From positions 1 through 45,407 of IMG/VR virus record IMGVR_UViG_3300031857_024899: a stretch of DNA of 45,407 nucleotides; one strand, 5' to 3'. Below, piece by piece: positions 1-45,407 of this stretch (positions are counted from its first letter, which is position 1; the number at the start of each line of letters is the position of its first letter). The notes under the pieces are model-generated. The model was not told where the DNA came from, searched no databases, and saw only the letters and a list, made by a program, of their open reading frames with translations. The position numbers were made by a program, and so were the translations under genes. The stretch is from a virus.

Positions 1-2
1 GG

Positions 3-146
3 GGCGTGGGGCAAGGTGAACATGCCTCCATGAAGGCGCTGTTCGCGAACAAAGCCAAGGCCATCTGGCGGGTGTTGTGCAGATTTCTGGCGCACAAACG
101 ACAAAAGACCCCGCCTTCACCAGCCACCCATAAGGGAAGCGGATGA
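3..146 (+). CDS. possible 3' end of a gene entering from the left edge
   Basis: An open frame runs from the window edge to a TGA at 144-146 and encodes a very basic tail rich in Lys, Arg and Ala. It has no recognisable domain. An internal ATG at 30 would give a 38-residue peptide. It lies opposite the late operon and its last codons overlap the terminator hairpin, so it could be the end of a flanking gene or chance. Only the open frame is seen; nothing can be said about function. Confidence 0.25.
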   Translation, partial: GVGQGEHASMKALFANKAKAIWRVLCRFLAHKRQKTPPSPATHKGSG

Positions 147-156
147 AGACGGGGTC
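99..156 (-). terminator. rho-independent terminator of the minus-strand late operon
   Basis: The arms GACCCCGCCTTCA (107-119) and TGAAGACGGGGTC (144-156) are complementary except for one position. On the minus strand the hairpin is followed by TTTTGTCG (106-99). It lies just past the stop codon of the holin gene, where the long minus-strand structural operon should end. On the plus strand no T-run follows, so termination in that direction is less likely. Confidence 0.7.
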
Positions 157-204
157 AATGATTTACGTTTGTAGGCGCTGGCGATCAATCGCCTATCGGT
201 ATGC

Positions 205-633
205 CTACCTGGGCACGCCGCGCCACTTGTCGAAACTACGCGCGCCGGTGTAGCCGAGGTAGCCTGCACCGAAGAGCCACCACAAGCTCTCGGGCACCGC
301 ATTGAGCAGCTTGGAAAGGTTTTCGGCGGCCTGAAAGACCTCGGCGGGCCACCAGATGCCGATGATGCTGCCGATCACCGACAGCAGGATCACGCCGTAG
401 ATCACGTACAGGAAGGTTGGGCGCGCCCGGCTGGTCCACGGGTCGGCTGAATTGGCTTCCGCCAGTATGGCCGAGAGGCTCACCTGCATCTCCTGCAAGG
501 CCTGCTGACCTTCGGTCTGGAACAAGGCGAGTTTGGCCTGCTCGCGCTGGGCCGGATCGGGAATCAGGCGATCGATCAGTTTGGCACCGGCTTCAAAGAG
601 GCCGGGGGCGAGCGTTGTGAAGATTGGGCTCAT
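205..633 (-). CDS. holin, three-transmembrane (GTA_holin_3TM type)
   Basis: The 142-residue protein begins with an amphipathic region (residues 1-60, with an ...RLIPDPAQREQAK... stretch) typical of the 'holin of 3TMs' family found in phages and gene transfer agents. Hydrophobic segments follow at about 73-95 (FLYVIYGVILLSVIGSIIGI) and about 115-130 (LWWLFGAGYLGYTGA). Holins form the inner-membrane lesions that let the endolysin reach the cell wall. It is the last gene of the late operon, overlaps the preceding gene by four bases (ATGA), and is followed by the terminator. The endolysin is not next door but near 26.4 kb. Confidence 0.8.
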   Translation of the reverse strand: MSPIFTTLAPGLFEAGAKLIDRLIPDPAQREQAKLALFQTEGQQALQEMQVSLSAILAEANSADPWTSRARPTFLYVIYGVILLSVIGSIIGIWWPAEVFQAAENLSKLLNAVPESLWWLFGAGYLGYTGARSFDKWRGVPR

Positions 634-920
634 TGCGGGCCTCCAAACAGTTTGATTTTGACGATGGTGCCAGCGAGCAAGGCCAGCACAAGACCGGTGA
701 CCAGCATCTTGACCAGGGTGAGGCCAGCGGTTTTCTTGGCCTCGTTGAAGGCGTCGAGCAGATTTCTGAGCTCGCGGATGTCGTTTGCGGCATCCGGGCC
801 ATCCAGGCCGACATCGGACAAGGCGTGACGCGCCCCACGCTCGGCGGCGCGCTCCAGCAGGGTTTCAAATTCGTCATGGGGCATGACCACCATGCCATCC
901 ATCAGGTGGGGTTCGTTCAT
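630..920 (-). CDS. DUF6127 family small membrane protein
   Basis: A 96-residue protein with a charged N-terminal half (MVVMPHDEFETLLERAAERG), a helical middle (RELRNLLDAFNEAKKTAG) and one transmembrane helix near the C-terminus (about residues 70-88). The pattern matches DUF6127 proteins, which sit beside holins in many proteobacterial prophages. The position just before the holin suggests a lysis accessory role such as antiholin or holin partner; that is inference. The coding end overlaps the holin start (ATGA), so the two are translationally coupled. Confidence 0.65.
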   Translation of the reverse strand: MNEPHLMDGMVVMPHDEFETLLERAAERGARHALSDVGLDGPDAANDIRELRNLLDAFNEAKKTAGLTLVKMLVTGLVLALLAGTIVKIKLFGGPQ

Positions 921-931
921 CTTCTTTCCTT

Positions 932-3244
932 TCAGATTGGGGCGGCGCTGCTGTCGACACTGCCATCGGCGCTATGCACAGCCGGGTGCTCGGCCACGCA
1001 GGTGATTTCCACCTGCTCGCCACGCGGGCGCACCGCGATCACCCGGGCCAGCAGGCTCCATTGCTCGGCCATCCCAAAGGCGAAATGGGTGCGCTCGGCC
1101 GACAGGCCGGTTTCGATGGGGATGTCGGGCAGGTCGGCAAAGACCACCTGCTGCGCATCGCTGCCTGGCATCACCGCATGCGGGCCGCTGACCCCGCCAT
1201 CGCGGCGGCGCAATGCCATCACGTGTGGTGTGTGCGGCTGACCATCCGTGAATTGGATAGGCTCGGACAGCGTGGCGGTGTGGGTGTCGGCATCCCAGGC
1301 AACGATCTCGCCGCCCGCGCCCCAACTGGGCATGTCATGGGCAATAGCGATCAAATCACCATAGGTGGGAATCAAGCCTTCGAGCTCGGTGCGCAAGGTG
1401 ATGATGCGACGGCGGTAGCGGTTGGCCGCCGCCAGATACAGCCCCTCGCGCACTGCATGGGCTTCGGTGGTGCAACCAAAGAGGCGCAGCTTGGCCGGAT
1501 TGGTGCTGCTGGAGCCCGACAGGCTCACCGTCACTTCATCGGGCTTCCAGGTGCGACTGCTGAAGAACTCCACCGTCACCGCGTCCGCCGTCTCTTCGCC
1601 CGGCATCACGTACTGGATCTTGAGGCTGTTCTTGACGATGTTGCGCGGACTGAAGAGCGCCACCGGCAAGAGCCGGGCTTCGTCCCGCACCAGGCGCACA
1701 ATGCCGCCCTGCAGGAAGGGCACGGCCCGACCACAGCGGGCAACCCGCGTCAGCGCCTCCCAGACCGTGACCTGCTGGTCGAACACGCCATCGAACTGGT
1801 CACCCCGACTGGCCCAGACCTGATCGAGTTGCGCTAAGGCCGCCAGATCGATCCGCGCATTCGGCAGTTTGGCGCCGTAGCTCGCGCGCAGCATGTCGGC
1901 AAAGGCCCAGGCGATGGAGCGCGTGGGCAAAGGAGCAGACCAGCCAGAGTCCACCGACCAGACCGGCAGCTTGCGCGTGACGATGCAATTGATCAGGCGA
2001 CTGGAGCGCTGCGACAGGTTGTCGGTGGCGCGCATGCGGATGGCGAGCAGCGTGACGTTGTCAGGGAAAGTAACGCCGCCGGCCAGATAGCCCCGGGCCT
2101 CGCCCCAGCGCACTTCGTGCCCGGCACGGGAACTGGTGTCTTTTCCATCGAGCCGCGTGGCACGCACTTCGTATCGCCCTGCTGCAATGGGATAACGGTA
2201 AGTGCGCCGCTGTGGCGTGGTGGTGGCAGAGGTCAGGCTCTCACTGCCCAGCGTGAACCAGTCGTTCAGTGGATCGCCCTCGGCATCGATAGCCCGGGCT
2301 TCGACCTTCCAGCTGGCACTGCGGCTGTCCAGGCCGCCGGCGTCATTGGCGTAATACAGCCCGCGCGGCAACAGGATGTCGATGCCGATATGGGTGACTT
2401 CACTGTCAGCCGGGTTGATGGCAAAGCCCCCGGTCCAGGTGCCAGCCAGCAATTCCTGCCCAGCGACTTCGGGGGCAGTCACCACATCCGGATTGAAGAG
2501 CGTGACCGGACTGCCGGGTGACACGATCTGGTAGGTCACTTCCTGGAACGAGGACATTGGCGTGTCCTCGATGCGGATCTGCTCGATGTCGTATTCACCC
2601 AGGCCGATGCAGTGCAGTTGATGCAGGAACTGTTCATTGCCCTGGTATTCGCCATAGGGCGTGGCGGCCAAGTCCGGATAGACCAGATGGCGACCGTAGA
2701 TGACCGGTATGGGTTGGGCCAGCCGCGCATAGTTGCCCTGGCCTTGCAGGCTGTAGGTGGGCGACGGCTGCGCCAAACTCCCGCCCGAGCCGGCAAATGA
2801 CGGCATGTTGGGTGTGGGCAGCGGCACCAGGGCGCTGACCAGTGCGGAACCTGCCGTCATGATGATGGCCGAACCGACCGCTGTGGCCAAGTTGCCGCTG
2901 AATCCCAGGCTCGCTCCCAAGGGACCACCATAGACCGTGGCCACCACCATCACCGCGATCATCAGAACCGTGCGCAACGGGTTCTTGCCACCGCCACCAC
3001 CTCCCCCGCCCTGCGGCAGGGTGATGAAGAGCACCACGCCATCGATCGGTGTGACCGCCCAATCGGCACGCAGCACGGGCGCGCCATTCTTGATGCAGAC
3101 AGTGGGGTGATCGAATTCGGCAATACCCTGATTGCCCAGCCACTGGCGGATGGTCTGGCCGGGGTGGGCCACCATCACTTCGCGGTGGCTGGGCTGGAAG
3201 GGGTTGCGCAGCAGAATCACCGCGCTCTGATTGGCTTCGCTCAC
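932..3244 (-). CDS. tail tip / host specificity protein (J/TipJ-like)
   Basis: About 770 residues from a GTG at 3244 that overlaps the stop of the NlpC/P60 gene (GTGA). An upstream ATG at 3373 would add 43 low-complexity Arg-rich residues that only shadow the previous gene, so it is rejected. The N-terminal part has a glycine tract (GGGGGGGG, about residue 85) and a hydrophobic stretch (LMIAVMVVATVYGG). Downstream are motifs of TipJ-type central tail hub proteins (PIPVIYGRHLVYPDLAA; LHCIGLGEYDIEQIRIEDTP). The role would be to close the distal tail and help contact the receptor. It follows NlpC/P60, the usual order in siphoviruses. Confidence 0.8.
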   Translation of the reverse strand: MSEANQSAVILLRNPFQPSHREVMVAHPGQTIRQWLGNQGIAEFDHPTVCIKNGAPVLRADWAVTPIDGVVLFITLPQGGGGGGGGKNPLRTVLMIAVMVVATVYGGPLGASLGFSGNLATAVGSAIIMTAGSALVSALVPLPTPNMPSFAGSGGSLAQPSPTYSLQGQGNYARLAQPIPVIYGRHLVYPDLAATPYGEYQGNEQFLHQLHCIGLGEYDIEQIRIEDTPMSSFQEVTYQIVSPGSPVTLFNPDVVTAPEVAGQELLAGTWTGGFAINPADSEVTHIGIDILLPRGLYYANDAGGLDSRSASWKVEARAIDAEGDPLNDWFTLGSESLTSATTTPQRRTYRYPIAAGRYEVRATRLDGKDTSSRAGHEVRWGEARGYLAGGVTFPDNVTLLAIRMRATDNLSQRSSRLINCIVTRKLPVWSVDSGWSAPLPTRSIAWAFADMLRASYGAKLPNARIDLAALAQLDQVWASRGDQFDGVFDQQVTVWEALTRVARCGRAVPFLQGGIVRLVRDEARLLPVALFSPRNIVKNSLKIQYVMPGEETADAVTVEFFSSRTWKPDEVTVSLSGSSSTNPAKLRLFGCTTEAHAVREGLYLAAANRYRRRIITLRTELEGLIPTYGDLIAIAHDMPSWGAGGEIVAWDADTHTATLSEPIQFTDGQPHTPHVMALRRRDGGVSGPHAVMPGSDAQQVVFADLPDIPIETGLSAERTHFAFGMAEQWSLLARVIAVRPRGEQVEITCVAEHPAVHSADGSVDSSAAPI

Positions 3245-3681
3245 GACGACTCCACAAATCGGTAGAAGCCTTCCACCCGCCAGCCGTGCAGCAGGAGTTC
3301 TGGCAGCTTCTGGAACACGACGCCTGCGTCCTTGACCGCGTGGAGCACACCACCGCCGTCGACCGCGAGCCACACGCCCACATGCACCGGGTTGCGGGAT
3401 TGGCGGAGCAGCACGGCATCGCCCTCAATCGGGCTTGTGACGGTTTGCCAGCGCTGTCGCTCGGGGTGGTCGCGGAAGGTGGTCATCACGGTGCGCAGGT
3501 CATTGGCGTCCACCAGGATTTCGGGGAGCTCTCGGCCGAAATGGTCAAGCTGGATGGCCAGGAACAGGCCCCAGCAATCGAACGCATCCGGGCCACGCGC
3601 ACCGGCGTGCCAAGGCAGCCCGATGTAGTGGGTTGCCCAGTGGACGGACGAACTCATGTTGATCCAAAACTGATTTGACAT
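3241..3681 (-). CDS. NlpC/P60 family tail assembly peptidase
   Basis: The 146-residue protein has the cysteine-peptidase signature of phage NlpC/P60 (K-like) proteins: the nucleophile in AFDCWGLFLA and the catalytic His in NPVHVGVWL. These enzymes are carried at the tail tip and cut peptidoglycan during tail maturation or DNA entry. The start is uncertain. ATG 3681 overlaps the -35 box of the divergent toxin promoter and has no ribosome site, whereas ATG 3657 (MSSSVHWA) follows GGATCAAC and may be the real start. The 3' end is coupled to the tail tip gene. Confidence 0.82.
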   Translation of the reverse strand: MSNQFWINMSSSVHWATHYIGLPWHAGARGPDAFDCWGLFLAIQLDHFGRELPEILVDANDLRTVMTTFRDHPERQRWQTVTSPIEGDAVLLRQSRNPVHVGVWLAVDGGGVLHAVKDAGVVFQKLPELLLHGWRVEGFYRFVESS

Positions 3682-3703
3682 GAAATCACTATTTAACTAA
3701 TAT
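3675..3703 (+). promoter_or_regulatory. sigma70-type promoter of the toxin-antitoxin pair
   Basis: A perfect -35 box TTGACA (3675-3680) is followed by a 17-bp spacer and a -10-like TAATAT (3698-3703). The predicted start site, 6-7 bases on, is at or next to the toxin ATG at 3710, so the transcript would be nearly leaderless. The promoter lies inside the 5' end of the divergent NlpC/P60 gene if that gene starts at 3681. Confidence 0.6.
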
Positions 3704-3709
3704 CAACGC

Positions 3710-4048
3710 ATGCAGACTAACTTCAAACGGCCCTTCGCCCAGTACGTCAAGAAGGCGCACAAACCTTTGCGGCTGGCGATCGAGGACGAGGTGGAGGTGG
3801 TGTGCGAGGCGCCGGAAGTGGGCGAACTCAAGGTGGGCAAAATCAAGATGGGCGATCTGGCCGGCATCCGGGTTCACAAGTTCCGCTTCAACCGGCAGGA
3901 ATACCTGATGGCCTACCGGCCACCGACCAAGAACGCGCCCGTGGAGTTTTTGATCATCGATTTCTACCAAGTCGGCGTTCACGAGAACTTCTACGACGAA
4001 CTGAAACAGTATTTGCGACACGAGAAGCCAACGGGAGAAACACCATGA
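3710..4048 (+). CDS. RelE/ParE-superfamily toxin (ParE-like, type II TA)
   Basis: The 112-residue basic protein carries the ParE-like toxin pattern: GDLAGIRVHKFRFNRQEYL, an AYR strand, and the C-terminal GVHENFYDELKQYL. Family members inhibit growth by cutting mRNA or poisoning gyrase; which applies here cannot be told. The gene is the first of a two-gene plus-strand unit and overlaps the antitoxin by ATGA. It interrupts an otherwise minus-strand tail operon, so it is probably an acquired cargo gene expressed from its own promoter in the lysogen. No ribosome site is visible before the ATG, consistent with leaderless initiation. Confidence 0.82.
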   Translation: MQTNFKRPFAQYVKKAHKPLRLAIEDEVEVVCEAPEVGELKVGKIKMGDLAGIRVHKFRFNRQEYLMAYRPPTKNAPVEFLIIDFYQVGVHENFYDELKQYLRHEKPTGETP

Positions 4049-4365
4049 ACCATGCGCTCACTGCCGAGGACCTCTACACCGAGATGAAGCGGATGCCGAG
4101 CACCGAGCGGGTTCGGTTTTTTTCTCTACTGGCCAGCAACGCCTTCCGGGAAGACGACTTCACCCACGATCAGGTGTTTGGCGAAACGCACCAGGAACCT
4201 TTCTCAGCCTGGGAAGCGGCCGAGTATCTAAAAGTGTCCGTCCCAACGCTGCGCCGCTATGTGCAATCGGGCAAGCTCGTACCCAGCCATGTTGTAGGGC
4301 GCAACCAGATGTTTTCTGCACAAACTCTGCGTGCGTTCAAGCGCAGTCGCGGGTCGCGCGGATAA
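4045..4365 (+). CDS. HTH antitoxin of the TA pair
   Basis: A 106-residue protein starting at the ATG that overlaps the toxin stop; longer versions extend into the toxin gene and are rejected. The N-terminal half (about 1-50) is helical and charged, likely the toxin-binding part. The C-terminal half contains an excisionase/MerR-type helix-turn-helix (WEAAEYLKVSVPTLRRYVQS, about 56-75). The toxin-first order resembles HigBA-like modules. The HTH probably represses the promoter at 3675. The gene ends 27 bp from the convergent DUF1833 gene, and no terminator is visible between them. Confidence 0.78.
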   Translation: MNHALTAEDLYTEMKRMPSTERVRFFSLLASNAFREDDFTHDQVFGETHQEPFSAWEAAEYLKVSVPTLRRYVQSGKLVPSHVVGRNQMFSAQTLRAFKRSRGSRG

Positions 4366-4392
4366 GCAATGCGACTTTGCCGATCTTCCCTA

Positions 4393-4935
4393 TCAGCGCG
4401 TCAGGCCCGGGAAGGTTTTGGCGGTATAGCTGATGCCGGGGAAAGCCTTGTTGCCCACATCCAGCATGCGCGCCCGACCCGTCACCCGAAAGATGTCAGC
4501 CTCCACTTCCGTCAACACCAGGTGGATGGGCGGGTCCATCTGCGGGCCCTCCAGATCGGTTGACAGGTAAGGCCGGTAAGTCACCTCGATCACCGACTGC
4601 GACTCGGCCGCCGCGTCCAGGTGGCGCACGATTTCTCGAGAGACGTTGTCGAGCGTCACAGTGATTTCCGGCACGGGCATGGTGTCCACGGGCGGCAAAT
4701 CAAGCTCAAAGCCCATGGCTACGAATTGCACGCGCTCACCGGCTTGCAGCGGGGCTTGCGATTCCAGCCGAGCCCACAGATCACCGGTGTCACGCACCAC
4801 CCGAATGGCGACCGGCTGACCCGTCTCATCGACAAAGGCTGGGTGACGTAACTCAAGCGTGTGCAGGATGATCTGTGCAGAGGGAGCGCTGGCGTAGGCC
4901 TCCTTGATGGCTTCTGATAAAGCAGCGTTGGGCAT
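4393..4935 (-). CDS. DUF1833 family phage tail protein
   Basis: The 180-residue protein opens with LSEAIKEAYASAPSAQIILH, followed by LELRHPAF and an AMGFELDLPP strand, which match DUF1833. This family is found in siphovirus tail modules just before the NlpC/P60 and tail tip genes, and it occupies that place here, except that the TA pair lies between. The exact role is not established; a distal tail or baseplate component is likely. It starts 13 bases after the RCC1 gene and is probably cotranscribed with it. Confidence 0.72.
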   Translation of the reverse strand: MPNAALSEAIKEAYASAPSAQIILHTLELRHPAFVDETGQPVAIRVVRDTGDLWARLESQAPLQAGERVQFVAMGFELDLPPVDTMPVPEITVTLDNVSREIVRHLDAAAESQSVIEVTYRPYLSTDLEGPQMDPPIHLVLTEVEADIFRVTGRARMLDVGNKAFPGISYTAKTFPGLTR

Positions 4936-4948
4936 CAGAGATCACCGC

Positions 4949-6595
4949 TCACAGGATGACGGGGTAAGGCACGTAGCTGGTTTCGCTGTCGTCCTCGGGT
5001 AACTGCGCTTCACCGGCATAGCCGCTAGCCAGCACCTGACCATCGTCGAGTAGAAACACTAAGCCTTGCTCGGAGCTGGATCCATAGGACGAAAGATCAA
5101 CCACGCGACGCTGCGCAATGCGCACCAGTTCAACGCTGCTTCGGTTGGTGGCGTCGCCCAGTCCGAGTGCTCCGTTGCCGTTGTAACCCCAGGCGTAGAC
5201 GGTGCCGTTTTCCAATAAAGCAGCGCCATAGTTGTAGGAGCCCGTGCCGCCATGCACGGCTTTGACTACGGCATTGCCCACCGGCACTTGCACAAAGTTG
5301 CCGCTGTTGCTGCCGTTGGCGTTGCCCCAGTACGCACCGGCACCGCAGGCCCACAGGGTCTTGTCGGTTTTCTTGAGGTAGGTGAGCGGATAGTCGTAAC
5401 TGCCGGTGTAAGCATCGGCCACGTTGGTGGCGACCTGTACCGGGGTGAACTGGTTGGCAAGATTACCGTTTCCCAATTGACCGTAGTCGTTGGTGCCCCA
5501 GGCGTGCAATGCGCCCGTGCTGTCCAACGCAAAGGCGTGCACATAAGCCCCGAACACCTTGACGATGGTTTTACCGGCGAGACTGCCACCCGCACGCGGC
5601 ATGGCGACGTTGGCCTGGTTGCTGCTGCCATCGCCCAACTGCCCGTTGCCGTTGTATCCCCACGAGTACAAGGTGCCGTCATTCTTGACCGCGTAATAGG
5701 CGGTGTAACGCTCACGCCCGGCGGCAATCTGGGTGATGCCGGCAAGCACCGGCAACTGCACAAAGTTGTTGCGCTGGGTGGTGTCGCCCAAGCCCAGCTG
5801 CCCATAACCGTTGTAGCCGCAAGCATGCACAGTGCCATCGCTGCACAGGACCAAGGTGCTGTTGTAACCCTCGGTACCGCAATTCAGTGCCAGCTGGATC
5901 ACGGTTTTGCCGGCAATTGAGTTGCTGGCATTGGCGCTCATGTTGTATGGCACCGGCTGGTTGGTCGTGTTGCTTGTACCGAGTTGGCCATAACCGTTAT
6001 AGCCCCAGCCCCACAGCTGCCCGTTCTTGTCGATGCAGTAGCCGTTGGTGTCCTGGCTGTAATAGAGCTTGGCCGCCCCCGGAAACCCGGGCGGGAATGC
6101 GGTACGCGCCGGGTAGGAACGTGCATAGGTGGTGCCATCGCCCAGCTTCCAGTTGGCGTTGCGTCCCCAGGCACGGATGCTGCCATCGGTCATGATGAGG
6201 CCGAACTGGCGGTAGCTATTGGGCTGTGTGTTACTGGCGTTCTCCGGCAACTTCTGCGCCTTGGTGCCGGAGCGCACATCGGGTGTCGCCCACACCGGTA
6301 CGCCCTGTGCGCCCATGGTAAGCACCTGCCCGGCTTGGCCCACGGGCAAGGCGACCAGCTGGTTGCCATCGAAGTAGATGACTTCGCCCGGCAGATTCGA
6401 GACCCCTTGGGTGCCTTGGGCAAACAGATCCCAGGCAGAGGAGTTGGCGTGCGGCGCCACGCCCGTGGTCGCATCGGTGCGGCATACAAAGCTATCGCCG
6501 TTGTGGCCGACTACATCTTGGCGGGCGTAGGTGGCACTGGCGTCATATGCACCGCGCCAGGTAAAGGCAATCTTGCCCAGAGAAACGGTTCCCAT
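4949..6595 (-). CDS. RCC1-repeat beta-propeller tail protein (distal copy)
   Basis: 548 residues. Residues 1-65 have a CBM5/12-like pattern (FTWRGAYDASATYARQDVV, then NGDSFVC and SSAWDLFA) seen at the start of many phage fibres. From about residue 125 there are about seven RCC1-type repeats with cores such as WGYNGYGQLG, CGYNGYGQLGLGD, WGYNGNGQLGDGS, WGTNDYGQLGNG and WGYNGNGALGLGD, enough for a seven-bladed propeller. In eukaryotes this fold binds chromatin; on a phage tail it would more plausibly bind a surface ligand, which is inference. The ribosome site is AAGGACTGTTC. A paralogue lies directly upstream. Confidence 0.82.
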   Translation of the reverse strand: MGTVSLGKIAFTWRGAYDASATYARQDVVGHNGDSFVCRTDATTGVAPHANSSAWDLFAQGTQGVSNLPGEVIYFDGNQLVALPVGQAGQVLTMGAQGVPVWATPDVRSGTKAQKLPENASNTQPNSYRQFGLIMTDGSIRAWGRNANWKLGDGTTYARSYPARTAFPPGFPGAAKLYYSQDTNGYCIDKNGQLWGWGYNGYGQLGTSNTTNQPVPYNMSANASNSIAGKTVIQLALNCGTEGYNSTLVLCSDGTVHACGYNGYGQLGLGDTTQRNNFVQLPVLAGITQIAAGRERYTAYYAVKNDGTLYSWGYNGNGQLGDGSSNQANVAMPRAGGSLAGKTIVKVFGAYVHAFALDSTGALHAWGTNDYGQLGNGNLANQFTPVQVATNVADAYTGSYDYPLTYLKKTDKTLWACGAGAYWGNANGSNSGNFVQVPVGNAVVKAVHGGTGSYNYGAALLENGTVYAWGYNGNGALGLGDATNRSSVELVRIAQRRVVDLSSYGSSSEQGLVFLLDDGQVLASGYAGEAQLPEDDSETSYVPYPVIL

Positions 6596-6627
6596 GAACA
6601 GTCCTTGAAGAAATGGAAGATCGGAAT

Positions 6628-8298
6628 TCAGAACAGGATCGGTGACGGCGCGAAGCGATGGTCGCTGTCGTCGTCACCCGTTTGGCCGTAGCTGCCGTAA
6701 CCGGTCGACATCACCTGACCATCGCGGGTAAGAAAGTGATAGGCACCGTAGTGGTATTCGCCACCGTCGCCGCAGCCCATCACGCCCGAGCGCGAGAAAT
6801 CGACAATCGGCCTGTCAATCAGCACGAAACGGTTGGGCGAGTTGCCCGAATCGGCGTAGCCGTTGCCGCATTGACCGGCACCACCCATGCCCCAGCCCAC
6901 CGCCTTGCCGTCAGCTCGCAGTGCCATGGCCGATGAGCCATAACTGCTGCCAACCATGCGCAGCTTGGTCACTTGCGTCAGAAAGTCGCCGCCGACGGTG
7001 GCCCACTGCGTGCGATTGCCATTACCACCCCCCAGGTTGTAGCCGTCGTAACCCGTATGGCGCACGGTTCCATCCTGCATCAGCACGAGCGTTCGCCCAT
7101 AACCACCGGACACCGCGTAAGCATCCGCCACGCCATCGAGCACCTTGTACGGGAACAGCGCATGGCCGGAGAAGATGGAGCCGGTGTACCCGGTGCCCCA
7201 GATGCCAGAGGTCTGACCTTCGTCATGGCCCCAACGAAAAAGCGCGCCATCTTCGAGGATGACGCCATAACTGCGGTAGTACTGACTGCCCGCCACCCAA
7301 TGAGCATCGGATTCGGAGCAGAACACTTTCTTGACCCGCTTTTCTGTGCCCCAAGGCATCCAGAGGCGGTGGGTGTATTGGTCGCTGCCGAAGCCACAGG
7401 AATTGGCTTCGCCGGCAACCCATAATTTGCCAGCAGTGTCGATCAGGTAACTGGCGGCATAGGTACCGCCTGACAGGAACACCGCTTTGATCGGGGTGTC
7501 CGCAGTGAAGGGTACAAGTTGCGGCGTGGTCACCACTGCAGTGTGGCCCAAGCCTAGGCTGCCCTGCTGGTTGGCGCCCCAAACATAGACCCTACCTTGT
7601 GCGTCCAGGCATGCGAGCATGCGGTAGCCATACCAGTCATGGCCAGTGACCATCTGTTTGACCACCGCGTTGGCCGGCAATTGGCCGATCCCATTGACAC
7701 GTCGGGGTACCGGATTGGCGCTCGCCGTCGGTGAGCCATAGCCGCTGTTTCCCCCGGCGTGCCAAAGTCCACCCTCGGCATCGATAAAGTAGGTGTCATC
7801 CCACAAGCAGGTCACCGACACGACGCGGGGCGTGCCGGGTGGGAACGCCACCCGCGCGGGAAATGTGCGGCCAATGTCGCCGGTATTGCCAGTCCCTTGC
7901 TGCCCGGAGAGCGCGCGCCCCCACGCGCGTACCGAGCCGTCGTTCATGACGGCGGCCATGAAGTAGTTCGAGCTGTGATAGTCCGCAGCCGCGCGGTCGG
8001 TGTTCATCAAGGCTGTGGCAATCGTGCCGTTGCGGTCGGCCATGAAACGAAATTCCACACCATCCGCGCCATTGGCGTGGAGCACCATGCTGCCGATGCC
8101 GCCCACAGACACGCCACCGGTCAGCAAATGCCCTTTGAGCACAGCGTCTTGCTGGCCGAGTGCAAACGGCTGCGGCTGCCCGTGGCGGATCACCCAGGCC
8201 CCACCCTCCTTGAACACCACATCACCATCGCGGTAACTGAGATACGGGGAGTAGATGCCACACCAGCGATAACCGAGCGCTGAGATATCGAGATTCAC
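6628..8298 (-). CDS. RCC1-like beta-propeller tail protein (proximal copy)
   Basis: 556 residues, the diverged paralogue of the neighbouring RCC1 gene. The shared elements are MNDGSVRAWGRA...GRTFPARVAFPPG, corresponding to MTDGSIRAWGRN...RSYPARTAFPPG in the other copy, and propeller blades such as VYVWGANQQGSLGLGH and AVGWGMGGAGQCGNGY. Repeats are more degenerate than in the other copy. The N-terminus (about 1-60) has a short WCGIYSPYLSYRDGDVVFKEG module for attachment or binding. The start overlaps the stop of the coiled-coil gene by four bases. The likely role is a tail fibre or receptor-binding protein. Confidence 0.78.
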   Translation of the reverse strand: MNLDISALGYRWCGIYSPYLSYRDGDVVFKEGGAWVIRHGQPQPFALGQQDAVLKGHLLTGGVSVGGIGSMVLHANGADGVEFRFMADRNGTIATALMNTDRAAADYHSSNYFMAAVMNDGSVRAWGRALSGQQGTGNTGDIGRTFPARVAFPPGTPRVVSVTCLWDDTYFIDAEGGLWHAGGNSGYGSPTASANPVPRRVNGIGQLPANAVVKQMVTGHDWYGYRMLACLDAQGRVYVWGANQQGSLGLGHTAVVTTPQLVPFTADTPIKAVFLSGGTYAASYLIDTAGKLWVAGEANSCGFGSDQYTHRLWMPWGTEKRVKKVFCSESDAHWVAGSQYYRSYGVILEDGALFRWGHDEGQTSGIWGTGYTGSIFSGHALFPYKVLDGVADAYAVSGGYGRTLVLMQDGTVRHTGYDGYNLGGGNGNRTQWATVGGDFLTQVTKLRMVGSSYGSSAMALRADGKAVGWGMGGAGQCGNGYADSGNSPNRFVLIDRPIVDFSRSGVMGCGDGGEYHYGAYHFLTRDGQVMSTGYGSYGQTGDDDSDHRFAPSPILF

Positions 8299-8933
8299 AG
8301 TTGCACCTCCAGCGCGTTGTCATGGATGGCAAAGCTGACCCCCTCGGCGAGCGTCCAGGTCAGGAAATTTGCGGCAATGAAATCGGTATCACGCCCTTCG
8401 GTGAGCAGCAATTCTGAGCCGTCGCTGGACAGATGGAATCCATAGAAGCGCGGCAGGGCTGCGGTGTTCACCAGCTCATAGCCGGATTCATCGGCCTTGA
8501 CCTTGAGCAGCATGCCGTGCGCACCGATCAAGGAGTCGGGCAGCCCCACAGCCAGCAATCGGGCGATGACTTGCTGCAGCACTGCTTCGGCATCCACGAG
8601 GATTTGATTACCGCTGGTCTGAACCAATTGCAGTACGGTATGCGTGTCAGTCACACCTTGGCTGGCCGCAGACTGCGCACGATCGGCTTCACTGGAAGCC
8701 AACTCGGCTGAGGTCAGCGCATCTTGGGCGGCCGACTGGCTTTGCGCGAGAATTCCCCCTGCAGATGCATTGATGCGCGTATCGGCGTCATGCAGCAGTT
8801 TGGCCACGGTGACGACCAGGCCACTTTCGGTACTGACGGTGTCCTGTGTGCTGCCATGCACAACGGCATGCAGCAGCGCACTGTCAGCCGTCACCTGTGT
8901 CACGGCGTTGTGCAGATCGGTTTGTAGGCTCAT
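8295..8933 (-). CDS. tail fibre stalk-like protein with helical repeats
   Basis: A 212-residue protein. Residues 1-120 are Ala/Gln/Ser-rich heptad-like helix (SAAQDALTSAELASSEADRA), as in fibre shafts. The C-terminal part (about 145-212) has YGFHLSSDGSELLLTEGRDT, a motif seen in many phage fibre linkers. It probably forms a trimeric stalk or adaptor that carries the RCC1 heads encoded next, since the stop overlaps the next start (ATGA). No enzymatic motif is visible. Confidence 0.62.
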   Translation of the reverse strand: MSLQTDLHNAVTQVTADSALLHAVVHGSTQDTVSTESGLVVTVAKLLHDADTRINASAGGILAQSQSAAQDALTSAELASSEADRAQSAASQGVTDTHTVLQLVQTSGNQILVDAEAVLQQVIARLLAVGLPDSLIGAHGMLLKVKADESGYELVNTAALPRFYGFHLSSDGSELLLTEGRDTDFIAANFLTWTLAEGVSFAIHDNALEVQL

Positions 8934-8947
8934 GTCAATTTTTCGAG

Positions 8948-9433
8948 TCAGATTTGAATAGGCAGATGTCGCGGCAAAGTGACATGCACCAACTGGTGCA
9001 GCTCGCCGCGCATCGCGAACAGGTCGTCAGCGTTCAGCTCCAGCATCAGATTGAGCGCACCTTCATCGAGCGTGGGCCGCTCGCGGATTTCCAGCTCGCC
9101 CTTGACGTCCCAGCGTCGGGCCGAACGAAGTTGGGCTTCAAACTGGCGGGTGAAACGAGCTTCATGGGGCAAGAGGCCCAGGCCGCCAAGCAAAGTGATT
9201 TCGAACCACTGCCCACCCTCATCGGCGTGGTACTTGTACCAGGCCTCGAACAGGGCGAACTCGAACTCGCTGAACAACCAGCGCACGGTGATGCGCGTGG
9301 GCGTTTGCCGGAACCGGCGACGCTGGCGCGCCGGGCCCGATTCCATGTCAGTGCGCAGCACAGCCTCTTGCGGCGTGAGGCCATAGCCTTCGACCGAGGG
9401 CAGCGGCAGTGTTGTGGGCCAGGTAACGTTCAT
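8948..9433 (-). CDS. conserved minor tail protein downstream of the tape measure
   Basis: 161 residues; the sequence around YGLTPQEAVLRTDMESGPAR and FEAWYKYHADEGGQWFEI recalls a conserved siphovirus tail family placed between the tape measure and fibre genes, but I cannot give a firm family number. It occupies the slot of the distal tail gene gpM or gpL in lambda. It is coupled to the tape measure gene by a four-base overlap, so it is made with the tail operon. Confidence 0.55.
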   Translation of the reverse strand: MNVTWPTTLPLPSVEGYGLTPQEAVLRTDMESGPARQRRRFRQTPTRITVRWLFSEFEFALFEAWYKYHADEGGQWFEITLLGGLGLLPHEARFTRQFEAQLRSARRWDVKGELEIRERPTLDEGALNLMLELNADDLFAMRGELHQLVHVTLPRHLPIQI

Positions 9434-12051
9434 CTCATGGCTCCGGCTGCGGGATTGAGGCCGTAGCGACGCTCCAAGGTTGGCGCCAAGCCGGAACCTT
9501 GGGAAATCGACCGGGCCATGCGCGCTTCCATTTGCTCGACGATGACATCAAGCCGCGTGCTGCCATCGGGCTGCTGTTGCTGCTCGACGCGGGTTTCAAC
9601 CCCACTGGCGCGGTTGATCACATTCACTTCCACATGGACTTGGGGTTTGGTGGCGACGGCACCACCCAAGGCACGCAACTGCCCCGGCGTGAACACCGCC
9701 TCCCCCTGTCGGGCGATGATCGGCACTTCACCCGACACCAGACCCCCGGTATGGAAACGACGCGCACCGGCAAACAGGGTGGCACTCACCTGACGCGATG
9801 GCAGGCCATCGCTACCGAGCAGGCCCCCGCTGTGCGCGATATTGGCGTTCACGCCCATCAGGTCACCGGAGCCCAAGGGCAGCACGGCACTGGCCGCCGG
9901 CGCAAACAGGCTCATCGCAAAGTTCGCCAACGGCAAGGTGATGGCGCGCTGGATCTGGATGCGGATCAGGTCGCTGATGATGGAGTTGGCCAGGCTGTTG
10001 AAGTCCAGCTTGCCCGTCATTACGAACTGGGTGAGCGCATCCTCCATAGACTTGAACGCCCCGGTCACCGCGCGCTCGGCCTGCTTGGCGGCGTTGGTGG
10101 CATCCTCGATATAGGTACGCAGGGCCGCCTTGGCACCGAACTCCGCACTGCGCTGATAGTCGGCGTTAGCGCGGGTGAGGTTTTCCAGAATCGGGAGCTG
10201 CCGCGCCAAGGCGTCGTTGATGGCCTCGATGGTCTGGGCACGCAGATCGGCGTCCTGGATCTGACTGGCTTCCTTGCGCGCAGCCGCCGCAGACTTTTCC
10301 AACTCGGTGCGGGTTTGCAGGACCGTGCGCTCCGTCGCAGACAAGTCCAGCATCTCGCGCTGCAGCTGCAAGGCCTCGATGCGTTGACGATTGCCGCCGA
10401 TCAGGGTCTCGACGATCTTGCGGGCGTTGGCTTCTTCTTTTTCGTAGGCTTCGAAGGCCTTGTCTTTTTCTTTCTGGCGCTCAATGGCTTCGAGCACCTT
10501 GATGTACTGCTCGGCTTCGACGGCCACATCCTTGTAGCCCTTGGCTTCGATTTGTAGTGCACGGGCGCGCAACTCGGCGGCTTCGCCATCTTGCGCGCGG
10601 GTCAGGCGCGAGCGCAGTTGATTGAGGAAGGCTTCGCCTTCGTTAAGTTTTTCTGCTGGCTTGGGTTTTTCGAATCCGGAGAGGTCGAGGCTGGGGCGGG
10701 GCTTGCGCGGCAGCGTTGGCAGAAACTTGTCGTAGATCACCTGGACCTCCTTGGCCTGCGCCTCGGTGTCGAGCACGAATTTCTGGCCCATGACGCGCAC
10801 GGTGCGGCGCTGCTCGTCAAAGAACTTGGCGACCCGATCGGCGTAGCCCGGGTTCTGGTTGATGTTGAAGAGCCGGTCGTTGGCGGCACGCACATAGTCG
10901 TCACGTGCCGTTTGCAGTTTGGCGATTTCGGCATCGATGGCCTTGGGGTCCAACCCCATCGCCTTGCCCGAGCGCAGCATGTCCGTCTTGAACCAGGTCT
11001 CAATGTCCTTGCCGACCACCGACAGGCTGTCAAACGGTTGGGAAATGACCCGCTTCAGGAGCACCGCCGACTCGGCGATGAAGGCCAGACCCGATGCAAC
11101 GGACTCGAGGAAGGTAATGGTGGCCTCACGGTTGGCCGTGATGCGCTGCAGCTCGTTGCTGAAACTGCCCGTCTCGGTCTGCGCCAGGATGACCTGCTCA
11201 GTGAAGTCCGCCAGGATGGGAATGACCGCTGCGCCGATCTGGCGCTGTACGCCCTCGAAGATGGCCGACAGGCGCGTGAGGTTGTCGTTGAAGACTTCCG
11301 ACGCACGCGCCACGTCTTCGGACATCACCAGGCCCAGGCGCTGGGCTTCTTCCATCAGCGCCGTAATGCCCTCTCGTCCCTGGTTGAGGAAGGGAATGAT
11401 GGCCAGACCTTCCTTGCCGAAGAGCTTGACAGCCAGTGCAGCCTTGTCCGCACCATCCGGCATGTCGGCGAATTTTTCGGCCAGGTCGAGCAGCACAGCT
11501 TCAGTCTGGCGGATTTGTCCATGCGCATCCGTGGCTGAGACGCCCAAGGCCTTTAGGGCGGCGCTGCCTTCATCGCCATTCACCTGGGTGTCGAACATGG
11601 CAACTGACAGTTTCTGTAGCGCCTTGGTCAGTCCTTCGGTGGTGACATCCGACAGCTTGGCCGCGTAGTCCAGCGCGGTGAGCGCTTCTACGGAAACGCC
11701 AGTCTTTTGCGAGAGTTTGAAGAACTCGTCGCCGACCCGAGCCACCGGCATGACCAAGGCCGTGATACCCACACCCAAGGCAGCGATGCTGGCGCCCGCA
11801 ATCAGACCAGCAGGACCGAGTTTGCCCAGGACCGAACCCAACAGACCCAGACGCTCGGTGGCGGCTTCGAGCTGGAATTGGGCGTCATTGGCCGCAGACG
11901 ACAGCAGTTTCAGGCCCCCAGACGCTGGCGTGGCAGCCACCTCGATTTTTTTGAGCGAGCGCTCCCCCTTTTCACCAATCTCGGACAGCTCGGCTTTGAC
12001 CTTGCCGCCGTCGACCACGGACAGGCGGATGGAGAGGTTGCGTTCAGCCAT
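9430..12051 (-). CDS. tail tape measure protein (lambda H family)
   Basis: The 873-residue protein has the layout of lambda-family tape measures: an N-terminal helical region, a hydrophobic segment (about 80-105, LGPAGLIAGASIAALGVGIT), long coiled-coil (about 480-640, LRARALQIEAKG and ATERTVLQTRTELEKSAAAA), and a conserved C-terminal block (about 650-720, AVTGAFKSMEDALTQFVMTG and NSLANSIISDLIRIQIQR). The protein sets tail length and moves with DNA into the host. It follows the G/GT chaperones. By the rough rule of 1.5 angstrom per helical residue the tail would be near 130 nm. Confidence 0.9.
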   Translation of the reverse strand: MAERNLSIRLSVVDGGKVKAELSEIGEKGERSLKKIEVAATPASGGLKLLSSAANDAQFQLEAATERLGLLGSVLGKLGPAGLIAGASIAALGVGITALVMPVARVGDEFFKLSQKTGVSVEALTALDYAAKLSDVTTEGLTKALQKLSVAMFDTQVNGDEGSAALKALGVSATDAHGQIRQTEAVLLDLAEKFADMPDGADKAALAVKLFGKEGLAIIPFLNQGREGITALMEEAQRLGLVMSEDVARASEVFNDNLTRLSAIFEGVQRQIGAAVIPILADFTEQVILAQTETGSFSNELQRITANREATITFLESVASGLAFIAESAVLLKRVISQPFDSLSVVGKDIETWFKTDMLRSGKAMGLDPKAIDAEIAKLQTARDDYVRAANDRLFNINQNPGYADRVAKFFDEQRRTVRVMGQKFVLDTEAQAKEVQVIYDKFLPTLPRKPRPSLDLSGFEKPKPAEKLNEGEAFLNQLRSRLTRAQDGEAAELRARALQIEAKGYKDVAVEAEQYIKVLEAIERQKEKDKAFEAYEKEEANARKIVETLIGGNRQRIEALQLQREMLDLSATERTVLQTRTELEKSAAAARKEASQIQDADLRAQTIEAINDALARQLPILENLTRANADYQRSAEFGAKAALRTYIEDATNAAKQAERAVTGAFKSMEDALTQFVMTGKLDFNSLANSIISDLIRIQIQRAITLPLANFAMSLFAPAASAVLPLGSGDLMGVNANIAHSGGLLGSDGLPSRQVSATLFAGARRFHTGGLVSGEVPIIARQGEAVFTPGQLRALGGAVATKPQVHVEVNVINRASGVETRVEQQQQPDGSTRLDVIVEQMEARMARSISQGSGLAPTLERRYGLNPAAGAMR

Positions 12052-12069
12052 TTGAAATCAGTCGTCGCG

Positions 12070-12285
12070 TTATTCGTCTTGCTGCAATGTGCTCATCAGA
12101 CCCGCCTCGACTGCCGGGAAGAGATCGATCGCAGTGGCCTTGTCCAGCCCCGTGCTCTCGCAGGCCAGCATCCAGGCATTAAGATCCAGCCCCACCACCC
12201 GGCCCTGCGCCATGCGCAACTGGCTGGCACAGATGTCAATCGCACTGGCGGCTTGCCAGCCTTCCAGACTCTCGGGCGCGTTCAT
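12070..12285 (-). CDS. T domain of the tail assembly chaperone, made as a G-T frameshift fusion
   Basis: The ATG at 12285 gives 71 residues, but no ribosome site precedes it. The frame stays open back to the slippery site at 12387-12393 in the gene upstream. Read after a -1 shift it adds 105 residues to the G protein, including GWHFGGGPSYCSACF and a Cys-rich run (CSACFQSCPEPCPECP), to give a fusion of about 220 residues (12070-12731). In lambda the equivalent gpGT binds the tape measure and tail tube during assembly. The ATG-only product may not exist. The gene lies 19 bases before the tape measure gene. Confidence 0.75.
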   Translation of the reverse strand: MNAPESLEGWQAASAIDICASQLRMAQGRVVGLDLNAWMLACESTGLDKATAIDLFPAVEAGLMSTLQQDE

Positions 12286-12346
12286 GGTGTACGGGCACTC
12301 GGGGCACGGTTCGGGGCAGCTTTGAAAACAGGCGCTGCAATAGCTC

Positions 12347-12393
12347 GGCCCGCCACCGAAGTGCCATCCGGTGCGGGCCTTCAGGCGTTTTTT
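12347..12393 (-). promoter_or_regulatory. programmed -1 ribosomal frameshift signal (G/GT)
   Basis: On the minus strand the slippery heptamer A AAA AAC (12393-12387) is in the right frame within the codons GAA AAA AAC GCC TGA of the upstream gene. Seven bases later a strong hairpin begins: GGCCCGCACCG (12379-12369) pairs with CGGTGGCGGGCC (12358-12347) with one bulged G and a ten-base loop. A -1 slip enters the downstream T frame. The distance and design match known bacterial and phage -1 signals. Confidence 0.85.
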
Positions 12394-12731
12394 TCTGAAT
12401 CGAGGGCGTAGAGGCCGGCGAGGTATTCGCGCTCGAAGGCATCGGCCAGCAGCCAGTGCTCCATCAGCGCTGCCACACCCTCAGGCGTGACAGCAGCGGG
12501 TTTGCCCTTGTCGTCGGCCACGCCCTCCCAGGCCAGCACAGCCAGCTTGGCCAGTTCCGTAATGAGCGTCGCGGTGCGCTCGCCGGCCGCAGCGGTATCG
12601 GTGCCGGCAACTTTGGAGGCGGCATGGCGAGCGGCCATGACCAGCGCCGTGGTGGCGGGGCGGACCTGCAGGCGCACGCCAGCGGCCAGTGTGATCCAGT
12701 GCGGTTCACGCGGGAGATTGAGTTTGATCAT
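12381..12731 (-). CDS. tail assembly chaperone G
   Basis: A 116-residue protein between the tail tube and tape measure genes, the position of lambda gpG. It is mostly helical (ATTALVMAARHAASKVAG; LITELAKLAVLAWEGV; ALMEHWLLADAFEREYL) with no catalytic motif. The last codons (GAA AAA AAC GCC TGA) hold the slippery site, so most ribosomes would stop to give G and a minority would make the G-T fusion. Chaperones of this class coat the tape measure until the tube polymerises. Identification rests on position and the frameshift signal more than on sequence. Confidence 0.8.
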   Translation of the reverse strand: MIKLNLPREPHWITLAAGVRLQVRPATTALVMAARHAASKVAGTDTAAAGERTATLITELAKLAVLAWEGVADDKGKPAAVTPEGVAALMEHWLLADAFEREYLAGLYALDSEKNA

Positions 12732-12751
12732 GAGAAACCTCGGTCAGGTGA

Positions 12752-13690
12752 TCAGTAGGAAGAAACGTCGTTCACCAGTTCGACGGTGAACATGCGCGCC
12801 ACGCTGGTGGCCTTGGCGGCTTGCCACTCGAAAGTGGCCTGGATGCCGCCGGGCCCGGAGATGGAGAGCTTGGGCTTGGGCAGATAGACCTCGTGGGCGA
12901 TGAAGGTCAGCCGGTGATCGGCATCGATCGCGTAGCCAAAGGTCAATTCCAGCGGCGTGTTGTTCGTGGCGGCATCGATCAGCGTGGTGTCGGCAAACCT
13001 CACTTCCAGATTGCCGGTGAGGCTGGCCACCGTGGGATCCGCGCCGTCAATCTTGCCGTCGGAACGGATGGTTTCGATGCGTTCCAGGTTGTTGGCATAG
13101 GTCAGCTGCGCCGAGACCACGTTGCCCAGCGCCTGGCCTTCACGCAGGATTTGGCCTTGGAACTGGTTGAAGCGCTGTAAGTCAAGGGTGCTGGGCGTGT
13201 CATCCACCGTTACTGTGCGGCGCACCTCACCCTGGGCCACCAGACCGACCGTGGCATTCGCGGCTCCCGAGCGGGCGAAGCCCACCTGCAGGCTGTTGAC
13301 CATGACGCCGGAAGCGACAAACCAGGCCGGGATATCCGGCAGACCCGTTTCCAGGGTGAGGCTGGGCAGGCTTGGTTTGCCAGAGGTGAAGGTGTGGGTC
13401 ATCACGCCCGTGCCACTGGTAGCAGCTTCCCCGAGCAAGGCTTTGAGCCACAGGCCGATGTGGCGCACATCCAGCGGCACGACCATGTCGCCTTCGACTT
13501 TGATGACATCGCGAATCGGCGCACTCGGATCGCGCCCCAGACCGATCAGGTCATTGGCGATCAGCCCCTGTTCGGAGCTGAGTGAGGTGGAGACAAAGGG
13601 CAACTGCCAGTAGCCATCTACCGGGGTGCTGCCATAGGTGGATTCGAACGCGGCCAAGAGGCTGGCGTTCGCGCCGTAGGCACGGGCCAT
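12752..13690 (-). CDS. major tail tube protein
   Basis: 312 residues with the phage tail tube pattern: an N-terminal RAYGANASLLAAFESTYGS, a middle region rich in beta strands (VMTHTFTSGKPSLPSLTLE; FVASGVMVNSLQVGFARSG) and a C-terminal strand pair (FEWQAAKATSVARMFTVEL). It would stack as hexameric rings to form the tail tube. It comes after the tail terminator-type gene and before G/GT, the usual siphovirus order. The ribosome site before ATG 13690 (AAGGAGAAAAACCT) is strong, as expected for an abundant structural protein. Confidence 0.85.
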   Translation of the reverse strand: MARAYGANASLLAAFESTYGSTPVDGYWQLPFVSTSLSSEQGLIANDLIGLGRDPSAPIRDVIKVEGDMVVPLDVRHIGLWLKALLGEAATSGTGVMTHTFTSGKPSLPSLTLETGLPDIPAWFVASGVMVNSLQVGFARSGAANATVGLVAQGEVRRTVTVDDTPSTLDLQRFNQFQGQILREGQALGNVVSAQLTYANNLERIETIRSDGKIDGADPTVASLTGNLEVRFADTTLIDAATNNTPLELTFGYAIDADHRLTFIAHEVYLPKPKLSISGPGGIQATFEWQAAKATSVARMFTVELVNDVSSY

Positions 13691-13715
13691 AGGTTTTTCT
13701 CCTTGGGAAGTGGGT

Positions 13716-14147
13716 TCAGTTCAGTGGCCCGGCACTGCTGTAGTGCAGGACCACGGGCAGCAGGCAGGCCTTGATGCCGCTCGTGCCTTCGGGGGCCAGT
13801 TCATCGAACTTCGGTTGACCGATTTCGGCGTACTCGACGACACCGGCCAGCGTCCGGTCGGCTTCGATCAGGGTGGCGAGCTCGGTGAGCAGCCCATCCA
13901 TGCGTGAATCGCGCGTACTGGCATCCGGATCAGCCACAAACAGTTCGATGGCCACCTGGTGCTGCCAGTGGTAAGTCAGTGGCGAGAGCGATACCTCGGG
14001 CTCGCCCATCTCGCCATCGCGCAGGATCGCCATGGCGTGGTCCGCGATACGCTCGGGCAAGGCGGCGTTGCGCTTGACCGTTGTTCCCAAGGACAACTGG
14101 CCGAGCACGGCGAACAAAGCACCGATGGCGTTTTCTCTTTGGCTCAT
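13716..14147 (-). CDS. tail terminator-like protein
   Basis: 143 residues; the pattern of an N-terminal helix, then EVSLSPLTYHWQHQVAIELFVAD and RMDGLLTELATLIEADRTLAG, resembles tail terminator/minor tail proteins (gpU-like) that sit between head-completion and tail tube genes. It would cap the tail tube at the fixed length. The start overlaps the DUF6441 gene by four bases. Assignment is by position and secondary structure, not by a firm motif. Confidence 0.62.
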   Translation of the reverse strand: MSQRENAIGALFAVLGQLSLGTTVKRNAALPERIADHAMAILRDGEMGEPEVSLSPLTYHWQHQVAIELFVADPDASTRDSRMDGLLTELATLIEADRTLAGVVEYAEIGQPKFDELAPEGTSGIKACLLPVVLHYSSAGPLN

Positions 14148-14806
14148 GACGTTGCCCCTTTGCGGTCGGCTTCATCGAAACGGTTGGCAATGCGCTGGGC
14201 CAGCGTGCTGATCCAGCGACGCGCGCTGCGGTCGATGTCGAATTTCTTCTTCAGGGTCACTTGGGGCACCAGCAGGAACATCGGGACCGTGACCAGCCCT
14301 CGGCCAGTGGTCTGGGCCTTTTGTGAGGCGGCCGAGAAACCGCCGCGTTGGCCTTGGCGGGCGCGCTGGTTTTCTGCGACGAGAAGGGATGGTTTGCCCC
14401 GGCGGTAGATGAAGCGCAGGCGGTGGCCACGCAGCTTTTCCCAAAGGCCGGGGGTCATGCGTTTGCCGCGTGGGCCCTTGCCGGCAGCCGGCAGCGGGAT
14501 CGCCAGCCAGAATCCATCCTTGGAACGAATCGTCGCGCCCTGGTCATGCGCACCGACGATGACGGGTGCGCGGCTATAGACCAGGCCCGCCGCATTAATG
14601 CTCAGTTTGCCTTTGGGGTAAACCTCGCCGCGCCAGGTGTTGGCCAAGCGCTGGCCGAGGCCTGCACCGGTGATCTGGCTGCGCAGCTCGGTCTTGAGGC
14701 CATCGGTCGCTTCGCGAATCGAGTGCGTCACCGCCTGCTCGGCAATGCGCACTTCGTCGGCCAGGATCTGGTCCAGATTGCCGGTGAGTGCAGCCATGAG
14801 CTTCAT
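14144..14806 (-). CDS. DUF6441 family virion protein
   Basis: The 220-residue basic protein has features of DUF6441: TWRGEVYPKGKLSINAAGLV, YSRAPVIVGAHDQGATIRSK and the Trp-Leu-Ala-Ile-Pro-Leu-Pro stretch (GFWLAIPLPAAGKG), followed by MTPGLWEKLRG. The family occurs in head-tail connection regions, similar in place to lambda gpZ or HK97 gp10 proteins. A tail completion role is therefore likely. It overlaps both neighbours by four bases, so all these genes form one translation-coupled operon. Confidence 0.68.
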   Translation of the reverse strand: MKLMAALTGNLDQILADEVRIAEQAVTHSIREATDGLKTELRSQITGAGLGQRLANTWRGEVYPKGKLSINAAGLVYSRAPVIVGAHDQGATIRSKDGFWLAIPLPAAGKGPRGKRMTPGLWEKLRGHRLRFIYRRGKPSLLVAENQRARQGQRGGFSAASQKAQTTGRGLVTVPMFLLVPQVTLKKKFDIDRSARRWISTLAQRIANRFDEADRKGATS

Positions 14807-15150
14807 AGCGGTGCTCCAGCCAGCGTCCAGATCAAGCGGTCCCGATCAGCCAGGGGTTCACCCACCACCTGGTAGGTCTGGCCAGCAACAGTGAAGCGCT
14901 CGCCCTCGCGAGGATCAGCCACGTCGCGGGCCATCACATCGAAACGGTGGGTGGCCACCACCAGCCGGGTATCGCCGAAGGACTCGACGACATCCGGTGT
15001 CTTGGCGATGAAGCGCGTGGTGATCTCCACCCCATCGGCACGCCGGTAGCTGCCCGGCCTGCCGAGGTGCAGAAAGCTGCTGACCAGTAGGCGAATGAAG
15101 GGGTTAACTGGATTGGGCTGATAGGGATTGGGCTGCACCGGATCGTCCAT
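14803..15150 (-). CDS. head-tail joining / head completion protein
   Basis: About 115 residues from ATG 15150, which overlaps the stop of the capsid gene (TGATG). A longer reading from 15192 lies inside the capsid gene and is rejected. The N-terminus is Pro/Asn-rich (PVQPNPYQPNPVNPF), then a small beta domain (HRFDVMARDVADPREGERFTV; TYQVVGEPLADRDRLIWTL) like FII-type connectors. The place right after the major capsid protein supports a connector role. No sequence motif proves it. Confidence 0.6.
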   Translation of the reverse strand: MDDPVQPNPYQPNPVNPFIRLLVSSFLHLGRPGSYRRADGVEITTRFIAKTPDVVESFGDTRLVVATHRFDVMARDVADPREGERFTVAGQTYQVVGEPLADRDRLIWTLAGAPL

Positions 15151-16166
15151 CACGCCATGGTCAGCTTGACCAGCACACCCGGGCGGTGGCACATCGGCAG
15201 TGGGTTGCTCTGCGTGTGCAGATCCGTGCCGCGATCAAACTTTCGCGGCTCCTGCTTGGCGTAGATGGCCTGACCCAGCGTATTGACCGTCTCGTTGAAA
15301 TCGGCCGGGGCGAAGTAGGTGGCAAAGGTGTCGACCGTGCCCAGCGGGAAGGCATGCGCTTCGCCCTCGGCAATGAAGTCACGCGTCTGGGCGGTGCCTG
15401 CCCCGTCGAGATAGCTTGCTTTGCCCAGATATTCCTCGAAGAGGATGCCGCCAAACGCAAAGCCGTTGCGCACGTCATCACGCAACATGGCGCCCTGGGC
15501 ATAGTTCTCATAAGCCTTCTCGACCTTGGCGTGGCCGGTGAGCTTGGCAAAGAAACTGGGCGAGCACAGCACGCGCACGCCGGTCATGAATTCCCCGCGC
15601 AGGTTCTCGGTGATGCCGCGCACCACATCCGCACACTTGTTGCGCACATTGGTGGTGTCCGCATTGAGCTGGAAATTGACTGTGCTCGGGTTGAGCTTGA
15701 AGACCTCGAACAGGTCATGAAGCACACTGCCATCAGCATCGAGGATGACGCCCTTCAAAGCCCCCATGCGCAAATGCTCCAGGGTGATGGCGTGTTTGTT
15801 GCGCATCGATTCCAGATGCTGGGCCAGCACCTGCGCCACGGTGTCCATCTCGGTCTCAGAGCCGAAGGCGCGCACGCCCTGCACTTCTTCCGGCAGCACC
15901 ACGTCTTCCAACGGAATGTGCGGAATCACGAAGGAATGCAACTGGCGCTTGTCGTGCTTGTTCTGGGTCGCTGCGCTACCCACCGGCAGGCTGGGCAGCA
16001 GATTCAGCGTGCCATTGCGCGACTCGATCACCACCGAGCGGGTACGTACCGGCTTTGCCGGGAACAGATTGAGTTCCTCCAGTCGGCCATAGCGGTTGGG
16101 AATGAGGTTGATGGCGGCGGTGAGGCTGGCCATCGAGAACCCGGGATTCTGGAAAGGGTTTTGCAT
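15150..16166 (-). CDS. major capsid protein (lambda gpE family)
   Basis: 338 residues with the Phage_cap_E layout: the N-terminal LNLFPAKPVRTRSVVIESR, the E-loop-like HDKRQLHSFVIPHIPLEDVV, then FGSETEMDTVAQVLAQHLES, DTTNVRNKCADVVR, and the C-terminal strand AEGEAHAFPLGTVDTFATYF with FAPADFNETVNTLGQAIYAK. The length is normal for lambda gpE relatives (about 340). It forms the icosahedral shell. The gene for a gpD-like decoration protein precedes it, as in lambda. Confidence 0.93.
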   Translation of the reverse strand: MQNPFQNPGFSMASLTAAINLIPNRYGRLEELNLFPAKPVRTRSVVIESRNGTLNLLPSLPVGSAATQNKHDKRQLHSFVIPHIPLEDVVLPEEVQGVRAFGSETEMDTVAQVLAQHLESMRNKHAITLEHLRMGALKGVILDADGSVLHDLFEVFKLNPSTVNFQLNADTTNVRNKCADVVRGITENLRGEFMTGVRVLCSPSFFAKLTGHAKVEKAYENYAQGAMLRDDVRNGFAFGGILFEEYLGKASYLDGAGTAQTRDFIAEGEAHAFPLGTVDTFATYFAPADFNETVNTLGQAIYAKQEPRKFDRGTDLHTQSNPLPMCHRPGVLVKLTMA

Positions 16167-16252
16167 GAGAGGGCTCCAATAAAAGGAACGGCCCGCGGGG
16201 TGACCGGCGGGCCGATGGGATGACGGGAAGGAATTGGTGAGGTAGCTGGGGG

Positions 16253-16630
16253 TCAGGCAGCGTCGCGAACCAGAATGCCCAGATCACGCAGTTGCGCGAT
16301 GGCAGCTGTCTTCTGCTCAGCCGTGATGGTCTCCGGCCAGATCAGGGCATCGCGCAAGACGATGGCGTGACGGACCACCACCAAGGCATCCGGGTTGTCG
16401 GCAGTAGTGGCGTCGCAGTCGTTGAGAAGGACGCCTGATGCCTGGTTGAGTGAACCGGTGTCGGCTGGATCGAGCGGGGCAATCTTGCCGTTGGCCGTAT
16501 CGGTGGCGATGACGGTACCCAGTGTCAGGTTGTGGCCTGCGACGAGCGTCACACGTTCGCGGGAATAGCGGTTTTCGGCTTCGAAGCGCAGCAGGTCGGC
16601 CAAGTCGTTCGGTTGAGTGATGACGGACAT
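16253..16630 (-). CDS. head decoration protein (lambda gpD family)
   Basis: 125 residues with the HDPD family pattern: RFEAENRYSRERVTLVAG, LTLGTVIATDTANGKIAPLD, GVLLNDCDAT and VVVRHAIVLRDALIWP. gpD trimers lock the expanded capsid at its three-fold axes so it can hold the full genome. It lies between the protease/scaffold and capsid genes, as in lambda, with ribosome site AAAGGAACTCC before the ATG. Confidence 0.9.
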   Translation of the reverse strand: MSVITQPNDLADLLRFEAENRYSRERVTLVAGHNLTLGTVIATDTANGKIAPLDPADTGSLNQASGVLLNDCDATTADNPDALVVVRHAIVLRDALIWPETITAEQKTAAIAQLRDLGILVRDAA

Positions 16631-16645
16631 GTAGGAGTTCCTTTC

Positions 16646-16990
16646 TTAAGCGGTGCCGGTGAGTTTTTTGACGGCAGCTACGATGGGCGAAGTCTCGGTA
16701 TGCGACGGCGTCGCCGTGCCGGCATCGACGGTGATGGTCGATCGGATGGCCGTTGCTTCGGTCTGGGCTGCACGTGCATCGATCAACGCGCGGCGTACCT
16801 CGGCTTCGGTCTTGCCAGCCGCGATGAATTGAGCCGCACGGTCGGGACAACCGGCCAGCATGCACACTTCGGCAATGGCCTGCGCGCTTTGGGTCACTTC
16901 ACGGCGGGCCTGTGCAACCAGAACAGCGGCTTCGTCGACGCCGATGGTTTCGGACAAGGTTTCTTCGGGGGTGTCTTGTGGGTCAGACAT
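16646..16990 (-). CDS. nested scaffold protein (Nu3-like), in frame inside the protease gene
   Basis: An internal ATG at 16990 (MSDPQDTPEETLSET) is preceded by AGGAGTTACTC, a near-perfect ribosome site with good spacing, inside the protease gene. The product of 114 residues is acidic and helical (GVDEAAVLVAQARREVTQSA), as expected for an assembly scaffold, and matches the lambda gpC/Nu3 layout. It shares the stop with the full protease. The start signal is seen; separate production is inferred. Confidence 0.75.
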   Translation of the reverse strand: MSDPQDTPEETLSETIGVDEAAVLVAQARREVTQSAQAIAEVCMLAGCPDRAAQFIAAGKTEAEVRRALIDARAAQTEATAIRSTITVDAGTATPSHTETSPIVAAVKKLTGTA

Positions 16991-17893
16991 GAGTAACTCC
17001 TGTGGAGGATGTGCCGCCTCAGCACGGATGACGCCCCGCACCTGAGACGGCGAATGGGTAAGGGCGCTTTTTGGGGCGTTGATGAATCGATGGAATTCGG
17101 CCAGCGTGGACTCCAGCGTTTGGACACCATCGGCCAGACCTTGCGCCACGGCATTACCGCCGAAATACAAGCCGGCCTCGGTGGCGCGAACCGCATCAAG
17201 CTTCAGGCCACGCATGGCTGCGACGTGTTCGGTAAAGATCGCGTAGAGTCGATCGACTTCGCTTTGCAGCTCAGTCTTGGCGCTGTCCGACAAGGGCTCG
17301 TGTGGCGAGTAGTCGTTCTTGTGGGCGCCCGCCGTGATGGCTGTGTAGCGATACCCGTCATTGGCATCTTTGATCGATTGATCCACATGCAGTGCGATGA
17401 CGCCAATGGAGCCGACACCACCCGTTTCGGTGACGAACAGGCGCTGGGCGCTGGCCGCGATCGCGTAAGCCGCCGAGTACGCGGCATCGTTGGCCACCGC
17501 CCAGACCGGTTTGATGGCCGTCGCCTCACGCACGCGGCGCGCCAACTCGAAACTGCCCGAAGCTTCGCCACCAGGAGAATCGATGTCCAGCAGGATGCCG
17601 CTGACCTGCGGGTCGGCCAGGGCGGAGTCCAGCATGGCCGCGATCTCGCCATAGGAGGTCAGACCCGAAGCGGCTTCCATACCGAGCGCGCGTTTGACGA
17701 GGGTGCCGTGAACCGGGATGACCGCGATACCGGCAGGCGTTGCTGTTGCAGGTTTCGGCGGGGGTAGAGCCAGGTCAACGGCCGGCACGGCCAACCCCAG
17801 GCGTTCGCCCATCACCGCCAGAATGACGTCGAGTTTGGCCCGATGAACGAGCAAGGGCGTCCCGAACAAGCGGGAAGCAAAATGAGGCAGCAT
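16646..17893 (-). CDS. S49 (ClpP-like) prohead protease with C-terminal scaffold
   Basis: 415 residues. Residues 50-270 are the S49/SppA fold: substrate-binding DIDSPGGEASGS (about 103-114), nucleophile Ser140 in NDAAYSAAYAIA, and probable base Lys192 in TAGAHKND. The last 114 residues are helical and charged (scaffold type), as in lambda gpC with its nested Nu3. The enzyme would cut the scaffold and itself during prohead maturation. It follows the portal gene by three bases. Confidence 0.9.
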   Translation of the reverse strand: MLPHFASRLFGTPLLVHRAKLDVILAVMGERLGLAVPAVDLALPPPKPATATPAGIAVIPVHGTLVKRALGMEAASGLTSYGEIAAMLDSALADPQVSGILLDIDSPGGEASGSFELARRVREATAIKPVWAVANDAAYSAAYAIAASAQRLFVTETGGVGSIGVIALHVDQSIKDANDGYRYTAITAGAHKNDYSPHEPLSDSAKTELQSEVDRLYAIFTEHVAAMRGLKLDAVRATEAGLYFGGNAVAQGLADGVQTLESTLAEFHRFINAPKSALTHSPSQVRGVIRAEAAHPPQELLMSDPQDTPEETLSETIGVDEAAVLVAQARREVTQSAQAIAEVCMLAGCPDRAAQFIAAGKTEAEVRRALIDARAAQTEATAIRSTITVDAGTATPSHTETSPIVAAVKKLTGTA

Positions 17894-17896
17894 GAA

Positions 17897-19408
17897 CTAC
17901 TCCACAGAGGATTCGGTTGAGAGGTCGGTCGCAGTGCCTGCACTGGCCGACGGTGGTGGGATGGTCAGGGGTTGGTCATAGCGAGGGTCCGAATCGAAGA
18001 CCAATCCCAGGTCATCGGCCCGGGCGTTATCGGCGGCGATTTCCCGATCCACGTCCTCAGCGTCGTAGCCGTTGCCAGAGATCGCTTCCGAGCGACTCAT
18101 AAGGCCCGCGCGAATGGCGAGCTTCATGGCGTTGTATTCCTTTTGCGGATCCACCCACTTCCAACCCTGGGGGATCCACTTGGCCGCCTGGTACTGGCGC
18201 TGAGATTGGCGATATCCAGGCAAATTGAGCGTGCCCTCGAGCACCGCCTGGTCCATCCAGGCACGCCAGATCGGCCGGCACAGCTGGTGCACGATCACGC
18301 CATGCTGCAAGGCTTCACAGCGGCGACGGAATTCCAGCAGGCCCGCCCGGATGGAGGAGTAGTTCACTTGCGTGAGGTCGCCGGTGAGCATCTCGTAGGT
18401 GATGCCCATGGCGGCGGCCACCGCGCGGAACTGCTGGCGCATGAATTCAGCGTAAGAAGAGCCGACATCAGCAGGGGCCGAGAACTTGATGTCTTCGCCG
18501 GGTTCCAGAATCTGCAGCGTGCCGGGCTCCATGCCAGCGAGCGCCACGCCGTTGGCATCTGGCGCCGACTCGCCCATCAGGTTGTCTTCGGGTGCCATGC
18601 GGGTGATGAAGCCGGCAAACATGGCAGCGGTTTTCTTGCGTACCAGCTCCGCGTCGTCGTACTGGTCCAGCTCGTTGAGTTTCACGAGCGCCCGAGTAAG
18701 CCAAGGCTCGCCCCGGATCTGGCCGGGACGCAAGGGGCGAAACAGGTGGATGACTTCACTCGCATCCACCCGCACGGTGTCCATGCCACCGCCGCCGGCA
18801 CTGCTGGACATCGGTGCCAGCAGTCCATCATTGGGGTGCGAGCGATACAGGTGATAAGCCACCCGGCGACCTAGCCGGTCGAACTCGATGCCAGCGCGAA
18901 TGACGTTGCCGCCGGGCAGATCACGGTTCATGGTGGTTGGCAGGTGCTCTGCTTCCAGCACCTGGATCTGCAGCGCCACCGGCAGACCATCTTCGGTGCG
19001 GCGATAGCGCAGTCGCACCAGGGCTTCGCCGCCTTCGAGCATGGCGCGGGTGGCCAGTGCCTGCAGACCGTAGAAGTCGGTAAGGCCTGCGGCATCGGCC
19101 TCTTCGCACCAGTCCCACCACAGGCTGTGAATCGCCTCTCGCGTAGCCTGGTCCTGGACCATGCTTTGGGGCTTGATGCCTGTGCCGATGGCGTTGGCCA
19201 CAAAGGCTTCGATACCAGCGGCGGCCCAGGCGTTGCGCCGAACCAGGTCACGGCTCTTGGCGCGCAGTTCGTCTTGGGCCAGCGACAGGGCTGCTACGGC
19301 GCCTGGGTTGCTGGGCATCCAGGCCAGGGCGCGCCGCCCGCCGCCGGTGCCGTCATAGACCGGCGTGCCACCGAACATGCGGCGACGCAGACTTTTGAGC
19401 CAGGCCAT
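17897..19408 (-). CDS. portal protein (lambda gpB family)
   Basis: 503 residues with the lambda-type portal pattern: DELRAKSRDLVRRNAWAAAG (about 46-65), IEAFVANAIGTGIKP, LVRLRYRRTEDGLPVALQIQ, HLFRPLRPGQIRGEPWLTRA, and YAEFMRQQFRAVAAAMGITY with EMLTGDLTQVNYSSIRAGL. Twelve copies form the ring through which DNA is packaged and released. The gene starts one base into the stop of the gpW-like gene, as usual in lambda-like heads. Confidence 0.93.
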   Translation of the reverse strand: MAWLKSLRRRMFGGTPVYDGTGGGRRALAWMPSNPGAVAALSLAQDELRAKSRDLVRRNAWAAAGIEAFVANAIGTGIKPQSMVQDQATREAIHSLWWDWCEEADAAGLTDFYGLQALATRAMLEGGEALVRLRYRRTEDGLPVALQIQVLEAEHLPTTMNRDLPGGNVIRAGIEFDRLGRRVAYHLYRSHPNDGLLAPMSSSAGGGGMDTVRVDASEVIHLFRPLRPGQIRGEPWLTRALVKLNELDQYDDAELVRKKTAAMFAGFITRMAPEDNLMGESAPDANGVALAGMEPGTLQILEPGEDIKFSAPADVGSSYAEFMRQQFRAVAAAMGITYEMLTGDLTQVNYSSIRAGLLEFRRRCEALQHGVIVHQLCRPIWRAWMDQAVLEGTLNLPGYRQSQRQYQAAKWIPQGWKWVDPQKEYNAMKLAIRAGLMSRSEAISGNGYDAEDVDREIAADNARADDLGLVFDSDPRYDQPLTIPPPSASAGTATDLSTESSVE

Positions 19409-19641
19409 CAGAGTGCCTTGCCCGTGGTGACACGGATCTGGCGCGATTTGGGTGCGCCGGACTCACGAGCCATGGTGGCTTCGACTTCAGCGATCGCAGC
19501 CTTCAAATCAGCCACGCTGCGGTACTCGATGCTTTTTCCCTCGTAGGTCACACGGTGCTCGCCGCTGGCTAAGGCTTCGCGCAAGACCTGCAGGTGTTCT
19601 GGTGTGTAGTTCATGTTTATTTGTTCACTCAAGTCATCCAT
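19408..19641 (-). CDS. head-tail joining protein (gpW-like)
   Basis: A 77-residue protein. Its core (LQVLREALASGEHRVTYEGK, then RSVADLKAAIAEVEA) matches lambda gpW, a small connector that seals packaged heads. It lies between terminase and portal as in lambda. The start at 19641 overlaps the terminase gene end; ATG 19614 (MNYTPEHLQ) is an alternative and would give 68 residues, the size of gpW itself. Neither start has a strong ribosome site, so coupling to terminase translation is likely. Confidence 0.8.
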   Translation of the reverse strand: MDDLSEQINMNYTPEHLQVLREALASGEHRVTYEGKSIEYRSVADLKAAIAEVEATMARESGAPKSRQIRVTTGKAL

Positions 19642-21602
19642 CGGCTGCGCACCACGCGCCGAGCGGGCGCTGGCGTACTGCCAGAAGTGCTGAGGCCACC
19701 GTCGAATCGCTGTTCTTGGGTGGCCTCGGGGGTTGTCATTTGTTGGGCGTTGAGCGGAGGGCCAACGCCGAGTTGTTTTTCCAATTCGAGCCAGTGCCGG
19801 TCTTCGAATCGGTCCAGGCCCGCAGCGGCGGCTGCTGCCCGGGCGTAGACATAGCAGTCGAGTGCCTCATTGCGCTCGCGCATCTTTTGCCATTCGCGGT
19901 GGGCAAAGCCGTTGCGGTCTCGCCGGGTGATCAGCTGCTCGGCACAGAGCTGTTGCAGGTATTCGGCATCGACCTTGGGCAGGTGCACGAAGCCCGCCGG
20001 GTAGATCGGCGTGATGCCGTCTTCGGCCACCTCGGCGCTCTTTCTCAGGTTGTTGTAGAACTCCAGCTTGGCGATGCCGCCAGCCACCGAGAACACCTTG
20101 ATGCCCCGGCGCAGCTTCTTGCCGCTAGCGGTGGCATCCACCGCCGTGGGGGTGCCGATCAGCGCCGCACCCCCAGCAATGCCCTTGATCGGCATGAGCC
20201 GTGCATCGCGCACGCTGCGTACAAAGGCGTAGGCCTCCTGGGTGGCGTAGCCGGTGTCCAGGGCCAGGCGCGCCAGGCTTAGCTGGCAGCCCGAGCTGTG
20301 GGTCCAGGTTTCACTCATCAGCTTGGCCAAGCCCGACCAGACCTCGGTGCGAGCGGTGTCACCCATCAGAATCCGGTGCTCCACCAACCACGCGGCTTTG
20401 CCCCGTCCGAAGGCCCAGACCGAGACTTCGATGCGGTCCTTCTGCACGTCGGCACCGGCAGTGAGCAACAGGCCGCCCGCGGGCACGGTCCCGATGCGGT
20501 AATCCTCCCGGCGCTCGAGCAGGCGCTGCCAATCCGGTGCTTCGCCTTCTTCGACCCAGGTCTCACCCAGTTCGGTGTTTTTGAAGGTCTTGATGGCCGA
20601 GGCCGAGCGGGAATCAGACATCGCGGCCGACTCCCAGGCCCGGGCGATCTCGATCCAGCTGCGCCAGCCCACGGGACTGTAGAGGCTGGAGAGGTGGAAC
20701 CCTGCGGTGCGTCCAGTGTTCTCTGGCGCGCAGGCCTGCCACTGGCCGTTGTCCAGCATCCAGGTCTTGTGGTGCTCGGCAATCGGCTCACCACAGCCTT
20801 CGCAGATGTAGGCCGCCGTTTCTGGCTGGCCACGCTCCCAGCGCAGCTGCTCAAACCGCAGCCACTGGCGGTGGTCGCAATGCGGGCACGGCACGAAGTA
20901 GCGGCGCTGGTCTGATGCCTCAAACTCGCGTTCGACCGCACTGGCCCCCGCAATCGTCGGGGTTGAGACGATCAGGATCTTGCGCCGGGCAAACGTTCGC
21001 GTGCGCGCCTCGGCCAGCGAGATCGCATCACCTTCGCCTTCCACATCCAGTGGGTAGCCATCGACCTCATCGAGGAACAGGTAGCGCACCGGCATGGAAC
21101 GCAGGCCCACCGCGCTGTTGGCGCCGGTCATCACCAGCACGCCACCATGGAATTCCTTGGCGAGAATCGTGTTGCCGGAGTCCCGACTGCGCGCCGGAGC
21201 AATGCGCTCCTGGATGGCGGGGCTTTCTTCGATCAGTGCGTCGATGCGCTGCTTGGAGGCTCGCTTGGCCATTTCCACCGTGGGCCACACCGCCATCATC
21301 GGGCCCGGGGCATGGTGGATCACATAGCCCACCCAGTTCAGGCCCAGTTCGGTACCACCAACCTGCGCGCCTTTCATGAACACCACCCGTTCGATCGGCG
21401 ACATGGGCGACAAGCAATCCATGATCTCGCGCAGGTAGGGCGTGCGGCTGGTGCGCCAGCGGCCAGGTTCGGAGGCGGCCTTGCTGGAGAGCACCCGGTG
21501 CTTGTCGGCCCATTCGGATACCGTGAGCAGCGGATCGGGCGTTAGCCCCTCGCGCCAGGCGCGCTCGATGGCATCCCAGCCTTCGTAATACAGCTCGTCC
21601 AT
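19629..21602 (-). CDS. terminase large subunit (lambda gpA family)
   Basis: About 657 residues from ATG 21602 (a TTG two codons earlier is possible). The ATPase has a variant Walker A (KGAQVGGTE, about residue 77-85) and Walker B (LFLDEV, about 175-180). The nuclease part contains ALDTGYAT and the later GIAGGAALIGTP. A zinc-binding region is visible in CPHCDHRQW and CEGCG. It cuts concatemers and pumps DNA into proheads. The start follows the small subunit stop within a few bases. Confidence 0.93.
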   Translation of the reverse strand: MDELYYEGWDAIERAWREGLTPDPLLTVSEWADKHRVLSSKAASEPGRWRTSRTPYLREIMDCLSPMSPIERVVFMKGAQVGGTELGLNWVGYVIHHAPGPMMAVWPTVEMAKRASKQRIDALIEESPAIQERIAPARSRDSGNTILAKEFHGGVLVMTGANSAVGLRSMPVRYLFLDEVDGYPLDVEGEGDAISLAEARTRTFARRKILIVSTPTIAGASAVEREFEASDQRRYFVPCPHCDHRQWLRFEQLRWERGQPETAAYICEGCGEPIAEHHKTWMLDNGQWQACAPENTGRTAGFHLSSLYSPVGWRSWIEIARAWESAAMSDSRSASAIKTFKNTELGETWVEEGEAPDWQRLLERREDYRIGTVPAGGLLLTAGADVQKDRIEVSVWAFGRGKAAWLVEHRILMGDTARTEVWSGLAKLMSETWTHSSGCQLSLARLALDTGYATQEAYAFVRSVRDARLMPIKGIAGGAALIGTPTAVDATASGKKLRRGIKVFSVAGGIAKLEFYNNLRKSAEVAEDGITPIYPAGFVHLPKVDAEYLQQLCAEQLITRRDRNGFAHREWQKMRERNEALDCYVYARAAAAAAGLDRFEDRHWLELEKQLGVGPPLNAQQMTTPEATQEQRFDGGLSTSGSTPAPARRVVRSRWMT

Positions 21603-21604
21603 GG

Positions 21605-22180
21605 TCAATCTACCTTGGCTTGCAAGTCGCCCAGGTCCTGAAGTTGCTGGCGCACGGCGGCGTCCAGCGCCACATGCAAGACATGCGCATCGACGCCCAG
21701 CCCAGCGGCCATCTGCGACGAGATGCGTGCCGGCCAGTTCAGCCAGGCATCGCGCTCAGCACGAGCCAGCTTGAACACATGGGCCACGGCCTGTGACCGA
21801 TCGACCAGTTCGCCCTTCAGTCGGGCCAGGCGCACCTTGTTGGTCTGCGCCTTGACCACCTCGTTGACCGTGCGCGCTTGAAGCAATGACGTGCCGCCGG
21901 ACGACAGCGCCGGGGATGGTGGCTCTGGCGCGTCACGCACAACCTTTGCGGAAGCCTGCGGAATCTCGCGGGCAGATACGGAAACCTGCGGAGTCTCCCT
22001 GGCCTCAGCAGTCACCGACCGCCGGGTCGGCGTGGTGTTGGCCGCCCATTGGGCATCGGCCACCACCGGATCGATGGTGCCATCCGGCAACTGGCTGATG
22101 CGCCCGGTATCGATGGCCTTCTTGACGGCCACGTGCGACACGCGTCGGTGGCGCGCGTAGGCGCGAATGGACAGTCCCAT
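21605..22180 (-). CDS. terminase small subunit (Nu1-like)
   Basis: 191 residues. An N-terminal helix-turn-helix (IRAYARHRRVSHVAVKKAID, about 5-24) resembles Nu1-type DNA recognition. A Pro/Ser/Ala-rich linker (60-100) follows, then helices (ARLKGELVDRSQAVAHVFKL) that probably bind the large subunit. It should recognise the packaging site (cos). It is the first gene of the minus-strand packaging and structural operon, and the 160-bp divergent region to its right should hold the late promoter and perhaps cos, neither of which I can identify with confidence. Confidence 0.82.
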   Translation of the reverse strand: MGLSIRAYARHRRVSHVAVKKAIDTGRISQLPDGTIDPVVADAQWAANTTPTRRSVTAEARETPQVSVSAREIPQASAKVVRDAPEPPSPALSSGGTSLLQARTVNEVVKAQTNKVRLARLKGELVDRSQAVAHVFKLARAERDAWLNWPARISSQMAAGLGVDAHVLHVALDAAVRQQLQDLGDLQAKVD

Positions 22181-22263
22181 GATGTTGATCTACTCAGTGC
22201 AAATGGGTGGCCTCCGATGTGCTGGGTTTTGCGGCAAAGGCGAGTGAATCACCCGGGATTAAA

Positions 22264-22313
22264 AAGCGCTTGGCTTCTGGGGCGCACAGCGCGTGAATGC
22301 GGATGTCGATTGA
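22264..22313 (+). repeat. leader repeat, copy 1 (most diverged)
   Basis: Aligns with copies 2 and 3 from the TTGGCT at 22270-22275 through ACAGCGCGTGAAT (22286-22298). TTGGCT and GTGAAT are 17 bp apart, and the element precedes the DUF6900 gene. The 3' end of this copy matches less well than the other two. Confidence 0.6.
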
Positions 22314-22338
22314 CAAGCAACCCACCAAGGAGCCCCAC

Positions 22339-22614
22339 ATGGCCAAACCCAAGCAACCCACCGCACTCTCCCCTGATGAAATTGAGCTCTTGCTCGAATC
22401 GATTGCCCTGGACCACCTGTTCATCGAAACCCTGCAAACACGCCACCGCGACAGCCTGGACTTTCACGACGTGAGCGTCTGGGGTGTCAAAAGCGCCTTG
22501 CAAGCCGCGTTTGATGCTGGGCTGCGTGCCGCTGGAGGCGCGCCGAAACAGACCGTGCACCGCGTGCGCAAGGTCCATCCTGGCAACGGCAGCGCCGCTG
22601 CCCTGCAAGCGTGA
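22339..22614 (+). CDS. DUF6900 domain protein
   Basis: 91 residues from ATG 22339, which has an AAGGAG ribosome site; the earlier ATG at 22297 is less likely. The body ([18 protein letters not shown] then [19 protein letters not shown]) is the DUF6900 pattern, a small domain of unknown function common in plasmids and mobile islands of Proteobacteria. It is first of a plus-strand set of small genes and is followed eight bases later by the DUF3489 gene, so the two are probably cotranscribed. Confidence 0.75.
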
Positions 22615-22621
22615 GGGCGCC

Positions 22622-23188
22622 ATGACCACCGCACTCAACCCCAACCAGCAGGCCATCCTGGAGCACGCCGTACAACACAGCGGCGGCAAGATCGCCTGGT
22701 TCCCCGAGCACATCAAGGGCGGCGCTCGCGCCAAAGTGCTCGAAGGCTTGTTCAAACGCGCACTGATCACGCCCGACGGCGACGACTGGGTGGTGGCTGC
22801 CGAGGGCTACGACGCCCTGGGCCTGCCCCGGCCGGGCGCCTTGCCGCCGACCATCACACTGGACGATCCAGAGCTGGAGGACGATGTCGCCAGTGCAGAG
22901 GCCAGTTGGCAACAGCCTACCCAGGACAAGCCGGTTCGCACCCGCGCCGACAGCAAACAGGCTCTGGTCATCGGCCTGCTGCAACGCCCCGAGGGCGCCA
23001 CGATCGCGCAGATCATGGAGGCCACCGGCTGGCAACAGCACACCGTGCGCGGCACATTGGCCGGCACGCTCAAGAAGCGCCTGGGGCTGACCATCACATC
23101 AGCCAAGGAGGCCGGTGGTCAGCGCGTTTACCGCATCGAGTCCGCGCCCGCAGGCACCGCTACCGCTATCAATTCGGAGGCTGCATGA
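22622..23188 (+). CDS. DUF3489 domain protein
   Basis: 188 residues from ATG 22622. The C-terminal domain ([20 protein letters not shown], then [20 protein letters not shown]) is the DUF3489 winged-helix-like domain, which suggests DNA binding. The N-terminal part ([20 protein letters not shown]) has a second small domain. DUF3489 genes often occur in mobile islands together with DUF2924 and serine recombinase genes; here those lie 16 kb away. Regulation of the mobile element is a reasonable guess but not shown. Confidence 0.8.
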
Positions 23189-23544
23189 ACGCCTGCCGCA
23201 ACTTTGCTCGGATCGATGAACTCGGGCAGCGCCTGGCCGACCAGGCGTTTCGCACCCTGATCAGCCTTTGCCCCGAAATCCGCAGCGCCAGCCCGGCGCG
23301 CCAGGAGGCGGTGTGTGCCGCGATGCGCGCCAAGGTGGCGCCAAGCATCGACCGCCTGCTGGAAGACGCGCGGGTCGCGCCGTGTTTGGCCGAAGCGGCG
23401 TTTCACAACGCCGTGCTGACCCTGGCGCTGGCTGGCGTCGAAGCCTTGCAGGCCAAGACCCCCGGCCCCAAGTACCAATCCACTAGCCAAACTACATATC
23501 AAACCAGAAAGGCCCGTCATGCCCAGCATGTCCATCACCATTGA
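23185..23544 (+). CDS. hypothetical protein in the small-gene cluster
   Basis: 119 residues from the ATG that overlaps the DUF3489 stop (ATGA) and has CGGAGG before it. The sequence is mostly helical ([40 protein letters not shown]) with a short His-rich tail that may only reflect overlap with the next gene. I do not recognise a family. The tight coupling says it is expressed with DUF3489. Confidence 0.6.
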
Positions 23545-23878
23545 CCGCACCCCGCTGACCCTCCAGTGGGAGGGCCAGGAGATTCAAGTCGAGCAGCTTG
23601 GCATCCGACTGCCCTTTGCGCGCAAGCCCGAGAATCTCAAGGACATGAGCGCCAGCGGCGACTACATCGTCTACGTCACCGAGACCCGGACCATGACGCC
23701 CGAGGAGTTCGATGGCTTTGCTGCCAACCTGCTCGTTTCGCGCGACTGGCTGGCGGGCAAAGGCGGGTACGTGGGCAATGGACGCCTGTGCGTAGAAGTC
23801 CATGCCCCCGGTCGCCCGTATCTCTACGTCGATCCGTCTGGCGGCGACTACGCCCGCTACGCAGCCCGTCTGGGCTAG
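23519..23878 (+). CDS. hypothetical protein in the small-gene cluster
   Basis: 119 residues with a compact mixed fold ([59 protein letters not shown]). I do not recognise the family with certainty. The start at 23519 overlaps the preceding gene by 26 bases and is preceded by AAAGG; Met4 (MSITIDRT) at 23528 is possible. It looks like a real expressed gene because of its good codon use and strong beta pattern. Confidence 0.62.
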   Translation: MPSMSITIDRTPLTLQWEGQEIQVEQLGIRLPFARKPENLKDMSASGDYIVYVTETRTMTPEEFDGFAANLLVSRDWLAGKGGYVGNGRLCVEVHAPGRPYLYVDPSGGDYARYAARLG

Positions 23879-23913
23879 TGGCTGTGCCGCCACGCTGTTC
23901 ATCTTCTTCCATC

Positions 23914-23963
23914 AAAGCCTTGGCTTTGCATCGGAACAGCGCGTCAATGGGGTCATCGCCAAA
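23914..23963 (+). repeat. leader repeat, copy 2
   Basis: Begins with the perfect inverted repeat AAAGCC-TT-GGCTTT, then ACAGCGCGTCAATGG and GGTCATCGCC. It aligns base for base with copy 3 over 50 bp. TTGGCT (23920-23925) and GTCAAT (23943-23948) are 17 bp apart. The next gene starts 22 bp downstream. Confidence 0.8.
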
Positions 23964-23984
23964 CGATTGAACGGAAGCCCCACC

Positions 23985-24248
23985 ATGACCCTCGACCTCG
24001 ACACCCTGATGCGCCAGATGACCGAGCAAAAGGCCAAAGACGCCTTGCTCACCGCCCGGTCCACCCTGGAGCGCAGCCTGCGCGAGTTGGACCATTACAT
24101 CGAGCGGCTCGACACGGCCGAGACGCCGCACGACAAATCACAGGTGATGAACTGGGCGCTCAACGCCCTGGCCTGCAACATCACGCCCAATCTGCGCCTG
24201 GACCTGATCGCCAACGCACAGGCCGAATTGGCCAGCGTCGCGAAATGA
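23985..24248 (+). CDS. small hypothetical helical protein
   Basis: 87 residues from ATG 23985, which follows ACGGAAGCCCCACC. It is highly helical (TLMRQMTEQKAKDALLTARS; LERSLRELDHYIERLDTAET), likely a coiled coil in the first half. No family is recognised. It is preceded by leader repeat copy 2 and followed by copy 3, so each small gene in this stretch seems to have its own leader. Confidence 0.6.
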   Translation: MTLDLDTLMRQMTEQKAKDALLTARSTLERSLRELDHYIERLDTAETPHDKSQVMNWALNALACNITPNLRLDLIANAQAELASVAK

Positions 24249-24272
24249 TCACGCTCTCGAAAAATGATCGAG

Positions 24273-24322
24273 AAAGCCTTGGCTTCTGTGCTCTACAGCG
24301 CGTCAATGGAGTCATCGCCAAC
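24273..24322 (+). repeat. leader repeat, copy 3
   Basis: Carries AAGCC-TT-GGCTT, ACAGCGCGTCAATGG and AGTCATCGCC in the same spacing as copy 2. TTGGCT (24279-24284) and GTCAAT (24302-24307) are again 17 bp apart. It precedes the gene at 24341. Confidence 0.8.
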
Positions 24323-24340
24323 ACAGACATGGAGCCGACG

Positions 24341-24715
24341 ATGACCACCACCCAGCAAGCAAAAATCCCCGCAACGCAAAATGAGTCGTGGGGCCTATTT
24401 GGGACCCTCGGCGAGCACGCCGAAGCCGCCTGGCCGATCGCGATGACGGCGATTTCGGACGCCACCAACCAACCTCTCGACTCGGTCCGCGCATTCCTGG
24501 ACAGCCGCCATGGCCGCCACTTTGCCGACGATGTGCTCAACGGCCTGCATGCCGGATTGAACCTGCGCGATGCGATCCACGCCGCCACCCAACGCTGGAT
24601 GGGCTGGACCATCGGTCGCCTGACCAGCAAGCAGCACGGGATTCCCAAGGGGCTGCCCTACCTGACGGGCTTTGTGATTCACTGCGAGATCGTCGAAGAG
24701 GACATGGCCGACTGA
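24341..24715 (+). CDS. hypothetical protein, last of the plus-strand small genes
   Basis: 124 residues from ATG 24341, preceded by GGAGCCGACG. The sequence GLFGTLGEHAEAAWPIAMTA, then DSRHGRHFADDVLNGLHAG and HAATQRWMGWTIGRLTSKQH, looks like a conserved plasmid/phage family of unknown function. The 3' end runs 37 bases into the convergent membrane-protein gene, so the two converge with overlap. No terminator is visible between them. Confidence 0.62.
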   Translation: MTTTQQAKIPATQNESWGLFGTLGEHAEAAWPIAMTAISDATNQPLDSVRAFLDSRHGRHFADDVLNGLHAGLNLRDAIHAATQRWMGWTIGRLTSKQHGIPKGLPYLTGFVIHCEIVEEDMAD

Positions 24716-24927
24716 CGCACCCGCAGGGCTTCAAAGCCTCGGCGCAGCGCGTAGCTGCGCACGATCGAGACGGCCGTGAAGATCAAGCCGATCAGCAGGT
24801 TTTCTGTGACGGTCAAGGCCAGGCCGAACAGCGGGAACACCGCCATCTGCGTGACCACCGCCACGCCGTAGCCCACCAGGACATTGGCCAGCGACTCCAC
24901 GAGGGACATCAGGCGCGACTGCTTCAT
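24679..24927 (-). CDS. DUF7220-like small membrane protein
   Basis: 82 residues with two hydrophobic segments (about 14-34, ANVLVGYGVAVVTQMAVFPL, and 37-60, ALTVTENLLIGLIFTAVSIV) joined by a short loop, ending in SYALRRGFEAL. This is the pattern of a small phage membrane protein family often found beside methyltransferase or lysis genes. It overlaps the methyltransferase stop by four bases, so it is cotranscribed with it. The function is unknown. Confidence 0.65.
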   Translation of the reverse strand: MKQSRLMSLVESLANVLVGYGVAVVTQMAVFPLFGLALTVTENLLIGLIFTAVSIVRSYALRRGFEALRVRQSAMSSSTISQ

Positions 24928-26210
24928 GCCGCCACCTCCGCGTCATCCCCTGCGACATTGACGACACCGGCCAGGTCGTTGAACTTGAGCGCGTCGGCTT
25001 CCCGGTAAGCTTCCTGCCCCGTCCAGTCCTGCCAACGACGCACGATCACATCCACGTATTTGGGATCGAGTTCGATCAGCCAACCGATGCGGCCGGTTTT
25101 TTCTGCGGCGATGAGGGTGGTGCCAGAGCCGCCGAACGGGTCGAGCACGATGTCACCCGGTCGGCTGGAATTGCGGATCGCGCGCTCGACCAACTCCACC
25201 GGCTTCATGGTCGGGTGCAGGTCGTTTTTCTGTGGCTTCTTGATGTTCCAGACGTCGCCCTGGTCACGATCCCCGCACCAGTGCCGGTTCTGGCCTTCGG
25301 GCCAGCCATACAAGATGGGCTCGTACTGGCGCTGGTAGTCGGCGCGGCCGAGCGTGAAGGTGTTCTTGGCCCAGATGATGAAGGTGGACCACTTGCCACC
25401 GGCGGCACGGAAAGCCTGCTGCAGCGTGTCCAGTTCGCTGGACGACATGGCGATGTAGATCGCGCCTGTACAGCGTTCCAACATTGGCGACAATGCCGCC
25501 AGCAAGAAATCGTAGAAGCCATCGCCCAGGTTGTCGTTCAGGATCGGGCGGTCCTTGCCACGCATCTTGTCGCGGGCAGAGTTGGCATAGTCCACGTTGT
25601 ACGGTGGATCGGTGAACACCATGTCGGCCCGGGCGTCGGCCATCAGCAGCTCGTAGCTCTTGGGGTCCGTGGCATCGCCGCACACCAGGCGGTGCTTGCC
25701 CAGCTCCCAAACATCGCCAGGGCGGGAGATCGGGGTGGCCGACACCTCGGGAACGGCATCGTCATCGGTTTGGCCATCGACCGTGGTCTCTTCGCCCGCC
25801 ATGATCTCGGCCAAGGCATCGGCGTCAAATCCGGTGATATCCAGGTTGAAGCCGTCTTCCTGCAAGGACTGCAGCTCGATGCGCAGCATGGCGTCGTCCC
25901 AACCCGCGTTTTCTGCAATGCGGTTGTCCGCAATGATGAGGGCACGTCGCTGGGTGGGCGTCAGGTGATCGAGCACGACCACTGGCACGGTATCCAGACC
26001 GAGCTTTTGTGCAGCGGCCAGGCGTCCATGACCGGCGACAATCACGCCATCGGATCCCGCCAGGATCGGATTGGTGAACCCGAACTCGACGATGGATGCC
26101 GCAATCTGCGCCACCTGCTCCTCGGAGTGGGTACGGGCGTTGCGGGCGTAGGGCACGAGTTTATCGGTGGGCCAGCGCTCGATATGGGTGGAGAGCCAAG
26201 GTTCAGACAT
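24924..26210 (-). CDS. ParB-like domain fused to DNA methyltransferase (DPPY type)
   Basis: About 428 residues from ATG 26210. Residues 15-95 form a ParB/Srx-like domain (YARNARTHSEEQVAQIAASI; VAGHGRLAAAQKLG). The beta-class methyltransferase has DPPY (201-204) and DPFGGSG (about 357-363, the SAM site). DPPY suggests N6-adenine methylation. No restriction enzyme is near, so it is an orphan enzyme that may protect phage DNA or affect regulation. A paralogue lies just beyond the endolysin. Confidence 0.87.
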   Translation of the reverse strand: MSEPWLSTHIERWPTDKLVPYARNARTHSEEQVAQIAASIVEFGFTNPILAGSDGVIVAGHGRLAAAQKLGLDTVPVVVLDHLTPTQRRALIIADNRIAENAGWDDAMLRIELQSLQEDGFNLDITGFDADALAEIMAGEETTVDGQTDDDAVPEVSATPISRPGDVWELGKHRLVCGDATDPKSYELLMADARADMVFTDPPYNVDYANSARDKMRGKDRPILNDNLGDGFYDFLLAALSPMLERCTGAIYIAMSSSELDTLQQAFRAAGGKWSTFIIWAKNTFTLGRADYQRQYEPILYGWPEGQNRHWCGDRDQGDVWNIKKPQKNDLHPTMKPVELVERAIRNSSRPGDIVLDPFGGSGTTLIAAEKTGRIGWLIELDPKYVDVIVRRWQDWTGQEAYREADALKFNDLAGVVNVAGDDAEVAA

Positions 26211-26652
26211 GGACCAGCCCCGGTTCGTAGATGGTCTTGCCCTGCGCCAGCTTGGCCGTGAGCAGCTGGGTGCGCTCATTTGAGATCGCCACTGCCAGGT
26301 GGGTCCACCGTCCGAACTCGTGAATGATCTGCACGCAGGGCAGCTTCAACTGGTGGGCGGCTTGGCATACGACCAGCGGCGTCATGCCCGGCACGATGAG
26401 GTCCGCCGCACGCCCTTGCATGTGGTGGCTGGTCGGGCTGCCACCGACAGCGCGGTTCAATGCCGGCGACCGGTAGCCGGAGCTTATCACCACCGGGCGC
26501 TTGAGGTGGACGCGCAGGGGCTCCAGCACCGACTGACACAGCCGACGCAGATTCTCGATGACCTCGGGGGTGGGCTCGTTGCCGATACCACGGCGCGCAG
26601 CGGTCTCGGAGACCAGAAACTCGGCCAGTTCGAAATGTTCAGACAGTTGCAT
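26203..26652 (-). CDS. endolysin, M15 peptidase (D-Ala-D-Ala/L-Ala-D-Glu type)
   Basis: 149 residues from ATG 26652, which has an AGAGAG ribosome site; an upstream ATG at 26703 is possible but unlikely. The Peptidase_M15_3 zinc ligands are visible: SGYRS (58-62), SHHMQGRAAD (75-84, His and Asp) and WTHLA (His118). Such enzymes cut cell-wall peptide bonds. There is no signal peptide, so a holin is needed for release. It lies between two methyltransferase genes, far from the holin near 0.4 kb, and no spanin gene is visible. Confidence 0.85.
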   Translation of the reverse strand: MQLSEHFELAEFLVSETAARRGIGNEPTPEVIENLRRLCQSVLEPLRVHLKRPVVISSGYRSPALNRAVGGSPTSHHMQGRAADLIVPGMTPLVVCQAAHQLKLPCVQIIHEFGRWTHLAVAISNERTQLLTAKLAQGKTIYEPGLVHV

Positions 26653-28063
26653 GTTCGCTCTCTTGTCGATGCTCGGCTTTGCGTTGTTGAGCAACAACCT
26701 CAAAGGGTTCTCCGGTGGCGGCCAAGGTGACCGGCGCGCCAGGGAAGTTCTGTTGGAAACGGATCAGTGCCACGTCGACGTACTCGGGTGCGATCTCCAC
26801 CGCGCGGCCAATACGCCCTGTCCGCTGGGCAGCCATCAGCGTGGTGCCGCTGCCGCCAAAGGGCTCAAACACGATCTCGCCTTCATTGGTGTACGCCTCA
26901 ATGACCTGCACCGGCAGCGTCACCGGAAAGACGGCCGGGTGATCGATGTCCTTGCCGATCTTTCCCTTGTGGCGCATGACCCGGATGACCGAGTCGGGGA
27001 TGCGGTGGTCCTGGGTCGGTTGACCGGCAGCGGTCCAGCCGTTGACCTGGCCATCCTTGCCGCGCATCGCAGTCGAGGATCCGTCAGCGCGCAGGTGCGT
27101 TTCCTGGCCGGCGAACTTGCAGGGCACCGTCTTGTTGGGTTTGCGCGTTTGCCGGTTGAAGTGGAAGATGAATTCAAAGCTCGGCGCCAGACGCCCCTGC
27201 CAATCGCCGGGCATCCCTGGCCCCTGGTCCCAGACGTACCAGGCAAAGCGCCGCCAGCCTTGTGTCCGCATCCAATCGAGCCACTGATCCCAATACGGGA
27301 TGAACTCGTTGTCACGGTGGATCAGGCCGAGGTTGACCAGCACCTGGCCATCGGCTGCCATGGGTACTTGGGTGAACACGCCGCGCATCAGGCCATCCCA
27401 GTCGGCAATGCCGCCTGAGGTGTAGTCGCGCTGGTTGCCATAGGGCGGCGAGGTGAAACACAGGCTGGCCTGCTCGCCCTGCATCAGGGTGGTGATCACG
27501 GATGGATCGGACGCGTCGCCGCAGATCAGGCGGTGCGAGCCCAACTGCCAGACATCGCCCGGGCGAGAGATGGGCTGCTTGGGTGGTTCGGGAACGTCGC
27601 TTTCTTCATCGGCATCCGACTCATCTCCAGACTCGCTGCCTTCAGCATCACCCAAGTCGGCCAGCATCTTGGCCAGCTCATCATCGTCAAAGCCTGTCAT
27701 CAGCAAGTCGTAACCGGCCTCAGACAGCTCGGCCAGTTCAAGCGTCAGCAACTCGTCGTCCCAACCCGCATCCAGCGCCAGGCGGTTGTCGGCGATCACG
27801 TAGGCACGCTTTTGTGCCGGGGTGAGGTGGCCCAGTTCAATGACCGGGACCTCGGGAAACTCCAGCTTGCGCGCGGCCGCGAGGCGTCCGTGGCCGGCGA
27901 TGATGCCGTTGTCGCCATCAACCAGGATGGGTTGCGTCCAGCCAAACTCCACGATGCTGGCCGCGATCTTGGCAATCTGCGCCGGAGAATGCGTGCGCGG
28001 ATTGTGCGCATAAGGCAGCAGCGCATCGATCGGGCGGTATTCGATCTGCAGGTTGGGCGTCAT
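26639..28063 (-). CDS. ParB-like domain fused to DNA methyltransferase (TSPPY type)
   Basis: 474 residues, a paralogue of the gene at 24924. The ParB-like part (PYAHNPRTHSPAQIAKIAAS; AGHGRLAAARKLEF) is followed by an acidic linker (about 139-158), then TSPPY (204-208) and EPFGGSG (about 400-406). TSPPY is typical of N4-cytosine enzymes, unlike the DPPY of its paralogue. It is preceded by a terminator-like hairpin instead of a normal ribosome site. It overlaps the endolysin start by 14 bases. Confidence 0.87.
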   Translation of the reverse strand: MTPNLQIEYRPIDALLPYAHNPRTHSPAQIAKIAASIVEFGWTQPILVDGDNGIIAGHGRLAAARKLEFPEVPVIELGHLTPAQKRAYVIADNRLALDAGWDDELLTLELAELSEAGYDLLMTGFDDDELAKMLADLGDAEGSESGDESDADEESDVPEPPKQPISRPGDVWQLGSHRLICGDASDPSVITTLMQGEQASLCFTSPPYGNQRDYTSGGIADWDGLMRGVFTQVPMAADGQVLVNLGLIHRDNEFIPYWDQWLDWMRTQGWRRFAWYVWDQGPGMPGDWQGRLAPSFEFIFHFNRQTRKPNKTVPCKFAGQETHLRADGSSTAMRGKDGQVNGWTAAGQPTQDHRIPDSVIRVMRHKGKIGKDIDHPAVFPVTLPVQVIEAYTNEGEIVFEPFGGSGTTLMAAQRTGRIGRAVEIAPEYVDVALIRFQQNFPGAPVTLAATGEPFEVVAQQRKAEHRQESEHATV

Positions 28064-28103
28064 GGAATTGAAAAACCCGCTAAGCGTTGCCGCCAGGCGG
28101 GTT
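28064..28103 (-). terminator. terminator-like hairpin directly before the methyltransferase start
   Basis: On the minus strand AACCCGC (28103-28097) pairs with GCGGGTT (28080-28074), with an inner GCG-GCAA-CGC hairpin, followed by TTTTTC. The run ends nine bases before the ATG at 28063. It may stop transcripts from the parDE side or act as an attenuator. See the finding on this site. Confidence 0.55.
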
Positions 28104-28470
28104 GGAAATATTCAGGGGGTGGTAACTGTCTGGGGTGGTGGTAACCACAGGCCGGTAACCTGGCTGGGTGGTAACCTGTTTTTAAGGGCAGACGCTATCG
28201 AAATCTCGCGCTGTTGCCCCCCGCATACCGCTTTGGCCAGGAAGGACCCGTTGATTTCCTCAGGTGCGAGGTGTTTTTGATCCCCTCATGCATCGCTGCA
28301 CTTCTGTCCTGACCATAGCTGAAAATGTACCCTCAAAAGAGCCTTCATGCTGCATTCGGATCTGGGCACATTCTTCGCTCTGACACGCATTAACCGCAGG
28401 CATTACCCGCAATCACGTCAAAACACGCCAAAACACTTTCTCGCGTGTGACGTGTGCACACCACCCGGGC
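28104..28470. other. non-coding gap between methyltransferase and parE
   Basis: About 370 bases with no convincing gene. It holds four GGTAAC motifs (28121-28175), an AT-richer stretch (28310-28440), and the perfect palindrome GTGTGCACAC (28452-28461). Together with the hairpin at 28064 it looks like a control region for the genes to its left. A short plus-strand open frame here has no ribosome site and no recognisable product. Confidence 0.5.
28121..28176 (-). repeat. four spaced GGTTACC direct repeats
   Basis: Plus-strand GGTAAC at 28121, 28140, 28154 and 28170, read on the minus strand as GGTTACCACC (three near-identical units plus one variant). The second copy is also the centre of a perfect inverted repeat GTGGT-A-ACCAC. 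The spacing of 14-19 bases suggests binding sites for a regulator. Confidence 0.6.
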
Positions 28471-28770
28471 TCAGGTGTCCTCGCTGCCCATGTGCCGTGG
28501 CAGGTCCATGGCTCCGTGCAGCACGCGAACGATCAGCACATCGGTTGCATCAGGTCGGTAAAGGATGACGTAGTTGCCGAATGGACAGGATCGGATGTCG
28601 TCCCCAAGTTCGGGGCGCGCGCGATACGCCAGTGGAGATTTGCCGACCTTCTGGCACTGCGCACGAATGTCCTGGATGAATGTCAGGGCGCGGGCCGGGT
28701 TGTCCTGTGCGATGTAGTCACCGATATCCTCCAGGTCCGTCTCGGCCAGAGGTGTAAACAACACACCCAT
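28471..28770 (-). CDS. parE: ParE-type toxin
   Basis: 99 residues with the standard ParE/RelE layout: FTPLAETDLEDIGDYIAQDN at the N-terminus, ARALTFIQDIRAQCQKVGKS, and the C-terminal strand pair (GNYVILYRPDATDVLIVRVL, then HGAMDLP). Most ParE toxins inhibit DNA gyrase. The start overlaps the stop of the antitoxin gene by one base. With the ParD gene it forms a typical stability module inside the prophage. Confidence 0.9.
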   Translation of the reverse strand: MGVLFTPLAETDLEDIGDYIAQDNPARALTFIQDIRAQCQKVGKSPLAYRARPELGDDIRSCPFGNYVILYRPDATDVLIVRVLHGAMDLPRHMGSEDT

Positions 28771-29036
28771 TACCGACCTGCGCTGGCAGCCTGTTTGCGG
28801 TATTTGGCTTCCAGCCGATCAAAGACCTGATCACCGGGGATGCTGCGACCACTGGCCAGCCCGGCAGCAATTGCGGCCTTCATGGCTTCCAGTTGCAGCT
28901 CTGCCTGCTTTTGCTGATCCTCGAGCAGGCGCAGCCCTGCACGGACCACTTCACTGGCGTTGTTGTAGCGGCCGGACTCGACTTGGTCGCGGACGAAGGT
29001 CTCGAAATGGGAACTGAGTGCGACGCTGGTGGGCAT
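28770..29036 (-). CDS. parD: ParD-type antitoxin
   Basis: 88 residues with the ParD ribbon-helix-helix (VALSSHFETFVRDQVESGRY, then NNASEVVRAGLRLLED) and a C-terminal toxin-binding helix. ParD binds ParE and represses its own promoter. The ATG has an excellent ribosome site (AGGAGG). The operator-like inverted repeat and -35/-10 boxes lie directly upstream. Confidence 0.92.
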   Translation of the reverse strand: MPTSVALSSHFETFVRDQVESGRYNNASEVVRAGLRLLEDQQKQAELQLEAMKAAIAAGLASGRSIPGDQVFDRLEAKYRKQAASAGR

Positions 29037-29046
29037 GGCTACCTCC

Positions 29047-29094
29047 TAACAATTAATAACTGTTATTTGACCGTAGCCACCCCCTCCCTGTCAA
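29047..29094 (-). promoter_or_regulatory. parDE promoter and operator
   Basis: On the minus strand there is TTGACA (29094-29089), an 18-bp gap, and TCAAAT (29070-29065), then the inverted repeat TAACA...TGTTA (29065-29047) covering the likely start site, then AGGAGG. The layout fits autorepression by ParD. The -35 box overlaps the end of the DUF6362 gene. Confidence 0.55.
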
Positions 29095-29492
29095 GACAGG
29101 ACACCAGCGCGGTTGAGTTGATGGGCCACCAACTCCATCACCCGGTGCCAGCGCCGTGAGGCGGTGTTGCGGTCGCAGGCAAAGCGTCTGCCGATCTGCT
29201 GCCACTCGTAGCGGTTGGCACGCATCCAGATCAAGTGCCGCTGCTCCACCTCCAGCCACTGCACCCAGCGCATGGTTTCGAGCATCCGCTCCACAGCCTG
29301 GGGACTGGGCGGCATGGGCCGGTACAGGCGCTCGGGATCGGGGTAGCGCTCGGGCACTTGCATGGCCAGCGTCATCCATGGGTTGAAGTAGCCGCCTGGT
29401 CTGACCCGGGGCAACTTGTGCGCGGTTTCGGCAGCCTCGGCAAACCGGGCGGCCACGTCATCCACAGTCCATTCGGTTCGAGTCTCAGTCAT
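29091..29492 (-). CDS. DUF6362 family protein
   Basis: 133 residues from ATG 29492, which follows GGAGGAAAGCGCC; a longer reading to 29570 overlaps the previous gene and is rejected. The sequence WTVDDVAARFAEAAETAHKL, RYPDPERLYRPMPPSPQAV and the C-terminal HTH-like WQQIGRRFACDRNTASRRWH fit DUF6362, a phage family of unknown function with likely DNA binding. It is the last gene of the replication and recombination operon before parDE. Confidence 0.72.
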   Translation of the reverse strand: MTETRTEWTVDDVAARFAEAAETAHKLPRVRPGGYFNPWMTLAMQVPERYPDPERLYRPMPPSPQAVERMLETMRWVQWLEVEQRHLIWMRANRYEWQQIGRRFACDRNTASRRWHRVMELVAHQLNRAGVLS

Positions 29493-29694
29493 GGCGCTTT
29501 CCTCCATCGCCATAGAGGCGTTCTCCCAACCTGCGCACGAACTGCTTCTCCACCCAGTCGAGCCGTTCATCGTGCTCGGAGACGACCAAGATGTGATCGG
29601 TGCGCCAGCCTTCGCGTTTGACGGCGTCCGGGTCTGACGTAATGGGCTGCAGGTTGCCCAGAGGGCAGCGGTAGCGGTATTGCGGCACTTTCAT
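29485..29694 (-). CDS. small conserved phage protein
   Basis: 69 residues from ATG 29694, nine bases after GGAGG. A GTG three codons earlier sits directly on the ribosome site and is less likely. The protein (YRCPLGNLQPITSDPDAVKR; TDHILVVSEHDERLDWVEKQ) has no recognised domain. It overlaps the next gene by eight bases in the same operon. Confidence 0.58.
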   Translation of the reverse strand: MKVPQYRYRCPLGNLQPITSDPDAVKREGWRTDHILVVSEHDERLDWVEKQFVRRLGERLYGDGGKRHD

Positions 29695-29695
29695 G

Positions 29696-30169
29696 TCACG
29701 CACCCTCCATGGTCATCTCACGGGCCAGGTACAGCAAGGCGATGGCGTCAGCCTCGTTGTCGTCAGCCGGGGCATGGCCACGGGCACGGACGGCAGCCAC
29801 CATCTCGTCCTTGCTGGCGTTGCCCTTGCCGGTGGCGTGCTTCTTTATCGTGCCGACCGGGATGCCTTGGTACGGGATCTGGTGGTGCTCACACCAGGCG
29901 GTCAGCTGCCCCATGAATCCGCCGTAGGCATGGGCGGCGTCAACGCCAGCGTGCCGGCGGACTTCTTCAAAGACCACCTGGTCAATGCCGTCATTGCAGT
30001 GCTTGATGTCGGTGAGCCAACGCTTGAACCGAAGGAAGCGCATACCGCCGCCCTCGAAGCGCTGGGGTTTGAAGGATTGGCTGCCACTGCTGATGCTGCC
30101 GTCGCGGCAGGCCAGTGCCCAGCCCGTTTGGGTGCCCAAGTCAAGGGCGAGGATGGTCGTTGTGTTCAT
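29696..30169 (-). CDS. RuvC-like Holliday junction nuclease
   Basis: 157 residues from ATG 30169; the frame is open to 30301, but the extra 44 residues have no ribosome site. The RNase H-like fold shows the first catalytic Asp in ILALDLGTQTGWAL, Glu in VVFEEVRRHAG, and acidic residues in DEMVAAVRARG and DDNEADAIALLYL. It would resolve branched DNA before packaging. It lies after the primase-helicase in the operon. Confidence 0.83.
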   Translation of the reverse strand: MNTTTILALDLGTQTGWALACRDGSISSGSQSFKPQRFEGGGMRFLRFKRWLTDIKHCNDGIDQVVFEEVRRHAGVDAAHAYGGFMGQLTAWCEHHQIPYQGIPVGTIKKHATGKGNASKDEMVAAVRARGHAPADDNEADAIALLYLAREMTMEGA

Positions 30170-30307
30170 GTTGTCAGTCCTGTCGTGCTCGGCCCGACAC
30201 ATCGGACGCAGCAACACATAACTGTCTTCGTGACGCGCGCGCACACGCGTCGAGAAGTTACGTTCAGCCATGTCAGATGCGTCGGGCGCGATAGTTTTCA
30301 TGAGGGG

Positions 30308-32590
30308 TCAGTCGTCCGAATAGGGGGTGTAAGCGGGTGTGTGCGGCTGTTTGAGGCCAATGCCCAGAAATCCGCGCACACCCATGCTGTTGCGCCATTT
30401 CTCCAGCCCACGCGTGATGAGCAAATCGGAGAATCGGCGCTGGGTGCCAATGAATTCACCCGCCGCTTCAGCCCACTGCTTCCAGTCGGTGAACAGTTCG
30501 GCGGTCAGCGACTTGGCGTTGGCGGTGCTCACGCAGCGTTCGTCAAGCCATCGACCGAGTGCATCTTCGGAATCGAAGTACTCCGCCGTCGCCGCCTGTA
30601 CGCAGGCGGGTGGCTGCAGACCAGATCGCTGCCATGCCAGGCACCCGGCCACCGCCCAGGCGAGGATGCCGTCGCGTTCGGCCAGCAGCTTTTCTGTCAA
30701 GCGCGGATCACGTCTTTCCGGCGGGATCGTCACCGTGAAGGGAATCATGTGCAGCCGTCGCCGCATCGCCTCGTCGATGTTGCGAATGGCCGGCTTGTGG
30801 TTGCCCACGATCACCGGCTTGAATTGGGGCGTGTACTCGAAGAAGTCCTTGTGCATGAAGCGCGCCGAGATCTTGTCGCCTCCCGTGATGGCCTTGACCT
30901 TGGACTCGTTCAAGCGCCGGCCCTGTTCGGTCTCAATGGCCGTCACAAAGCGCGCCCCGCGCAGGCCTGCCAGATCGGTCGGATGCCTGTCGCCGCGCGT
31001 TTCGACAAAGGTGTCCATTGACGCGGTGGCGGCATAATCACCCAGGATGGTGCTGATCACATTGGCAAAGACGCTCTTGCCGTTGGCACCTGTGCCGTAC
31101 AGAAAGAACAGCGCGTGGGCGCTCGTCGCACCGGTCAGGCAGTACCCCACCATCCTTTGGAGGTAGGCCTGCAGTTCGTCGTCGCCACCGGTGATGTTGG
31201 CGAGAAACGCCGTCCACTGCGGGCACAGTCCCTGTGGCCTGGCCGTGGTGATCTTGGTCATCCGGTCGGCTCGTTCGTTGGCACGCGTGCGGCCCGTTTT
31301 GAGGTCGACCACACCGCCAGGCGTGTTGAGCAGCCAGGGATCGGCATCCCACTCGTCGGTCGTGGCTGCATGCCTGCGGTCGGTGCGCGCCAAGCGCTCC
31401 ACACCACTGACTGTCCCGGAGCTGGCCAGCTTGGCGGCGACCTTGGGGTTATCCGCGTGCACGGCCGCGTGGCGACACACGCTGCGGATCAGGTCGGTGG
31501 CGGCCAAGGTGTCTTCGTTACGCCAACGGTGGCCGTCCCAGACCAACCACCGCCCCCAGGTCGCCACGTATCGCCAATCGCGGTGGTAGCGGCGGGTGAA
31601 GGACAGCGCCAGCGCATCCTCCGTTCCCCAAACCGATTCATCGCTGCTGACGGCCGGCTCGGCGTCATCTGTGATGTCGTGCATCTGCAGACGCGGCCCG
31701 TGACTGAGAAAGGTCGCGATATCGAAGCCTTCGGCGATGGCATCGGCCGCGTCCCAGCCCTCAGCAGCATCCTCAGGGGGATACAGCACATGGCAAGACT
31801 TCGCACCGGCTGACAAGATGGCCTGCGCAGCTTGCGCGGCGTACTCCCAACCCGGCTTATCGCGGTCCGGCCAGATCCGCACGGCCTTGCCAGACAGCGG
31901 CGACCAGTCGGTCTTGTCGACCGGAGCATTGGCGCCGTGCATGGCCGTCGTGGCAGTGACGCCAGCGTTGATCAGCGCCTGTGCACATTTCTCGCCCTCA
32001 ACGAGGACGACTTGGGCTGCGTCCCGCATCCCTGGCTGGTTGTACAGCGGCCTAGGGTCCGGTGGTGCCATCTTCCGGCGTCGGACATCCCAGGGCCGAA
32101 ACTCCTTCTTGCCCCCAGGCGGGTCGTAGCGGTAGACGATGGCGATCAGTTGACCCGCTGTATCGAGGTAGTCCCACTTGGCGGTGGCCGGACCCAGCTC
32201 GTCAACCGGAGCCTCTTTCTTCTTGGTCTTGCGAGACGGGGTCGCAGACGCCTGCCCGAGCAGATCAGCTGCGTGTTGCATCACTCGTGGGAAATCGGTG
32301 TGCGCATCGGCGCCGAGATGAGCAGCAATCAGATCGAAGATGTCGCCACCGTCACCGGTTGCGCGGTCGGTCCACAGCCCGGCCTTCTCGCCATCGAGAA
32401 CGACCTCCAGACTGTCGCCGGGGCTGCCCAGCACATCGCCGATGAGGAATTTGCCCCTGCGCTTTTTTCCGGCGGGAAACAGCGTGGCCAGGAGAGAGTC
32501 CAAACGGGCGACCAGATCGGCACGGATCGACTCACGTGTGGCGTCAGGATCAGATGGCAACGCGGCTTGGGCGTCATTGAAGTCAAGCAT
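30308..32590 (-). CDS. primase-helicase, P4 alpha-like (D5 type)
   Basis: 760 residues. The N-terminal part has a toprim-like primase region (VVLVEGEKCAQAL, 194-206; IWPDRDKPG, about 239-247). The C-terminal half is the phage/plasmid primase P4 helicase (SF3) with Walker A GTGANGKS (499-506), then TAIETEQGRRLNESKVKAIT and FKPVIVGNHKPAI (sensor 1). It would start and drive phage DNA replication. The replication origin is not identified. Confidence 0.92.
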   Translation of the reverse strand: MLDFNDAQAALPSDPDATRESIRADLVARLDSLLATLFPAGKKRRGKFLIGDVLGSPGDSLEVVLDGEKAGLWTDRATGDGGDIFDLIAAHLGADAHTDFPRVMQHAADLLGQASATPSRKTKKKEAPVDELGPATAKWDYLDTAGQLIAIVYRYDPPGGKKEFRPWDVRRRKMAPPDPRPLYNQPGMRDAAQVVLVEGEKCAQALINAGVTATTAMHGANAPVDKTDWSPLSGKAVRIWPDRDKPGWEYAAQAAQAILSAGAKSCHVLYPPEDAAEGWDAADAIAEGFDIATFLSHGPRLQMHDITDDAEPAVSSDESVWGTEDALALSFTRRYHRDWRYVATWGRWLVWDGHRWRNEDTLAATDLIRSVCRHAAVHADNPKVAAKLASSGTVSGVERLARTDRRHAATTDEWDADPWLLNTPGGVVDLKTGRTRANERADRMTKITTARPQGLCPQWTAFLANITGGDDELQAYLQRMVGYCLTGATSAHALFFLYGTGANGKSVFANVISTILGDYAATASMDTFVETRGDRHPTDLAGLRGARFVTAIETEQGRRLNESKVKAITGGDKISARFMHKDFFEYTPQFKPVIVGNHKPAIRNIDEAMRRRLHMIPFTVTIPPERRDPRLTEKLLAERDGILAWAVAGCLAWQRSGLQPPACVQAATAEYFDSEDALGRWLDERCVSTANAKSLTAELFTDWKQWAEAAGEFIGTQRRFSDLLITRGLEKWRNSMGVRGFLGIGLKQPHTPAYTPYSDD

Positions 32591-32798
32591 GCGTTGCGCC
32601 TCCTTGCCGCTCCAGCCAGTTGATCAGCTCCTCGAGCTTGAATCGCACCAGCTTGCCCACCCGGTAGTGCGGCACCAGCAGGCGCTCGCGCTCCTTCGGG
32701 TGGGTCAGCAGGTAGGTCGGAATATTCAGGCGGTGAGCCGCCTCTCTGGAATCGATAAGACGTTCACCCAGGACGTCGTTCATGGATGGGGTGTTCAT
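32583..32798 (-). CDS. helix-turn-helix protein (excisionase-like)
   Basis: 71 residues from ATG 32798, preceded by GGAGGAACCCC. The central LIDSREAAHRLNIPTYLLTH and VGKLVRFKLEELINWLE give a short MerR/excisionase-type winged helix. It could assist excision or replication control; either is inference. It is coupled to the helicase gene by an eight-base overlap. Confidence 0.65.
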   Translation of the reverse strand: MNTPSMNDVLGERLIDSREAAHRLNIPTYLLTHPKERERLLVPHYRVGKLVRFKLEELINWLERQGGATHA

Positions 32799-33532
32799 GT
32801 GGGGTTCCTCCAGCAGCGGTCCTGCCAGGCGCACATGCGGCATTCGAAGTGGGTCGGGTCGTTAAAGCTGCGAGGCAGCAACTCACCTGCCTCGGTGGCG
32901 GTGATGACCTTGACGGCCCGGTCCGACATGCGCTGCGCCAGCGCAGGATCAAAGGGCACGAGCTCGGTGTAGATCTCCATGGTGTCGGCGTTGATCGCCG
33001 TGAAGATGGCCGGGTGCTCGTGCAGTTCGAGATAGGCTTGATAGACGGCGACTTGCGCCGCGTAGATCGGCTTGGAAACAGCCAGCTTGTGTTTGTCGAG
33101 GTCTCGCCAGGATTTGTTGCCCAGGCACTTGCACTCCCACAGGGCGGGATAGGCAAAACCCTCGGGGCCGCCGACGATCACGCCATCGACGTGGCCCTTG
33201 AGGCGCCCATCGGCAGCAGAAAATCCAAACTGGTTTCCGTCTGCCTTGCGGGTGCGCAGGTCAAACCCGGCCTCGCGCAGCCAAATGACCATGCAGTCCT
33301 CCATCACATGGCCACGCTCGAAGATGCGCAACATGCGCCCCTCCAGGCGACGGCCACTGTCGATGGGGGCCTTGGCGAACTCGTATTGCAGCGCCCGCTC
33401 GCAGGCCACCCCAAGGCGCGAGGCACCGAGGTAGTCACGACCTGGCTCAGCCGCCCGGCTGCGCTGCATGCCGGCGTCGATCAGTTCGGTGAGCTGGCCT
33501 GAGACGCTGGCCGAAGAGTTGAAGTCCATCAT
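32795..33532 (-). CDS. PD-(D/E)XK nuclease with Fe-S cysteine set (Cas4/RecB-like)
   Basis: About 245 residues. The PD-(D/E)XK core is D116 (LKGHVDGVI) and E133-x-K135 (LWECKCLG). Cys44 (GVACERALQYEF) and C-terminal Cys231, Cys234 and Cys240 (CRMCAWQDRC) form the spacing of the iron-sulfur cluster in Cas4 and AddB nucleases. The likely role is 5'-3' or single-strand exonuclease in phage recombination, next to the Sak4-like ATPase. No CRISPR array is near, so it is not a CRISPR gene. Confidence 0.82.
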   Translation of the reverse strand: MMDFNSSASVSGQLTELIDAGMQRSRAAEPGRDYLGASRLGVACERALQYEFAKAPIDSGRRLEGRMLRIFERGHVMEDCMVIWLREAGFDLRTRKADGNQFGFSAADGRLKGHVDGVIVGGPEGFAYPALWECKCLGNKSWRDLDKHKLAVSKPIYAAQVAVYQAYLELHEHPAIFTAINADTMEIYTELVPFDPALAQRMSDRAVKVITATEAGELLPRSFNDPTHFECRMCAWQDRCWRNPT

Positions 33533-34008
33533 GGCTTCGCCCCCTTCGGTTCTTCCCATGGCAAGTCGTCCTCCATGTCGGCGAACGGATGAGCTAGCGG
33601 ATCCGGGGCGGGTGGCATGCCGCGCACCGGGGGGTACTTGCTGGCCTCGTGGTGCGCGGCCATGGCATCCGTGTAGCCAGTGACGATGGCGTCAATGACT
33701 TGCAGCGCTTCGGCCTCGGAGTAGTCACCCAGAGGTTTGGCAAAACCAATTTCACCGGCAGCCTCACCGAAGGCCTTGAGGCACTGGCGCATGGCAGCGC
33801 GTTCGATGTCAGAGGCGTCGATCATCTCGACCTCCCTGCCGAACTTCTGGGCATCCGCCCAGTGGCCGTACATGCGATGGAACGCGTCCTGGCAGCGACG
33901 GGAACAAAACACCCAATCGATGGGGTAGCGCCGGGGGTTGCCGATGCCATGCCGGTTGTCGGTATGGCCGTACCCCCGGGCCTGTCGGGAACAGACCCAG
34001 CATTTCAT
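33529..34008 (-). CDS. DUF6511 domain protein with zinc finger
   Basis: 159 residues. The N-terminus has a four-cysteine zinc site (CWVCSRQARGYGH, then VFCSRRCQDAFH). The rest is DUF6511-like (FGREVEMIDASDIERAAMRQ; KAFGEAAGEIGFAKPLGDYS), a family of unknown function in phage recombination operons. It overlaps the nuclease by ATGA. Confidence 0.72.
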   Translation of the reverse strand: MKCWVCSRQARGYGHTDNRHGIGNPRRYPIDWVFCSRRCQDAFHRMYGHWADAQKFGREVEMIDASDIERAAMRQCLKAFGEAAGEIGFAKPLGDYSEAEALQVIDAIVTGYTDAMAAHHEASKYPPVRGMPPAPDPLAHPFADMEDDLPWEEPKGAKP

Positions 34009-34017
34009 TCACCCCCC

Positions 34018-34659
34018 TCACTGCGCCCAGGCCGGCTTGCCGGACACTGCGGGGCGCCCAGCCGATGCGGGCGGGACTGCGGTTGGAACCGTGGCTGGAT
34101 GTGCGGTCGGGACTGCGGTCGGGGTCCCTGCCGTGCGGTTGGGGATGAACCCTGCGCCAGCCATCAGGGCCGAGTACTCAGGCTCGCCCGGCTCGACGGC
34201 CATCTTGACGACGTTCTTCGATTCGCCACGACCGTCTTTTTCGATATCGATGCGGGCGATGAACTCCAGGCCATCGAGTTCATGAAAGCCCTGGATGCGG
34301 CGGGCGGCGGCGGCCTGTGGGGTGTTGTCGTCTGGGCGAACGTTGCGGGCCGAGTTCAGGGCGGCGCGCACAAAGGTGCGACCCATGTTGCCCCAAGTCG
34401 GGCCCTTGGGGCTTTGCAGGCCGATGTTGGACCAGAGCTTGCGTTTGGCGAATTCACCTTCAAGCACCACGAACTCGCAGGCCAAGAAGATGCTGCCGGT
34501 CTCAAAGCTCTGGGTGGCGTAACCGTCCACCCAGCCTTGACTCGGATCGTCGTACCCACCGGGCTTGACGGTCATGCGGACCTTGGCCACGGTACCTTTG
34601 GGGATGAGGTCGAAGGATTGCTGCTGTTCAGCGTCGTTGAAATCGTTCCAGGCGGACAT
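34018..34659 (-). CDS. DUF669-like protein, candidate ssDNA-binding partner of Sak4
   Basis: 213 residues. The first 150 (FDLIPKGTVAKVRMTVKPGG; FETGSIFLACEFVVLEGEF; GNMGRTFVRAALNSARNV) match DUF669-type phage proteins. The last 45 residues are a Pro/Thr/Ala-rich tail (TAVPTAHPATVPTAVPP) that may be disordered, as in ssDNA-binding proteins. Genes of this kind pair with AAA_24 ATPases, as here (three bases from the next). The function is inferred. Confidence 0.65.
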   Translation of the reverse strand: MSAWNDFNDAEQQQSFDLIPKGTVAKVRMTVKPGGYDDPSQGWVDGYATQSFETGSIFLACEFVVLEGEFAKRKLWSNIGLQSPKGPTWGNMGRTFVRAALNSARNVRPDDNTPQAAAARRIQGFHELDGLEFIARIDIEKDGRGESKNVVKMAVEPGEPEYSALMAGAGFIPNRTAGTPTAVPTAHPATVPTAVPPASAGRPAVSGKPAWAQ

Positions 34660-34662
34660 GAA

Positions 34663-35502
34663 TTACTCCTTGGGTGTTTGGGATGTGAAAACCGGATGGG
34701 ATGGACGGGTGGCGGCGGCACACTTGTCGATGAGCGCGCGCAGGTTGGGCGGCTCCTGCAGATCGAGCTGGCCGGAGCGGTCCTTGGCGGGGTAGCCGTT
34801 GGGGTTGAGCGTTTGGGTGATGAAGGCGCGGTAGCTGCTGCCGTCCTCAGCCTTGATCTCGGCCAGGGTCACCACCTCGTCGACGATGCCGGGCAACTCA
34901 GCGGCGGTCTTGGAGCCTTCGATCTGCGGTACGAACACCTTGCGGTTGAAGTCGTCGAGCTTCTCGTCAAGGATGGCGACGAACACCACGTGCTTGCCAC
35001 GGGCGTGCTGCAGGTGGGTCAGTGCAGTGAGCATTTCCTGGCCAAGGAGACCGTAGGCCCCGCGGGTGTCGGGCTTACCCGTGCGCTCAGACAGCGCCTG
35101 TGGCTGGACCTTGGCCCAGATCAGTGCCAGGCGAGCCAGTACCGTGATGCTGTCAACGAAGTAGGTGTCGTACTTCGCCAGTTGGGCCGGGTCACCGTAG
35201 CGCTCGCACACATGGTCGAAATGGGCCTTGGAATACGGCGCGTCTGGCGGCAACGCCGGGTTGGGGCCGGCCAGGAAAACCACCAGGTCCCGGAACTCGG
35301 GCCAGGTGGCGGGACGCACGCAGTCGCCATGCCAGTCCTTGACCGCGAGATCGCCGGCCTCCAGATCGACGAACAGCGTGCGGTCCTCGGGCAGGGTCTT
35401 GAGCTGGGTGGTTTTGCCGATGCCGGACTTGCCCAGCAGGACCAGTTTGACCCCTTGCTTTTCTGCCAAGCGCTGTGAGGCGGAGATGATTGGGAGTGCC
35501 AT
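34663..35502 (-). CDS. Sak4-like AAA_24 ATPase (phage nucleotide-binding protein)
   Basis: 279 residues from ATG 35502 (GGAGG before it; a GTG one codon earlier is less likely). RecA-like ATPase: Walker A LLGKSGIGKTT (about 22-32) and FVDSITVLARLALI (about Walker B). The pattern matches the 'phage nucleotide-binding protein' group that contains Sak4, a minimal RecA-type recombinase acting with an SSB. It is coupled with the gene on each side. Confidence 0.83.
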   Translation of the reverse strand: MALPIISASQRLAEKQGVKLVLLGKSGIGKTTQLKTLPEDRTLFVDLEAGDLAVKDWHGDCVRPATWPEFRDLVVFLAGPNPALPPDAPYSKAHFDHVCERYGDPAQLAKYDTYFVDSITVLARLALIWAKVQPQALSERTGKPDTRGAYGLLGQEMLTALTHLQHARGKHVVFVAILDEKLDDFNRKVFVPQIEGSKTAAELPGIVDEVVTLAEIKAEDGSSYRAFITQTLNPNGYPAKDRSGQLDLQEPPNLRALIDKCAAATRPSHPVFTSQTPKE

Positions 35503-35984
35503 CACACGCCTCCCTCGTCACGGCTGAGCTCAAAGGTGGCCTTGCCTGCCTCGACCGTGCGGGCATCGGCAAACTGCTGCTGCAGCGCCGGTGGCCAGTG
35601 GGTATAGCGGGACTCGGGCACCGCCAGCTTCACGTCGAGGTAGCTCTCGACAGCTTCGCCGGATGCGACGATGCGCTCGGCAATGGCCTTGAGCTTCTTC
35701 TGATCCCAGGACACCTTCTTGGGCAGCTCGAACTTCACGTGCAGGCCGTCAGCCTTGAGGTGGGCGGTACCGAAATCGCGTCCGGTATCGCGCAGGGCTT
35801 CACGCCCCTGGGCACCGAATCGCTGATCAAGGGCAGCATCCACCTTGGTGCGTGCGCTCTTGAGCCAGGCGATGGTCTGATCGAGGTTGGTGTCGACCTC
35901 GTAGAGTTGCTGGGTCGGCAAGCTGGCCAGTTGGGCGGTCGACATCTCGGCGATGTCGGCTGGGAAGATGGACAAATCGTTCAT
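35502..35984 (-). CDS. hypothetical protein of the recombination operon
   Basis: 160 residues from ATG 35984 (GGGAG six bases before). It is largely helical (LPTQQLYEVDTNLDQTIAWL; KVDAALDQRFGAQGREALRD), then a small domain (HLKADGLHVKFELPKKVSWD). I do not recognise a family with confidence. Its position directly before the Sak4-like gene, with overlap, says it works in the same process. Confidence 0.6.
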   Translation of the reverse strand: MNDLSIFPADIAEMSTAQLASLPTQQLYEVDTNLDQTIAWLKSARTKVDAALDQRFGAQGREALRDTGRDFGTAHLKADGLHVKFELPKKVSWDQKKLKAIAERIVASGEAVESYLDVKLAVPESRYTHWPPALQQQFADARTVEAGKATFELSRDEGGV

Positions 35985-35995
35985 GACCATCTCCC

Positions 35996-36259
35996 TCATG
36001 CCATCACGCGTTCAGCGGTCGACTCGTGCAGCGCGCTGTACTCGAAGTCGAGGATGGCCTCCAGCGGATAGCTGACACGCTTGGAGAGCTTGAGGTATCG
36101 AGGGCCACGACCCTCGCTGCGCCAGCGTTGCAGCGTCTTGGGGCTGACACCCCAGCGCTGGGCCAGTTCGTTTTCGTTCAGGACCCGGCGATCGCCAGGT
36201 GCCAGGGTGTTGATCGCCGGGTAGGACGACCGGGGTTGGGGGCTTGCCGTAGCGGCCAT
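35996..36259 (-). CDS. AlpA/excisionase-type HTH protein
   Basis: 87 residues. A helix-turn-helix (NENELAQRWGVSPKTLQRWR, about 28-47) is followed by PRYLKLSKRVSYPLEAILDF, the standard AlpA/Xis wing. The ribosome site AAGGAGAG precedes the ATG. It is the first gene of the minus-strand early operon, so it may regulate that operon or help excision. The inverted repeats upstream (36309-36367) could be its operator. Confidence 0.75.
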   Translation of the reverse strand: MAATASPQPRSSYPAINTLAPGDRRVLNENELAQRWGVSPKTLQRWRSEGRGPRYLKLSKRVSYPLEAILDFEYSALHESTAERVMA

Positions 36260-36308
36260 GAGACTCTCCTTTGAGGCTGTTGAGGAACAGGTGTCATTGG
36301 AGAATTCG

Positions 36309-36367
36309 GGTGGCGAACTTACGAGGGAGCGATTGGCGAACTCAGCGGAAACTTCCAGTTCGCCAAT
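36309..36367. promoter_or_regulatory. operator-like inverted repeats upstream of the early operon
   Basis: The perfect 11-bp inverted repeat ATTGGCGAACT (36332-36342) / AGTTCGCCAAT (36357-36367), plus a third half-site GTGGCGAACTT (36310-36320). The sites lie between the divergent HTH gene (minus) and DUF6731 gene (plus), where a phage control region is expected. Confidence 0.65.
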
Positions 36368-36386
36368 GGGGCCCAGAATGCAAAAC

Positions 36387-36405
36387 GGCGAGCACTTGGC
36401 TCGCC
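36387..36405 (-). terminator. hairpin with short T-run on the minus strand
   Basis: GGCGAGC (36387-36393) and GCTCGCC (36399-36405) pair around ACTTG. On the minus strand the stem is followed by GTTTTGC, a weak terminator signature. It could shield the early promoter region from minus-strand readthrough. It may also be only an operator or structural element. Confidence 0.4.
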
Positions 36406-36533
36406 ATCTCGGAAGAAAGATTCTGTAATGTTGCTAGGATGTTGAAACTCTGTAAGGTCCTTACCATACGCCGATTGATCATACAAGCCTTACGCCATCA
36501 GCCAACTCTAAGCCATCGCCATCAAGGAAATTT

Positions 36534-37394
36534 ATGAAGATACACGCCTATAAAGTTGACTCCTTTGATGGAAGTCGAACCCTTCAAGATGTATTGCTAC
36601 AAATTGAGAGCGAACCAAGCCTCAGAGAAAGAATCAGACTAATAAATCAAGTAGAGCTCAGGGCTGAGTCTGTATCGCAAAAAGATGGATTATGGCTGAT
36701 GGACTTCGTAAGAATCAGAACCAGTAACGGTCCAGGCAAAGTCGGACGAGATTCTGAAGTTGAAGGATTCGAGTTCGATGAAGAAGAAGGATTTGGCGAA
36801 GAGACAGCTGCTCTTTATGATCCCGCAAGCGGATATATTCTGGTTGAATACAACCACTTTGGGGTAAGGGCTGGAGCTATAGCCGATTATCTGAGCGCAT
36901 ATGACGGAACAGAAACAAGCCTGTACACTTTTAAACCGAAATATGATGAAGATGTTGAACGCCGACTTCTGAACCATGGCATAACGCGCAAGATATCCTT
37001 TTGCCTTGATATTACGAGGATGTCTGAACAAGATAGGCAGCGAGGTCGTGCTCTTTCTGAGGCAATTGATTATGGACGACAGAACGGGGCAGATAAAATA
37101 AAAGTTGAGATTTCCGTCCAAGGTGAACGTCAACGTAGCCTCGCTAAAAACGCGCTCGACGGCCTCTCGGCTCTTCGCTCAATTCTTGGACAAAATCCTG
37201 ACGCCATCACCAAACTGGAAGTTTCTGGCAAAGAGAATCAAGACTCGGTCACTGAGGTTCTAGATCTTATCGCCCATAGACTCTCAATTGAGTTCAACGA
37301 TCTCGTTTTGGGCGCTGATCTACGGTATCCTCGCGACGAAAGATGGCGAGCGTTAGTGCGAGCCAAGAACGGATGGCGCCAGATATTGAGATAG
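36534..37394 (+). CDS. DUF6731 family protein, candidate cargo/defence gene
   Basis: 286 residues, AT-richer than its neighbours, with a clear ribosome site (AAGGAAATTT). The N-terminus (MKIHAYKVDSFDGSRTLQDV) and the middle (ALYDPASGYILVEYNHFGVR, then GAIADYLSAYDG) fit DUF6731. The C-terminal half is mixed alpha/beta (KIKVEISVQGERQRSLAKNA). It is not a membrane protein. It is followed four bases later by a four-helix membrane protein gene, an arrangement like Kiwa (KwaB plus KwaA). Similarity to Kiwa is in layout only and is inference. Confidence 0.62.
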   Translation: MKIHAYKVDSFDGSRTLQDVLLQIESEPSLRERIRLINQVELRAESVSQKDGLWLMDFVRIRTSNGPGKVGRDSEVEGFEFDEEEGFGEETAALYDPASGYILVEYNHFGVRAGAIADYLSAYDGTETSLYTFKPKYDEDVERRLLNHGITRKISFCLDITRMSEQDRQRGRALSEAIDYGRQNGADKIKVEISVQGERQRSLAKNALDGLSALRSILGQNPDAITKLEVSGKENQDSVTEVLDLIAHRLSIEFNDLVLGADLRYPRDERWRALVRAKNGWRQILR

Positions 37395-37398
37395 AAAA

Positions 37399-37809
37399 AT
37401 GAAACTATTTTTCGAGAAAATCTACCCGTACTTACTGGGCCTCATAGCATCAGTTTTATGGTTGCGTATGCAAGGTACATTTCCGACGGGTGACTCATTG
37501 CTCTCGGCCACGTTAACGGTGTCTGGTATTTTTGTGGGTTTTCTTGCTACCAGCAAGGCAATTCTCATGAGCATGAGCTCGCCCATAATCGAAGAACTAA
37601 AAAGAAGCGGCTACATCGAGGAACTTGTGTCTTACATCGGTCAAGCGATCTGGATAAACCTTCTGTTTTGTAGCATCAATGTAATCGGCTATTTTGTTAG
37701 CACGCAAGCGGAGTGGTACTCGTTAATTTGGATATTTATCTCTGTTTGTGCTCTAGCAACATTTATTCGCGTCACGCACATCATGCTCAAAATCTTCAAG
37801 CATGGTTGA
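37399..37809 (+). CDS. four-transmembrane protein paired with DUF6731
   Basis: 136 residues with about four hydrophobic segments: 9-24 (YPYLLGLIASVLWL), 35-58 (LSATLTVSGIFVGFLATSKA), about 84-105 (IWINLLFCSINVIGYFVS) and about 109-130 (LIWIFISVCALATFIRV). No family is recognised. It starts four bases after the DUF6731 stop, so the two form one transcription unit. A membrane effector or anchor is a natural guess. Confidence 0.65.
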   Translation: MKLFFEKIYPYLLGLIASVLWLRMQGTFPTGDSLLSATLTVSGIFVGFLATSKAILMSMSSPIIEELKRSGYIEELVSYIGQAIWINLLFCSINVIGYFVSTQAEWYSLIWIFISVCALATFIRVTHIMLKIFKHG

Positions 37810-37896
37810 CAAGCGTGGAAAGAAATTGCAGGTGAGCCACTCCTCGTAGTCGATTTCTTTCAGAAAACTCGGCATTATCTGATCAATTGGCGCATA

Positions 37897-38382
37897 TTAG
37901 ATCGAGAATCCAAACAATCGTCGCTGCTCCTCCCAGTCCCGGGGCAACGGGTCATGCCGTCCACGCAGTGTCTGCAAATTGAGATGCCGAGGCTGTTTTC
38001 CGTCGAGGACGGCTTCGATGATGTCCGGCGCCAGCATGGTCATGCGCAGCACTTCGGCGACCCAGCCCTGCTCCAATTTCATTGATCGGGACAGATCTCG
38101 GATGGTGGCGAATTTGCCTTGATCGAGCAGCTTCTGCCAGTAGAACGCTTTGCCCAAGGCGCGGATCATGGAAATGTCCTCGCCACCAGAACCAAGGGCC
38201 GAATGCTCACCGGGAGGCGGCGTCATCACCTTGTGGTTTCGCTTGCGCCGGATCGTCAGCGGCACCATCGTCACGCGCTGCTGTCCAGTGATGTAGTTGC
38301 GAGTGTCCTGGCCAATCTCGATGCGCACGTTGCGCTGCCGACTGTTCTCCGGGCGGGTGACAGGGATATCGGTGTTTTTCAT
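37897..38382 (-). CDS. ParB-like HTH accessory protein of the serine recombinase operon
   Basis: 161 residues. The N-terminus is a basic strand region (NVRIEIGQDTRNYITGQQR). The C-terminal half has a ParB-type helix-turn-helix (KLLDQGKFATIRDLSRSMKL, then GWVAEVLRMTMLAPDIIEAV). Such proteins commonly follow recombinase genes in proteobacterial islands and probably help DNA recognition or control. Coupled with the recombinase by a four-base overlap. Confidence 0.72.
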   Translation of the reverse strand: MKNTDIPVTRPENSRQRNVRIEIGQDTRNYITGQQRVTMVPLTIRRKRNHKVMTPPPGEHSALGSGGEDISMIRALGKAFYWQKLLDQGKFATIRDLSRSMKLEQGWVAEVLRMTMLAPDIIEAVLDGKQPRHLNLQTLRGRHDPLPRDWEEQRRLFGFSI

Positions 38383-39794
38383 GCGTACACCTCCTCGGCT
38401 GCACCCCTGGTTTCCTCAATCAGAGGGTGGTTGTAAATGTCGTCACTGAAACCCAGCCAGCCGTCCTCGCGCCACAGAATATCCAGGCCACGCTCGTGCA
38501 GATGGACTCGCTCGATCAGCAACTGCGTGATCCGCTGTTGTTCCTTCGGAAACAGTTGGTCCCACACGGCGCCAATGCGCTGCATGGCCACCACCACTTG
38601 TGCTTCCTCGAGTTTGGCGCCCTTGGGATGTTTTTGACAGGAACGCCATGTCGCCAGCATCAACTCTGGCGCACACAACGCCTTGTGGATCTGCTCCAGA
38701 ACCGCCGTCTCGATCTCGGCTGCAGGCAATGGCCCCATTGCGATGAGGCCAGGCGCAAGTGTTGCACCGGCATTACGGCGTTTGTGAAGATACGGCACGT
38801 AGTACCGATACAAGCGTCCGCTCTTTTTGCGCGTGAAACTGTGGATCATCAGCTGACCATCGGGGGCGTAGAGCAGCCCTGTGAGTAAAGCGGAATGCTG
38901 GGTGATCGACTTGCGTGGGCCCTGTTTGCGGCGCTCAATAAACGCGTGGACAAGGTCCCATGTGTCCTGATCAATGATGGCTTCGTGCTGGCCGGGGTAG
39001 CTTTTGTCTTTGTGCTGGACTTCGCCAAGGTAGATCCGGTTGCGCAGCAATTTGAAAAGGTACTGCTGGTCGATAGGCCTGCCTTCGCGGAATTGACCAT
39101 TTTGTGTCTGCCATGCCTTGGTAGTCCGCCCCTCGATTTCCAATTCACGCACGATCTCTGCAGCCGAGCCATGTTCACCATAGCGTCGGAAGATGGACCG
39201 CACCAAATCTGCTTCCGGCTTGTTCACCACAAGTTTGCGGTCGACGACGTCGTACCCGAGCGGCGGGGTACCACCCATCCACATACCCTTGGCCTTGCTG
39301 GCGGCAATCTTGTCGCGGATGCGTTCGCCGGTGACTTCTCGTTCGAATTGGGCAAACGACAACATCACGTTGAGCATCAGGCGGCCCATGGAGGTTGCCG
39401 TATTGAATTGCTGGGTGACGGAGACAAAGGAGACGCCGTGTCGGTCGAAGACCTCGACCAGTTTGGCGAAATCCGTCAGGTTGCGTGTCAGACGGTCGAT
39501 TTTGTAGACGACTACGATATCGATCTTGCCGGCCTCGATGTCCGCCATCAGCCTCCTGAGGCCTGGTCGCTCGATGTTGCCACCAGAAAAACCGCCATCG
39601 TCATAGCCATCCTGCAAAGCGATCCAGCCTTCGTGACGTTGACTGGCGACGTAGGCAAGCCCTGCATCCCGCTGCGCCTCCAGGCTGTTGTACTCCATGT
39701 CCAGCCCCTCATCGGTGGACTTGCGGGTGTAGACCGCGCAGCGTTTGCGAGGGGCGAGTGCAGCAGGCGCTGGTGTGTTGCGCTGGTTTTTCAT
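38379..39794 (-). CDS. serine recombinase (large serine integrase/resolvase type)
   Basis: 471 residues from ATG 39794 (AGAGGGAAG before it); a longer start at 39845 is rejected. Catalytic domain: YTRKSTDEGL with nucleophile Ser26, and VVYKIDRLTRNLTDFAKLVE. A recombinase domain (GTPPLGYDVVDRKLVVNKPE) and a zinc beta-ribbon-like part follow, though few Cys are visible. It may integrate the prophage, since no tyrosine integrase is present; alternatively it belongs to an island that the prophage entered. Attachment sites are not identified. Confidence 0.9.
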   Translation of the reverse strand: MKNQRNTPAPAALAPRKRCAVYTRKSTDEGLDMEYNSLEAQRDAGLAYVASQRHEGWIALQDGYDDGGFSGGNIERPGLRRLMADIEAGKIDIVVVYKIDRLTRNLTDFAKLVEVFDRHGVSFVSVTQQFNTATSMGRLMLNVMLSFAQFEREVTGERIRDKIAASKAKGMWMGGTPPLGYDVVDRKLVVNKPEADLVRSIFRRYGEHGSAAEIVRELEIEGRTTKAWQTQNGQFREGRPIDQQYLFKLLRNRIYLGEVQHKDKSYPGQHEAIIDQDTWDLVHAFIERRKQGPRKSITQHSALLTGLLYAPDGQLMIHSFTRKKSGRLYRYYVPYLHKRRNAGATLAPGLIAMGPLPAAEIETAVLEQIHKALCAPELMLATWRSCQKHPKGAKLEEAQVVVAMQRIGAVWDQLFPKEQQRITQLLIERVHLHERGLDILWREDGWLGFSDDIYNHPLIEETRGAAEEVYA

Positions 39795-40258
39795 GCTGCT
39801 TCCCTCTTCTTGGTCTTGAGGCCAAAAAACATCGGCCCAGACCATGGAGAGCCGGTGATGACCTTGGCGACTGCGGTGAGACTCGTGAAGCGTTGGTCGC
39901 GATATTCAAAGTCGCGCATGCCTCGAACCGTCACCTTGTGCTCGACGTCGTCATAGACGCGGGTGAGGACGGTGCCGGGCAACAGGCGGTCCGCGTCGCG
40001 GCGCAACCGTGGCGGCAGGATGCCGGTCTCGCCAATTTCTTCGAGCTTGCGGCGCACAGACGCCTTCAGGCCACCGAACGCGCGTGCCTGAATTTTGTAT
40101 GCCAGTCGGGATTCGAGCCAAGTCCGGTGATGGTGATTCGGGCGCTCGTCAAAATGCTCATCCCATAGAGCCCAGAGGTTGTCCATGGGCAGGTGGGACA
40201 GCTGTGCAATCCGGACGGCAACGGCGGCGGTGTCGGGCTGTGGTGCGTGTGGTGTCAT
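39791..40258 (-). CDS. DUF2924 domain protein
   Basis: 155 residues with the DUF2924 pattern: LSHLPMDNLWALWDEHFDER, RTWLESRLAYKIQARAFGGL, LLPGTVLTRVYDDVEHKVTV and SLTAVAKVITGSPWSGPMFF. The family nearly always lies next to serine recombinase genes of this type and is thought to be an accessory factor. It is coupled with the recombinase by ATGA. Confidence 0.88.
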   Translation of the reverse strand: MTPHAPQPDTAAVAVRIAQLSHLPMDNLWALWDEHFDERPNHHHRTWLESRLAYKIQARAFGGLKASVRRKLEEIGETGILPPRLRRDADRLLPGTVLTRVYDDVEHKVTVRGMRDFEYRDQRFTSLTAVAKVITGSPWSGPMFFGLKTKKREAA

Positions 40259-40479
40259 GCGTGAACTCCTTCTTCTTGATAGAGGTTTGTATTCACGCGC
40301 TGGTGGGCAGAAAAGCCAAGGTCAACCTCGTCTTTTACGTCCGATGTGGTCGAGTAGTCACACGCTGAATCCGCGGCACGCAGGCGCAGGATCGCCATGG
40401 CGAGCAAGTCAGCGATTTCTTGTTGGGGATCGCGCGGCCGGTCGGCATTCGCGCAGAAGGAGGGTTTGTCGATTTGCAT
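40255..40479 (-). CDS. small leader protein of the recombinase operon
   Basis: 74 residues (MQIDKPSFCANADRPRDPQQ; EIADLLAMAILRLRAAD) with no family I can name. The stop overlaps the DUF2924 start by four bases, so it is the first gene of the four-gene operon. The ribosome site is poor. Similar small ORFs are likely conserved upstream of DUF2924 genes elsewhere, which can be tested. Confidence 0.58.
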   Translation of the reverse strand: MQIDKPSFCANADRPRDPQQEIADLLAMAILRLRAADSACDYSTTSDVKDEVDLGFSAHQRVNTNLYQEEGVHA

Positions 40480-40562
40480 GGCAGGCTTTCATGTGGAAAA
40501 CGCTGCTTATGCTATGGACAGGGGGTGCTCCGCGTAACGTGTTTTAGCGGGAGTACGCGGCC

Positions 40563-41330
40563 TTATGTTCTTCTAGATATGGCGCGCTCAGTGAACCCGA
40601 CTAAATCATCCACGTCTTCCGCATCAATATCAAGATTGCTATACGCGTTGCGGTAGTCCTCCCAGACAATATTGGAATCATTGAAGGGCTCCATCCCCCT
40701 TGCAAAGCCAAAAAACCTATTAATCAGCGCCTGCAACTCACCAAGACTAAAGATGTAAGTCATCACATTGTGCGGCACAAAAATCATGCCTTCACTTTTT
40801 CCCAATGCCAACTTCAACTCCTTCATTCTCGAATGATGGACCTGTAATTTCACGAGAACATTTGCCAAGTAGTCCGCCACGTCCGGGTCTGCATCTGAAA
40901 TACAGCGGCTAAATATTTCTTTATAACTTTCGGGCAATTCAGGCAGTTCTGCGGCAAGGGGACCGGGCCTCATTCCGGCTTCCCTCAGTTTTATCCATGC
41001 TTCTTGCAAAAGAATCGCGCTTTGCTTGCAGTATGAAGTTAATTCGCTCAGCGCATGCGGCATAAATGCTCGGGCAGCGATGAATTGCCGCTCACGCTGT
41101 TTATTGACGTTGTACTTTGCGATATTGAATGCGATCAAACTTGAAATAAATGCCAACACGCCGACGTTCAATGCTTGCCAACGATCCCACACTTCTTGAA
41201 CGTACGCCCAGTCCCCTGTTAAAAACGGAACAACAAGCATGCTCAAAAAATAGACGACAAATGACGGCAACCCCACCCAATTCATGATGGACATCATGGT
41301 GTCCGCCTTTACGAATCTAATGTGTTTCAT
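40563..41330 (-). CDS. membrane protein downstream of XRE-ImmA genes
   Basis: 255 residues, AT-richer than its neighbours. Two hydrophobic segments near the N-terminus (about 20-37, LPSFVVYFLSMLVVPFL, and 52-71, ALNVGVLAFISSLIAFNIA) are followed by a long helical cytosolic part (TSYCKQSAILLQEAWIKLRE; LANVLVKLQVHHSRMKELKL). No family is recognised. It overlaps the ImmA gene by ATGA, so the three genes form one operon. Confidence 0.68.
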   Translation of the reverse strand: MKHIRFVKADTMMSIMNWVGLPSFVVYFLSMLVVPFLTGDWAYVQEVWDRWQALNVGVLAFISSLIAFNIAKYNVNKQRERQFIAARAFMPHALSELTSYCKQSAILLQEAWIKLREAGMRPGPLAAELPELPESYKEIFSRCISDADPDVADYLANVLVKLQVHHSRMKELKLALGKSEGMIFVPHNVMTYIFSLGELQALINRFFGFARGMEPFNDSNIVWEDYRNAYSNLDIDAEDVDDLVGFTERAISRRT

Positions 41331-42244
41331 TTCTTCTTCACGATCCTCTGATCAACGCAGTCTGCGATCTCTTCATCATCCCAAGACCGATCCCATGACC
41401 GAGGAGCCGCGCTTTCAAGCAGCAACAGCGACAGGACGCGGTCCCGCGCACCGTACGTGTGCTTGAACTCGGTCAGCGTAATATCGGAGGACTCTTCTGG
41501 GCACCAGACATCGGCCGGCATGTCGATGCCGTTCCATTCCTGCGCAATGTCCGGGTCGGCAGCCAGCGTTTCCGGCAACGGTTCTTGCGGATCATCGGTG
41601 CGCCGGATGCGTGCACGCGTCTTGATGGCGCTGCTGCTGCGCCACTCGTACTTGGCGAATCCGTTGTCCCAATAGACCAGGATCGCGCGTTGCGGCGTGA
41701 ACTTGATGAACCGGATGCACAGGGACTCGAACGACACCTGGAAGCGTTTGGCAAGAGCACTGAGGATATGCAGATCAATGCGCCGGTCGGAAATCGCGTC
41801 GCGCAGCCGGTCGCCAGGGATCAAAAGGTTGCTGGCAAAGTCATCTGCCTCGCGCTCGATGTTGCGCAGGAGGTCTGCACCGGAGAAGACGCTCTCTTTG
41901 TCACAGCTAAATCTGGGGCGCTGGCCACGGTGCAAGACGAAGTGGCCTAGCTCATGGGCGATGGTGAACCGCTGGCGCTCGGCGAGTGACCTGCCGTTGA
42001 AAAAGATGCCCCACTCAGCGTCATCCTGTGGGTTGCGCACCAGCATGCCTTCGCAGCTGGCCAGGCCATGCGCCATCGGCGCCTTGATTTCGCGAACGCC
42101 CTGACCGTAGGGGGTGTCTGGCAGCATCTGGCGGACGAGGTCCAGATCAATGGCGTCAGGTGCAGACCCTTGGTGCCATGCGCGCATCCACTTGTGGATG
42201 TTGTTGGCCGCGATGGAACCGGTGAGGGCCTGCGCTGTGCTCAT
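41327..42244 (-). CDS. ImmA/IrrE-type zinc metallopeptidase
   Basis: 305 residues. The zinc protease motif is HELGHFVLH (HELGH at 97-101) with the third ligand in IEREADDFASNLLIP (about Glu132). The C-terminal part (RFQVSFESLCIRFIKFTPQR; FAKYEWRSSSAIKTRA) is a mixed domain found in many ImmA/IrrE fusions. Family members cleave a partner XRE repressor after DNA damage or phage signals. The partner is the gene three bases upstream. Confidence 0.9.
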   Translation of the reverse strand: MSTAQALTGSIAANNIHKWMRAWHQGSAPDAIDLDLVRQMLPDTPYGQGVREIKAPMAHGLASCEGMLVRNPQDDAEWGIFFNGRSLAERQRFTIAHELGHFVLHRGQRPRFSCDKESVFSGADLLRNIEREADDFASNLLIPGDRLRDAISDRRIDLHILSALAKRFQVSFESLCIRFIKFTPQRAILVYWDNGFAKYEWRSSSAIKTRARIRRTDDPQEPLPETLAADPDIAQEWNGIDMPADVWCPEESSDITLTEFKHTYGARDRVLSLLLLESAAPRSWDRSWDDEEIADCVDQRIVKKK

Positions 42245-42247
42245 GGC

Positions 42248-42589
42248 TCAGTCTCCGCTTTTGCCCTTGTCGGGGAACGCGATCTGGAGCAGTTGCCGGT
42301 AGCGGTCTTTCTCCTCGTTGGTCATGCCGGCGTACTCACGGAAAAACTGGACATCTTCTGGGCTGGCCTCAGGCACTGCCTCCAAGGGCTCACCCATGAC
42401 GTCTTCCATCGTCACGCCCAGCACCTTGGCCAACCCGTGCACCCGCTCGGCGGATGGGCGCTGGCCTTCCTTCATTTCAAGTTCCCAGATGTAAGCCTTG
42501 GTGCAGCCGGCGGCGTCGGCTACCTGCTGGAGGGTCAGCCCCTTCGCCTCACGCAAGCGCCGCAGGCGTGCTCCAAATGCCGAAGCCAT
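42248..42589 (-). CDS. XRE family repressor, partner of ImmA
   Basis: 113 residues with a lambda-repressor-type HTH (ARLRRLREAKGLTLQQVADA; AAGCTKAYIWELEMKEGQRP) and a short C-terminal helix region (FFREYAGMTNEEKDRYRQLL). The ATG follows AGGAG. It likely represses its own promoter and perhaps the divergent genes at 42820, until the ImmA protease cuts it. Confidence 0.88.
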   Translation of the reverse strand: MASAFGARLRRLREAKGLTLQQVADAAGCTKAYIWELEMKEGQRPSAERVHGLAKVLGVTMEDVMGEPLEAVPEASPEDVQFFREYAGMTNEEKDRYRQLLQIAFPDKGKSGD

Positions 42590-42626
42590 GGCGATGCTCC
42601 TGTGTATTCAATGTTTGGACTTTTTG

Positions 42627-42652
42627 AGTATAGCAGCGAGACACAAATGTCT
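42627..42652 (-). promoter_or_regulatory. XRE operon promoter and operator
   Basis: On the minus strand TATACT (42632-42627) is a good -10 box. The inverted repeat AGACATTTGTGTCT (42652-42639) lies directly upstream, between -10 and -35 positions. The -35 is weak. The layout fits autoregulation by the XRE protein. Confidence 0.55.
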
Positions 42653-42671
42653 GCCATATGTGCCGACCTGA

Positions 42672-42700
42672 TTGACAAGCGGAAATGCGGTGGACACAAT
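42672..42700 (+). promoter_or_regulatory. divergent promoter for the 42820 operon
   Basis: TTGACA (42672-42677), a 17-bp spacer, and CACAAT (42695-42700). It lies 20 bases from the XRE operator, so the same repressor could act on both. The ribosome site of the first gene (GGAAAGGACTGCC) is 100 bases on. Confidence 0.5.
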
Positions 42701-42819
42701 CACCCTGTATCACGTCACTTTACTTGTACGCGATATCCGTTTAGTAAATTAGTCGCCGGCCAGCGCACCCAGACTTCGGTCCGCAGACCTCCGACACCTC
42801 CTCGGAAAGGACTGCCAAC

Positions 42820-44052
42820 ATGAAAAAAACCTGGATCGACCTGCTGTGTGAGTTGCCCGTGGACGCCACCTTGCGTGAGTTCCTGACAGGCCATGGGCTG
42901 CAAATGCCCGACGACTTTGCTTGGACTGACAAGCCTGAGACCACGCAGGCCCTGATCGCGGCATTGCTCGGCTGCCCGGACATGGCCGTGCGCGACACGG
43001 TGGCCGCCAAACTGCGTGCCAGTGTCGCTCTTGGCGATTCGGCCGGATCGCAGGCCATGTTCCAAGTGGCCACCGGTGACGGAGCTACCTTGACAGCACT
43101 GGCCACATGCAAGAGCGACATCCATCGCTCGTTCTGGCTGTACGTCAAGCACCCGGAGCTGTTCGATCGCGCGGGGGACGTAGACCACTTCGAGCGCCAG
43201 GCGACCAACGCCCAGCAGCATGACCTGGGCGTCAAAACCATCCCCGACACATCGGACGCCGCTCTGACTGCACTGCGTGCCGATGTCGCCGCCTTCTACC
43301 AACGGGAGATGCAGTGCGGAGACCGCAGCAAGGCCTACGTCATGGAGCGCAGCCCCTGCGTGTTCCTGCTGAGCGTGCACGTCAAGGACCTTTCGACGGT
43401 CCAGTTGGAATTCCAGGGTGATGACCTCAAGCGCCGGGTCGGCAACCCCAACATCCATTCGGTGCTGGAGTACTCGACGCGCACCGGCGTCACCCGCTCG
43501 CTGGTCAAGGGAGGGGCCAAGTACCACCAGATGCTGCTCAAGGCGTTCGCCGAACATCTGCTGCACACCGTCCTCGATGCGCAACGCCTAAAGGCGCCGA
43601 CGCTCGATTTGTCGGCGCTGCGGCTGGGATTCGATGTGCCGCAAGCGCAGACCGACGGCTTCAACGTGCTGCAGGTGAAGTCGATCAGCCTGCTCAGCCC
43701 GGACAACCAGTTGAAGCTCGACTGCACAGCTATGGCGGCAAGCGAGCACCGCTGCGTTACCGACCTGCTGGCTGAAAAGCTGCCGGGCCCATTGTCCGAA
43801 AACTGGATGGTCACCGCCGCGCAGATCAATCTGTACTACCCACCCGAGCCCGGCAAGTCGAAGTCGAAGATGGTGGCCATCGAAATCACCCGCAAAGGGC
43901 GGCTGAACCTACACAAGTTCGACGCGCCATTGCAGGCGCAGTTGGAAAGCTACCTGGTGGCCCTGGGCATTCTGGCCAAGGGGCAGACGCTCAATGCAGA
44001 GGAGGTGCCGATGGGGGATGGTCAGGATCTGCAGCCCGCCTACGAGGACTGA
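42820..44052 (+). CDS. unknown 410-residue protein, first gene of the divergent operon
   Basis: No family is recognised. The protein begins with a helical stretch (ELPVDATLREFLTGHG), has a middle region with FWLYVKHPELFDRAGDVDHF and VKDLSTVQLEFQGDDLKRRV, and a C-terminal part (WMVTAAQINLYYPPEPGKSK, then MVAIEITRKGRLNLHKFDAP) of mixed alpha/beta type. There is no membrane segment or signal peptide. The next gene starts four bases later. It may be a defence or stress system component; the data do not say which. Confidence 0.75.
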   Translation: MKKTWIDLLCELPVDATLREFLTGHGLQMPDDFAWTDKPETTQALIAALLGCPDMAVRDTVAAKLRASVALGDSAGSQAMFQVATGDGATLTALATCKSDIHRSFWLYVKHPELFDRAGDVDHFERQATNAQQHDLGVKTIPDTSDAALTALRADVAAFYQREMQCGDRSKAYVMERSPCVFLLSVHVKDLSTVQLEFQGDDLKRRVGNPNIHSVLEYSTRTGVTRSLVKGGAKYHQMLLKAFAEHLLHTVLDAQRLKAPTLDLSALRLGFDVPQAQTDGFNVLQVKSISLLSPDNQLKLDCTAMAASEHRCVTDLLAEKLPGPLSENWMVTAAQINLYYPPEPGKSKSKMVAIEITRKGRLNLHKFDAPLQAQLESYLVALGILAKGQTLNAEEVPMGDGQDLQPAYED

Positions 44053-44055
44053 TCG

Positions 44056-45006
44056 ATGTCGACCCACGTAGCGTGGTCGCTGGTCTGTCGCCTGTTTCGG
44101 GGCGGCACGCCCATATTCCGAGGGGCTTTGTCACCAGCCGAGGAGACGGCCTGCGCCAGCCTGGGTGCAGCGATCAAGCCAACAGTCATCAGCCGCAACT
44201 TCGTGCTGTGCCCGTATTGCCAACTACAAAGCGGTCAGGTCGTTGGTGATGGCAATGGTGGACAGGTCTGCCAGTGCCCTGAATGCGGTCCCATCACGCT
44301 GACACCTGACGATCGGGCGGCGGTGATGTTGGACGAAGGGTGGCTGCGGTCAAAGCTGCGGATGGCCCTGGAAATCGAAAGCCGCGACGGCATCACCGAC
44401 ATCGCCGATGGTGTTTGGCGGTTGGGCGAGGCACGGCGCTCGCCGGTGCTGCTGGCCAGGAGCCTGAGCCGACTGTGGTCCGACCCATCCATCTTCGAGC
44501 GCGTCCGTATTACCGGCGCCGACATCCGGGTCATCGCGCCCAAGGCGCCAAAGGTCCGTGGCAATCCGTTTGCGCTTGGCATCGAGTGGCTGCCGCTGGA
44601 GGAACGGTTCACGCTGTACGGCGGCGGGATTGCATTGATCGGATCAGACACGGGCCAGGCACCCATGATGGTGGCCGAACCCTGGGCCACGTACCTGGGC
44701 CCCTTCTCGGCGGACTTCAGGTGGGTATCGCTGGATGACTGGCCCCACGGTCCGATCCGCTGCACCGAAGGCCAGGCTGCCGTCTTCAAGGCGCTCTGGT
44801 CATTCAAGGGCGTCAAGGTGGATGCCGAGCGCGTGATGCTCAAAGCGAGCCAGGATAGCGAAAAGCCCATCGACCTGTTCAAGGTCAAGAAAGAGAACAA
44901 AGGCAAGCCCGAGTACATGGGGCCGCTGCATGCGTACCGCACGCTCGTGAAATCAACCCAGCGTCCGGGGGAATACTGGATGCCGTGTGCAGCGTCAGCA
45001 GGTTGA
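44056..45006 (+). CDS. unknown 316-residue protein with zinc ribbon
   Basis: A zinc ribbon is visible at about residues 52-77 (CPYCQLQSGQVVGD ... CQCPECGPITL). The N-terminal arm and the C-terminal two-thirds (LSRLWSDPSIFERVRITGAD; FTLYGGGIALIGSDTGQAPM; YLGPFSADFRWVSLDDW) match nothing I can name. The region around residue 240 (TEGQAAVFKALWSFKGVKVD) looks like a winged-helix. It is coupled to the preceding gene. Confidence 0.72.
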   Translation: MSTHVAWSLVCRLFRGGTPIFRGALSPAEETACASLGAAIKPTVISRNFVLCPYCQLQSGQVVGDGNGGQVCQCPECGPITLTPDDRAAVMLDEGWLRSKLRMALEIESRDGITDIADGVWRLGEARRSPVLLARSLSRLWSDPSIFERVRITGADIRVIAPKAPKVRGNPFALGIEWLPLEERFTLYGGGIALIGSDTGQAPMMVAEPWATYLGPFSADFRWVSLDDWPHGPIRCTEGQAAVFKALWSFKGVKVDAERVMLKASQDSEKPIDLFKVKKENKGKPEYMGPLHAYRTLVKSTQRPGEYWMPCAASAG

Positions 45007-45062
45007 GACAGAAATTTGAGATGCCACGACGGCGTCGCGTTTAATTTTCAAAGGAGATTGAC

Positions 45063-45407
45063 ATGGGATTTTTCAAACCGCTGACCGGGCGACAAGTGGC
45101 CGAGTACGCGAACTCAATCTGTCAGAAGTGGGATAGTCTCACCCCCGAAGAAAAGGCCAGTGGCGAGTACATCGACCCGGACGCGCCCGTGGTGATCGCC
45201 GTGCCAAACCCACAATGGAGGGGAACGGACGACTGCTATAACGATGACGAGCACGGCAACAAATGGCTGCTTCACTTCCACTTGCAAAGCTATGGCGGTG
45301 GCGACGATAGGGACGATGATGGCAACGAGTGCGGCCATGACGGTGCGGAAATCGTCGGCATGGCGATGGAGCAGTCCACTTTCGTCGAGAAGGGCATGAA
45401 GGCATAA
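45063..45407 (+). CDS. small acidic hypothetical protein
   Basis: 114 residues, complete, ending at the last base of the window. The ribosome site AAAGGAGATTGAC is excellent. It has a very acidic Gly/Asp stretch (GGGDDRDDDGNECGHDGAEI) and LLHFHLQSYG. No family is recognised. It is 56 bases after the zinc-ribbon gene, so it is probably part of the same operon. Confidence 0.65.
   Translation: MGFFKPLTGRQVAEYANSICQKWDSLTPEEKASGEYIDPDAPVVIAVPNPQWRGTDDCYNDDEHGNKWLLHFHLQSYGGGDDRDDDGNECGHDGAEIVGMAMEQSTFVEKGMKA

Follow-up and report, generated by a model that had tools for sequence, protein, structure and literature searches.

A conserved gene pair diverging from a CapH/CapP-type switch beside the serine recombinase of a temperate-phage lineage: a candidate induction operon

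Two adjacent genes at the right end of a viral genome, here named A and B, form a tight conserved pair, and this pair is phage backbone, located in the integration module (large serine recombinase, DUF2924 protein and accessory protein) of a temperate-phage lineage. We propose, as a reading with about an even chance of being correct, that A-B is the damage-induced output operon of the lysogeny and integration module, and that its products are DNA-binding partners that drive excision and early lytic development. The pair is probably part of the machinery with which the phage wakes up, rather than a separate defence system. The architecture is firmly established, as is its conservation, and the mechanism is what we infer from them; gene order, co-conservation, promoter, operator-like repeats, repressor exchange and A-B fusion were all observed directly. 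The proposal draws on the conservation of the pair, its fusions, the linkage to the recombinase, the position in the prophage, the promoter with its repeats and the exchange of repressors, together with the fold matches of A and B. An XRE repressor with an ImmA-type protease beside an integrase is a known kind of switch; what it would control here is a pair of proteins that is widely conserved and uncharacterised.

The analysed window is the whole 45.4-kb viral record IMGVR_UViG_3300031857_024899 (45,407 nt), which also encodes terminase, tail, primase/helicase, Sak4-like and Cas4-like genes. A ParB-like domain fused to an N4/N6 DNA methyltransferase is found at 26639-28063. At the right end, the minus strand carries a recombinase accessory protein (37897-38382; phrog_14161, E 8.5e-45), the large serine recombinase or integrase (38379-39845; Pfam Resolvase and Recombinase, PHROG 95 integrase, E 6e-108), a DUF2924 protein (39791-40258; Pfam, E 5e-42), a 255-aa protein with hydrophobic N-terminal segments (40563-41330), a CapP/ImmA-type metalloprotease of the Peptidase_M78 family (41327-42244; PADLOC capP, E 1.9e-52; Pfam M78, E 2e-19) and a CapH/ImmR-type XRE repressor (42248-42589; PADLOC capH, E 9.5e-23; HTH_31). 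The repressor and the protease, capH and capP according to PADLOC, lie in tandem and diverge from three plus-strand ORFs, namely gene A (42820-44052, 410 aa), gene B (44056-45006, 316 aa) and gene C (45063-45407, 114 aa). The original prediction of an uncharacterised gene set facing an XRE/ImmA switch thus holds for the conserved pair A-B.

All three ORFs carry a coding signal when compared with the twin contig L100 (95% identical) and with L020 and L102, as had been predicted. The changes relative to L100 and L020/L102 are mostly in third codon positions (15/7/64 for A against L100), which shows that A and B are genuine genes and evolve under purifying selection. Approximately 150 A-carrying loci were fetched by gene searches, some of them duplicates of one contig. 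Gene B lies directly downstream of A in all 145 loci with at least 1 kb of downstream sequence (partly redundant loci), and the gap of 3 nt found in the window is also the commonest spacing. By contrast, a relative of gene C occurs in only one contig (L100/L002), 94-96% identical to the window, and in other phages the interval from B to the terminator contains different small genes or none at all. A conserved gene order, as expected in the original prediction, was therefore found for the 410/316 pair and failed for the 114-aa gene; the trio is not a unit, and gene C, a passenger ORF in the stretch from B to the attachment site, was rejected as a member of the system. In two distant phages A and B are fused into one protein (L244:8038-10212, 724 aa; L246:8053-10218, 721 aa), the B halves of which match the profile of other B proteins with E values of 4e-23 and 2e-14. 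These fusions argue that A and B work together.

The pair is tightly associated with the recombinase. A serine recombinase is located upstream of A in 89 of the 97 loci with 6 kb of room, and several of the exceptions look degraded or hold large cargo. When the search was started from the recombinase, 42 loci had 6 kb of room, of which 37 contained A and 20 contained CapP, which indicates that A-B tracks the recombinase more than it tracks CapH/CapP; the approximately 12% of recombinase loci without detectable A weaken the reading of A-B as an induction operon. The window stops exactly at the stop codon of gene C, and the twin contig L100 runs on to a tRNA-Phe gene, which is the likely attachment site. 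In close relatives from different hosts, B is followed by a terminator and then directly by the 3' end of a tRNA, most commonly tRNA-Phe, and also tRNA-Ala and tRNA-Lys (L100, L047, L072, L102, L045 and others). Since the sequence past B runs into a tRNA 3' end, A-B is inside the prophage, beside its right attachment site, and, to judge from the differing specificities of these tRNAs, more than one tRNA 3' end is apparently accepted by the serine recombinase. One contig, JAIXUS010000045.1 (L020, L032), carries two related prophages of this type; it was binned as Bacteroidetes, the other hosts being proteobacteria, and is possibly mis-binned.

An AlpA/HTH_17-like excisionase-type gene (35996-36259, minus strand; PHROG 66, E 2e-7; Pfam HTH_17, E 6e-7) is found in most loci, and in relatives it opens the early replication operon. 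The block comprising recombinase, CapH/CapP and A-B (37897-45006 in the window) is inverted relative to the AlpA-primase operon when compared with L014, L126 and L127. In that other arrangement, A-B is followed by a cargo site and then by the co-oriented AlpA-primase early operon, which supports the induction reading, whereas in the window's lineage the inverted A-B points away from the replication operon, which weakens it.

The intergenic region between capH and A was compared in 47 non-redundant relatives that have it. The predicted TTGACA-N17-CACAAT promoter at 42672-42700 (plus strand) was recovered in all 47, with the consensus TTGACA, a spacer of 16-17 bp and [CT]A[CG]AAT. It is flanked by two partly palindromic 17-bp repeats of the type GTATMKC-N3-GMKATAC, named O1 (GTATAGCAGCGAGACAC, 42628-42644) and O2 (GTATCACGTCACTTTAC, 42707-42723). 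O1 is conserved 26-27 bp before the -35 element in 47/47 loci and covers a TATACT hexamer, a possible -10 element of capH; O2 follows the -10 element of the A-B promoter by 5-9 bp in 46/47 loci. The mean match to the consensus is 12.8/14 for O1 and 12.0/14 for O2, compared with 8.7 and 8.0 for shuffled sequences, the consensus having been drawn from the same loci. Judged from its sequence, this layout would be that of an autoregulated divergent repressor, with O1 and O2 as putative CapH binding sites.

In the mechanism that we propose, CapH would hold O1 and O2 in the lysogen, shutting both its own promoter and that of A-B. Upon DNA damage, the CapP protease would cleave CapH and A-B would be transcribed at once; A, with its predicted RdgC/RexA-like fold, and B, with its zinc ribbon and modelled winged helix, would then act jointly at DNA, leading to excision and early lytic development. 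The cleavage step is proposed by analogy with characterised CapP homologues, which are activated by ssDNA and then cleave CapH (PMC13373217), and these homologues lend support to the reading as an induction operon. We also infer that A and B may form a complex that binds DNA, and that the exact step at which it would act may be early regulation or excision itself. As in the ImmR/ImmA (ICEBs1-type) and CapH/CapP systems, an XRE repressor and an M78 metalloprotease in tandem face a divergent operon with an integrase nearby, and the operator-like repeats in the shared promoter region would be a further common feature. The difference is that the operon under control would be A-B, instead of xis or an immune operon, and that relatives of A-B exchange the sensor for LexA/S24 or WYL regulators and keep A-B.

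This exchange was observed in distant relatives. A search with the PHROG 37634 profile, to which A belongs, found A relatives in 32 of 398 genomes of one phylum sample; 20 regions were fetched, and in nearly all of them A is followed by a B-like gene (~314 aa), usually with an adjoining recombinase. The profile matches (L205, L207, L208, L214-L216 and others) often contain one in-frame stop, mostly TGA. The repressor that faces A-B may be CapH/CapP, a LexA/S24 protein (L239, L241, L248), a WYL+WCX protein (L232, L237) or an M78 protein only (L235). In the Limnohabitans-type phages (L013-L019, L080-L099), CapH/CapP is absent and a gene of ~80-150 aa without a Pfam match takes its place. As far as these predicted regulators can be read from sequence, the sensor is exchangeable between unrelated families and the A-B output is constant, so that the lineage represents a natural experiment on the swapping of lysogeny repressors. 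LexA/S24 proteins are DNA-damage-responsive in characterised cases. The same applies to CapW-type WYL proteins and CapH/CapP, which characteristically control immune operons (PMC13373217). The pair A-B would connect the CapH/CapP and WYL controllers familiar from immune operons with the induction of phages; if this is true, Cap controllers, now studied as immune regulators, double as phage lysogeny repressors.

The original prediction named no family for the products. This stands as regards function, and it has to be corrected for A, which belongs by profile to PHROG 37634 (E 9.4e-31, residues 16-367 of 410), a family without an assigned function. Scans of A, B and the 114-aa protein against Pfam, NCBIfam and PADLOC gave nothing significant, and A had no match among the sequences of solved structures or, by tblastn, in phage and plasmid records. 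The structure model of A has a helical N-terminal part with pLDDT ~85-90 and a C-terminal half with ~60, and this low-confidence half weakens the induction reading. The structures that score highest against it are Chl4/CENP-N (Z 8-9), CENP-L/Iml3 (Z 6-7.6) and RdgC (Z 6.9); models without relatives often reach Z scores of 7-8, a level to which 7-9 is close, and the fold reading rests on the coherence of the match list. In a viral structure library, the best matches listed included phage RdgC and a TATA-binding protein. RexA's own structure did not appear among the listed matches, which carries no weight either way. The alignment with E. coli RdgC covers residues 125-397, with 211-215 residues aligned at Z 6.9, where the confidence of the model is ~60. 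RdgC, Iml3 and Chl4 are the fold relatives reported for lambda RexA (PMC11077077), and this agreement makes an RdgC/RexA/CENP-N-like fold for A suggestive; the fold relatives of RexA, a phage switch protein, also favour a role in induction. The top-scoring CENP-N/Chl4 and CENP-L/Iml3 are eukaryotic kinetochore proteins with 4-10% identity to A, so that only the fold is shared. RdgC was rejected as a sequence homologue of A (no match to Pfam RdgC, PF04381; hhalign probability 0.1%), as was RexA (hhalign probability 0.1%; hmmsearch E 0.08 with a negative score), and the lack of profile similarity to both counts against the induction reading. The gene context of A is also wholly different from that of RdgC.

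RdgC ranked among the best fold matches in each of two libraries, and the same phage carries Sak4-like annealing and Cas4-type exonuclease genes; this could suggest that A-B is an accessory of recombination or replication, with A as an RdgC-like RecA modulator that aids phage replication or recombination after induction. We consider this very unlikely, as A has no sequence relation to RdgC, and A-B is linked to the integrase block and not to the Sak4/Cas4 block, the two blocks being inverted relative to each other among phages.

The zinc ribbon predicted in the 316-aa protein is real: its four cysteines (C52, C55, C74 and C77) are all invariant in B's clade. The C-terminal domain of the B model (residues ~212-314) resembles OmpR/PhoB winged helices (Z 5-7.5); against the sequences of solved structures, B matched only Nop10 (E 0.94). 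The predicted DNA-binding folds make both products likely to bind nucleic acids, as had been suggested for B from its zinc ribbon. Distant B proteins, nearly all without the ribbon, match B over 270 columns (hhalign 97.5%, E 5e-12), which indicates that the ribbon is an add-on and weakens it as the key functional feature of B.

The near-obligate linkage to the recombinase (A in 37/42 loci) raises a further explanation, in which the large serine recombinase would have A, B or both as its recombination directionality factor, binding the integrase or attL/attR and turning integration into excision. The predicted DNA-binding folds of A and B and the damage-controlled expression to be expected from the repressor and promoter layout would fit such a role, and A and the recombinase show comparable rates of divergence (distant clade: 48% and 47% identity). 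We regard it as unlikely all the same, since the AlpA/excisionase-like gene present in most loci is a more conventional candidate and two large proteins would be unusual; to our knowledge, the known directionality factors are single, unrelated proteins. Returning to the reading as an induction operon, we tentatively suggest a more specific form of it, which we hold to be possible but somewhat short of even: A-B may be an undescribed two-protein induction/excision factor in which a DNA-embracing subunit of the RdgC/RexA/CENP-N type is paired with a winged-helix one. Such a factor would be present in nearly all members of a single serine-integrase lineage among proteobacterial phages, with interchangeable CapH/CapP, LexA and WYL damage sensors. 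We know of no excision factor for this serine integrase family, for which A-B is a testable partner.

The original prediction favoured a novel defence system, and A-B could be an exclusion or immune system, either Rex-like or an anti-phage operon controlled by CapH/CapP and switched on by DNA damage or infection. Such a role is suggested by the CapH/CapP and WYL regulators, typical of immune operons (PMC13373217), by the modelled RexA-like fold of A and by defence genes in the adjoining slot, and we judge it quite unlikely. None of A, B and the 114-aa protein matched a PADLOC family at E<0.01, and the Pfam scans found no nuclease, NTPase or membrane effector domain. Moreover, A-B is bound to one phage recombinase lineage (37/42 loci, versus 20/42 for CapP), is kept when the regulator changes, and lies beside the tRNA attachment site; the trio as a novel defence system is thus not supported, and the case for A-B as a defence operon is weak. 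Lambda RexA, a phage immunity-region protein with the same fold relatives as the low-confidence model of A (PMC11077077), has no sequence similarity to A, which has an extra helical N-terminal half, and its partner RexB is a membrane protein, whereas the modelled zinc ribbon and winged helix of B are of a DNA-binding type. In addition, rexAB is located downstream of cI on the same strand, whereas A-B diverges from capH.

The defence-island intuition does apply to the slot between the DUF2924 gene and capP (40259-41326), although not to A-B. This slot is hypervariable, with different content in nearly every relative: it is empty or holds GmrSD-type restriction enzymes (HEC-05, HEC-06), a PDC-S37-like helicase-nuclease, an ankyrin defence protein, LOTUS-domain proteins or others, and even phages whose A is 94-96% identical to that of the window have something else or nothing there. 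The 255-aa protein of the window's slot has relatives on Vibrio plasmids (37% identity, tblastn). A second cargo site, at 36534-37809, separates the AlpA-like gene from the recombinase block and encodes a DUF6731 protein (286 aa) and a 136-aa hydrophobic protein; this cargo is present in L002/L100 and L020, and absent or replaced elsewhere.
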